DNA from: Bacteroidia bacterium | Lineage (GTDB): Bacteria > Bacteroidota > Bacteroidia > SpSt-205 | Assembly (NCBI GenBank): GCA_025062295.1 | Contig: JANXAJ010000005.1 | Location: 23,681-67,149 of the forward strand | Length of the DNA stretch: 43,469 bases | Direction of reading: 5' to 3' | In this document: one piece after another, positions 1-43,469 of the stretch | Numbering within the stretch: position 1 is the first letter of the stretch | Layout: each line of letters begins with the position of its first letter | Position numbers and translations under genes: made by a program | The notes under the pieces: generated by a model | Database searches by the model: none | Seen by the model: the letters and a program-made list of their open reading frames with translations, nothing else | What the model was told of the DNA's origin: nothing

Positions 1-51
1 GGCCCCCCGCCAGTAGGATAGAAGACAAATACCCCTCCTTCTTCCCTCGTC

Positions 52-79
52 TTGCAGGCAGTGAGACTTCATACCTTTG
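52..79 (+). promoter_or_regulatory. purD promoter, Bacteroidota-type, leaderless
   Basis: The -7 box TACCTTTG lies at 72-79 and a -33-like TTG at 52-54, separated by 17 nt. Only 4 nt separate the box from the GTG start at 84, so the transcript should begin at or beside the start codon. The rest of bases 1-83 holds no gene that I can support. Confidence 0.75.
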
Positions 80-83
80 TGAA

Positions 84-1358
84 GTGCAGCGGCTGCTGGT
101 GATTGGACGGGGTGCGCGTGAGCATGCCATCGCTCATAAAGCGCTGCTTTCACGAAAGTTAGAGGTGTTTATAGCCCCTGGCAATGCCGGCATGCAGCCT
201 CCCCTCAAACGCGTGCCCCTTCAGGAGACAGAGATAGGGCCTCTTCGGGACTTCATTCGTCAAATGAAAATAGATGCTGTTATTGTAGGTCCGGAAGTGC
301 CTATTGCTCGGGGAATATACGATGACCTGCATGATCTGACCCTTGTGATTGCTCCTTCTCAAAAACTTGCTTTTCTTGAGAGCAGTAAAGCAAGAGCGAA
401 GCACTTTATGCAGACGATTGGAATTCCGACCCCTTACAGTGTGATATTTGACCAATTGCATCAAGCTGATGCGGAGTCATATCTCCGAGGGGCTTCTTAT
501 CCTCTCGTAATCAAGGCAAGCGGATTAGCGGCTGGAAAGGGGGTTTTGATTGCTCATACTCCCGAGGAAGCCCTTGAATTTGCCCGAGAATGCTTTTCGG
601 GTTCTAAATTTGGGACTGCAGGACACACTATTCTTGTAGAGGAGTATCTCTCTGGCGAGGAGCGATCGGTTTTTATTCTTTCAGATGGAAAAGGGTATGT
701 ACTCCTTCCTACAGCTCGTGATTATAAGCGTCTGCGGGATGGGGATCAGGGACCGAATACAGGTGGGATGGGCGGATATGCGCCTGCGGATGACAGTCCT
801 GAGTGGATAGATTCTGTTCGGGAAAAGATCATAGAACCTACCCTTCATGCTCTCAAGAAAGGGGGGACGCCCTATCACGGCTTTTTATACTTCGGATTGA
901 TGAAAGTGGGGGGTGAGCCCTACTTGCTGGAGTATAATGTCAGGCTGGGAGATCCTGAGGCTCAGCTTATTCTGCCACTTATAGGCAACTCTATGGAAGA
1001 GCTTATTTACTACTACCGGATCCAAAAGCTGGGAGAGTTGCGGGTGCGTCTCCAAGAACAGTATGCGGTAGGAGTAGTCGCAGCTACTGTGGGGTATCCT
1101 GAGGCTCCTCAGAAAGGGCAGCTCCTCCCTTCCCTTCCTTTAGAAGAGGGGGGATGCAAAGTAGATGATTCTGGCTACATTTATTGGGCAGGGGTGGAGG
1201 CAGATGAGAGCGGAATGCTCTATACCACCGGTGGACGTACCTATACAGCCGTAGGCATAGCTGATACACTGGAGACAGCTCGAGCGCGGGCTTATGCTAT
1301 CCTGGAGAAGGTTCCCTTTGAGGGGCGATACTATCGGACAGATATTGCTCTAAGGTGA
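84..1358 (+). CDS. purD: Phosphoribosylamine--glycine ligase
   Basis: PurD joins phosphoribosylamine and glycine using ATP to make GAR, the second step of de novo purine synthesis, in the cytosol. The 424-residue length is normal for the family. An N-terminal nucleotide-binding-like fold starts LLVIGRGAREHA. The ATP-grasp domain shows KASGLAAGKGV (144-154), PNTGGMG (about 224-230) and the metal-binding EYNVRLGDPE (283-292). The start is GTG at 84, fixed by a -7 box ending 4 nt upstream. The stop overlaps the GTG of the following permease (GTGA). Another purine gene, purQ, lies 37 kb away, so the pathway is scattered here. Identification is secure. Confidence 0.97.
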   Translation: MQRLLVIGRGAREHAIAHKALLSRKLEVFIAPGNAGMQPPLKRVPLQETEIGPLRDFIRQMKIDAVIVGPEVPIARGIYDDLHDLTLVIAPSQKLAFLESSKARAKHFMQTIGIPTPYSVIFDQLHQADAESYLRGASYPLVIKASGLAAGKGVLIAHTPEEALEFARECFSGSKFGTAGHTILVEEYLSGEERSVFILSDGKGYVLLPTARDYKRLRDGDQGPNTGGMGGYAPADDSPEWIDSVREKIIEPTLHALKKGGTPYHGFLYFGLMKVGGEPYLLEYNVRLGDPEAQLILPLIGNSMEELIYYYRIQKLGELRVRLQEQYAVGVVAATVGYPEAPQKGQLLPSLPLEEGGCKVDDSGYIYWAGVEADESGMLYTTGGRTYTAVGIADTLETARARAYAILEKVPFEGRYYRTDIALR

Positions 1359-2584
1359 TTCGGGAAGCTTTCAAAGCACTGTGGGAGTATAGAATTCGAG
1401 CTATACTTACCCTAAGTATCTTGGCTTTTGGGATTACGGCTTTGATAGGCATCCTGACCTCTTTAGAGGCGCTGCGCACCTTTATAGCTCGGAATCTGGC
1501 GGGCTTAGGAAGTCAAGCCTTCTCTCTCTCAGGAGGAAAGAGCGGCTTTCAGATTCGCATACAGACCCGACGGGGGCGTTTCTCCATGGGAGGAGAGGGA
1601 GAGCCGATTCAACTCTGGGAAGCCGCACGATTTGAAGAGAAATGGAGCTATCCCCACAGTCGCATCTCTCGTCATATCCCTATTTCCTTTTCTCTTCAGG
1701 CTGGGTATGGAGGGCGTCGGACTCCTCCTCAGCTGCGAGTCACTGGGATTGACCCTACTTATTTCCAAATCCAGGAGATGCGCTTAGCTCAGGGACGCTT
1801 CTTTACTCCGCTGGAGGTAAGCCACCATTTGCCTCTTATCGTCATTGGTTCAGAGGTAGCACGACAGCTTTTCCCATATGAATCGCCAGTAGGCAAGTGG
1901 ATTCAGGTAGGTCGCCATTTATACAAGGTGATTGGAGTGCTGAAGCGTCGGGGCAGTCTTTTTGGCTTTAGCTTAGACTGGGAATGCTTCGTACCTTGGA
2001 CGCGTGCTTTTCGGTCTGTCGCCTCGCCTACAGTCTCTCTGTATATTGGCGCGCCTTCTGTGGAGGCCGTACCTGCCCTCATGCAAGTGGCGCGTCAGAC
2101 CATGCGAGAAGTGCGAGGCTTGCGTCCGCATCAAGAAGATGATTTCAGTCTCCTACGCGGAGAGCAACTCGCCGATTTTGCATTAGAGCAGCTTCGCACA
2201 GTTACCTTAGCCACTATTGGGATTAGTCTTCTTACTTTATTTGGAGCCGCACTTACTTTGACTAATATCCTCTTAGTGGTAGTCAAGGAACGCACCCAAG
2301 AAATTGGGATTAGAAGGGCGATAGGAGCGACCCAAGGTGATATTCGCCGACAGTTTCTCTCCGAGGCGGTCATGATAGCTGTAATCGGCGGGGCAGGAGG
2401 TATTCTTCTTGGCCTTCTCATAGGAAATGTGGTGGCCCTGCTTATTGGAGGCAATTTTGTCATGCCTTGGAAGTGGGTCTTGCTGGCGGTAGCATTGAGT
2501 GGAGCTGTGGGGGTGCTGGCAGGCTACCAGCCCGCTCGAGAAGCCTCCAATCTCAATCCCGTAGATGCCTTACGATACGAGTAA
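1355..2584 (+). CDS. ABC transporter permease, MacB/FtsX family
   Basis: This is the inner-membrane permease of a MacB-like ABC exporter or lipoprotein-handling system. It has one N-terminal membrane segment (about 17-38), a large periplasmic MacB_PCD-type domain (about 45-275) and three C-terminal segments (about 284-310, 337-365, 374-392). The family signature ERTQEIGIRRAIGAT (312-326) and a C-terminal ending NPVDALRYE are present. Length (409 residues) is typical. It starts with GTG overlapping the purD stop as GTGA, so it is probably translationally coupled. No ATPase gene is adjacent, so the partner must be encoded elsewhere. Substrate cannot be inferred. Confidence 0.9.
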   Translation: MIREAFKALWEYRIRAILTLSILAFGITALIGILTSLEALRTFIARNLAGLGSQAFSLSGGKSGFQIRIQTRRGRFSMGGEGEPIQLWEAARFEEKWSYPHSRISRHIPISFSLQAGYGGRRTPPQLRVTGIDPTYFQIQEMRLAQGRFFTPLEVSHHLPLIVIGSEVARQLFPYESPVGKWIQVGRHLYKVIGVLKRRGSLFGFSLDWECFVPWTRAFRSVASPTVSLYIGAPSVEAVPALMQVARQTMREVRGLRPHQEDDFSLLRGEQLADFALEQLRTVTLATIGISLLTLFGAALTLTNILLVVVKERTQEIGIRRAIGATQGDIRRQFLSEAVMIAVIGGAGGILLGLLIGNVVALLIGGNFVMPWKWVLLAVALSGAVGVLAGYQPAREASNLNPVDALRYE

Positions 2585-2592
2585 AGAGATTC

Positions 2593-2600
2593 TACCTTTG
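2593..2600 (+). promoter_or_regulatory. Promoter -7 box of the hydrolase-lgt-ispE unit
   Basis: An exact TACCTTTG begins 8 nt after the permease stop and ends 4 nt before a GTG at 2605. It probably starts a second transcription unit inside the apparent run of plus-strand genes. No convincing -33 element is visible. Confidence 0.65.
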
Positions 2601-2604
2601 TCCA

Positions 2605-3441
2605 GTGGAAATGCATCTCCATACAATAGCTGGGCATCACGGTGAAAGGCTTTACACCGCCTGGTATCCTCCCACGGGAGAACTGCGTGGATGTATCGTC
2701 TGGGTTCATGGCTATGCTGAACACAGCGGGCGCTATCAAGAAGTGGTCAAGTACCTCCTTGAGCGAGGATGGGGCAATCTTCTATGGGATCTGCGTGGTC
2801 ATGGGCGATCGACAGGACGGCGGGGATTTATCACAGATATAGAAGAGTATTTATATGATCTGACCGCTGTATGGACTTACTGGCGGAAGGAACTCAATAA
2901 AAAGGTCATTCTTTTTGGTCATTCGTTAGGAGGTCTTCTTGTGCTTCGCTACAGACAGAAGTATAGTGAAATATGGACGCCCACTGCTACAATCATCAGT
3001 GCTCCTCTTCTTCAGCTTAGGATGGAGGTTCCTTTCTGGAAGCGAGCATTGGCTCAGGTAGCTGCCCGGCTTTTTCCAACGCTAAGTCTTCCTTCGGGGA
3101 TAGAGCCTCAGCAGCTCACTCATGATGAAGGAGAGGCGCTAGCTTATGCTCAGGATACTCTTGTATTCCGCACTGCCACAGCAGGATGGTTTGCAGCTGT
3201 CCAGCGTGCCCAAACCGAAGTATGGCAAGACCTTCCCCTCCTTGCCCAAGGGAAATATCTTTTTCTCCTCCCCCAGCAGGATCCCATCTGTGATTCGGAG
3301 GCTGCTCAGCGATTTTTTCGTCATCTCCCTGCTTCAGAGAAAAAGCTCATTCTGTATCCAGAGAGTTTCCATGAGCCTCTCCATGAAACCTTTCGTAAGA
3401 AGGTTTTTCAAGATATAGCAGCCTATCTGGATGAACTATGA
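2605..3441 (+). CDS. Alpha/beta hydrolase, monoacylglycerol-lipase-like
   Basis: This is a cytosolic serine hydrolase of the Hydrolase_4 (monoacylglycerol lipase/lysophospholipase) type, 278 residues. The oxyanion region VHGYAEHSGRY (34-44), DLRGHGRS (62-69) and the nucleophile elbow GHSLGG (Ser about 107) are clear. Asp about 226 (QQDPICD) and His about 256 (SFHEP) complete a likely triad. I chose the GTG at 2605 because a -7 box ends 4 nt upstream. An ATG two codons later (2611) is the alternative. A longer open frame runs back into the permease but lacks a sensible N-terminus. The stop overlaps the lgt start (ATGA). An ester or lipid substrate is inferred from family only. Confidence 0.88.
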   Translation: MEMHLHTIAGHHGERLYTAWYPPTGELRGCIVWVHGYAEHSGRYQEVVKYLLERGWGNLLWDLRGHGRSTGRRGFITDIEEYLYDLTAVWTYWRKELNKKVILFGHSLGGLLVLRYRQKYSEIWTPTATIISAPLLQLRMEVPFWKRALAQVAARLFPTLSLPSGIEPQQLTHDEGEALAYAQDTLVFRTATAGWFAAVQRAQTEVWQDLPLLAQGKYLFLLPQQDPICDSEAAQRFFRHLPASEKKLILYPESFHEPLHETFRKKVFQDIAAYLDEL

Positions 3442-4232
3442 CTTACCTCTATATTCGATGGGCGGTTGGGCCTGAAATCCTTGCTTTTGGCTCTTTTCAG
3501 ATTCGCTGGTACGGGCTCTTATTTGCGGCGGGTTTCCTGATAGGATTTTACCTCATGCGATGGATTTATCGGCAGGAGCAGCGAAACGAGAAAGATTTAG
3601 ATACCTTATTAGGCTACCTTCTCATCGGCACGATTGTAGGGGCGCGTTTGGGACATTGCCTCTTTTATGAGCCTGCATATTACTTGTCCAATCCGATTGA
3701 GATTCTGAAAGTATGGGAAGGAGGTTTGGCCAGTCATGGGGGCACAATTGGTGTCTTTTTAGCTCTTTATTTGTATAGCCGTCGTCGGCCTGACCAGCCC
3801 TTTTTGTGGCTTTCGGATCGGCTGACTATACCTACTGCTCTCACTGCTAGTCTTATCCGCTTGGGCAATCTCTTCAATTCTGAGATTTATGGGAAAATTA
3901 CTACTGTGCCGTGGGCATTCATATTTGAACGGGTAGATCCCCACCCACGGCATCCTACTCAGGTATATGAAGCTGTGGCATATTTAGCCTTATTTTTCCT
4001 TCTTCTCTTCCTTTATAGGCGGGGGGTGTATCTGCGGTGGAGAGAGGGTAGACCCCTTGGATTTTTTCTTCTCTGGGTCTTTGGGTGGCGTCTTGTAATA
4101 GAATTAGTGAAAGAGCCCCAAGAGGGCTTTGAGTTAGGACTTCCCCTAAACATGGGTCAGCTTCTTAGCCTTCCTTTTTTGGTGGTAGGGCTTTATCTTT
4201 TCGTTAGGAAATCGTATCGTATATTTGGCTAA
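3438..4232 (+). CDS. lgt: Prolipoprotein diacylglyceryl transferase
   Basis: Lgt transfers diacylglycerol from phosphatidylglycerol to the lipobox cysteine of prolipoproteins at the inner membrane. The 264-residue polytopic protein carries an Arg around 70 in VGARLGHCLFYEP, the HGG motif at 100-102, RLGNLFNSEIYG (141-152) and HPTQVYEA (172-179), all hallmarks of the family. The ATG overlaps the hydrolase stop (ATGA). Its natural clients in this window include the lipoprotein at 26506-27174. Confidence is very high. Confidence 0.97.
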   Translation: MTYLYIRWAVGPEILAFGSFQIRWYGLLFAAGFLIGFYLMRWIYRQEQRNEKDLDTLLGYLLIGTIVGARLGHCLFYEPAYYLSNPIEILKVWEGGLASHGGTIGVFLALYLYSRRRPDQPFLWLSDRLTIPTALTASLIRLGNLFNSEIYGKITTVPWAFIFERVDPHPRHPTQVYEAVAYLALFFLLLFLYRRGVYLRWREGRPLGFFLLWVFGWRLVIELVKEPQEGFELGLPLNMGQLLSLPFLVVGLYLFVRKSYRIFG

Positions 4233-4879
4233 TGCCCAAAATGCCTATCTGCTTTATCATCCTTCTCCATGCTCAGGCATCTTTCAGTATAGGGCGGGAG
4301 CTTTCAGCAGAAGGGCGGATAAAAGGTTCAGATACGGTTTTTCATCTGAGCAAGGCTCCTCTCTGGCTTTGGGCGGAAGCTCGTTTCAATAGCGCGCCTG
4401 AGTGGGATACCCTTTGGATAGTGATTAGATCCCTTGATAAGCAAAAGCCAATCATTTATGGGATTTATCGGCAGGGCTCTGGCCGAGCTTTTTATCGCGG
4501 ACGATTTGCCGTACAGAAAGGGGGAATTTATCATCTGATGCTTATACCAGCCCACCAGCCTCGCCTCGTCCTAATGCGTCGTCGCTTGTATGTAACGGAT
4601 GAGCAGACACCGACTTTAGCAGCACTCCGAGAAAAAGTGCAGCGAGAAATTCAGGCTCATCCACGAAGTGGCGGAGTTCTCTTGTTTGAAGCTCTGCCAG
4701 AGGAAATAGAAGTTGTCCCTGAGCTTTTACTTCCCCGAGAAAATCCTCCTTCGGTAGAGGAGGAAACCCTTTTTCTGGAAGAAGATACGGTTGCCCTTCC
4801 TTTAGAGGAGATGCCATTTGAGGAAACCGAAGAGGAAGAGGAGTTTGAATTGGAAGACTTAGGTTTAGAGGACCTGTGA
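4232..4879 (+). CDS. Exported protein with acidic Glu-rich tail, unknown function
   Basis: I do not recognise a family. The 215-residue product begins with a short hydrophobic stretch (PICFIILLHAQASFS) that looks like a signal peptide ending near residue 18. A roughly 100-residue beta-rich-looking domain follows, containing WDTLWIVIRSLD and GGIYHLMLIPA, then a short basic and helical stretch. The last 48 residues carry 18 Glu and 3 Asp and end in LEDLGLEDL. The ATG overlaps the lgt stop (TAATG) and the DUF58 gene starts on its own stop (GTGA). It is therefore firmly within the operon and probably co-translated with a DUF58 protein. The acidic tail may be a binding surface, which is inference. 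Confidence 0.72.
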   Translation: MPKMPICFIILLHAQASFSIGRELSAEGRIKGSDTVFHLSKAPLWLWAEARFNSAPEWDTLWIVIRSLDKQKPIIYGIYRQGSGRAFYRGRFAVQKGGIYHLMLIPAHQPRLVLMRRRLYVTDEQTPTLAALREKVQREIQAHPRSGGVLLFEALPEEIEVVPELLLPRENPPSVEEETLFLEEDTVALPLEEMPFEETEEEEEFELEDLGLEDL

Positions 4880-5775
4880 TCCGACCAGAGCATGCCGCCC
4901 AGCTTGCAAACCTTGAACTGATTGCCAAAGAGATTGTAGAAGGCTTTTTGACAGGTTTGCATCGGAGTCCATTTCAAGGATTTTCCGTGGAGTTTTCAGA
5001 ATATCGTCCCTATCAAGCGGGGGAAAGCTTAGAGCGAGTGGATTGGCGTGTCTTCGCACGCAGTGAGCGGCTCTACGTCCGACGATATGAAGAAGAGACA
5101 AACTTACAGGCTTACCTACTTCTTGACACCAGTGGCTCTATGCGTTATCCGATCGGAGTGACCCATACTAAACTAGATTATGCGATCTTTTTAGGAGCTG
5201 CTCTGGCATATCTTCTCATTCAGCAGAGAGATGCTGTAGGATTGTATGCTTTTGATGAGAAAATTCATACTTATTTGCCGTCTCGATCCCGACGCAGTTG
5301 GCTTCGTCGCCTTTTTTTAGCATTAGAGCCTTTTCGAGGGGCTCCTCCTCTGCCTCGCTTGACGCTTCTTCCGGAGGTTCTTCATCATATTGCAGAGAGG
5401 CTTCGACGGCGGAGTCTTCTCCTCCTCCTGAGTGATGGTTTTACCCCTCAGCCAGAGAGCTTCTGGCGAGCACTTGCCCGTCTGCGATACCAAGGACATG
5501 AGATTCTCTTTCTGCGGATTTGGGATGAAAAGACTGAGAAGCGATTTGAGCTTCCCTTAGAGCCCCTCCGTCTCATAGACATAGAGTCTCGTCAAGAGGT
5601 CAAGATTCATCCCTTAGAAATGCAAGCTATTTATCAAAACTATTTTCAGAAGTGGGAGAATGACTTCCTCACTTTTTGCAGGAAGAACCTCATAGACTGG
5701 GTGATGATAGATAGAGAAGGAGACTTTTTTGAACCTCTGCGCTCATACCTTATCAAAAGAGCTCGGTTGTTATGA
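4876..5775 (+). CDS. DUF58 domain protein (MoxR-associated vWA type)
   Basis: The N-terminal DUF58 signature is clear: YQAGESLERVDWRVFARS (46-63) followed by LYVRRYEEETN. A vWA-like metal site DTSGS sits at 84-88. These proteins usually pair with a MoxR AAA+ ATPase and other vWA proteins in chaperone or complex-assembly systems. No MoxR gene lies in the window, so here it is uncoupled from its usual neighbours. The 299-residue protein has no obvious membrane segments. It starts with GTG on the previous stop (GTGA) and its own stop overlaps ispE (ATGA). Confidence 0.9.
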   Translation: MIRPEHAAQLANLELIAKEIVEGFLTGLHRSPFQGFSVEFSEYRPYQAGESLERVDWRVFARSERLYVRRYEEETNLQAYLLLDTSGSMRYPIGVTHTKLDYAIFLGAALAYLLIQQRDAVGLYAFDEKIHTYLPSRSRRSWLRRLFLALEPFRGAPPLPRLTLLPEVLHHIAERLRRRSLLLLLSDGFTPQPESFWRALARLRYQGHEILFLRIWDEKTEKRFELPLEPLRLIDIESRQEVKIHPLEMQAIYQNYFQKWENDFLTFCRKNLIDWVMIDREGDFFEPLRSYLIKRARLL

Positions 5776-6551
5776 AGTACTATGCTATTAGTCCAGCTAA
5801 AATCAATATAGGCCTTCACATCCTTGGACGCTGGCCAGAGGGATATCATGTTTTAGAGACCCTACTCGTAAGGTATCCTTATCTGTATGATGAAATAGAG
5901 GTACAGGTCCTGCCAGGGTATGACCGGTTAGAGCTAAATATGACAGGGGCAGAGATTCCAGAAGGGGAAGAGAACTATTTAGAGACAACGTATCGGCTGC
6001 TGCGGCAGCACTTGCGTCGCTCTCTCCCTGCTCTCCGTGTCCGCCTGCATAAGCGCATTCCTATTAGTGCGGGATTGGGGGGGGGCTCCAGCAATAGTGG
6101 GAGCTTCCTTCGGATTTTAGGACAGCTATTGGATTTGCCACAGAATTCAGCTCTCCTCCATCAAGTAGCGGCTGAGGTCGGTAGCGATGTCCCCTTCTTT
6201 CTGTACGAGGAGTCTATGCTGGCGCGAGGAACGGGCACTGACATGACCCCCTTCCCCATAGACTTGGAATCATATGAGATTGTCCTGCTTACTCCTCCCG
6301 TTCCTTGCACCACTAAGCATATCTATAGAGGATTGCGTCCCTTTCACTGGAGCCGCTTGCCAATAGAGCCCATCCTGCGTCAGGATATATCTGTTTGGCG
6401 CAATTATCTGCGGAATGATTTAGAGCAGGTAAGTTTTCAGCTTTATCCGACTCTCTTTATTCTGAAGAAGGCTTTATACGATGCAGGGGCTGTGTATGCG
6501 AGCATGAATGGAAGTGGAAGCTCTCTATACGGGATTTTTCGTCGTCCTTGA
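5772..6551 (+). CDS. ispE: 4-diphosphocytidyl-2-C-methyl-D-erythritol kinase
   Basis: IspE phosphorylates CDP-methylerythritol with ATP in the MEP isoprenoid pathway, so this organism makes isoprenoids by the non-mevalonate route. The 259-residue GHMP kinase shows SPAKINIGLHI with the catalytic Lys10, the ATP loop PISAGLGGGSSNSG (about 97-110) and GSDVPFF with Asp about 139. The C-terminal GHMP motif NGSGSSLYG is present. The Gly-rich loop is encoded by a run of nine G residues (6077-6085). The ATG overlaps the DUF58 stop (ATGA). This gene ends the operon, before a strong hairpin. Confidence 0.96.
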   Translation: MKYYAISPAKINIGLHILGRWPEGYHVLETLLVRYPYLYDEIEVQVLPGYDRLELNMTGAEIPEGEENYLETTYRLLRQHLRRSLPALRVRLHKRIPISAGLGGGSSNSGSFLRILGQLLDLPQNSALLHQVAAEVGSDVPFFLYEESMLARGTGTDMTPFPIDLESYEIVLLTPPVPCTTKHIYRGLRPFHWSRLPIEPILRQDISVWRNYLRNDLEQVSFQLYPTLFILKKALYDAGAVYASMNGSGSSLYGIFRRP

Positions 6552-6627
6552 AGTAGGAGGGGAGAAGGCAGAGCTATCATAGGGGTAATGCTTGTTTGAA
6601 GAAAAGGTCACTCTCTACCCTTAGTAT

Positions 6628-6660
6628 TAGCGGGGCAGCCGCGAAGCGGCTGCCCCGCTA
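6628..6660. terminator. Perfect 15-bp hairpin between convergent genes
   Basis: The inverted repeat TAGCGGGGCAGCCGC (6628-6642) and its exact complement (6646-6660) enclose a GAA loop, giving the very stable core GCGAAGC. It lies in the 133-bp gap between ispE (+) and the T9SS cargo gene (-). It can fold identically from either strand, but neither side has a U-tract. A bidirectional terminator or mRNA 3'-end stabiliser is the likely role. Nothing else was recognised in 6552-6684. Confidence 0.75.
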
Positions 6661-6684
6661 CTTTCCCATGAAGAATGCGCTCGC

Positions 6685-8589
6685 TTAGCGAGTAGGTGCT
6701 ACTTTCATCAGCCGAAGGAGACGAACCTCATCTCCAAACCTTACCACAGCCGTATAAGTGCCTAACGCTATTCGGCTCAAGAGAGGGGTAAGATTGATCT
6801 GCTGAGCTCCCGCGCTTACTCTGTATTCATCACCCACGACGAGCTTGCCAAGCGCATCATACAGCTCAAAGGTAAGAAGGCCATCCGCTGGAAGCAATAC
6901 CTGAAGATAGCCTTCATTCATTGTGGGTTGAGGATAAAATTGGACGGAAAATGACTCCGATGCTTTGGAAAGCATTGCTTCCGCCACGTTGGAATAGGTA
7001 ACATTCCCTAGCACATCGTGCTGCTCAACCCGGTAAAAATACCGAATCATCGGCTTGACATCTGTATCTAAGTGATGATATCGGATCCTTCCCTGCTTAT
7101 CTATCTGAGCGACTTTTGAGAAACTCACCCCATCTGTGCTTCGGTACAGCTCGTAGCCTAATACATATTCTCTCTCTGGAGTAACCTCCCAAGTAAGAGC
7201 GATAGCAGAGCCTGCGGGTGCAGCCGAGAGCCGAAGATCGTCAGAGGGCAGGGGTGAATTCGCCGTAATGACAGTTGCAAAGAAGTAGCCTGGACTGTGA
7301 TTGTGAGGATTGTAGCTACTGAAATTGCTTCGCGTTACCGTCCATCCATTGTTGTGTCCTTCGCAGCCTGCTTCTGTGATGGGATCGTAATTAGGAGGGG
7401 TAAGCCTATCTACTGCATAGCCAATATAGCAGAGGTTAGAAGGATATTGACCATAGACGGGGTCTGACTGGTTGGCGGGCGGAGGATCGCCAGGCAAGCC
7501 GGTAGTGGCTCCTGCATTCGGGCACTGACCATCCGCCGTAGCATTGGAAACGACCCGGTTATACATTGTTACCCGTTCGGGTCCAGCAGGATTAGACGGT
7601 GTAGTGCTTGTTGCGTCAGCAAAAGGTCGGATTTGCCACCTTCCGTTATTGAGAGGAATATAACTACGATTGTTTGTCTCACTGCGGCAATAGGCAGCAT
7701 AACTGAATGTTGCTTCACTAGTAGGATCAAAACGAGCTTGAACGAAATGATTTTCAGCAGGTCGTACCTCTACGGCTTGGATGCCTAGAGTATTATGGGG
7801 GCCTCCTACATAAAACATATAGTTCGTGCCCGCCACTACTTCGCGTCGAAGGCGACCGAAGATGTATTTATCTTGATTGTCTGGATCAAGGGTTGAGAAG
7901 TTCGCTGGCTGAACAGGCGTCGCAGGATTTCGCACGATGGCGCCCGCTGCTGTATTCAGTACCCGAACTTCGGTAGGATTGTTATTGGACAAGTTGCTTC
8001 CTTCTGTATGGATACGACCACGGGTAAGCGTAAGGGTGCCTCTAATCCACATATCCCTATCTGTTCCATTGAAAATTTGAACGTGACGATTGGCCAAGGG
8101 GATACCACTGCTCAGATTGATAATGACGTCATTGAGCATCCAACGCTGAGGGTCCGTCGCTGCGGCTGGCATGCTAATACGAAACACCTGAGGACCATTG
8201 TTGCTTGCATTGAATTCTACAGTTCCGCCCAGCTGATTTGCTGGAGCAGGATGGCTACCGGTTGAGCGATGAAAACCTTGATTATTGTGGTAGTCGCCCT
8301 GGATACGAATGATAGAGCCCGGACGAGAGTTGACCTCTGCATCACTGCCGATCGTGAAGTTGCCTCTCCAAGTGTTTGGTGTATTTGCATCATTGACAAG
8401 CTCTATTGTGCCAAAGTTTTCTAGGATACCTTGGTTGCCTGCATTATCATTTGTTACCATTCCGCCCTGGACGTAAACTAGGGCGTTTGCTTGGACATAG
8501 ACAAGGGCACCCTGGTTGTAAAAGAGATCGGGCTGAGCCCACAGTAGTGCGCCCAACATGCAAGCCATGAGTAAGGTAGTGCTTCTCAT
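6685..8589 (-). CDS. T9SS type A sorted surface protein, adhesin-like
   Basis: This 634-residue exported protein begins with a signal peptide (MRSTTLLMACMLGALLWAQ). An in-frame upstream ATG at 8637 is possible but would put a charged extension before the signal peptide. The N-terminal two thirds is rich in Asn, Gly and Thr, as in cell-surface beta-solenoid or adhesin-like proteins, with a small internal repeat (ALVYVQ twice). A fibronectin-III-like domain with LTWEVTPEREYVLGYELYRS follows. The last 80 residues form a type A sorting domain (FYPQPTMNEGYLQV, ELYDALGKLV, LGTYTAVVRFG). The start is 17 nt after the phosphatase stop, so operon membership is likely. A palindrome CTCGCTAAGCGAG covers the stop codon. 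Confidence 0.85.
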   Translation of the reverse strand: MRSTTLLMACMLGALLWAQPDLFYNQGALVYVQANALVYVQGGMVTNDNAGNQGILENFGTIELVNDANTPNTWRGNFTIGSDAEVNSRPGSIIRIQGDYHNNQGFHRSTGSHPAPANQLGGTVEFNASNNGPQVFRISMPAAATDPQRWMLNDVIINLSSGIPLANRHVQIFNGTDRDMWIRGTLTLTRGRIHTEGSNLSNNNPTEVRVLNTAAGAIVRNPATPVQPANFSTLDPDNQDKYIFGRLRREVVAGTNYMFYVGGPHNTLGIQAVEVRPAENHFVQARFDPTSEATFSYAAYCRSETNNRSYIPLNNGRWQIRPFADATSTTPSNPAGPERVTMYNRVVSNATADGQCPNAGATTGLPGDPPPANQSDPVYGQYPSNLCYIGYAVDRLTPPNYDPITEAGCEGHNNGWTVTRSNFSSYNPHNHSPGYFFATVITANSPLPSDDLRLSAAPAGSAIALTWEVTPEREYVLGYELYRSTDGVSFSKVAQIDKQGRIRYHHLDTDVKPMIRYFYRVEQHDVLGNVTYSNVAEAMLSKASESFSVQFYPQPTMNEGYLQVLLPADGLLTFELYDALGKLVVGDEYRVSAGAQQINLTPLLSRIALGTYTAVVRFGDEVRLLRLMKVAPTR

Positions 8590-8606
8590 ACTTCTGAAAG
8601 TTTGGA

Positions 8607-9548
8607 CTAAGGTACGGCGCTTTCGGTATATTTCCAAATGGGGTGGGTTGGCTGAACAAGGGCATATGCTTCTAAGCTAGTCGGAGTGAGCTTCCAGAGC
8701 CCTACTACGGATCGGGCCCAGAGAGCTTTTCGGCGAGCTACGGGTTCTGTTTTGCAGCCGCTCCCACTCACGAGAGCCCATTTCTTGGGTTCTATTCTAT
8801 GAACTTGGAGGTTATGTTCATGACCAGAGAGCAAGAATAGGGGCTGAGGGATTCGGGAAGCTCGGACTAAAAGACTCTCCGCCAGCATCGCATAAGCGGG
8901 GTAGCTGAGGTCGGTAGGATGCCGAGCATACTTTCGCACCCAAATCAAGAGGGTACCAAGAAGAGGGAGAGGTACATACAAGTAAGGACTCAGAATGCGC
9001 AAAGGGAAGAGGTGAGCCGTGAAAGGGAAGCTGCCGCCATGAGCACCAGCTGTCCGAGGGGGATGATGAAGGACAATCAGCACAAGGGCATCTGGAGGAA
9101 AGGTACTAAGAAGGGAGTCTAACCGCTGCCAGCGAAATGTGCGACCGCCGCTGCGGATAAAAAGCTCAGAATCTATGAAGCAAAGACGCCATATGCCTGC
9201 AGAAAGGGTTTCGGGCTCTGAAGATCCAGGAGCCGGATAGTGGGGGATATCCTTAGCTTGCCGATGTAGCCCTTCTATCCCTGCTTTCCAGTCGTGATTA
9301 CCCGGAGTAGCACACGCCACTCCGGGAAAAGCCCGACTAACCGCTACAACTCGTCTCCAGCGTCGCCTATCTCGTGGAGTTTCTCTATGACCAGCGGGAT
9401 ACAGGTTATCGCCCAGCCAAATCAGAAGATCATTTGGCTGAGCATGCGCGCGCCAAAACCGTTCATAGAGCTGAACTTGCCGATCGGTGAGAGCTCCTGC
9501 ATCACCTACGGCAAAAATCTGCTGAACCCACAAAAAAAGCCATCCCAT
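8607..9548 (-). CDS. Calcineurin-like metallophosphoesterase, exported
   Basis: The 313-residue product has the five metallophosphoesterase blocks in order: AVGDAG (near residue 14), WLGDNLY, PGNHDW, LHHPP and GHEHNLQ. It is most like purple-acid-phosphatase/calcineurin-type enzymes with a dinuclear metal centre. The N-terminus MGWLFLWVQQIFA is a weak signal-peptide or membrane-anchor candidate. A hydrophobic stretch near the middle (LYVPLPLLGTLLIWV) could contact membrane. The ATG overlaps the upstream stop (TGATG). Substrate is unknown. Confidence 0.88.
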   Translation of the reverse strand: MGWLFLWVQQIFAVGDAGALTDRQVQLYERFWRAHAQPNDLLIWLGDNLYPAGHRETPRDRRRWRRVVAVSRAFPGVACATPGNHDWKAGIEGLHRQAKDIPHYPAPGSSEPETLSAGIWRLCFIDSELFIRSGGRTFRWQRLDSLLSTFPPDALVLIVLHHPPRTAGAHGGSFPFTAHLFPLRILSPYLYVPLPLLGTLLIWVRKYARHPTDLSYPAYAMLAESLLVRASRIPQPLFLLSGHEHNLQVHRIEPKKWALVSGSGCKTEPVARRKALWARSVVGLWKLTPTSLEAYALVQPTHPIWKYTESAVP

Positions 9549-10183
9549 CAAGAGCCGCCCCGAGCTAGGATCTCTCGCGCTTCTTTCATCGTGATGCGTA
9601 CCCCATCCTTATAAGGAACTATCCATGCGTCCCTGATGCCCAGTCGCTTCAAGTCCTTTTGAAAAGCCTCTGCTAAACCCAAGTCCCGAAATCGCCCCAC
9701 TGTGTACCGATTGATGTCACCTAAGGCTTCTGTCTCAAAGAAAGGATTGTCTTGAGCATATTTACGCATGTCAAAGAGGCGAAAAGCCCCAATCTGAACC
9801 TTGAAAACCAGCCCAGGCATGATATCCAGCCGGGCCTGCTTTTTCTCCGCTTCGTAGGCAGCCTTGAGTCGAACCACCTCGCTCTGAAGCGAATCAAACG
9901 AATATTGCTTGACCCGAATTTGATCCTCCAAGCGGGCAATCTGGTCAGCAAGTTCGCGATTCCGAAGCTGGAGATCAGCTATCTGCTTTTCTCTATCTAA
10001 AATCTGCTTTTGAAAGTTCTCCTCTCTGGCTTTGAGAGCTAGAGGATTTTTCACATAACTCTGAGCTTTGCGTTTCCATTCTTTTTTAATTTCCTTTTGA
10101 GTATCCCCTTTCTTTTTTTGTTGTCGCTGCTGAGCCTGTCCCCATCCTACAAGGAGGAGAAGCCCTATCCAGATGCATCGCAT
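9548..10183 (-). CDS. Exported coiled-coil protein with C-terminal SPOR domain
   Basis: This 211-residue protein has a clean signal peptide (MRCIWIGLLLLVGWGQAQ), a Lys/Gln-rich linker, and a long coiled coil (about residues 50-115, with heptad-like spacing in ILDREKQIADLQLRNREL). It ends in a SPOR-type domain (FKVQIGAFRLFDMRKYA through RLGIRDAWIVPYKDGVRIT). SPOR domains bind denuded peptidoglycan at division sites, so a cell-wall or division-associated role is plausible. The ATG at 10183 is chosen because of the signal peptide and a -7 box ending 4 nt upstream. A longer reading frame to 10297 would overlap the divergent gene. Confidence 0.85.
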   Translation of the reverse strand: MRCIWIGLLLLVGWGQAQQRQQKKKGDTQKEIKKEWKRKAQSYVKNPLALKAREENFQKQILDREKQIADLQLRNRELADQIARLEDQIRVKQYSFDSLQSEVVRLKAAYEAEKKQARLDIMPGLVFKVQIGAFRLFDMRKYAQDNPFFETEALGDINRYTVGRFRDLGLAEAFQKDLKRLGIRDAWIVPYKDGVRITMKEAREILARGGS

Positions 10184-10187
10184 ATCG

Positions 10188-10195
10188 CAAAAGTA
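10188..10195 (-). promoter_or_regulatory. Promoter -7 box of the SPOR protein unit
   Basis: TACTTTTG on the minus strand ends 4 nt before the ATG at 10183. It lies 2 bp from the opposing -7 box at 10198-10205. Confidence 0.65.
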
Positions 10196-10197
10196 CT

Positions 10198-10205
10198 TAG
10201 ATTTG
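10198..10205 (+). promoter_or_regulatory. Promoter -7 box of the FG-GAP protein unit
   Basis: TAGATTTG ends 7 nt before the ATG at 10213. It is divergent from, and nearly touching, the minus-strand box, so the two promoters would compete for polymerase binding. Confidence 0.6.
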
Positions 10206-10212
10206 AAAGTAT

Positions 10213-12300
10213 ATGATATTTCTCTGGTTAGCCCAATTAGTGCTTCGTCCTGTTTATCCTGTCGTGGTAGCACCTCCGGAAACCCTCTATAACGCATGGG
10301 CGGGGGGATGGCAAAGTCCGCAGTTTTCCACTTTAGATGTGGATGGGGATGGCGAAGACGAGCTTCTTACGTTTGACAGGGTTGATGATAAGCTCCTCCT
10401 TTTCAAAAGGCAAGGACGCCGATGGATGTACCTTGCGGAAGGAGATTCCTTCTTTCCTGTTTCTTTCCTCTCAGGATGGGTGCTCCTGCGGGATTACGAC
10501 GGAGATGGAGATAAAGACCTTTTTACGAATGTGAATTCTAATATTCGTGTCTTTGAGAATATAGCTCCCTCTCAAGGTTCTCCCCGCTGGCGACTCGCAT
10601 ATGATACCCTCCGTTCAGAATATACTCCTGGCTTTTTCTCTTACCTGTATGCGGCTCGAATAGATATTCCAGCCATTACTGATGTGGATAATGATGGGGA
10701 TGTGGACCTCTTAGTATATGAAGTTCTGGGGACACTCATAGAATGTCATAAAAACGAAGCCATGGAACAGCTCGGCAGAAGGGATACCTTTTTGCTTCGG
10801 CTTCAATCAGGCTGCTGGGGAGGGGTCTATGAGGTGTATGACTATAATCAAAATACATTTTCATTTGTTCAATATGAGTGTGGGTCCTCTCAAAGGGAGG
10901 AAGCTCGTACGGCTCATGCAGGGGGTACGCTTTTGATTATAGATTTGAATGGGGATGGGCTGAAGGACCTAATTGTGGGAGATGATGGGCCTCCATATCT
11001 GATTGCGGGCCTCAATACAGGGACGAATCAAGAAGCTCTTATAGATGCTGAGAATCCTCTCACGCCGTATCCGCCTGCTATGCCTCTTTATCTTCCCTCA
11101 TTTCCAGCTGCCTACTATGAGGATGTAACAGGAGATGGAAAGCCAGACCTTATCTGCGCTAATAATAGTGCGGTAGGTGGTGAGAGTCGGCGCTCAGTGT
11201 GGATGTATGAGAACGTAGGGTCAGCAGAAGCACCATTGTGGGCAGCGCCTGCAAGAGGATGGCTACACTCCTCCATGTTAGATGTGGGGCGAGGAGCTCA
11301 TCCCACACTGGCTGATTTGAATCGAGATGGCTACCCTGACCTTATCATAAGCTGTGAGCAAGACTATACAGAAACAGGACCAGTTGGACGAGCTTTCCTC
11401 CTTTGGGGCATTCCTGGGGGATTCACCTTGGCTGACACGAATTGGCTTGGTCTCACGGCATATGTTCTCCGTAATCCTGTCTTTACTGCTGGCGACATCA
11501 ATGGAAATGGGCGAACTGACCTCATAATGGGCACAAGTACAGGGGCTTTGTGGCATTGGGAAGAGCAGCAGGCTGGAAGTGCTAACTTTATTCTTCTCTC
11601 TCAGAACTTTGCTAACATCAGTGCTCCGCCATTTGCTACTCCCCTTCTCTATGATTATGATGAAGACGGAGATTTGGATCTCATCGTTGGTGGTCGGAAT
11701 GGACGACTTGCCCTCTATCGGCATGAAAACGATTCCACCTTTCGCCTTATCACAGACTTTCTTGGAGAGATAGAGATGAGGGATACCCTGAGTACGCTTT
11801 TGGGATTTACTCGTCCTGCACTTACAGACATTGATGGAGATGGAGAGGATGAATTGATAGTAGGAAATATGACAGGTTTTCTTCGGGTGTATGAGCCACA
11901 GTGGAGAGATCCCCTTCGTCCTTGGATCCAAGTGATGGATCTCCCCTATCGCTGGGGGAAGCGGGCAAGTCCAACAGCATGGCGCGACACCGATTCGCTT
12001 CTCATCTTAGTTGGCAACCTTCGGGGGGGACTTCATGCCTTCACCCTTGCTTCCGAGATAAGTACCCCCATTTTTCCCAAGTCAGCTGACCACCTGCCCT
12101 ATGTCCTTCGCTTTACAGCGCATCATTGGGAGCTTTTTACCTCCTACCCAGCTCTTGTAAGGGTATATAATCTCAGGGGAGAGCTTGTAAGCATCTTTAC
12201 AGATCAAGCTCACTGTGCTTTAGCTTACCCTCCTGGGGTGTATATCGTGGTCATCCAAATCGGGGACCAAACTTTCATTGAAAGGATTTTAGCGTGGTAA
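10213..12300 (+). CDS. FG-GAP/VCBS repeat T9SS surface protein
   Basis: The 695-residue exported protein has a short signal peptide (MIFLWLAQLVLRPVYP) and a beta-propeller-like body. About nine Asp-rich calcium-binding repeats are visible, including DVDGDGEDELLTF, DYDGDGDKDLF, DVDNDGDVDLLVY, DLNGDGLKDLIVG, DVTGDGKPDLI, DLNRDGYPDLIIS, DINGNGRTDLIMG, DYDEDGDLDLIVG and DIDGDGEDELIVG. This is the FG-GAP/VCBS pattern. The C-terminus (VRVYNLRGELVSIF, PPGVYIVVIQIG, ERILAW) resembles a T9SS type A sorting domain. The start follows a -7 box by 7 nt. Its stop lies 2 nt before the next gene's ATG, so the two surface proteins are co-expressed. Confidence 0.88.
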   Translation: MIFLWLAQLVLRPVYPVVVAPPETLYNAWAGGWQSPQFSTLDVDGDGEDELLTFDRVDDKLLLFKRQGRRWMYLAEGDSFFPVSFLSGWVLLRDYDGDGDKDLFTNVNSNIRVFENIAPSQGSPRWRLAYDTLRSEYTPGFFSYLYAARIDIPAITDVDNDGDVDLLVYEVLGTLIECHKNEAMEQLGRRDTFLLRLQSGCWGGVYEVYDYNQNTFSFVQYECGSSQREEARTAHAGGTLLIIDLNGDGLKDLIVGDDGPPYLIAGLNTGTNQEALIDAENPLTPYPPAMPLYLPSFPAAYYEDVTGDGKPDLICANNSAVGGESRRSVWMYENVGSAEAPLWAAPARGWLHSSMLDVGRGAHPTLADLNRDGYPDLIISCEQDYTETGPVGRAFLLWGIPGGFTLADTNWLGLTAYVLRNPVFTAGDINGNGRTDLIMGTSTGALWHWEEQQAGSANFILLSQNFANISAPPFATPLLYDYDEDGDLDLIVGGRNGRLALYRHENDSTFRLITDFLGEIEMRDTLSTLLGFTRPALTDIDGDGEDELIVGNMTGFLRVYEPQWRDPLRPWIQVMDLPYRWGKRASPTAWRDTDSLLILVGNLRGGLHAFTLASEISTPIFPKSADHLPYVLRFTAHHWELFTSYPALVRVYNLRGELVSIFTDQAHCALAYPPGVYIVVIQIGDQTFIERILAW

Positions 12301-12302
12301 AT

Positions 12303-15176
12303 ATGAGACTATGCTGGGCGCTTGGATTATGGGCGGTAGGTTGGGGGCGGCATATTGCCGGAGCAGATTTTTATTATACCTGTATCAATCCCCTTCAAAA
12401 TCTATATGAGTTTGAACTCTGGTTGTATCGGGACTGTACAGACCCTGAGGGAGCAGAATACGATAATCCGATAACTGTATACATTTTCCGAGGGGATGGG
12501 AGCCTATACCAAACTCAAACGGTATATCTGAGTCAGAGTGCGCCCTGGAACCCTCAGGGAGTGAATGCTTGCTTTCTGGAGCGTCCTGGCACTTGCTTAG
12601 AAGAAGGAGTATATACCTTTACGCTTACCCTACCTCCGCGTGCCGATGGCTACTATGTAGGCTGGGCTCGTTGCTGTCGGAATGCTGCGATCTCAAATCT
12701 GGCTGATCCTCTGAATATGGGTATCACTTACTTAGCTCGAATCCCACCTGCACGGCGAGCTACATGCAATTCTAGTCCTCGGTTTGTTCAGCGTCCCCCT
12801 TTTTTCCTCTGTGCAGGTCACGATTTTTACTTCAATCATGCTGCAACGGATGCCGACGGGGATTCCCTTGTCTATCAAATCGTACCAGCTTATCATAGCC
12901 TAAATACCCAGGGACAGGGTGCTGTCAATCCAATTCAAGGGGGCTCTCCTGCCGTAGGAACACACAATCCGATGGGTCCTCCTCCCTATCAGACGGTGAG
13001 TTATGCGTCAGGATACTCTTATCTTCAGCCTTTCGGTCTGAATGGCGTCTGTGAAATAGACTCTCTGACTGGCCTTCTTCATTTGCGGGCTATGAATCCG
13101 GGGCTATATGTGGTGGCAATTGCTGTCTTAGAATTTCGCAATGGAGAGTTTTTGGGAGAGACTCGTCGTGATATGCAATTTTATGTGGCGCCGTGTCGGG
13201 AGCTGACCGCGCCACCTCTTATAAGCTATGATTTTGGGAGCCTTCCTCATCAGGGAGATACTCTTTTATTAGAGGCTGCTCAAACCGCCTGCTGGTACTT
13301 TTCCATTCGGGACACTCAGCCGCCGACTCCACCAGCTATCCTCAGCTATACTCTCAGTCCTTCTTCGCTTTATGCTTCCTCAAATGGGACTAATCCTCTG
13401 CTTATTGAGGTGTGCTTTCGTCCTGCTTGTGAGGACACTGGCAGAGTCCTTCCCCTGGGGGTGAAGGGATACAAAACGGAAATATGCGGTACTACCTGGA
13501 GCCAGGATACGATTTGGATAGCTGTCCTAGCTCCTCCTCCTCGCTCTATAAGCGGGACCCTTTTCCCACCTGCTCTACCTCAATCGCAGGGTATATACCT
13601 CCTTCCATTAGACAGCACAGCATGTGTGCGATTTGAGGTGGTGGCGACCCCTTCAGAGCCGCCCTTGCAGATAAGTTATGAAGCTTCTATGCCTTCTGCT
13701 TCCCTTTCTCTCTCGACCGCATGGCGAGGGGATACGCTGGAAGGAGAACTCTGCTATACAGGTCGGTGTGAGGCGCTCGTACAGCCGCTTGCTCTCCTTT
13801 TGCAGGCAAGAGCCCCTACCCCGTGTCCGCCAGAGCCTGTCTGGCAAGAGACCATTCAATTTCTGGTCCAGCTTCCGTCTAACCCCCCTCCTACAATTGA
13901 ATTTTTAGAATTAGATACGCTCAGTCTCCGTCCAGCAGAGCAAGCATGCGTAAGAGTGCGTATAACTGATTCGCTGCCAGCTAGTCAACACACCCTTTAT
14001 GTGAAGAGCAGCCCTCCTCTCCTCCAAGTGCTTTCACAGCAGCCCCCTCGCGGCTCTGGGAGCTGGGAGAGTGAGATTTGCTTCGTCCCCTCTTGTAGTG
14101 CGATTGACTCAATTCTTCTCCTGATTGCTGAGGTTCGGGACTCAATAAGCTGTGCGGAGCTTCATCGTCGTCGCGACACCCTCGTCCTGATGATTCAATC
14201 ACGCCCGACCTATCCTTTAGCCCTATATGTACCTGGGTGGCGATTGGATAGTCCTTTTCAACCTGTTTTTCGGCAGACCTATTGTTTTGAAGTTACCGCA
14301 CGCGATACGGGGGGGAATGGGGGCACTTATGCAATTCAAGTAACCTCCCCTGCTTTGCCTCTTCACCTTAGCCCTTCGTTTCAAGCTGGAGACTCTATCA
14401 AGAGAGAGGTATGTTTTGAGGTCCCCTGCTTCCTCAGTCCTGATAGCGTTTATCCGCTATTTATTAGAGCGACAAATGAGCCTTTCTGTGCCGCAGTACC
14501 GCCCCCAACGATAGATACGATTTGGATTCGTCCTCGCCATCCTGCGACGAATCGTCCTCCTTCTCTCTGGCGAGACCAACCCACTCCTTGGAGATTGACC
14601 CCTTCTGAGGAGAGGGTGTGTTATACAGTGAGAGTTATAGACCCTGATAGCTTCGCCCTTCTCTCGTACGAAGGCGTGGGAGAAAGCTTCAGTCCAGATT
14701 TTTATGCAGGCTCCCATTTCAGTCTTACAGCAGAAGGAGAAAATCCCCTTTTCCTTCAAGCTTGTGCTTCTATCAACTGCTATGCGCAGGGGCAGCGCTA
14801 TCCCGCTATTATCTGCATACGAGATACAACTCATTGTGATCCAAGCCAGCACTGGCACATATGTGACACACTTTGGATTGAGACAAACTTTTGTCATGGA
14901 CTTGCCCCAAACGTATTTACGCCTAACGGCGATGGGATTAATGACCTTTTCCAGCCATATCTACTCGCTGGAGTGGAGCGCTGGCGTCTTTTGATTTGGG
15001 ACCGGTGGGGTCAGTCAGTCTTCCAGGGCGAGTGGAATAGGCCATGGGATGGTGAAACACCTCGTGGCTCTGCTCCTGAAGGGGTGTATTACTATGTTCT
15101 GGAGTTTCTCCTCCTGAGTGGGAAGGGACCTCCCCTTAGGTTTGAGCGAGCGGGTCATGTGAGTCTCCTGCGATAA
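12303..15176 (+). CDS. Gliding-type T9SS type B sorted protein
   Basis: This 957-residue exported protein has a signal peptide (MRLCWALGLWAVGWGRHIAG). Its N-terminal domain is typical of Bacteroidota gliding-motility-associated proteins: FELWLYRDC, YVGWARCCRNAAISNL, and NHAATDADGDSLVY. Several Cys-containing beta-sandwich-like repeats follow (each with a Cys-rich stretch such as VCFRPACEDTG or ICFVPSCSAID). The C-terminus is a CHU_C/type B sorting domain: APNVFTPNGDGINDLFQPYL, LLIWDRWGQSVFQGEWNRPW, and PEGVYYYVLEF. I place the start at ATG 12303, 2 nt after the previous stop. A GTG at 12294 is an in-frame alternative. Such proteins are exported by T9SS and are usually large surface fibres or adhesins. 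Confidence 0.88.
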   Translation: MRLCWALGLWAVGWGRHIAGADFYYTCINPLQNLYEFELWLYRDCTDPEGAEYDNPITVYIFRGDGSLYQTQTVYLSQSAPWNPQGVNACFLERPGTCLEEGVYTFTLTLPPRADGYYVGWARCCRNAAISNLADPLNMGITYLARIPPARRATCNSSPRFVQRPPFFLCAGHDFYFNHAATDADGDSLVYQIVPAYHSLNTQGQGAVNPIQGGSPAVGTHNPMGPPPYQTVSYASGYSYLQPFGLNGVCEIDSLTGLLHLRAMNPGLYVVAIAVLEFRNGEFLGETRRDMQFYVAPCRELTAPPLISYDFGSLPHQGDTLLLEAAQTACWYFSIRDTQPPTPPAILSYTLSPSSLYASSNGTNPLLIEVCFRPACEDTGRVLPLGVKGYKTEICGTTWSQDTIWIAVLAPPPRSISGTLFPPALPQSQGIYLLPLDSTACVRFEVVATPSEPPLQISYEASMPSASLSLSTAWRGDTLEGELCYTGRCEALVQPLALLLQARAPTPCPPEPVWQETIQFLVQLPSNPPPTIEFLELDTLSLRPAEQACVRVRITDSLPASQHTLYVKSSPPLLQVLSQQPPRGSGSWESEICFVPSCSAIDSILLLIAEVRDSISCAELHRRRDTLVLMIQSRPTYPLALYVPGWRLDSPFQPVFRQTYCFEVTARDTGGNGGTYAIQVTSPALPLHLSPSFQAGDSIKREVCFEVPCFLSPDSVYPLFIRATNEPFCAAVPPPTIDTIWIRPRHPATNRPPSLWRDQPTPWRLTPSEERVCYTVRVIDPDSFALLSYEGVGESFSPDFYAGSHFSLTAEGENPLFLQACASINCYAQGQRYPAIICIRDTTHCDPSQHWHICDTLWIETNFCHGLAPNVFTPNGDGINDLFQPYLLAGVERWRLLIWDRWGQSVFQGEWNRPWDGETPRGSAPEGVYYYVLEFLLLSGKGPPLRFERAGHVSLLR

Positions 15177-15184
15177 AGCCATTG

Positions 15185-15192
15185 TAGGTTTG
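15185..15192 (+). promoter_or_regulatory. lysS promoter -7 box, leaderless
   Basis: TAGGTTTG ends 5 nt before the lysS ATG, inside the 21-bp gap after the preceding stop. This separates lysS from the upstream surface-protein operon. Confidence 0.65.
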
Positions 15193-15197
15193 CAGAC

Positions 15198-16703
15198 ATG
15201 GACCCTATCCGATCAGCTAAACTTGCCGAGCTACAGCAGCTCGGTATAGACCCTTTCCCTACTGAGCCTTTCCCCATCAATACAACTGCAGCTGATATCC
15301 TTCGCTATTACCCCCATCAGAAATTAGACTTCAAGTCCGTGCGATTAGCTGGACGGCTCTGGCGCAAGCGTCTCATGGGAAAAGCCTCCTTCGCCGTCTT
15401 GCGAGATGAAAGTGGGGATATTCAACTCTACTTTCAGCGAGATGACTTCCAAGAAAAGCCCGAGCTCTACGACATCCTCTTCAAAAAGCTGTTAGATTTA
15501 GGGGATATAATCGGAGTAGAGGGATTTGTCTTTACCACAAAAACTGGTGAAATCACCGTCCATGTACAGCGATTTCGCCTCTTAGCGAAATGCCTTCAAC
15601 CCCTTCCGATTGAGAAAGCTACCGAAGAGAAAGTGTATGCAGCTTTTACAGACCCTGAGCTGCGCTACCGAATGCGATATGTGGATTTGATAGTCCATCT
15701 TCCTGTGAGAAAACTCTTTCGCCAACGCACTGCTATCATTCAGGCCATCCGAGATTTTTTCAATCAAAGAGGATATGTAGAAGTAGAGACGCCTATTCTT
15801 CAGCCAATTTATGGCGGGGCTTTTGCTCGTCCTTTCACCACTTACCACCATGCCTTAGAGATGGAACTTTTTCTTCGCATCTCTAATGAACTATATTTGA
15901 AAAGACTCATTATCGGCGGATTCAATGCTGTGTATGAATTTTCAAAAGATTTTCGGAATGAGGGAATTGACCGCTATCATAATCCCGAATTTACTCAGGT
16001 AGAACTGTATGTAGCCTATCGTGATTATCTATGGATGATGGAGCTTGTGGAAGCCCTTTTAGAGCATGTTACTCAAGCTGTGCTTGGTACAACAAAGGTT
16101 CAGTACGGTGGGCATGAGATAGACTTTAGTCCTCCTTATACCCGTAAGCGGTACTACGAGGCTATAGAGGAGGTAGTGGGGCAGGATGTGCGTTGCTTAT
16201 CCGAACTGGAATTGAGGGCGCTGCTGGAGAAGCGAGGCGTGCTTTTGCCTTCCTCGTCCTATGAGCGGATGGACCTCATAGAACAGATATTTGATAAATT
16301 AGTAGAACCTGTACTCATTCAGCCCACTTTCATTTTGGACTATCCTATTGAGCTGAGTCCTCTTGCTAAGAGGCATCGGTCTGATCCTGAGCTTACGGAG
16401 AGATTTGAGCTGATTGTTGCGGGCAAGGAGCTGGCGAACGCTTACACTGAGCTCAATGATCCCATTGATCAGAGGCAGCGGCTGGAGCGGCAAGCACAGC
16501 GTCGCGCAGCGGGCGGACTAGAGAGTATGCCAATGGATGAAGACTTCTTGAGAGCTTTAGAGTATGGGATGCCTCCGACTGCAGGATTAGGTCTGGGCAT
16601 AGATCGGCTCGTGATGTTTCTCTGTGATGCTCCCAGTATTCAAGAGGTTCTCCTTTTTCCTCTCTTGCGTCCAGAAGGGGAGCGAAAGGGAAGTCTTTCT
16701 TGA
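15198..16703 (+). CDS. lysS: Lysine--tRNA ligase, class II
   Basis: LysRS charges tRNA-Lys. The 501-residue protein has the N-terminal OB-fold anticodon-binding domain (VRLAGRLWRKRLMGKASF), class II motif 2 (FRNEGIDRYHNPEFTQVE, about 252-269) and motif 3 (GLGLGIDRLVMFL, about 463-475). The bacterial signature YGGAFARPF is present. The length is normal. The ATG lies 5 nt after an exact -7 box, and no ribosome binding site can be seen. The gene converges on acs, with both stop codons at the base of one hairpin. Confidence 0.97.
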   Translation: MDPIRSAKLAELQQLGIDPFPTEPFPINTTAADILRYYPHQKLDFKSVRLAGRLWRKRLMGKASFAVLRDESGDIQLYFQRDDFQEKPELYDILFKKLLDLGDIIGVEGFVFTTKTGEITVHVQRFRLLAKCLQPLPIEKATEEKVYAAFTDPELRYRMRYVDLIVHLPVRKLFRQRTAIIQAIRDFFNQRGYVEVETPILQPIYGGAFARPFTTYHHALEMELFLRISNELYLKRLIIGGFNAVYEFSKDFRNEGIDRYHNPEFTQVELYVAYRDYLWMMELVEALLEHVTQAVLGTTKVQYGGHEIDFSPPYTRKRYYEAIEEVVGQDVRCLSELELRALLEKRGVLLPSSSYERMDLIEQIFDKLVEPVLIQPTFILDYPIELSPLAKRHRSDPELTERFELIVAGKELANAYTELNDPIDQRQRLERQAQRRAAGGLESMPMDEDFLRALEYGMPPTAGLGLGIDRLVMFLCDAPSIQEVLLFPLLRPEGERKGSLS

Positions 16704-16724
16704 GGGGAGGGCTATTCTCCCTCA
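16701..16724. terminator. Shared hairpin formed by two convergent stop codons
   Basis: The sequence from the lysS TGA (16701-16703) to the complement of the acs TGA (16722-16724) folds as TGAGGGGAG paired with CTCCCTCA. This gives an 8-bp stem with one bulged G and a 7-nt loop. The hairpin fills the whole intergenic space, so it could act for both transcripts. There is no U-tract. Confidence 0.6.
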
Positions 16725-18572
16725 GCGCGGGATAGGCTCGTATCCTGCCTTGAGCTTTTCAATGACAGAAGGGTCTGCAAGAGTCGAGGTATCCCCAAAG
16801 TCTTCTTCTCCTATTACCAGCTTGCGGAGAATCCGCCGCATAATCTTGCCTGAACGGGTCTTGGGAAGGTCTGGAGCAATTTGAATAACGTCTGGCTTTG
16901 CAATAGATCCGATTACCCGCTTGACAGTCTCTATAAGCTCTGCTTTGAGAGTATCTGTATCGTAGGAGGGTATGTCCGTCTTGAGTAGGACGAAAGCATA
17001 AATACCTTGTCCCTTGACGGGATGGGGAAAGCCCACTACAGCTGCTTCTGCAACATAAGGATGAGACACTAAAGCGCTCTCAATTTCGGCGGTGCCCAGC
17101 CGATGTCCAGACACATTTAGTACATCGTCTATGCGTCCTGTAATCCAGTAGTAGCCTTCTTCGTCCCGCTTTGCTCCATCGCCTGTGAAGTAGTAGCCAG
17201 GATAGGGTTGGAAGTAGGTTTGAATGAAGCGCTGGTGATCCCCCCACATGGTGCGAGCTTGTCCAGGCCAACTACTCTTTATGACAAGGATACCCTCTCC
17301 AGGACCTTGGATTTCTTTTCCCTCCGTATCCAAGAGGGCAGGCTGTATGCCAGGCAAAGGAAAGGTGGCTGAGCCGGCTTTGAGGGGAGTCTGACCAGGA
17401 ATTGGGCTAATCAGAATGCCGCCTGTCTCGGTCTGCCACCATGTATCTACAATAGGACACCGGCTATTTCCTACGATTTCATAGTACCACCTCCATGCTT
17501 CAGGATTAATGGGTTCGCCAACCGAGCCCAGCAAGCGCAGACTGTGGCGTGCGGTCTTCTTGACCCATTCATCTCCTGCTCGCATAAGAGCTCGAATCGC
17601 TGTTGGCGCTGTATAAAAGATGGTTACTCCATACTTATCCACTATTTCCCAATACCGACTGGGGCTAGGGTAAAGAGGTGTGCCTTCATATATCACCACT
17701 GTCGCTGCATGAGCTAAAGGTCCGTACACTACATAGGTATGCCCTGTGATCCATCCTACATCTGCCGTACAGAAATAAATATCTTCGGGCTTATACTGAA
17801 AGACAAGGTCAAATGTATGAGCAGCATAGACAAGATAACCACCCGTGGTGTGAAGAAGCCCTTTTGGCTTGCCAGTAGAACCAGAAGTATAAAGAATAAA
17901 GAGGGGATCCTCGGCTTCCATAGCTTGAGCTTCTTCAAAGGGAGGGTCATAGAGTCGAGCTTCTGCATATTCAATATCTCTTCCTGGTTGAAGGGGGACT
18001 TTTGCTCCCGTACGGCGTATCAGGATTACCTTTTCAATTGTAGGGGCATGAGCCACTGCTTGATCTGCCTGAACTTTGAGAGGGATAATTTTACCCCCTC
18101 TGACCCCCTCATCAGCTGTAATAAGAACCTTGGCTTGAGCATCTTGAAGGCGGCTGGTCAGGGCCTCAGTGGAAAATCCAGCAAATACAACCGTATGAAC
18201 CGCTCCTATGCGAGCGCAAGCTAACATCGCAATGATAGCTTCAGGTATAAGTGGTAGGTAAATTCCTACTCGGTCTCCCGGTTGGACTCCGGCTCTCTTG
18301 AGCACTCCCGCAAACTGCTGAACCTCCTTGAGAAGCTCACCATAGGTTAGCTTTCTATTCGGTTCTGAGGGGTCGTCAGGTTCCCATATCAGGGCTAGTC
18401 TCTCAGGAAAGCGGCGAGCATGCCGATCTACACAATTGATGGCTGCATTTAATTTTCCATCTGCAAACCATCGGATAAACACTTGGGGTGGGGTGAAGCT
18501 GAACTCTCCTCCTTGAGTAGGGAATTGAATCCAATCTATAAGTTTTGCTCGGTCCAGCCAATACGCTTGCAT
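16722..18572 (-). CDS. acs: Acetyl-CoA synthetase (AMP-forming)
   Basis: Acs activates acetate to acetyl-AMP and then acetyl-CoA. The 616-residue protein has the N-terminal ACAS domain ([16 protein letters not shown]), the phosphate loop [11 protein letters not shown] (near 230-240) and the core motif [10 protein letters not shown]. The C-terminal [11 protein letters not shown] holds the conserved Lys (about 576), which is known in the family as a site of regulatory acetylation. It is slightly shorter than the E. coli enzyme. The ATG at 18572 lies 4 nt after a near-consensus -7 box (TAATTTCG). It suggests acetate use or scavenging. Confidence 0.95.
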
Positions 18573-18576
18573 GCTA

Positions 18577-18584
18577 CGAAATTA
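18577..18584 (-). promoter_or_regulatory. acs promoter -7 box (one mismatch)
   Basis: TAATTTCG differs from TAnnTTTG at one position and ends 4 nt before the acs ATG. It uses the same spacing as the exact boxes in this window. Confidence 0.5.
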
Positions 18585-18649
18585 GGCTGTAAAAGCCTCT
18601 GCCAGCAAAAAAGGCATAGAGGACTTTTTCAAGAGTCTTGAGAGGGTCT

Positions 18650-19726
18650 CTACTGAGAGAGAGCGGCTAAAATGCCTATAATGGCAGCTATTACAAGGAG
18701 AAGTGCGCCAACTTTGACCCAGCTGATGGGGTGGTCCCCGCTGACTACTCCTGTCCGACCATGAATGACGACTCTATAAGGCTTTTGTCCGTATCTGTAG
18801 GCTAGGATATAGATGGGCACATATATCAGCTTTGTCTTCAGAGCCGAGAGTTGGAGTGTCATCTGAAAATCTTTATAAGTGTCTCCTGGAATGGCTTTTT
18901 TGCAAGCAGCTTCAGTCATCTCATGAATCTGCTGATAACCTTCTTTCCAAGCTTGATTGAGGGGTTTGTCAGGCAGGGCTACATCCCAGCCGAGAAAGTA
19001 GCGCGGCTCATATGCGCGTAGATCGGTCGTAGTTGGGAAGCCGCCTACTCCTTCTATGTACCGCTGAGGCAGACTATGGAGCGCTGACACCAGCACATCA
19101 TCGTAAAAATCCCGATGATGACCAGAGACAGGGGCTCCCCATTCTATGTAAGTAACGGTCTGGGTTTGCCAGGTGTGAGTACTCTGGTTGAAAATGCGTT
19201 CATTTCTGGTGCGTCGGTAGCCAGGCACAGCCCGCCAGTGAGCCCATACCTGAGCATCAAAAGTCCATATAGGTAGATACACGCCTCGCATATCCTCTAA
19301 ACGAGTACGACGAGTCAGATCAGAAGGGGCAAACCAGAGTCCCTTCAACCATCGTCGGAAGGCTTCGTGAGCTATTGTCGGCTCTACACTGAAGGGGAGA
19401 ACTCCTTGCGGACGTACGGGCTGATCTTGAAGAAGAGTCTCACTCACTGCTTCTGCGCCACAAAAGTCGCAGGTAGCTCGCACCTCCCGATAGGCAATTT
19501 GAGCTCCGCAACTGCGACAGCTCAAAATTCGGTGGGTAGGTATCGCTTCCCGCTGGCTCTGAGCTGCCGCTAAGGCAGCCTCTAAGTCTATCTCTTCTAT
19601 TCCTTCGCTTGAGAAAGGAATCTCCTCCTCTTGTCCGCAGTATGGACATCGGAGTTTTTCTCTACCTGCATCATAGACCACAGAAGCACCACAGCTTCTA
19701 CACCGAATAGTCAATACCTCCTCCAT
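18650..19726 (-). CDS. Double zinc-ribbon protein with C-terminal membrane anchor
   Basis: The 358-residue protein starts with two rubredoxin/TFIIB-like zinc ribbons: Cys 9, 12, 27, 30 and Cys 70, 73, 86, 89. A roughly 220-residue domain rich in aromatic residues follows (MRGVYLPIWTFDAQVWAHW, VPIYILAYRYGQKPYRVVI). It ends in a single hydrophobic segment (VGALLLVIAAIIGILAAL, about 338-355) that would anchor it with the ribbons in the cytosol. Homologous proteins are annotated only as zinc-ribbon domain proteins and I cannot give a function. It is divergent from tsf and starts 5 nt after its own -7 box. Confidence 0.82.
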   Translation of the reverse strand: MEEVLTIRCRSCGASVVYDAGREKLRCPYCGQEEEIPFSSEGIEEIDLEAALAAAQSQREAIPTHRILSCRSCGAQIAYREVRATCDFCGAEAVSETLLQDQPVRPQGVLPFSVEPTIAHEAFRRWLKGLWFAPSDLTRRTRLEDMRGVYLPIWTFDAQVWAHWRAVPGYRRTRNERIFNQSTHTWQTQTVTYIEWGAPVSGHHRDFYDDVLVSALHSLPQRYIEGVGGFPTTTDLRAYEPRYFLGWDVALPDKPLNQAWKEGYQQIHEMTEAACKKAIPGDTYKDFQMTLQLSALKTKLIYVPIYILAYRYGQKPYRVVIHGRTGVVSGDHPISWVKVGALLLVIAAIIGILAALSQ

Positions 19727-19731
19727 TAGAG

Positions 19732-19739
19732 CAAAGGTA
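19732..19739 (-). promoter_or_regulatory. Promoter -7 box of the zinc-ribbon gene
   Basis: The minus-strand TACCTTTG ends 5 nt before the ATG at 19726. It shares a 49-bp divergent region with the tsf promoter. Confidence 0.7.
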
Positions 19740-19763
19740 CAGTCTCATAACTATCTAAACCTC

Positions 19764-19771
19764 TAACTTTG
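19764..19771 (+). promoter_or_regulatory. tsf promoter -7 box, leaderless
   Basis: TAACTTTG ends 4 nt before the tsf ATG. No ribosome binding site fits in so short a leader, although tsf should be one of the most strongly expressed genes here. Confidence 0.7.
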
Positions 19772-19775
19772 TCGC

Positions 19776-20621
19776 ATGACGACCATCACCGCTGAGCAGG
19801 TCAAAAAGCTCCGAGATACGACAGGAGCTGGGATCATGGACTGCAAGAAAGCCCTAGAAGAAGCTCAGGGTAATTTTGACTTAGCTATTGAGATTCTGCG
19901 AAAGAGGGGCCATAAGATAGCTGCTGCTCGGCAAGAGCGGGACGCTAAGGAAGGCGCCGTTTTTGCTGCTGTCAGTTCTCATGAAGGACATATGATTCTG
20001 CTTGGCTGTGAAACAGACTTCGTAGCTAAAAATCAGGAATTTAGAGCGTTTGGTCAGAAGATTGCTCAAGCCTCCTTGGAAAATGGAGTCAAAAGCATAG
20101 AGGAAGTTCATACTTTGATTATTGATGGACTTCCTCTCGCTGAAAAAGTAGCTGAGTTGACTGCTAAAATCGGGGAAAAGCTGGAGGTGAGCCGTTGGGC
20201 GCGGTTAGAAGGTGAATATGTAACCGCTTACATCCATTTGGGGGGCAGAATAGGCGTCTTAGTTGCGCTGAGTGGTGTAGATCAGCTGGATGAAGCCACT
20301 TTAGAAGAAGTTGGACAAAATATTGCTATGCAAGTTGCTGCTTTGCGGCCAGTAAGTGTAGATCGGTATAGCGTTCCTGCAGACCTTTTAGAAAAGGAAA
20401 AAGAGATTGCTCGAGAACAGGCTCGAGCCGAAGGAAAGCCAGAGGCTCTTTTAGAAAAGATAGCGGTGGGTAAACTGGAAAAGTTCTTTAAGGAAGTCGT
20501 GCTTTTAGAGCAGGAGTATTTCAAGGATAGCCAGAAAACGATCGGTCAATACCTTAAGTCCATTTCACCAAAGCTAACTGTTTCGGGATTCATACGCTTT
20601 CAAGTCGGAGGGAAAGCATGA
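19776..20621 (+). CDS. tsf: Translation elongation factor Ts
   Basis: EF-Ts is the nucleotide exchange factor for EF-Tu. The N-terminal UBA-like domain contains the conserved [19 protein letters not shown], and the core has [13 protein letters not shown]. Length (281 residues) is normal. The gene usually follows rpsB, but here it heads its own unit with a promoter directly upstream and is coupled to pyrH by an ATGA overlap. Identification is secure. Confidence 0.97.
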
Positions 20622-21328
20622 AGTACCGTCGCATTCTCCTCAAACTAAGTGGAGAAGCCCTCATGGGAGAAAAAGGCTATGGGATAGAGGCTAATCAATT
20701 GCGCTACTATGCTGAAGAAATAGCGAAGGTAGTGAGAGCGGGAGTCCAAGTGGCGGTGGTGATTGGGGGAGGGAATATCTTTCGGGGTATAGAAGGTAGA
20801 GAGCAGGGACTGGAGGAGGTCCAAGCTCATTATATGGGCATGCTTGCCACTGTCATTAATGCTTTAGCCCTTCAAAATGCGCTTGAACAGAAGGGGGTGC
20901 CCACGCGTGTACAATCCGCAATAGAAATGCAGCGGGTATGTGAGCCCTTTATTCGTCGTCGAGCGATCCGCCATTTAGAAAAGGGAAGAGTCGTCATATT
21001 TGCTGCGGGTACAGGAAATCCTTTCTTCACGACAGATACAGCTGCTACGCTGAGAGCGATTGAGATAGGAGCTGAGCTCCTACTAAAAGGGACTCGTGTA
21101 GATGGAATATATACGGCTGATCCGGAAAAAGACACCACCGCTCGTCGCCTGACTCAAATCTCCTATAGGGAAGCCTTAGAGAAGCGCTTGGCTGTCATGG
21201 ACCTGACTGCCTTTACCCTGTCGCAGGAATACAACTTACCTATGGCAGTTTTCAATATCAATGAGCCGAACGCTCTTTATCGGATAGTAGCAGGCGAGCC
21301 TGTGGGCACCTTGGTTACAGCTCCTTAG
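20618..21328 (+). CDS. pyrH: Uridylate kinase
   Basis: PyrH phosphorylates UMP to UDP. The 236-residue amino-acid-kinase-fold protein shows [13 protein letters not shown] (about 5-17), [27 protein letters not shown] and [11 protein letters not shown], all hallmarks of bacterial UMP kinase. The ATG overlaps the tsf stop (ATGA). The usual downstream frr is absent; a TetR gene converges on it instead. Confidence 0.97.
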
Positions 21329-21352
21329 AGAGGAATGAGCTCAAAGAAAGGC

Positions 21353-21901
21353 TTATACTCCTTTTACAGCTTCCCAAAATAGTCGCGGGGCTTCCTGGCA
21401 GTAGTACTTCTCCCACTCAGCAGGGGGGAAGCTAAACCATAAAGGAATCAGAGCCAGTCCCCATTGTTGTGTAAGGATGAATTCTATGCGCAGAGGCTTG
21501 ATTAGACCGAAGGCTTGGGCACTTTGAAGGGCTTCTATCCATTCGGGCAGCTGGAGAGGATTCGGACTCAAAAGCAGTGGAGGGAGAAGGTGAGGAGCTT
21601 GACCCACCCTTGGCAATGAGAGGCTGTGAGCTGCCTCATAGAAGCGCTGGTAAAATACTTGGACTCGCTCTGGTAACGGTTTGCTTGCCTCGCGTAGAGG
21701 CTCGGTCACCTTCTCTAAGGACGGTGGCACTAACTCATTCTGAATCGCTTCATAAAGTCCCCGCTTGTTCCGAAAGTAGTAGTGAATCTGAGCTGTATGA
21801 ACACCTGCAGCACGGGCTATCCGCTCTAATCGTGCTCCATCGTATCCATGCTGAGCGAATTCCCGAACAGCAGCTTCCTTAATGCGTTGAATCGCCTCCA
21901 C
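21353..21901 (-). CDS. TetR-family transcriptional regulator
   Basis: The 182-residue protein has an N-terminal TetR helix-turn-helix (about residues 21-50: DGARLERIARAAGVHTAQIH then YYFRNKRGLYEAI) and an uncharacterised ligand-binding domain. I chose GTG at 21901 because an exact -7 box (TAACTTTG) ends 5 nt upstream. The alternative TTG at 21922 would lie upstream of that box. It is divergent from the methyltransferase gene, which is a candidate target along with itself. The ligand is unknown. Confidence 0.88.
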   Translation of the reverse strand: MEAIQRIKEAAVREFAQHGYDGARLERIARAAGVHTAQIHYYFRNKRGLYEAIQNELVPPSLEKVTEPLREASKPLPERVQVFYQRFYEAAHSLSLPRVGQAPHLLPPLLLSPNPLQLPEWIEALQSAQAFGLIKPLRIEFILTQQWGLALIPLWFSFPPAEWEKYYCQEAPRLFWEAVKGV

Positions 21902-21906
21902 TCCTG

Positions 21907-21914
21907 CAAAGTTA
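21907..21914 (-). promoter_or_regulatory. TetR gene promoter -7 box
   Basis: TAACTTTG on the minus strand ends 5 nt before a GTG. The box lies inside the longest open frame for this gene, which argues that the longer frame is not the real start. Inverted AGTTA/TAACT arms (21910-21914 and 21932-21936) overlap it and might be an operator, but they are short. Confidence 0.65.
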
Positions 21915-21968
21915 TCCTTCAAGACCTTCTGTAACTCTTTCCCCCTCCTATGCTTATCAAGTTTGTCG

Positions 21969-21976
21969 TATATTTG
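21969..21976 (+). promoter_or_regulatory. Methyltransferase gene promoter -7 box
   Basis: TATATTTG ends 8 nt before the ATG at 21985. This is the longest of the short gaps in the window. Confidence 0.5.
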
Positions 21977-21984
21977 CTCTATAT

Positions 21985-22725
21985 ATGAATCTAAGTAGTT
22001 TTAGTCTCGGTTCCTCCTCAGTGAAGAAGCTCGCAAAGAGCCTATCACCCCGGTCAATATACAGGAGACTCTTCAAAAGTGGTGAAGAGATTCGCATACC
22101 GAATATTTGGGGCGATAGAGATGTAGAATATTCTTTTTTAGTGGGTTATTTGCCCTCCTCTGGAGGTAAGGCTTTAGACTTTGGGTCTTTTGGTTCTTAT
22201 GTGCCTCTTATGCTCGCACAACGTGGCTATGAGGTGGTGGCAATGGACAGACAGACCATGGAGTTTTTTTGGGTTCATCCCCGAGTTAGGCTGCTTCAAG
22301 CAGATATTTTAGAGAATGACTTGGATTGGAATGAGCATTTTGATCTTATCACGAATATTTCTTCCATAGAACATGTGGGCTTAGCTGGCAGGTATGGTGT
22401 GAAGAAGGATTGCCCTGAAGGGGACCTCTTAGCTATGAGAAAACTGAGGGATTGGCTAAAGAAGGGTGGCATACATATCCTCACTGTACCAGTGGGGAGG
22501 GATGCGGTTTTCTCGCCTTTAGCTCGTGTATATGGGGAGAAACGACTACCTATGCTTCTTGAAGGTTATACGCTCCTCCATGAGGAGTACTGGGCTAAGC
22601 CTGGTAGAGATAATAAGTGGTATCCCGTGGAAAAGAAGTATGCTCTTAGCTACCAAGCAGAGGTAGAGAAGTGGAGTCCTGGTGGAAACATTTATGCGCT
22701 TGGGTGTTTTTTGCTTCAGAAGTAG
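21985..22725 (+). CDS. SAM-dependent methyltransferase-like protein (DUF268-type)
   Basis: The 246-residue protein has a Rossmann-type methyltransferase core: KALDFGSFGSYVPLML (glycine loop), EVVAMDRQ (acidic residue after strand 2) and FDLITNISSIEHVGLAGRYG. The EHVGL.RYG motif followed by GDLLAMRKLRDWLKKGG and LTVPVGRDAVF resembles the DUF268 family, often found in glycan or cell-envelope clusters. No glycan genes are nearby, so the substrate is open. A basic N-terminal 40-residue stretch precedes the core. It stands alone and converges on ftsH. Confidence 0.78.
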   Translation: MNLSSFSLGSSSVKKLAKSLSPRSIYRRLFKSGEEIRIPNIWGDRDVEYSFLVGYLPSSGGKALDFGSFGSYVPLMLAQRGYEVVAMDRQTMEFFWVHPRVRLLQADILENDLDWNEHFDLITNISSIEHVGLAGRYGVKKDCPEGDLLAMRKLRDWLKKGGIHILTVPVGRDAVFSPLARVYGEKRLPMLLEGYTLLHEEYWAKPGRDNKWYPVEKKYALSYQAEVEKWSPGGNIYALGCFLLQK

Positions 22726-22800
22726 GGCTTATTATTCTTAGAGCCTTTGCTTGCGCGCCTCATTTTGGTACACAGTTTCAAGGGTGATAGTTTTGAAAGA

Positions 22801-24693
22801 TCACTCGGAGGAATTCACGGTTACCTTTTCAAGGGGGCTCCCGAAGGGGCGGGGCCCTAAGATAGACTCTATTTCCTCTTGATAGAGTACTTCTTTCTCC
22901 AGGAGGCGTTCAGCTAGTGCTTGTAGCTTTTCATAGTGTTCATGGAGGAGGCTTCGCGCTCTTTCGTATGCTTGCTGGATGATTCGTTGAGCTTCTGCGT
23001 CAATTCGTCGGGCTGTCTCCTCAGAATAAGGCCTTTGCCAGAAGGTTTCTTCAGTCGGGCGAAAAGCAAAATGACCTAATTCAGACATACCATACTGGGT
23101 CACCATAGCGTAGGCAAGCTGGGTTACCCGCTCCAAGTCATTTTGAGCCCCAGTAGAGATTTGTCCAAAGCTAATCTCTTCTGAAGCGCGACCTGCCAGC
23201 ATCATTGCCATCATGTCTATAAGCTGAGCTTGCGTGTAGATGTACTGCTCTTTCGGAAGATACTGAGCATATCCTAACGCCGCATAGCCCCGAGGTATGA
23301 TAGATACTTTGAGGAGGGGGTCTGCATGCTCTAAGAACCATCCCGCCACCGCATGTCCTGCTTCATGGTAAGCTACGATTCGCTTTTCTTCTGGTGAGAT
23401 AACTTTACTACGGCGCTCCAGACCCCCAATTACCTTATCAATTGCCTCCTGAAAGTCACTCATCGTAATGGCTGGGCGATCGCGACGAGCCGCGATAAGG
23501 GCAGCCTCATTACACACATTTGCAATATCTGCTCCCACAAACCCAGGGGTCTGTAGAGCAAGCTTATGCACATCTACATCGGGAGCTAAGATGAGATTCC
23601 GAATATGGACTCGGAAAATCGCTTCTCTTTCTTTTATGTCTGGTCTATCTATGTAAATAACTCTATCAAATCGTCCTGGGCGCAGGAGTGCTGAATCCAA
23701 AATATCTGGGCGATTAGTAGCTGCCATGACAATAATCCCGCTCTCTGTGTTGAAGCCGTCCATTTCTACAAGGAGCTGATTGAGGGTGCTTTCTCGCTCA
23801 TCATTTGAAATAGGGACATTGACGCGGCTTCGGCTTCGTCCAACTGCATCTATCTCATCTATGAAGATGATGCAAGGAGCCTTTTCTTTTGCTTGGCGAA
23901 AAAGGTCTCGGACACGAGCAGCTCCCACGCCAACAAACATTTCTACAAAGTCAGAGCCACTAATGCTGAAAAAAGGCACGCCAGCTTCGCCCGCTACGGC
24001 TTTTGCTAAGAGGGTCTTGCCAGTGCCCGGAGGACCTACAAGAAGTACCCCCTTCGGAATTTTTCCCCCTAGCCTAGTAAACTTCTGAGGATTTTTCAGA
24101 AACTCCACCACTTCCTGTACCTCTTGCTTAGCCTCTTCAAGTCCTGCTACATCATTGAAGGTAATAGAAACGCGATTCTCCGTATCAAATACGGCGGCTC
24201 GGCTGCGACCAATAGAAAAGATGTTGCCTGGACCAGGGGCACCCCCTCGCCCACTCATGCGGCTGATGAAAAAAAACCATAAAGCAATAATCAGCCCAAT
24301 GGGCAAAATATATTGAAGCAGAATTCCTAAATAATCAGTGCGTTCCGTAACTTCATAAGGAATATGTCGCTGCTGGAGATATTCTTCTAACTTTTCTGAG
24401 GAAACCACTCTAAAGCTAAATGGTAGCCATCCCCAAAAGCCCTTTCTCAGACGCTGCTGAATATCGCTAAGCTCCATTGCCTGAGGCGTCAGATACACTT
24501 CAGCCTCACCTCGGTTGGCGATGAGGATCACTTTTTTGACGAGGCGTCGCTCTACCCATTGCTGAAAGTCCAAATAGGTAATTGGAACGGAGGTTTGCCT
24601 CTCTGGCATAAATACAAAAGAGAGGAGCAGAACTACGAAGAGGAGGAGATAGAGCCAATACAAATTGAAGGTAGGCTGGCGAGGATTTCGCAT
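22801..24693 (-). CDS. ftsH: ATP-dependent zinc metalloprotease FtsH
   Basis: FtsH is the membrane-bound AAA+ protease that degrades misfolded membrane proteins. The 630-residue protein has two membrane segments (about 9-29 and 120-145) flanking a small periplasmic domain, the Walker A motif GPPGTGKT (about 219-226) and Walker [10 protein letters not shown]. The second region of homology is [18 protein letters not shown] and the zinc site is HEAGH (about 442-446). The -7 box (TATTTTTG, 24721-24714) ends 20 nt before the ATG, so this mRNA should have a short leader, unlike most genes here. A weak AAGGA lies only 2 nt before the ATG. Confidence 0.97.
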
Positions 24694-24713
24694 AGTCCTT
24701 GAGTTGAGTCTAA

Positions 24714-24721
24714 CAAAAATA
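24714..24721 (-). promoter_or_regulatory. ftsH promoter -7 box
   Basis: TATTTTTG on the minus strand ends 20 nt before the ftsH ATG, giving a leader of about 14 nt. It is divergent from the surE promoter. Confidence 0.45.
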
Positions 24722-24752
24722 AGGCGTTTTGAGGTACACAGGCATTTTTTTG

Positions 24753-24760
24753 TTATTTTG
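24753..24760 (+). promoter_or_regulatory. surE promoter -7 box (one mismatch)
   Basis: TTATTTTG departs from TAnnTTTG at position 2 and ends 4 nt before the GTG of surE. It sits within the longer open frame and so supports the internal GTG start. Confidence 0.5.
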
Positions 24761-24764
24761 GGAT

Positions 24765-25520
24765 GTGCGGATTCTGGTATGTAATGATGATGGAATTACA
24801 GCTAAGGGTTTGCGTGCATTAGTGGAGGTGGCACAAGAATTTGGCGAAGTCATGGTGGTGGCGCCAGATCGCCCCCAAAGCGGCATGGGTCATGCGATTA
24901 GCATTGGGGTACCCCTTCGTTTATATCCTTCCTCTGCTTTTGGACCCGATATTCCAGCTTGGGCTTGTAGTGGGACTCCTGCTGACTGTGTAAAGTTAGC
25001 TACAGGGGTTTTAGGCCTTGATCCAGAGCTCCTTCTTTGCGGTATCAATCATGGGGCTAACTTCTCTATTAGCGTCTTCTACTCAGGAACCCTCTCAGCT
25101 GCTATAGAGGGGGCCTTTGAAGGCATCCCCTCCATTGGTTTTTCCCTTCTCAACTACAGCATGGAGGCTGATTTTAGTGCAGCTCAGGCCATTGTGCGAG
25201 AGGTGATTCTGCTCTACTTGGCCCAACCCTTTCCAGCCCATGTACCCCTCAATGTGAATATTCCGAACCTTCCTCTGTCAGAGATAAAAGGGATTCGACT
25301 TACGCGGCAGGCGCAGGGACGCTTCATTGAGCAATTTGAACAGCGGATAGACCCTTATGGTCAGCCGTATTACTGGATGGTGGGGCGCTTTGAGAGTTCG
25401 GATACTGGGAGCGATACAGACCTCTGGGCCTTAGAAAAAGGGTATGTGTCTATCTGTCCCCTTCTGACAGATTTGACCAATCATCACTTTTTGCATCACT
25501 GGGAAGTGATTCAGCGGTAA
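24765..25520 (+). CDS. surE: 5'/3'-nucleotidase SurE
   Basis: SurE is a metal-dependent nucleoside monophosphatase linked to stress and stationary-phase survival. The family N-terminus [10 protein letters not shown] (acidic metal ligands Asp 8 and 9), [13 protein letters not shown] and GINHGANFS are present. I start at GTG 24765 (251 residues) because family members begin exactly at this MRILV segment and a near-consensus -7 box ends 4 nt upstream. The upstream in-frame TTG at 24729 would add a non-homologous tail. ftsY starts 1 nt after the stop. Confidence 0.93.
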
Positions 25521-25521
25521 T

Positions 25522-26478
25522 ATGAGCTTCTGGGATTGGTTGAAGGGTAAGAAAGCCGAGCCCTCTTCAGCGATAGAGAGAGGTTTAGAGAAGTCAAGAC
25601 AAGGCTTTTGGGGGCGCATTCGTGCCTTCTTTGCGGGGCGGCGTTCCCTTGATCCTGAGAGTTGGGAGGAATTGGAAGCCCTTCTCCTCTCAGCTGATGT
25701 AGGACCTGCTGTTACGGAGGCCATCCTCTCTACGCTTCAGAAAAGCTTGAAGGAACAGCCTTTGCAACCAGAAGAGACCTTGTCAGATCGGCTGCGAGGG
25801 ATTCTGCTCCCTCTGATAGAGCGTCCTTTCGTGCCTTCATCAGGGCATCCCTATGTGATTCTTTTAGTTGGAGTAAATGGCGTGGGCAAGACCACTACTG
25901 TCGCTCGATTAGCTTATAGGTTCAAAGAGGAAGGCAAGCGAGTCCTTATAGGAGCAGCTGACACTTTCCGAGCAGCTGCTGTGGATCAGCTTCGCCAATG
26001 GAGCGAAAAGCTGGCTATTCCGATTGTTGAGAAGGGAATGGGGGCTGATCCAGGCGCCGTTGCCTACGAAGCAGTCCAAAAGGCAGTCCATGAAGCCTAC
26101 GATGTTGTATTGATTGACACAGCTGGACGGCTTCACACTCGGACGCCTCTTATGCAGGAACTTTCAAAGATCCATCGCGTCATAGGGAAAGCCCTTCCCG
26201 GCGCACCTCATGAGGTACTTTTAGTTATAGATGCAACAACGGGACAAAATGCTCTTCGCCAGGCAGAAGTTTTCATCCAAGCTGCTCATTGTACAGGGCT
26301 TGTCTTGACGAAGTTAGATGGTACAGCTAAAGGAGGAGTAGCCTTTGCCCTCGTAGAAAAGACAGGTCTGCCCATCCGATTTGTTGGCGTGGGCGAACAG
26401 GCAGAAGACTTAGTACCTTTCTCACCTCATGCTTTCGTCTCCGCTCTCTTGAAAGAAGAACCTATACCCGCTCCCTAA
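25522..26478 (+). CDS. ftsY: Signal recognition particle receptor FtsY
   Basis: FtsY is the SRP receptor GTPase that delivers nascent membrane proteins to the translocon. The 318-residue protein lacks the long acidic A domain of E. coli and is essentially the NG core. It has an N domain (about 20-100), G1 GVNGVGKTTT (117-126), DTFRAAAVDQL (147-157), DTAGR (199-203) and TKLDGTAKGG. The aromatic, Lys-rich N-terminus (MSFWDWLKGKK) may contact the membrane. It follows surE by one base (TAATATG), without a ribosome binding site. Confidence 0.97.
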   Translation: MSFWDWLKGKKAEPSSAIERGLEKSRQGFWGRIRAFFAGRRSLDPESWEELEALLLSADVGPAVTEAILSTLQKSLKEQPLQPEETLSDRLRGILLPLIERPFVPSSGHPYVILLVGVNGVGKTTTVARLAYRFKEEGKRVLIGAADTFRAAAVDQLRQWSEKLAIPIVEKGMGADPGAVAYEAVQKAVHEAYDVVLIDTAGRLHTRTPLMQELSKIHRVIGKALPGAPHEVLLVIDATTGQNALRQAEVFIQAAHCTGLVLTKLDGTAKGGVAFALVEKTGLPIRFVGVGEQAEDLVPFSPHAFVSALLKEEPIPAP

Positions 26479-26490
26479 GAGAGTTTTTCA

Positions 26491-26498
26491 TATTTTAG
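26491..26498 (+). promoter_or_regulatory. Lipoprotein gene promoter -7 box (one mismatch)
   Basis: TATTTTAG ends 7 nt before the ATG at 26506 and 2 nt before an out-of-frame ATG at 26501. Confidence 0.4.
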
Positions 26499-26505
26499 AG
26501 ATGAA

Positions 26506-27174
26506 ATGCGCTTTCTCATCTTCTTTTTTATACTTCTTTTAGGTGCCTGTCGTCGGGAGATACCCCTTCCCACATATGAAGATGGGCTCAGTCTTTTTCC
26601 TATAAGAGAGGGGCTTCGTTGGATATATGAAGTGCGAGAAACTACTTACACCACTGTGGGAGCAGAGGGTCGCCGCTTTTACCTGCAGCTCAGGATAGAT
26701 ACGCCCACAATAGATGCCTATGGTCGCCCCTGCTGGTATGTAGTATGGGATACCATGCCTGCTTTAGAGGGGCCTCCGAACTTTTTCCGAGTAGGCTTGA
26801 TATACCGCGACTCCTCTCAAGCGGAGATTTGGGAGGATAACCGCCGCCTTCTCATTTTACGATTCCCTCTCTCTCCCGCACTCCGATGGAATCGTTATGA
26901 ATATACAGACCTTCCACCTGAAAATTGTCGTTACTTTTCTACGGATACTACCTATACCTTAGAAGGACGTGCTTTCCCCCGTAGTGCTCTTATTCTGCGA
27001 CGACTGGATACTACGGGGATTCTCCGAAAAGCCTTTTTCTATGAGGTCTATACGCGATCTGTAGGGCTTGTGCACCGATACGAACGACTGGATGTCTATG
27101 ACCTCAAGCCAAATGGCTCGCTTCTGCGTAATACAGATAGTTATCATCGGGAGTGGCGGCTGGTGGAGCCTTAG
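26506..27174 (+). CDS. Putative lipoprotein, unknown function
   Basis: The 222-residue product starts with a lipoprotein signal sequence (MRFLIFFFILLLGAC) with Cys15 in a good lipobox, so it should be lipidated by Lgt and anchored to a membrane. The mature part contains LFPIREGLRWIYEVRETTYTT and many short beta-like stretches with frequent Trp and Tyr (WYVVWDTM). This resembles many uncharacterised Bacteroidota lipoproteins. I recognise no enzyme motif. The next gene starts inside its 3' end in another frame. Confidence 0.75.
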   Translation: MRFLIFFFILLLGACRREIPLPTYEDGLSLFPIREGLRWIYEVRETTYTTVGAEGRRFYLQLRIDTPTIDAYGRPCWYVVWDTMPALEGPPNFFRVGLIYRDSSQAEIWEDNRRLLILRFPLSPALRWNRYEYTDLPPENCRYFSTDTTYTLEGRAFPRSALILRRLDTTGILRKAFFYEVYTRSVGLVHRYERLDVYDLKPNGSLLRNTDSYHREWRLVEP

Positions 27175-27643
27175 GGGTCAGGATACCGTAGGAATTTATT
27201 TCTCAGCAAAAGGCTTCACCTTTGATCCCTACTATCGCAAAGCTATTCTTACCTCTGATGAAGAGCATTTGTCAGGCAAAGCTCTCTTTCTTTTACTTTT
27301 AGCCGATTCATTGAGTAAAGCTCTGGCTCAGAGGGAGCTGGTCGGAATTAACCTTCATCGCTACCCCCAGCTTGTTAAGTATGTGGAGCATCCCTATCAA
27401 CTGCCACAAGGATGGAAATCCCTGACGTACGTTCAGCAGCTTGAGCTTCAGGCTATTCCCTACAAAATGGTGGTTGCTAAAAGTAATCGTCTATACCCTG
27501 AACGCTTATATGAGCTGAAGGTACGCGTGAAGGGGGTTCGCTTTGCCAAAGAGGGGGAATATCCCTTTCAAGTGCAGGCAGTCCTTCCTCCTCAGAATTG
27601 GAGAGAGGCCTTATACGAAGTGCTCTTGAGGGAGGTCCTTTAG
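27113..27643 (+). CDS. Small exported protein of unknown function
   Basis: I recognise no family. The 176-residue product from ATG 27113 begins with a signal-peptide-like stretch (MARFCVIQIVIIGSGGWWSL). A mixed domain follows with PQLVKYVEHPYQLPQGWKSL and LYPERLYELKVRVKGVRFA. The start lies 62 nt inside the preceding lipoprotein gene, in a different frame. Earlier in-frame ATGs (27068) would add a non-signal-like tail. A shorter start could also be real, so the N-terminus is uncertain. The 109-bp gap after it (27644-27752) contains nothing that I recognise. Confidence 0.6.
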   Translation: MARFCVIQIVIIGSGGWWSLRGQDTVGIYFSAKGFTFDPYYRKAILTSDEEHLSGKALFLLLLADSLSKALAQRELVGINLHRYPQLVKYVEHPYQLPQGWKSLTYVQQLELQAIPYKMVVAKSNRLYPERLYELKVRVKGVRFAKEGEYPFQVQAVLPPQNWREALYEVLLREVL

Positions 27644-27752
27644 AGCAAGCCTCTTGAAAGGAGAGAAGAATCTGAAAGGAAGAAGCTGCTTTTGGCGTGT
27701 ATAAATCAAAGTAGCTGAAACCTGCTGATGGATGTGTATTTTTTACTCAACA

Positions 27753-30323
27753 TTACTTTTTTGTGGCAATTATTCGCAGTTCGTGTAACTTGAATAGGGC
27801 TTCTATAGGAGTGATGCTATTCGGATCTATTTCTAATAGTCGTCGGCGCAGTTCTCCTTCCGTATCAGGCACAAGGGTGAAGAGGGATGGCTCCTCCTCA
27901 TTTGGAGGGAGCGACGCTTGCTTCTCAAAGTGCTTGAGCAGTTCTTTAGCTCGGCTTATGAGGGCAGCGGGAAGTCCTGCTTTTTCTGCAACTGCCACTC
28001 CAAAGCTGCGGCGTATGGGACCGCGCCGCAGTTGATGCAGGAAAATCAAGCGTTCTCCATGCTGTTCAACCGCTAAATGATAATTGGCAAGGCGAGGTAG
28101 GGCTTTCTCTAACTGAGTAAGTTCATGATAGTGAGTGGCAAAAAGCGTCCATGGCCTACAGTAAGGATGATTATGGAGGTATTCTATTATAGCCCAAGCG
28201 ATTGCGAGTCCATCATAAGTACTAGTACCCCGACCCACTTCATCTATGATCACAAAGCTGCGTTCGGTAGCCTGATGAAGGATATGGGACATTTCTTGCA
28301 TCTCCACCAGAAAAGTACTTTGTCCTCCGGCGAGATTATCCGATGCACCTATGCGGCTGAAGATCTGATCCACGGGATGAATTTCAGCCTCCTCGACTGG
28401 GACAAAGCTTCCAATTTGGGCTAGTAGGAGAATAAGAGCATTTTGGCGCATATAAGCTGATTTCCCCGCCATGTTTGGACCTGTCAGAAGGAGAAGGCGA
28501 GTCTCAGGTGTGAGGATAAGGTCGTTTGGCTGATAGGGAAAGTGGGGAGGGAGAAAACGCTCAATGACAGGATGTCTGCCTTTCTTGATGAGAATGCGCG
28601 GCTCTTGAGTGAAGCGAGGCCGACAATATTTATACTGGTAGGCAGCAATCGCTAAAGCCAAACATGCATCTACTTCTGCAACCCAGTGCGCTACGCTCTG
28701 AAGGGCAGGAATATATGCCTGAAGTTCGTTTATAAGCTGGTGGTAAATGGCCGCTTCTCGCTCAGCCACGACCTCCTGAGCCGAAGCGATTTCGGCATTC
28801 AACTTATCTAACTCGTCGCTACTGTAACGCGCATGGCCCTGAGCAAGCTGCTGTCGCAGCCGATACTCGGGGGGAACCCGAGAAAGATAAGAAGCCGTAA
28901 TGTAAAAGACATATCCTAACTGCCGATTCTCCTGAATCTTTAGGGTAGGAATGGAGAGCCGACTCTTTTCTTTTTCTTCCAGACGGAGAAGCTCGTCCTG
29001 CGCATGATGTAGCAGATAACGGGCTCGGTCTAAGCTTTCATCAATTCCACCTCGGATGATCTTCCCCTCCCCTATCTTTTCGGGAAGGTAGGATGGATCA
29101 GCATCAAGCCAGAGGTAAGATTCTATCAGGGTGATGGCTTCTTGTATCTGGGATAAAGGAAGAGGGCTCTCGTACGAAGCAGGTAGCATCTGCCGAAGAT
29201 GTAGACTCTCTTTGAGCGCCGAGCGCAGGTTTATGAGCTCTCGAGGGGTCGTCCGTCTTGCACTCAAACGGGCCACTCTTCGCTCTAAGTCTCCAATCTT
29301 ACGAAGGCTCTCTTGCCAGAGTGCATGCCGCTCAGGCTCATCATAGAGGAGTTGAACTTTTTCTAATCGCTTCTCAATCGCTCTTACATCTCGCAAGGGC
29401 ATAGTCAATCGGATGCGCAAAAGGCGCGTGCCGGCAGAAGTAACCGTATGTTGTAGAACCTGTAGAAGGCTTTTTCCTTCCTTATGAAGAGGTTCAATTA
29501 CCTCTAAATTCCGCAGCGTATCTCTATCCAGAAAGAATGCTTCTCCTATGGGTAAAGCTCGAGGGAAACTAAGGTGGGGCAGTCCAACCTGATGCAGCTC
29601 CCTCAAATAACTCAGGAGGGCAGCAAAAGCCTGTCGGGTGGGTCCATTCATCGCTTCAAGAGCACTGGTAGGAAGTTCGTGCCCATATACTGCTCTAAAC
29701 GCTTCAGAAAGAAGCCCCTCATCAAAATACCATTCTGGCAAGGATTCTACCCGAGGGGTCGGGGTGTAGAGGGTTTGCCATAGACTCTCCTGACCCGCAT
29801 ACACAAGGACCTCTGTTGGAGCAAACGCAGTAATAATCCCTTCTATGCCAGTCAGAGGTCCTTCGTAGTAATGCACTCGTCCCGAACTCGTGATATCGGC
29901 GAAGAATATAACTACCCTCGTAGGCATATAAGACCAAAAAAGACTCAGATAAAGGGCAGCCAGAGGTTCTTCGGTCTGAGACCAGTAGACCCCTGGAGTG
30001 GCGATTTGGGTAACTTCCCTTCTAACCAGTTTTTTAGCTTTCTTGGGGTCCTCTACCTGATCACAGATAGCTACTCTGTATCCTGCTTCAATCAGCTTAG
30101 GTAGGTAAGAGTCCAAGGCTCGGACTGGGAAGCCTGCCATTGGAACATCCTCGGCTCGGCCGTTGTTTCGGCGGGTAAGGCTAAGCCCTAAAATTGATGA
30201 TAGAATATGAGCATCTTGTTCAAAGGTCTCATAAAAGTCCCCTACTTGGAAAAGCAAGAGGGCATCAGAATAGCGCGACTTGAGTGTCCGATACTGCTCC
30301 ATCAGAGCTGTCGTCTCAGACAT
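27753..30323 (-). CDS. mutS: DNA mismatch repair protein MutS
   Basis: MutS recognises base mismatches and recruits MutL. The 856-residue protein has the mismatch-reading FQVGDFYETF (25-34, with the Phe-x-Glu at 30-32), the clamp and lever domains, Walker A GPNMAGKSAYMRQ (about 614-626), DEVGRGTSTYDGLA and FATHYHEL. This is full-length MutS1. The ATG lies inside the 3' end of the acyltransferase gene (ATGTCTGA, 8-nt overlap), so the two are co-transcribed. mutL is not in the window. Confidence 0.97.
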   Translation of the reverse strand: MSETTALMEQYRTLKSRYSDALLLFQVGDFYETFEQDAHILSSILGLSLTRRNNGRAEDVPMAGFPVRALDSYLPKLIEAGYRVAICDQVEDPKKAKKLVRREVTQIATPGVYWSQTEEPLAALYLSLFWSYMPTRVVIFFADITSSGRVHYYEGPLTGIEGIITAFAPTEVLVYAGQESLWQTLYTPTPRVESLPEWYFDEGLLSEAFRAVYGHELPTSALEAMNGPTRQAFAALLSYLRELHQVGLPHLSFPRALPIGEAFFLDRDTLRNLEVIEPLHKEGKSLLQVLQHTVTSAGTRLLRIRLTMPLRDVRAIEKRLEKVQLLYDEPERHALWQESLRKIGDLERRVARLSARRTTPRELINLRSALKESLHLRQMLPASYESPLPLSQIQEAITLIESYLWLDADPSYLPEKIGEGKIIRGGIDESLDRARYLLHHAQDELLRLEEKEKSRLSIPTLKIQENRQLGYVFYITASYLSRVPPEYRLRQQLAQGHARYSSDELDKLNAEIASAQEVVAEREAAIYHQLINELQAYIPALQSVAHWVAEVDACLALAIAAYQYKYCRPRFTQEPRILIKKGRHPVIERFLPPHFPYQPNDLILTPETRLLLLTGPNMAGKSAYMRQNALILLLAQIGSFVPVEEAEIHPVDQIFSRIGASDNLAGGQSTFLVEMQEMSHILHQATERSFVIIDEVGRGTSTYDGLAIAWAIIEYLHNHPYCRPWTLFATHYHELTQLEKALPRLANYHLAVEQHGERLIFLHQLRRGPIRRSFGVAVAEKAGLPAALISRAKELLKHFEKQASLPPNEEEPSLFTLVPDTEGELRRRLLEIDPNSITPIEALFKLHELRIIATKK

Positions 30324-31104
30324 ATGGCATGTCCTTGAGGAGGGCTACCATAACCGTTTTGACTCGCTGGGCTTCTTCGTTGAGCTGGAACCAGCGCTCA
30401 CGCGGACGACTGCTGAGCTGATCATACGATATGCGAGGAAAATAGAGAGAAGCGTGAAGGCTAAACTTAGGAATCCGTGTGAAGCGGAGCGGGAGGTTGA
30501 TAACTGGATTTTTGATAAGAGGACGGACATAAGAGGGTTGGATAAACCTCAGCCACCGAAGCATAGCTGATGGCATGTAAAAATCCCTTCCCCATTCCTC
30601 GGCACCCCGATGCACCGTAATCAAGATTGGTGCTCCCGTAGCTACAGCCAGTTCTATGAATTTCGGAGAGCGAAAAGGACGAATCTCATATACATCTCCT
30701 AAAATACAGTTATCTCCTTCGGGAAAGAGCGCCACATCATTTACAGGCCCATTCTTGAAAGCCTCTATGACTTGAGCAAAGTTAGGAGGACTCTTGCTTT
30801 CAAAAATGTTTTGCATAATCCAGCGAGTCAGCTTAATTTGATAGAATAATCTGTGAAAAATACCAAGAGCTTTTCTATTCTGTCCTCCTTCTTGTACGGC
30901 TATCCGCAGAAGTGCAAGAATAGGAGGTATCCATCCACATGATCCTGCGTGACTGATAGCATGTACTACCTTTGGATACTGGCTCAGAATCTCGTGTAAA
31001 GGTGGCTTGCAGCGTACCACAATCTCGTCAAAGATGAGAGGATAAACCCACTGAAGGCGTTCGTACAGGGTTGAAAGGGGTATAGCCATGCCCACGGATT
31101 GCAT
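30316..31104 (-). CDS. Lysophospholipid-acyltransferase-like protein
   Basis: The 262-residue protein resembles the PlsC/LPLAT superfamily. A His block (HAISHAGSCGW, near residue 50) is followed about 100 residues later by the substrate block VALFPEGDNC and then GAPILITVHRG. The canonical HX4D motif is not intact because the Asp position is Gly in SHAGSCG. It may have divergent chemistry or a different acceptor. I place the start at ATG 31104, 4 nt after a near-consensus -7 box; an ATG at 31089 is the alternative. It heads a unit with mutS. Confidence 0.7.
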   Translation of the reverse strand: MQSVGMAIPLSTLYERLQWVYPLIFDEIVVRCKPPLHEILSQYPKVVHAISHAGSCGWIPPILALLRIAVQEGGQNRKALGIFHRLFYQIKLTRWIMQNIFESKSPPNFAQVIEAFKNGPVNDVALFPEGDNCILGDVYEIRPFRSPKFIELAVATGAPILITVHRGAEEWGRDFYMPSAMLRWLRFIQPSYVRPLIKNPVINLPLRFTRIPKFSLHASLYFPRISYDQLSSRPRERWFQLNEEAQRVKTVMVALLKDMPYV

Positions 31105-31108
31105 GGAG

Positions 31109-31116
31109 GAAAAATA
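31109..31116 (-). promoter_or_regulatory. Acyltransferase-mutS promoter -7 box (one mismatch)
   Basis: TATTTTTC on the minus strand ends 4 nt before the ATG at 31104. It lies in the T-rich tail of the upstream terminator. Confidence 0.4.
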
Positions 31117-31148
31117 CAAAAAGGGGAGGAACTCTAAGTCCCTCCCCT
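31109..31148 (-). terminator. Rho-independent terminator after the FecR-like gene
   Basis: On the minus strand AGGGGAGGGA pairs with TTCCTCCCCT (10 bp with one G-T wobble) around a 7-nt loop. The T-rich tract TTTTTGTATTTTT follows. It is 24 nt beyond the FecR-like stop. This is the only classical terminator with a U-tract that I see in the window. Confidence 0.85.
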
Positions 31149-31172
31149 GTATATAACCGATGACAGGTGTAT

Positions 31173-32081
31173 TTACTCGCTTACACCGCTTTGGGCGATG
31201 CGCTGATGAAGATTTTCTCTCAGGGTGATGTAGCCATCTGCATTCGGCTCTATAGAAGCGGCTTGATTATAAGCCTGCCATGCGTAGCCATATAATCCAT
31301 TTTGCTCATAGAAAGCGCCGAGGATTGCATAATCTATCGCTGACTTAAGCTCTAACGAGCGGCGCAGCGCCTCTTCTTCCTTTTTGAGGAGAGAGGCTTT
31401 GTCTGAGGGCAGGACTCGGAAACAGATGTTATTAGAATATAAGTTGGGATGACGCCGAGTACTTACTCGCCAGTAGTAGCAAGGACCGGGTTTGACCTTA
31501 TTCTCTAAGTTGAGCTCCACAGAAGTTTGCTCAGCGGAGACTTCCTGAGAGAGAAGGGGTTGGCCATTTTCATCCAGAATCTGCACAATGTATCCTTCTG
31601 AGCCAGGCACTCGATCCCAATAGAGATGGATGCGGTCTGCGAAGAAAGTACTTTGGATGGGGGTTCGGGGCAAAGGAGCCATTGTTGAGCGAGTTACAGC
31701 TCCCAAAGTTTTTCCTGAAGCTCTTCCTGCACCAGAGGCAATCGCTTGGTTCAGAACATAGCCGGTGTATTTGGAGGCGTATGGATTCTCATCAACTGAG
31801 CTCTTTTGAGTCAAAATCTGTGAGAGCGTGTAGGTCCCAGGTTGGCGCAGCTCCCGAGCTTTATTGCCAGCGAATACTAAAGCAATGTAGGACTGTGGTC
31901 CTACTCTCACTTTCTGCTGCTCAGAGAGCTTCATGCCAGCGGTGGCCTTGACCCATGCTCCCCCCGCCTGTTCCACTTGAACGTCGCCACGAGTGGCTAG
32001 CACAGTTACGCTTTGCGCGTAAAGAAAGGAGAGGAGGAACCCTCCCACCATTAATCTGCTGGTTAGGCTAAGGTAACGCAT
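31173..32081 (-). CDS. FecR-domain exported protein with C-terminal helical repeat
   Basis: The 302-residue product has a signal peptide (MRYLSLTSRLMVGGFLLSFLYAQ). A FecR-like domain follows (VLATRGDVQVEQAGGAWVKA, MKLSEQQKVRVGPQSYIALV, PGTYTLSQI). Next come an Fn3-like segment (IHLYWDRVPGSEGYIVQIL) and a C-terminal TPR-like region (AILGAFYEQNGLYGYAWQAY). It lacks the cytosolic and membrane parts of a sigma-factor regulator, so it is probably a periplasmic or surface partner of the upstream CHASE2 protein. A TAGTATTTG sequence ends 14 nt before the ATG. Confidence 0.8.
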   Translation of the reverse strand: MRYLSLTSRLMVGGFLLSFLYAQSVTVLATRGDVQVEQAGGAWVKATAGMKLSEQQKVRVGPQSYIALVFAGNKARELRQPGTYTLSQILTQKSSVDENPYASKYTGYVLNQAIASGAGRASGKTLGAVTRSTMAPLPRTPIQSTFFADRIHLYWDRVPGSEGYIVQILDENGQPLLSQEVSAEQTSVELNLENKVKPGPCYYWRVSTRRHPNLYSNNICFRVLPSDKASLLKKEEEALRRSLELKSAIDYAILGAFYEQNGLYGYAWQAYNQAASIEPNADGYITLRENLHQRIAQSGVSE

Positions 32082-32117
32082 AAGGGACTACATCACAAAT
32101 ACTATGCCAGTAAGCCC

Positions 32118-33212
32118 CTAACGCCAGATTTCCATTTCACCCTGAAGGAGTAGAGCCCACAGAAGAGGTTCTACGGGAAGCCAGTGACCTTCTACACCCA
32201 GCCAAATGGTCAGCTCTATGCTGCCCCATATGAGCGCTACCTGAAGAAGTCGTATGCCAGCACTGCGCCAAGGCCCCTTTCGGAGAAGGAGACTAGTTCC
32301 TGCTAAGAGGAGGTAGGCTATGACCATCAGCAGACAAACCCAACCGTATCCTATAGGGATAAAAAAGTCTTCATGAAGGAGCATGCTAGCGATATTTGCA
32401 TGAATAGCGACTCCATACATGTCTGGAAAGCTGGGGCGTAGAGGAGAGGAATTGAGAGGACTGAAAAAAATGTCCTCTAAGGTCTGCCGAAAAGGATCTG
32501 CTACTCCTAAAAAGAGAGCTTTATTTTGAATCCAAGATAGGGGTAAGGTGTCGCGGATAACCTCTTCCCCACTCAGGTAGTAGAAGTGCTCTAACCCTCC
32601 GCGATACCGAATGAACATTCGGGGTGGAAGGTAGGGAAGTCGCTCCGCAAGCTGAGGCTTGAGAGCTAAGGCTGCCTGCATACCTAAGGAAAAGGCCGTA
32701 TCAGCGTCACTCACTGTATACAAGAGGCATTCTCTTACTATACGCGTGTTAGTATCATACAAAATGAGATTAGCAAAGGCTTCTTCCGCACAACGAGTAA
32801 AGAGCGCATGGCTGACGCTCTGAATGGGGGCTTCGGAGAGGGGTTTAGATAAGTCTAAAGAACAGGCGATGAACACTGGAGCTCGGCTTGCTGCTTGACA
32901 CAGAGCTGAGGCCCAGAGGCTATCTGTAGAAGGATGCTGAAGAAGGGGGAAAATGGCATCTATGCCAATGAATTGAGGACGGGCTTCACTTAGTCGAAGA
33001 ATCAAGTAGGATAATTCTGCCCGTCCCAGCTTCGCAATATCTACAATTACAATCTGTGTGTCAGGAGGAAGCGGAGCTCTACGCTTGTATGCAAGGTCCT
33101 GAATACGCCAGGTCCAGCTATCTGCAGGCCATAAGAAGGATTCAATGAGAAACCCCGCAGTTACACTGAGCACCAATCGAAAAATCGACCCGAGAAGGGT
33201 AGAAAGGGTCAT
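32118..33212 (-). CDS. CHASE2-domain membrane protein
   Basis: CHASE2 is an extracytoplasmic sensory domain. The 364-residue protein has an N-terminal membrane segment (about 8-28), then the CHASE2 domain (RIQDLAYKRRAPLPPDTQIV, QFIGIDAIFPLL, IQNKALFLGVADPF, YGVAIHANIASMLLHEDFF) and two or three C-terminal hydrophobic segments (about 305-350). There is no kinase, cyclase or GGDEF output domain, so any signal must pass through a partner. The adjacent FecR-like gene fits a commonly seen pairing. The ATG overlaps the pdxJ stop (ATGA). Confidence 0.85.
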   Translation of the reverse strand: MTLSTLLGSIFRLVLSVTAGFLIESFLWPADSWTWRIQDLAYKRRAPLPPDTQIVIVDIAKLGRAELSYLILRLSEARPQFIGIDAIFPLLQHPSTDSLWASALCQAASRAPVFIACSLDLSKPLSEAPIQSVSHALFTRCAEEAFANLILYDTNTRIVRECLLYTVSDADTAFSLGMQAALALKPQLAERLPYLPPRMFIRYRGGLEHFYYLSGEEVIRDTLPLSWIQNKALFLGVADPFRQTLEDIFFSPLNSSPLRPSFPDMYGVAIHANIASMLLHEDFFIPIGYGWVCLLMVIAYLLLAGTSLLLRKGPWRSAGIRLLQVALIWGSIELTIWLGVEGHWLPVEPLLWALLLQGEMEIWR

Positions 33213-33922
33213 TCAAGCGCTTGTTTATAGCGCTTTAGCGTCTCAGCTATTCCCTCATAAAGGGCATCCGCTATGAGCGCATGACCAATAGAGACCTCTA
33301 CCAGATTGACAAGGTTGAGGCGAAGGAATCTTAGGTTCTGAAGATTCAAATCATGTCCTGCGTGCAGCCTTACCCCGACTTCATTAGCTTTTTGGGCTGC
33401 TAAGATATAGGGGGCTATTGCGCTCTCAGGAGAATGGGGGAATTGAAGAGCATAGGGACCAGTGTAGAGCTCCACGCAATCGGCGCCGATCTCAGCGGCT
33501 GCCTCCACCTGTTCAGGCACCGGATCAATAAAGAGGCTGACCCGAATCCCCCATGCCTTGAGATGCTGGATGATAGGTTTGAGAAAGTTTTTTTGTTCTA
33601 CTGCATTCCATCCACGATCAGAAGTCAAGGCTGTTGGTGGATCAGGAACAAGGGTAACTTGGGCTGGGCACACCCCTTCCACAAGGCGAATGAACTCTGG
33701 CGAAGGAAATCCCTCTACATTCAATTCAACAGTAAGGGTGTCGCGTAGGGCATAAACGTCAGCCTTACGAATGTGTCTTCCATCTGGACGAGGATGAACC
33801 GTGATCCCATCGGCTCCCAATCGCTCACAAGTTTGAGCAAAAGCTACGACATCAGGTAGGTTTCCTCCCCGAGAATTTCTCAAAAGAGCCACCTTATTCA
33901 CATTCACGCTAAGACGCGTCAT
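33209..33922 (-). CDS. pdxJ: Pyridoxine 5'-phosphate synthase
   Basis: PdxJ condenses 3-amino-2-oxopropyl phosphate with deoxyxylulose 5-phosphate to form pyridoxine 5'-phosphate, in the DXP-dependent vitamin B6 route. That shares its precursor with the MEP pathway implied by ispE. The 237-residue TIM-barrel shows LSVNVNKVALLRNSRGG, GADGITVHPRPDGRHI, VELNVEG and RLHAGHDLNLQNL. The ATG overlaps the upstream dehydrogenase stop (ATGA). Confidence 0.97.
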   Translation of the reverse strand: MTRLSVNVNKVALLRNSRGGNLPDVVAFAQTCERLGADGITVHPRPDGRHIRKADVYALRDTLTVELNVEGFPSPEFIRLVEGVCPAQVTLVPDPPTALTSDRGWNAVEQKNFLKPIIQHLKAWGIRVSLFIDPVPEQVEAAAEIGADCVELYTGPYALQFPHSPESAIAPYILAAQKANEVGVRLHAGHDLNLQNLRFLRLNLVNLVEVSIGHALIADALYEGIAETLKRYKQALE

Positions 33923-35127
33923 TCAGGTATGTCTATGAAATCCAAGGGATAGTCAATCACTACCTTCCAAGGGAGCCCTGCCCCCGGCAATCTCTCTAAA
34001 AGGGGGTCAGGGTCTAACTGTTCCACATTCCATACCCCTGGCTTTTTCCATATCCCTGCAACCATAAGTTCAGCCGCTATGGCAGGCGGGACACCAGCCG
34101 TATAGGCTATACCCTGAGCCTTGCAGTCAGCATAAGCCCATTCGTGGCGAATATTAGTGTAAATGTAAGCTGTGCGAACCACTCCATTCTTTATTCCTCG
34201 CAGTTGCACGCCGATAGAGACCCATCCTTTGTAGGAGGGGGCAAGGCTTGCAGGGTCTGGAAGAAGTTTCTGTAAGAACTTGATAGGAACTACCTTATGT
34301 CCCTCGTATTCTACCTCATCTATCCGAGTTAAGCCCGCATTCATAAAAGCTCGCAGATGTAATAGGTATTGATCAGAGAATGTCATCCAAAATCTCGCTC
34401 GCCGAATACTTGGAAAATGCTTGACCAGCGACTCTAACTCTTCATGAAAGATGAGATAGGCTCTCCGAATACCTATTTCCGGGAAGCGAACATCTTGAGA
34501 GACTGATAGAGGGGGCACTTCAATCAACTTTCCATCTTGATAGTATCGTCCTGGCTGGGTAATTTCCCGAAGATTAATCTCTAAATTGAAATTCGTTGCA
34601 AAAGGGCGGCCATGGTCGCCAGCATTGCAATCTATGATGTCTAAGTAATGGATTTCGTCAAAAAGGTGTTTAGCTGCATAGGCTACAAAAGCATTTGTAA
34701 CACCGGGGTCAAATCCGATTCCTAAGATAGCTGTGAGTCCTGCTTGCTGATAGCGCTCCTGATAGGCCCACTGATATTTGTATTCGTAAAGAGGCGTATC
34801 AGGCGGCTCGTAAGAAGCGGTATCTATGTAATCAACTCCTCCCTCTAAGCAAGCCTCCATAAGGGCTAAATCTTGATAAGGTAGAGCGAGATTGAGAAGA
34901 AGCGTAGGCTTGTGTTTTTTGAGGAGCGTCACGGTGTTTTCTACCTTATCTGCATCGAGAGGTTCTGGGATAATTCTAGCCTGAGGGAATCGGTCTGCTA
35001 AGTCTTTACATTTAGAGAAGGTACGACTTGCTAAGACAATTTCGGGGAAGAGGTCGGGTCGGCGTGCTAGTTTGCAGAGGGTAACTTGGGCTACAGCACC
35101 CGCACCGACCACCATGACCTTTGGCAT
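33919..35127 (-). CDS. Saccharopine dehydrogenase family, carboxynorspermidine synthase-like
   Basis: The 402-residue protein begins with a Rossmann nucleotide-binding motif (KVMVVGAGAVAQVTLCKLAR). The family segments VDYIDTASYE, LGIGFDPGVTNAFVAYA and NAGDHGRPFATNFN fit carboxynorspermidine (carboxyspermidine) dehydrogenase. That enzyme makes carboxyspermidine from aspartate semialdehyde and putrescine or diaminopropane. The decarboxylase partner is not in the window. Lysine-pathway saccharopine dehydrogenase is the alternative but fits less well. An exact -7 box ends 4 nt before the ATG. It heads a unit with pdxJ and the CHASE2 gene. Confidence 0.88.
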   Translation of the reverse strand: MPKVMVVGAGAVAQVTLCKLARRPDLFPEIVLASRTFSKCKDLADRFPQARIIPEPLDADKVENTVTLLKKHKPTLLLNLALPYQDLALMEACLEGGVDYIDTASYEPPDTPLYEYKYQWAYQERYQQAGLTAILGIGFDPGVTNAFVAYAAKHLFDEIHYLDIIDCNAGDHGRPFATNFNLEINLREITQPGRYYQDGKLIEVPPLSVSQDVRFPEIGIRRAYLIFHEELESLVKHFPSIRRARFWMTFSDQYLLHLRAFMNAGLTRIDEVEYEGHKVVPIKFLQKLLPDPASLAPSYKGWVSIGVQLRGIKNGVVRTAYIYTNIRHEWAYADCKAQGIAYTAGVPPAIAAELMVAGIWKKPGVWNVEQLDPDPLLERLPGAGLPWKVVIDYPLDFIDIPE

Positions 35128-35131
35128 GCGG

Positions 35132-35139
35132 CAAAGATA
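35132..35139 (-). promoter_or_regulatory. Saccharopine dehydrogenase family gene promoter -7 box
   Basis: TATCTTTG on the minus strand ends 4 nt before the ATG at 35127. It faces away from an identical box at 35174-35181. Confidence 0.7.
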
Positions 35140-35147
35140 CGAAAGCG

Positions 35148-35181
35148 TTTGAGGGGGGTTTTCTTAGATCACCTATCTTTG
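35148..35181 (+). promoter_or_regulatory. Promoter of the PhoD-purQ-nuoLMN unit
   Basis: TATCTTTG (35174-35181) ends 5 nt before the ATG at 35187. A -33-like TTTG lies at 35148-35151, 22 nt upstream. Seven genes follow without another box. Confidence 0.7.
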
Positions 35182-35186
35182 CATTC

Positions 35187-37043
35187 ATGCGCTACTTTAT
35201 CCTATGGGCTGGGCTTCTTTTTGCTCAGCCGACCCATCCGAATAGAGCGTACGTTCGGACGGCACAGGCGCCTTTTCTCCACGCAGTAGCCTCAGGTGAT
35301 CCCTTGGCCGACCGAGTAATCCTTTGGACGCGCGTTACTCCTCCCGAGGACTGGGGAGGATCAACCATCTCCGTTCGCTGGGAAGTGTCTGAAGATTTTC
35401 AATTCACTCAGATAGTGGCAAGCGGTACAGCAGAGACCGACGCCAGTCGGGACTACACCGTCAAAGTGGATGCTACGGGACTCCAGCCGAATCGGTGGTA
35501 CTATTACCGCTTTGAAGCTTTGGGAACTTTCTCCCCAATCGGACGCACAAGAACCCTCCCTTCAGGCTCTATCAGCCGTCTGCGCTTTGCTGTCGTCTCC
35601 TGTTCTGACTATCAAAATGGATTTTATAACGCATATGAAATGATTACGCGACGCAATGATATAGATTTTGTTCTTCATCTTGGTGATTATATTTATGAGT
35701 ATGGGCCCTCTCAGAGTAGTGCTCGTCAGGTTGAACCACCTCGTGAAATCCTCACTTTAGATGACTACCGGATTCGATACTCTCATTATCGCTTGGATAG
35801 TAGTCTTCAATGGCTTCATCAGAATTATCCAGTGATAGCGGTATGGGATGATCATGAACTTACAAATGATGCGTGGAGCGCAGGCGCAGAAAATCACAGC
35901 CCTGATACGGAGGGGCCTTTTGAGGTTAGACGAGCAGCCATGCTGAGAGCTTATCATGAGTGGCTGCCTTTTAGGGCGCCAGATCCCGCCGACTCTTTGC
36001 GCCTATGGCGCAGCTTCAAACTTGGGGATTTAGCTGACCTTATTCTTCTTGACACTCGGCACTATGGACGAACCCAGCAGCTCTCTGGCGGGTTTATCAA
36101 TGTCAATGACCCTGCTCTGAATGACTCCAATCGCACTCTCTTAGGAGCCCTTCAGCGCCAATGGTTCTACAATCAGCTCAAGGGGTCTACAGCTAATTGG
36201 CGGCTCATAGGACAGCAAGTGATGGTGGCTCCTATGCGGGCTTCCCTCTTAGGAAATACTCTTATCCTAAATCCAGACCAGTGGGATGGATATCCGGTAG
36301 AGCGCCAAGCCCTTATGGATACAATCATACAAAACAACATTCAAAATGTAGTCGTCCTAACTGGTGATATTCATACCTCTTGGGCAAACGACTTGCCTTT
36401 TGGACCGGGCCCTTACAACAATGCCACTGGAGCTGGGTCTACAGCCGTGGAGTTTGTAACTCCGAGTGTCACAGCAGCAAATGCTGCTTTTCTTCAGGGT
36501 TTTGCCAATCCCTCTATTGTAAAGTCTCAAAATCCTCATGTAAAGTACGTTGATCTCACAAGCAATGGGTATTTAGTTATAGATGTAACCCCTCAGCGGG
36601 TTCAGGGAGATTGGTACTATGTCAATACAATTGCGCAGCCAGCTTTGGGAGAGAGGACGGGGGAGAGCTGGTATGTACAGTCGGGAGAACGCTTTTTGCG
36701 GCGGGCGGCTAGCCCAGTAGTAGCACCCTCCTCTTATAATCCGCCTCTTGTCCCTCGGACAGAACAGGCGAGTGCGCTTGTTGCTTCTGACCCCCTGGTA
36801 GTGGGGGTTTATCCGAACCCGGCTCAAGATTTTCTTACCCTTCAGCTTTATACTCCCTTGGCTCAATCTGTAGAAATTCTCCTTCTTACGCTGGAAGGGA
36901 AAAAGGTCGCTACTTACCTTCTCCCTATTCTATCCGCTGGAACTCATTATTATCAAGTGCCTCTGGATGGACTGGCTGCTGGACCTTTTCTTCTTCAGGT
37001 AAAGGGACAAAGGACGCATACCTACCGCCTCATCAAGCGATAA
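35187..37043 (+). CDS. PhoD-like alkaline phosphatase with T9SS sorting domain
   Basis: The 618-residue secreted phosphodiesterase/phosphatase has a signal peptide (MRYFILWAGLLFAQ) and a PhoD N-terminal domain (VASGDPLADRVILWTRVTP, then WYYYRFEALG). The metallophosphatase core shows VVSCSDYQNGFYN, HLGDYIYEYG, AVWDDHELTND and VVLTGDIHTSW. The last 80 residues are a type A sorting domain (VYPNPAQDFLTLQLYT, LEGKKVATYLL, AGPFLLQVKG), so it is exported by T9SS rather than the twin-arginine signal typical of PhoD. The start is set by the signal peptide and a -7 box 5 nt upstream. Likely role: extracellular phosphate scavenging. Confidence 0.92.
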   Translation: MRYFILWAGLLFAQPTHPNRAYVRTAQAPFLHAVASGDPLADRVILWTRVTPPEDWGGSTISVRWEVSEDFQFTQIVASGTAETDASRDYTVKVDATGLQPNRWYYYRFEALGTFSPIGRTRTLPSGSISRLRFAVVSCSDYQNGFYNAYEMITRRNDIDFVLHLGDYIYEYGPSQSSARQVEPPREILTLDDYRIRYSHYRLDSSLQWLHQNYPVIAVWDDHELTNDAWSAGAENHSPDTEGPFEVRRAAMLRAYHEWLPFRAPDPADSLRLWRSFKLGDLADLILLDTRHYGRTQQLSGGFINVNDPALNDSNRTLLGALQRQWFYNQLKGSTANWRLIGQQVMVAPMRASLLGNTLILNPDQWDGYPVERQALMDTIIQNNIQNVVVLTGDIHTSWANDLPFGPGPYNNATGAGSTAVEFVTPSVTAANAAFLQGFANPSIVKSQNPHVKYVDLTSNGYLVIDVTPQRVQGDWYYVNTIAQPALGERTGESWYVQSGERFLRRAASPVVAPSSYNPPLVPRTEQASALVASDPLVVGVYPNPAQDFLTLQLYTPLAQSVEILLLTLEGKKVATYLLPILSAGTHYYQVPLDGLAAGPFLLQVKGQRTHTYRLIKR

Positions 37044-37046
37044 CCT

Positions 37047-37613
37047 ATGATGGAGGAGGAGAGACGACTGCGAGCCGAGAAGCTAATTCGGGAGCACATG
37101 GTGGCAGCCATGAGTGCTGGACTGATTCCTGTTCCTTTTGCGGATTGGGCGACAAGTACAGTTGTCCAGCTTAATCTCGTCCGTAAGCTGGCGGAGTTGT
37201 ATGAGACGCCATTTTTTTCGGGCATAGCTAAGGGGCTAATTGCGAGCTTAGTTGGTGCGACGGCGGTTCGAGGGGGTGCTTCCCTCGTCAAGCTGATTCC
37301 GGGGGTAGGATGGATGATAGGAGGTCTGACGGCTTCTGTCTTAGCGGCTGCTACCACTTATGCCGTGGGTAAAGTCTTTACTGAGCACTTTGCCAAAGGC
37401 GGGACTCTGAAAGACTTTAGCCTTGAAGCCGCTCGTAAGTCTTACGAACGCGCTTTTAGAGAAGGACAAAAAGTATCCGAAGAGCTAAAAAAGGATACGC
37501 CTACTTCTGATCCGTATGAACAGCTTCGCAAGCTTTATGAACTGCATCAATCAGGAATTCTGAGCACTGAAGAATATGAAGTGCAGAAGCGGAAAATCTT
37601 AGAGCGGTTGTGA
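37047..37613 (+). CDS. DUF697 membrane protein with C-terminal SHOCT motif
   Basis: The 188-residue protein begins with a helical DUF697/YcjF-like domain (REHMVAAMSAGLIPVPFADW, LNLVRKLAELYE) containing hydrophobic stretches (LIASLVGATAV, VGWMIGGLTASVLAAAT). It ends with a SHOCT-type oligomerisation motif (YEQLRKLYELHQSGILSTEE). DUF697 proteins are often tied to dynamin-like or Era-like GTPases, but no GTPase is nearby. It starts 3 nt after the phosphatase stop, and its own stop overlaps the next gene (GTGA). Confidence 0.82.
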   Translation: MMEEERRLRAEKLIREHMVAAMSAGLIPVPFADWATSTVVQLNLVRKLAELYETPFFSGIAKGLIASLVGATAVRGGASLVKLIPGVGWMIGGLTASVLAAATTYAVGKVFTEHFAKGGTLKDFSLEAARKSYERAFREGQKVSEELKKDTPTSDPYEQLRKLYELHQSGILSTEEYEVQKRKILERL

Positions 37614-38857
37614 GGTTTCGGGTGTCTTATCAGAGGCCCCCTTTACCGATTTTGATTGAGATAGATGGACTTCCTATTTATTGGGTTCAGACGGAAGGAC
37701 CCTTGGCTTCATTTGTGGCGATATGGGAAGCCCCTGCTTTGAAGGAATATCCGGCGGGGCTGCGTCGCCTCCTCCTCAGGCTTATGAGTGAGGAAAATGA
37801 GGTCTATCCTGCCGGCAAGCTTCATGAGCAACTTCATCGGCTTGGCTGGCAAGCTCAGTGGAGTGCTGGGCGAGACACTCTTACTTTGAGTGGCGAAGGG
37901 CTGAAAGAAGGACTGAGCCGAGCGCTTGATATTCTCTATACGGCGGTGGCTGCCCCTCTCTTAGCTGGACCTGAGGTAGGACGCCATTTGACCCAGCTCG
38001 TGCAAGCAGAGAAGCGAGCTCGCGCTCACCCCGCCTATCAAGGTGATAGTCGTCTTGCCTTTCATTTGTGGGGTAGAACCTATAGCCATACTGGGAGTAC
38101 GCCGATAGAGGTGCTTGAACGCATGGATACCACTCAGCTTCGCCCCTACTATGAGCGATTTATTCTAAGAGGACTAAAATCCCTTATCATTGCTGCTGCT
38201 GAAGTGCCTTTTGCTTTGCTGAGGCGATGGTCCTGCTGGCATCAGCGGATTAGCTACGAGCTGCCCCTTCCAATGCAAGACCTTTTGATTCGGGAAGCAA
38301 TACCGATGGCACAGGCTCAGCAAGTGTCTCTGAGGCTTGCATTTCCTTGGGTGCCTCCTCTTCACCCCCAGTACGCTTTCTATCGGTTAGCTTTGATGCG
38401 ATTAGGAGGCTATTTCGGAGCGATTCTCATGCAGTCAGTTCGGGAAGAAGGGGGGCTTACATATGGGATTTATGCTCATCCCGAGAGGTGCTTGGCGGGC
38501 AGCTATTTTGTCATATCTGCCGAGGTGGCTACCCCTCGTGCAGAAGAAGCCGTGAGTCGGATTTACAAAGCAGTGGAAAGCTGGCACCTAAATCCTTTTC
38601 CCACTGAAGATGTGCTTTTAGAGGTGCGGAATCTACTCCTTCTTCAGAGTATGCCAGAGACGATACAGGAATGGGTGTCTCGTTTGACCCGAGCCATTGG
38701 AGCAAATGTACCAATAGAGTTTGTAGTTCATCAAGACCAAGAAATTGCTGCAATAGAACGAAGAGAGGATTGGCCAGAGATAGTCCTGCCTCATTCACCT
38801 GTGGTGGAAGTGGCTATTGGCACTGCTGAACCTATTTTTGCGGCTTCATGCGGCTGA
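37610..38857 (+). CDS. M16-like peptidase homologue lacking the zinc motif
   Basis: The 415-residue protein has two M16-like halves. The N-terminal half lacks the inverted zinc motif HxxEH; where it is expected the sequence reads PAGLRRLLLRLMSEENEVYP. The C-terminal half keeps the substrate-side motif SVREEGGLTYGIYAHPE (about 278-294). Such proteins usually form a heterodimer with a catalytic M16 subunit, which is not adjacent here. No signal peptide is visible, so it is likely cytosolic. It starts with GTG on the previous stop (GTGA) and overlaps purQ by 10 nt. Confidence 0.82.
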   Translation: MRFRVSYQRPPLPILIEIDGLPIYWVQTEGPLASFVAIWEAPALKEYPAGLRRLLLRLMSEENEVYPAGKLHEQLHRLGWQAQWSAGRDTLTLSGEGLKEGLSRALDILYTAVAAPLLAGPEVGRHLTQLVQAEKRARAHPAYQGDSRLAFHLWGRTYSHTGSTPIEVLERMDTTQLRPYYERFILRGLKSLIIAAAEVPFALLRRWSCWHQRISYELPLPMQDLLIREAIPMAQAQQVSLRLAFPWVPPLHPQYAFYRLALMRLGGYFGAILMQSVREEGGLTYGIYAHPERCLAGSYFVISAEVATPRAEEAVSRIYKAVESWHLNPFPTEDVLLEVRNLLLLQSMPETIQEWVSRLTRAIGANVPIEFVVHQDQEIAAIERREDWPEIVLPHSPVVEVAIGTAEPIFAASCG

Positions 38858-39495
38858 GAGCGGGGATTGTGGTTTTTCCGGGAAGCAACTGTGACAGAGA
38901 TTTATACTATGCCTTGGAACGAGCAGGTTTTGTTCCACAGTACCTTTGGCATGCTGACATCACTCTGCCTCTTCTCCAAGCTGTATTTTTACCTGGGGGA
39001 TTTTCATATGGGGATTATCTAAGGGCTGGAGCCATTGCTCGGTTTGCCCGGATTATGCCAGCCATAGAGGAATTTTGGCAAAGAGGAGGCTTTGTTATGG
39101 GAATTTGTAATGGATTTCAAATTCTTTTAGAGGCGGGGTGGCTCCCTGGGGCTTTACGGCGCAATGCTCAAGGGCGATTTATTTGCAAGGTAGTTAGCGT
39201 AGTGCTGGAGGGGGGTGGTCCTCTGGCGGCGTATGTAGGAGGACGACCTTACTATCTGCCGATTGCCCATGCAGAGGGGCGTTATGTTCCAGGTGGAGAG
39301 ATGCCTCGCTGGTTTCTGCGATATACTCCTCCTGTTCCTAATGGGAGCTACGCTGCTATTGCAGGATTTGGAAATTCAGAAGGCACCGTTTTCGGTCTGA
39401 TGCCTCATCCTGAGCGGGCTTGTGATGCGTATCAAGGCAGAGGGGATGGGTTAGACTTCCTGCGGGGTGTGGCTCGTTATCTCCTGAGCCGGTAG
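38848..39495 (+). CDS. purQ: FGAM synthase glutaminase subunit PurQ
   Basis: PurQ is the glutamine amidotransferase subunit of phosphoribosylformylglycinamidine synthase; it supplies ammonia to PurL. The 215-residue class I GATase shows PGSNCDRDLYYAL, PGGFSYGDYLRAGAIA, the nucleophile Cys87 in GICNGFQIL, HAEGRY and the His-Glu pair in MPHPERACD (about 187 and 189). Its presence implies a three-part PurSLQ complex. The ATG lies within the preceding gene (10-nt overlap) and nuoL starts immediately after its TAG. Confidence 0.96.
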   Translation: MRLRAGIVVFPGSNCDRDLYYALERAGFVPQYLWHADITLPLLQAVFLPGGFSYGDYLRAGAIARFARIMPAIEEFWQRGGFVMGICNGFQILLEAGWLPGALRRNAQGRFICKVVSVVLEGGGPLAAYVGGRPYYLPIAHAEGRYVPGGEMPRWFLRYTPPVPNGSYAAIAGFGNSEGTVFGLMPHPERACDAYQGRGDGLDFLRGVARYLLSR

Positions 39496-40926
39496 GTGGG
39501 GGGGCGCTGGAGCTTGATAGTCGTAGCGGTTGGCAGCCTTATTGTACGTCTCCTTACTTCAGAACCTTTCCTTCGGACAGCTGCCGAAATCACGAGCATT
39601 ATCGCTCTTTATACTCTCATCTTCACTCAGAGAAACCTCTTCCTTTATGGGGTGGCCTTTGCCTCCGTCTTGACTGGGGTTGCGCTTCTGGTGCATGCCG
39701 CTCATCCTTTTATGATAGTTGCGGGATGGGAGCTTCTCAGCATAATGGGATGGATGCTCATTGCCTATAGCGGAAAGGGGAGGTGGGAGAGTGGGAGGGC
39801 CGCACTTAGCGTGCTGCTGACGAATAAATTGGGCGATGTATTCTGGATAGCAGGTGTCTTGGCGGGTGGTGCTTTTTCAGTCGGGGTATGGGTAGGTCTC
39901 TTTGTCAAGGTGGGGGCATTTCCTTTTACTTTTTGGTTAGTGCAAGCTATGCGAGCTCCTGTGCCTGTGTCCGCACTTCTTCATTCTGTGGCTGTAGTAG
40001 GCATAGGGGCTTACTTTCCCTTGAAATACCCCTCTTTAGCAGGAGGGGGCATTCCCACTCCCTGGATGGAGGGAATTATCATAATAAGTGGAATAGCAGC
40101 TGGAATAGGGGCTCTCCTTGCTCGCTCTCCTAAGCTGATTCTAGCATGGAGCACGGCGGCCCACCTCTGCATCGTCCTCCTCTCAAGTGCTCATCAGCCC
40201 CTTGCGTTAGAGTATCTTCTTCATCACAGCTATTTGAAGGCAGCTCTCTTCCTTTTATTGGGAGTCTTTTCCCATAAGCAGATTGGCGGCGGCATTATAG
40301 CCTTCCTCTGGACTGTATCGGCTCTTTTTCTTTCGCTTGGATGGGCTGAGCTTAGGAGAGAGACCCTTCTCATAGAGATGCTCACGACGGTGGCTGCTGG
40401 CCGAGCCCTTGCTCGGGAAGCGGGTTCAAGACTTTTCTTCCTTCGTCCGACGGGATCATGGCGCGTATGGCTTCTCGTAGGTGTGGCTAGCCTTCTGATT
40501 GGAGTTGGGGGGATTTGCCGAGGTATGCCTGCACTTCATCCTGCCGATGCACTCGTGGGTGCAGGCTTTTTGGGAGGAATTCTGTACTCCTCTCCTTTTA
40601 GATTTCGCTTGGACCTTCCCTTCTTCCTTCTATTGTCAATGCTATTTCATCTTTGGCTCAATATAAGTCGAGTGGTTCATGCTATTGACCAGAAAATAGA
40701 CAATTTTTGGGCTTCTGTCGCTGCTGTAGTTATTCGTATAGCTTCTACTTTTGCAAGGGTAGAGACTTTTCTGACAGCTGTAGGCTTGCGACGAGGAGCT
40801 CAATTTGTCCGACGGCTCTTCGCCTTCTTTGTAGGCGAAGCTCAAGGGACTTCCTACTCTCAAGCTCTGACTTGGGGCTTTGTAGTATCGCTCATTATTG
40901 CGGGGATATGGAGGCTCTGGCGCTAA
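39496..40926 (+). CDS. nuoL: NADH-quinone oxidoreductase subunit L, short form
   Basis: NuoL is a proton-pumping antiporter-like subunit of respiratory complex I. This 476-residue form is much shorter than the usual 600 or so. The core is present: AGWELLSIMGWML (TM5 Glu), LFVKVGAFPF (TM7 Lys), APVPVSALLHSVAVV and HHSYLKAALFLLLG (TM10-like Lys). The C-terminal lateral region (VVHAIDQKIDNFW) and a final membrane segment are kept. The N-terminal helices are reduced and the usual TM11-12 region with a Lys in FFSKDEIL is replaced by RRETLLIEML. It starts with GTG directly after the purQ stop and overlaps nuoM. Confidence 0.85.
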   Translation: MGGRWSLIVVAVGSLIVRLLTSEPFLRTAAEITSIIALYTLIFTQRNLFLYGVAFASVLTGVALLVHAAHPFMIVAGWELLSIMGWMLIAYSGKGRWESGRAALSVLLTNKLGDVFWIAGVLAGGAFSVGVWVGLFVKVGAFPFTFWLVQAMRAPVPVSALLHSVAVVGIGAYFPLKYPSLAGGGIPTPWMEGIIIISGIAAGIGALLARSPKLILAWSTAAHLCIVLLSSAHQPLALEYLLHHSYLKAALFLLLGVFSHKQIGGGIIAFLWTVSALFLSLGWAELRRETLLIEMLTTVAAGRALAREAGSRLFFLRPTGSWRVWLLVGVASLLIGVGGICRGMPALHPADALVGAGFLGGILYSSPFRFRLDLPFFLLLSMLFHLWLNISRVVHAIDQKIDNFWASVAAVVIRIASTFARVETFLTAVGLRRGAQFVRRLFAFFVGEAQGTSYSQALTWGFVVSLIIAGIWRLWR

Positions 40927-42302
40927 ACCTATTGTGGCTTTTGCCAGCCTGCCTTTCGCTGTCTCTTCTAATTAGTCCGCTTGCAATGCTGCGGCCCCTT
41001 ACTATCATTCATGGGACTCTTCAACTGGCTATATGGGGAATCCTATATGTGCATTCCCCCTCTGAAGGTCTTCACTATCAAAGGGTATGGTTTAATCTTG
41101 GTAGTACGGAATTTTTCTACTCAATTGGAGCTCATCCTGCCAACTTTGCTCTGATTCTCCTTACGATTCTGATTGGGCATCTTGCTCTTTTGTATGGGCA
41201 GGGTCAGGTGAGTCGTGTCCGAGAATTTTCAGCTCTTGTGCTTCTTACGGTGGGTTTTTGCCAGGGGGTATTTTTAGCTGAGGATGTGCTTTTATTTTTC
41301 GTTTTCTACGAGGCAGCCCTTATTCCTTCTTTCCTTCTTATTTATGGGTGGGGTGGTGAGGGGAGAAAAAGTGCGGCTGTCAAGTTTGCTCTCTTTACAT
41401 TAGGAGGGTCGGTTCTCCTTCTTGTAGGGATCGTAATAGGGTTAGGGGATAGAGCGCAGGGGCTCCATTCAAGTTGGCAAGGGGCGGGGCTTCCTCCATT
41501 AGCATGGCTCCTGATGACGGTAGGTTTGAGCGTAAAGCTCCCTCTCTTTCCTCTTCATAGCTGGTTGGGTGAAGCTCATGTGGAAGCAGAGACGTCCATT
41601 TCTATGATTTTAGCTGGGATTTTATTAAAGCTGGGAGGCTATGCTCTCTTGTACTGGGTGTGGAAGGGGATTGGGGAGGGGCAGTCGCTTCTTCTGAGAG
41701 TATGGGGTGGCGTGAGTCTCGTATATGCGGGGGCGGTGGCTGCAGGGCAGCACGACCTTAAGCGGCTTATCGCTTTTACTTCTGTGGCACACATGGCGGT
41801 CGTAGCGATTGGAGCTGGAGCTCAAAGTGTAGATGGACTTCGTGGAGCCTATCATCAGCTTTTTGCTCATGGGGTTATTATTGCGGGGCTTTTTGCTTGG
41901 ATCGGGCTCGTGGAGAAAAAGCTAAAGGGGCGACTTATTTCTGAGCTTCGGGGACGATTCTCTCAGAGGAAAAGGTGGCAACTTCAAGCAGCTCTCCTGT
42001 TTTTTGGGGCTATGGGTGCCCCTGGTATGGCTCTATTTATCTCAGAACTTATGGTGATATGGGGTGTGGCAAAGGGAGTGGGATGGGCATGGGCTCTTCT
42101 TCCAGGTGTGGGACTACTGCTGACAGCTATCTATTTTCTGCGAGTCTATAGGGAGTTAGGAGGGAGAAGAGAGGAGGAACGGGTTCTCCTTGAGCCGATG
42201 GACCTTCAGGAAGGAATCGTATGGGGTTTGATTGGATTCTCTGGAGTCGTGGGGCTCTATCCAGCAATATGGCTGAACCTTCTCTCGCATGTGGGGCGTT
42301 GA
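40908..42302 (+). CDS. nuoM: NADH-quinone oxidoreductase subunit M
   Basis: NuoM is a second antiporter-like membrane subunit of complex I. The 464-residue protein keeps VFYEAALIPSFLLIYGWGG (TM5 Glu), SVKLPLFPLHSWL (TM7 Lys), LLKLGGYALL (TM8 Lys), KRLIAFTSVAHM and GAPGMALFISELMV (TM12 Glu). I start at ATG 40908, 19 nt inside nuoL, because the preceding in-frame stretch is Ser/Cys-rich and not membrane-like. It overlaps nuoN by 14 nt. The gene order L-M-N is canonical. Confidence 0.93.
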   Translation: MEALALNLLWLLPACLSLSLLISPLAMLRPLTIIHGTLQLAIWGILYVHSPSEGLHYQRVWFNLGSTEFFYSIGAHPANFALILLTILIGHLALLYGQGQVSRVREFSALVLLTVGFCQGVFLAEDVLLFFVFYEAALIPSFLLIYGWGGEGRKSAAVKFALFTLGGSVLLLVGIVIGLGDRAQGLHSSWQGAGLPPLAWLLMTVGLSVKLPLFPLHSWLGEAHVEAETSISMILAGILLKLGGYALLYWVWKGIGEGQSLLLRVWGGVSLVYAGAVAAGQHDLKRLIAFTSVAHMAVVAIGAGAQSVDGLRGAYHQLFAHGVIIAGLFAWIGLVEKKLKGRLISELRGRFSQRKRWQLQAALLFFGAMGAPGMALFISELMVIWGVAKGVGWAWALLPGVGLLLTAIYFLRVYRELGGRREEERVLLEPMDLQEGIVWGLIGFSGVVGLYPAIWLNLLSHVGR

Positions 42303-43469
42303 GCAGCTCTGGCCTGAGACGTTTCTCATTGCGGCTGGGCTTGTCCAGCGATGGAGGTGGGGACTAATCGCTTTTCTTATTCTTTATGGCTTCGGAGTGT
42401 GGTGGCAGCGGGAGTCTACTTCTGCTTTGCTTGCCTTTGACACGAAGGCATGTCAGCTTAATCTCACTTTCGTTGGCCTGACTGCCTTTATGTGGTGGGT
42501 CTCTCCCCTCTCTCAAGCCTCGGGATGGGCAGTGCTCCTTCAGTTAGGTAGCTACGGCCTGCTTCTGCGAAGCGTCAACCTCGCTTTTAGTTGGGCTCTG
42601 ATGGAGAGTGGGGCAATAGGAGGTTATTTCTTGGTGGCAAATGCGGGAGCTTCTCCAGAGCGGTGGGGAACGGCGATCCGATATCTCACTTGGAGCGTGA
42701 TAGGCTCGGCACTCGTGCTTCTGAGCATAGCTGTTCGCTTAGTAGAGCATCACTCCCTCTTCTATCCCCTTGAATCAGGGGGAGAATGGGCCGATCACCT
42801 TTTTTCAATAGGATGGGCCTTAAAGGTGGGCTTTATCCCCTGGCATTTCTGGATGATGAGTCTGTATCGTACTCTTCCAGTAGCTTGGGGGGGGTGGTTT
42901 TCTATCGTCCCGAAAGGAGCCCTTCTTCTGAACCTCCTCTCTAGCCTAAAGGAGGGAGGTCTAAAACTAGACCTCTGGTATGGGCACGCGATCCTCTCTA
43001 TGTTGGGGGCGTATGCTTTAGGCTGGAGGGCACAGGATCTAACGGAGATGATATTTTGGGGAAGTTTTGCTCAAGGCGCCTACACAGCGTTAGCAGCGAC
43101 AGCGGGGGGGAAAGAAGCAGGGTGGGATTTTTGGCAGGTGTATAGTATAGGAGGACCCTTAGCTCTCCTCTATGCGAGCGTTCCGTGGCAGAGTCGGGAG
43201 GGACGAAGTATCGGTTTGCTCCTTCTGGCAAACTTAGCTGCTGTCCCACCTATATTGGGTTTCTGGGTCAAACTCCAACTTTTCTGGGTTTCCGTAGCTT
43301 TCCTCTCGGAGGGAGAGCGGTGGGTTCTGATAGGGGCGGCACTTTTTGCTACGATTGGCGGCTTTGCTGTGTATGGGAAGCTCCTTTGGCGCTTATGGCA
43401 CCAGGAAGCTGTGGAGGAGCCGCCTCTAATTTTGAAGTCGGCTTACATCTTGAGCAGCATAGTGCTTTT
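42289..43469 (+). CDS. nuoN: NADH-quinone oxidoreductase subunit N, 3' end missing
   Basis: A frame open to the window edge begins at ATG 42289, inside the nuoM 3' end. It encodes at least 393 residues of a polytopic membrane protein. It matches NuoN: LMESGAIGGYFLV (TM5-like Glu), AIRYLTWSVIGSALVLL, ALKVGFIPWHFWM (TM7-like Lys) and SIVPKGALLL (TM8-like Lys). These residues are the proton-path acids and lysines of the antiporter-like subunits. No other nuo gene precedes nuoL here, so the rest of complex I is encoded downstream or elsewhere. It is partial only because of the window edge. Confidence 0.85.
   Translation, partial: MWGVEQLWPETFLIAAGLVQRWRWGLIAFLILYGFGVWWQRESTSALLAFDTKACQLNLTFVGLTAFMWWVSPLSQASGWAVLLQLGSYGLLLRSVNLAFSWALMESGAIGGYFLVANAGASPERWGTAIRYLTWSVIGSALVLLSIAVRLVEHHSLFYPLESGGEWADHLFSIGWALKVGFIPWHFWMMSLYRTLPVAWGGWFSIVPKGALLLNLLSSLKEGGLKLDLWYGHAILSMLGAYALGWRAQDLTEMIFWGSFAQGAYTALAATAGGKEAGWDFWQVYSIGGPLALLYASVPWQSREGRSIGLLLLANLAAVPPILGFWVKLQLFWVSVAFLSEGERWVLIGAALFATIGGFAVYGKLLWRLWHQEAVEEPPLILKSAYILSSIVL

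Follow-up and report, generated by a model that had tools for sequence, protein, structure and literature searches.

A NuoL-like subunit lacking the terminal TM12 lysine in a likely second complex I of a Bacteroidia genus

The way in which complex I expels its protons is disputed: all of them may leave via NuoL/ND5, or one via each antiporter subunit (PMC10212512 and PMC9802314). E. coli NuoL truncated at the N- or the C-terminus gives little or fragile enzyme, according to PMC3274701. A complex described in Desulfitobacterium hafniense (PMC11238625) has the same eleven core subunits as the set reported here and, like it, no second NuoF and no known electron donor. Among the titles and abstract openings listed for open-licence PMC papers (at most 20 per search), no report was found of a NuoL without TM12b in complex I, and four MAG names returned 0 papers.

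An apparent complex I of this kind, with the proposed exit helix missing and the remaining coupling chain intact, is kept across a genus of Bacteroidia. The genes nuoL', nuoM' and nuoN' (primes mark second-set copies) probably encode the distal part of the membrane arm in a second complex I (probability about 0.8, as judged from sequence), composed of the eleven subunits A', B', C', D', H', I', J', K', L', M' and N', whose genes are scattered over the chromosome; the proton exit in L' would most likely be rebuilt.

The purQ-nuoL'-nuoM'-nuoN' locus

The window, i.e. the whole stretch of 43,469 nucleotides analysed, ends with the following genes:

38848..39495, + strand: purQ (GATase_5, E=1.1e-37), a kept neighbour, 5' of L' in 11/11 genus genomes
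39496..40926, + strand: nuoL', shortened NuoL of 476 aa (the L' of this text), keeping the input half-channel, the lateral path to K248 and the lateral helix, without TM1 and without TM12b including its terminal Lys
40908..42302, + strand: nuoM', 464 aa, TIGR01972 287.8 bits (cut-off 263.8)
42289..43469, + strand: nuoN', 393 aa up to the contig end

The reading frame of nuoL' starts with GTG, with no gap to the purQ stop, and translates to the 476 residues given by the first-pass annotation. The ATG of nuoM', at 40908, lies within nuoL' (19 bases of overlap), and nuoN' overlaps nuoM' by 14 bases. N' stops at 393 residues because contig and window end together; complete orthologues, counted from the equivalent ATG, have 401-411. 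Upstream are purQ, an M16 peptidase and DUF697, so that nuoLMN indeed follow purQ with no nuo gene before them, and own-genome searches placed none of NuoA, B, C, D, F, H, I, J or K on this contig.

A scan of genome contigs with the single protein returned zero loci, one with the 11-member alignment 11 loci. The short L' and the same gene order, upstream neighbours included, are found in all 11 genomes of the genus (start codons were picked by hand). A frameshift or assembly artefact, once considered as a way to dismiss the short form, is therefore excluded. Frames of L' and M' are complete in 11/11 genomes and those of N' in 9/11, the frame meeting the contig end in the other two (G000, G005). 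Identity to the window proteins across the genus is lowest for L' (33-40%, vs 43-58% for N' and 52-63% for M').

Residues and predicted fold of L'

An alignment with full-length relatives and E. coli NuoL shows that L' has no TM1, in line with the reduced N-terminal helices noticed at first, and a shortened TM6-TM7 loop. The stretch bearing FFSKDEIL is deleted; RRETLLIEML, at first described as standing in its stead, sits between a short TM12 and TM13. One full-length row (L164) is in the wrong frame, and these conclusions rest on nine others plus E. coli. The positions of interest, numbered on L', are:

39730..39732, + strand: codon of E79, equivalent to E. coli NuoL E144 (TM5), invariant in 11/11
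39907..39909, + strand: codon of K138, equivalent to K229 (broken TM7), invariant in 11/11
40162..40164, + strand: codon of H223, an invariant His, Gln in full-length NuoL (Q315) and His in NuoM (H322)
40237..40239, + strand: codon of K248, equivalent to K342 (TM11), last conserved Lys of the central axis
40291..40338, + strand: residues 266-281, a short unbroken helix at the place of TM12, with no conserved charge
40375..40377, + strand: codon of E294, invariant, candidate relocated terminal residue
40612..40779, + strand: residues 373-428, predicted 56-residue lateral (traverse) helix

The residues corresponding to E. coli E144, D178, K229, H254, H338 and K342 are invariant in 11/11 L'. The Glu, Lys and His of the first half-channel, already seen to remain, are E79, K138 and H163 (the counterpart of H254, invariant in 11/11); H244 is invariant in 11/11 as well. 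None of the 11 retains TM1, the broken helix TM12b, K399 or H334. D134 of E. coli NuoL was dropped from the losses, as it varies among full-length NuoL too. In the D400 column, where the alignment is unsure, L' has Asp in 4/11 and Glu in 1/11. H223 and E294 are newly invariant. The linker preceding E294 contains Lys or Arg in five of the 11 and none in six: a non-conserved basic residue therefore remains in some members.

The terminal Lys of TM12, sought within an S/T-K-D/E motif, is present in 0/11 L'. In the control, 27 scanned loci gave 21 rows and 20 distinct genes (L166, L167 and L038-L041 have no row): the motif is present in 19 of the 20, one of them as TKE, judged by eye, and the exception is the 539-aa L047.

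This loss is what the main rival to a rebuilt exit starts from. L' would be a structural cap, with M', N' and the E-channel pumping at a lower stoichiometry, and the lateral helix holding the arm together; a second complex I is assumed here as well, and the difference lies in the exit step. That the terminal Lys is gone from 11/11 L', the least conserved of the antiporter subunits, fits a cap, as does the block of proton conduction by K385I in isolated Thermus Nqo12 (PMC11496545). Yet a mere cap would have no need of the Glu-Lys pair, H163, H244 and K248, which are invariant in 11/11, and when Nqo13 carried blocking mutations the enzyme as a whole became slower, with no fall in stoichiometry (PMC9802314). 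We regard the cap as a possible, if somewhat doubtful, explanation.

Profile searches recognize L' in part. Pfam Proton_antipo_M covers only positions 86-226 of its 294, the profile-profile alignment ends at TM11, and NuoL models are matched at E<=0.001 by 11/11 members, with a curated NuoL score of 36.9 bits vs a cut-off of 407.5. As no NuoL cut-off is reached in the NCBIfam scan, score-based surveys may miss such subunits. The best NCBIfam match of the window L' is an MrpA-type model (E=5.6e-20); in PHROGs, L' has a single weak match (E=7.6e-4) and N' none.

Structure prediction, proposed earlier as a check, supports a relation to NuoL: of two AlphaFold models (pLDDT 72.8 and 78.3), the first matches E. 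coli NuoL with Z 34.0 over 394 aligned residues at 5.2 A, the second with Z 37.0 over 422 at 4.5 A, and both contain the 56-residue lateral helix (residues 373-428 and 368-423). The second model is matched well by chains of ND4 (Z 35.2) and MrpD (Z 34.8) too, over about 335 residues, so that the lateral helix alone is NuoL-specific. In a tree L' falls with NuoL against NuoM (100/99), a grouping made unsure by the long branches (3.87 for L', 3.03 for M'); the tree used 9/11 L' rows, with L038-L041 absent, and no Mrp or DabB rows. It singles out no sister of L', whose placement inside NuoL by tree was given up.

Taken with the distance from other nuo genes, the MrpA-type match could indicate that L'M'N' form a separate Mrp-like or DabB-like antiporter or carrier complex, outside complex I; DabB, too, is without NuoL Lys399/Asp400, a Glu of DabA substituting (PMC13144422). 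This is very unlikely: M' passes the NuoM cut-off, the lateral helix is kept in both models, no DUF2309 protein occurs among the 9 downstream neighbours scanned in two genomes, and the other doubled core subunits, described below, would be left without L, M and N.

Two sets of complex I genes

The genes nuoABCDHIJK, which had been suggested for a search, were located away from this contig. The genome has two places each for ten subunits (A, B, C, D, H, I, K, L, M, N), and a diverged second J, J', adjoins I' (weak NuoJ model match, E=0.0014; Pfam NuoJ by itself detects one J copy only). The canonical, full-length NuoL, with FFSKDEIL, is on contig C22 with its own J and K; other canonical copies are on C37 (M), C47 (N), C14 (H), C4 (D), C48 (A), C7 (C) and C6 (I). 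No complete nuo operon was seen for either set. Of the 11 genus genomes, 7 were searched for NuoF, and each has one and no second; one NADH module may be common to both sets. Given ten doubled subunits, J' beside I' and a single NuoF, L'M'N' are read as the arm of a second complex I.

The first-pass annotation had wavered between a complex I with a slimmed arm and some other antiporter-containing complex. The slimmed arm stands, though not as part of the cell's only complex I, which is ruled out by the canonical set. A full-length nuoL in a complete operon had been named as evidence to the contrary: the gene exists, the complete operon was not seen, and the slimmed arm is left unrefuted because nearly every core subunit occurs twice.

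Among the primed subunits, D' passes one curated NuoD equivalog cut-off (407.6 vs 360) and falls short of TIGR01962, and B' passes TIGR01957; A', C', H', I', J' and K' are all under the curated cut-offs of their families. D' (374 residues) has the GPQHPSTHG and VDRLDY motifs and no CxxC; the latter absence, with the NuoD cut-off passed, ruled out a hydrogenase-type complex. B' carries the CC, GSC and PGCP cysteines, I' two [4Fe-4S] motifs; we take these motifs of D', B' and I' to bind the ligands and cofactors assigned to them, the [4Fe-4S] clusters of I' included. The own genome has retained all 19 coupling residues considered: six in H', two in K', one in J', four in N' (equivalents of E133, K217, K247, K395) and six in M' (equivalents of NuoM E144, K234, K265, H322, H348, E407). 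D' was not found whole in G009, nor A' in G004, nor canonical D in G007.

In a NuoD tree of 45 rows (G037 rows, one of them N-masked, and E. coli were left out), D' joins 8 genomes from outside the genus in a clade (100/100) separate from canonical D. M' clusters with the NuoM of one such relative (94/85). The relative G052 has an HIJKLMN run, with a 678-aa NuoL bearing SKDAI and EFG not beside the run; a distance of about 6 kb separates the other NuoL of this genome (647-aa frame) from its canonical NuoD, and the run is therefore assigned to D' by elimination. Scored against set 2 of the relative, A', H', J', K', L' and N' do not exceed the canonical copies, and they are attributed to set 2 by elimination.

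End branches for NuoD are longer in set 2 (0.08-0.26, 11 rows) than in the canonical set of the same family (0.04-0.06, 5 rows). Together with scattered genes and shortened subunits, this might be expected of a decaying or inactive duplicate, a very unlikely explanation, as frames are complete (the contig-end N' apart), coupling residues invariant and gene order kept. Most likely, set 2 works as a quinone reductase of the complex I type and evolves fast.

A possible route for protons, and comparison with known systems

If the eleven subunits assemble into one complex, electrons from a cytoplasmic donor would enter via the two [4Fe-4S] clusters of I', move on to the B' cluster and be handed to quinone at a site between B', D' and H'. 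From the E-channel (H', K', J') the charge signal would run through the Glu-Lys modules of N' and M' to L', which may still take up protons and relay them along E79, K138, H163, H244 and K248. Release from L' would most likely occur at a rebuilt site that employs H223 and E294, both newly invariant, and is held in position by the lateral helix. That a working complex I without the NuoL TM12 exit Lys releases protons by such a NuoM-like His-Glu pair (H223-E294), or elsewhere, is put forward tentatively, at close to even odds. Should protons leave elsewhere than through L', exit only through NuoL/ND5 TM12 would not be universal. The exit models differ in the outcome predicted for an enzyme lacking the proposed exit helix: set 2 bears on the debate about NuoL/ND5-only exit and could serve as a natural test of the proton pump.

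Unlike the D. hafniense complex (PMC11238625), set 2 sits beside a canonical complex I, its genes are scattered, and its NuoL, with the TM12 Lys missing, has been shortened to about 470 residues. With MrpA/MrpD, L' has the antiporter core in common, and an MrpA-type model as best match; in contrast to them, M' is a NuoM by curated cut-off, and the conserved neighbours are purQ, M16 and DUF697. DabB2 of DAB2 is likewise NuoL-like, does not itself supply K399/D400 and keeps the TM4-11 half-channel; DabB has a short lateral helix and receives a Glu from its partner DabA (PMC13144422), whereas L' has a predicted 56-residue one and lies with M' and N'. NuoL/ND5/Nqo12 and L' are alike in fold (Z 34-37), TM5 Glu, TM7 Lys, TM8/TM11 His, TM11 Lys and lateral helix; L' differs from them in having lost TM1, the broken TM12b, K399 and H334, and in having gained the invariant H223 and E294.

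The nuoL'M'N' locus and its recurrence

The first-pass annotation had described a NuoL of 476 residues, in a nuoLMN set behind purQ; the frames confirm it, and are listed here with primes marking the subunits assigned to a second complex I set.

39496-40926: nuoL', 476 codons, GTG start, beginning directly after the purQ stop
ATG at 40908: nuoM', overlapping the end of nuoL'
ATG at 42289: nuoN', overlapping the end of nuoM'

N' is cut at 393 residues, because contig C55, on which the window spans 23681-67149, ends there. Pfam sees the antiporter domain of L' in part (profile 86-226 of 294), and the NCBIfam NuoL model TIGR01974 gives 36.9 bits, below its cut-off of 407.5; M' is above the NuoM cut-off (287.8 over 263.8). 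The upstream purQ (38848-39495) lies immediately 5' of nuoL' in all 11 genomes of the genus, with no gap here and a short gap or overlap elsewhere; we know of no functional link between the two genes.

When 60 genomes, this one included, were searched with L', long matches were found in all 11 genus genomes, with identities of 36-43% in the other ten. In the remaining 49 no match was longer than 229 query residues, some genomes gave none, and nearly all of the stretches lay within frames of more than 500 residues. The order DUF697, M16 peptidase, purQ, L', M', N' was found by tblastn in the ten other genus genomes. L' ranges from 463 to 506 aa, with starts picked by us, and complete N' from 401 to 411 aa, counted from the equivalent ATG; the L' of G002 (L100:9989-11506) is enlarged close to the N-terminus by about 30-40 inserted residues (alignment columns 54-94). 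A contig profile search with the 11-member L' alignment returned 11 loci. In ten, labelled Bacteroidia bacterium, the L', M' and N' frames of the other ten members of the genus stand letter-identical, 30 out of 30; the one from Altiarchaeota is a weak match (25%). An artefact, which the first-pass annotation had named as a way for the short NuoL to fall, is ruled out: short form and gene order recur in 11 of 11 genomes.

Two complex I gene sets in one genome

NuoH, NuoD, NuoK, NuoB, NuoA, NuoC and NuoI each have two places in the genome, where six Proton_antipo_M places include two L, two M and two N. Pfam finds one NuoJ, and a diverged second J, with a weak NCBIfam NuoJ match (E=0.0014), lies directly behind I'. 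Copies of NuoA, NuoC, NuoI and NuoF were also counted beyond this genome, seven of the 11 genus genomes being searched: NuoC and NuoI are doubled in all seven (G003 adds one further NuoI match of 21 positions), NuoA in six (one copy in G004), and NuoF is single in all seven.

In the stretches of this genome that were inspected, with tblastn used for canonical A, C and I, nuo genes stand side by side solely as J-K-L on contig C22, I'-J' and L'-M'-N'. The canonical genes are scattered too, mostly single, on contigs C48, C66, C7, C4, C28, C14, C6, C22, C37 and C47. This is not an assembly effect, because in G006, assembled as one contig of 2,268,343 bases, the places found for A, C, D, F, I, L, A', C', D', I' and L' sit 17 to about 510 kb from the next neighbour. 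Beside canonical nuoN, two long frames (L009:2141-4186 and L009:4244-6742) resemble, by eye, penicillin acylase-type hydrolases.

Of the coupling positions tested in H', K', J', N' and M', 19 of 19 are kept in this genome, and both [4Fe-4S] motifs are present in I'. D' lacks CxxC in its sequence; it carries the motifs GPQHPSTHG and VDRLDY, which we take as marks of a quinone-reducing core.

Origin of the second set

Relatives of D', in a search of 100 genomes including this one, reach 71% identity within the family (G011) and 58% within the order (G012), with six more members of the class at 53-57%. In a NuoD tree of 45 rows, D' forms a clade of 18 (support 100/100), made of ten genus rows and relatives outside the genus; canonical NuoD (17 rows) falls outside it, as does a third clade, of ten rows. 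The latter (L142-L151) comes from ten other genomes of the class; its compared part, of 358 residues, ends in IPDIDR or IPDVDR. D' is whole in 10 of 11 genus genomes, a 35-residue piece coming from G009 (83% complete); in G007 D' is present and the NuoD search did not find canonical D. G037, a very small genome of the same class (a single contig of 0.49 Mb; L166, L184), also has NuoD of two types, and NuoL-like places in more than one spot.

Among the relatives, G095 holds the second set as an A-B-C-D run, and G052 as an H-I-J-K-L-M-N run with no E, F or G beside it. Since the other NuoL of G052 (a 647-aa frame at 3732301) lies about 6 kb from canonical NuoD (3739083), the H-N run was assigned to D' by elimination. 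Its NuoL has 678 aa, with SKDAI, its NuoN 530 and its NuoH 357; the counterparts in the present lineage have 476, 401-411 and 300 aa. As the relatives' subunits are longer, the shrinkage is taken to have occurred within this lineage. The NuoK of the same run (L168:10596-10901) has Ala for the second conserved Glu (E72). In comparisons with the relatives' second set, the canonical copies are outscored by B', D', I', M' and, by a small margin, C'; no such lead is seen for A', H', J', K', L' and N', which are placed in the set by elimination.

Predicted fold and proposed proton route of L'

AlphaFold models of L' from the window and from G006 have a mean pLDDT of 72.8 and 78.3, are weak towards the C-terminus, and agree: ten membrane helices lead up to K248 and are followed by a short unbroken helix at the TM12 place, then by three helices, a 56-residue helix, a short helix and a terminal helix. 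VIA-align against E. coli NuoL gives Z 34.0 (394 aligned, 5.2 A) for the window model and Z 37.0 (422 aligned, 4.5 A) for the G006 one. The G006 model can be overlaid on ND4 and MrpD chains too (Z 35.2 and 34.8, with about 335 residues aligned), and the fold alone therefore cannot tell NuoL from its cousins; the modelled lateral helix does separate L', as a NuoL, from them. Profile-profile alignment backs homology only as far as TM11 (99.4% probability), and the TM12-TM13 assignment therefore rests on MAFFT and the models.

A MAFFT alignment that includes E. coli NuoL and relatives of full length shows L' without TM1, with a shortened TM6-TM7 loop and without the stretch holding TM12b. E144, D178, K229, H254, H338 and K342 of E. 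coli, corresponding to E79, D114, K138, H163, H244 and K248, are kept in all 11 L', K399 and H334 in none; thus both the Glu, Lys and His of the first half-channel, reported earlier as retained (E79, K138, H163), and the reported loss of the late-helix Lys motif are borne out. Of the 20 distinct NuoL-like genes compared as a control, 19 have the S/T-K-D/E motif. The exception, a 539-aa frame (L047, G050:C46) with no TM12 motif, is DabB-like by length and by its motif HSFYKA. At the Asp400 column, five of the 11 L' have an acidic residue. Loss of D134 was dropped as an argument, this residue varying in full-length NuoL too.

Two residues are newly invariant: H223, which is Gln (Q315) in E. coli and correctly framed full-length NuoL and His (H322) in NuoM, and E294, the one Glu beyond K248 that does not vary; Asp/Glu is kept at positions 373, 398 and 423. 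Immediately ahead of E294, the linker has Lys or Arg in five L' and none in six: a terminal Lys could therefore linger in some species, without conservation.

The route of protons out of complex I is disputed, exit by NuoL only (PMC10212512) being opposed to separate exits (PMC9802314). According to the main rival reading, L' would be a structural cap and the second complex I would have a lower proton stoichiometry; in its favour, K385I is reported to block conduction in isolated Thermus Nqo12, where the terminal Lys thus matters (PMC11496545). Against it, the coupling chain that leads from the quinone site up to K248 is strictly conserved while the rest of L' stands at 33-40% identity, which argues that L' may still move protons. 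A NuoL-like protein without its own K399/D400, DabB, is reported to work when Glu substitutes (PMC13144422), and the NuoM path is given as K265-H322-E407 (PMC9271201). Given these two reports and the conserved chain, a rebuilt proton exit, in which L' would use H223 and E294, is favoured.

In the open-licence PMC literature (titles and abstract starts), no report was found of a NuoL without TM12b in a complex I; we call the second complex, of which L'M'N' would be the distal arm, a putative new form of 11-subunit complex I.
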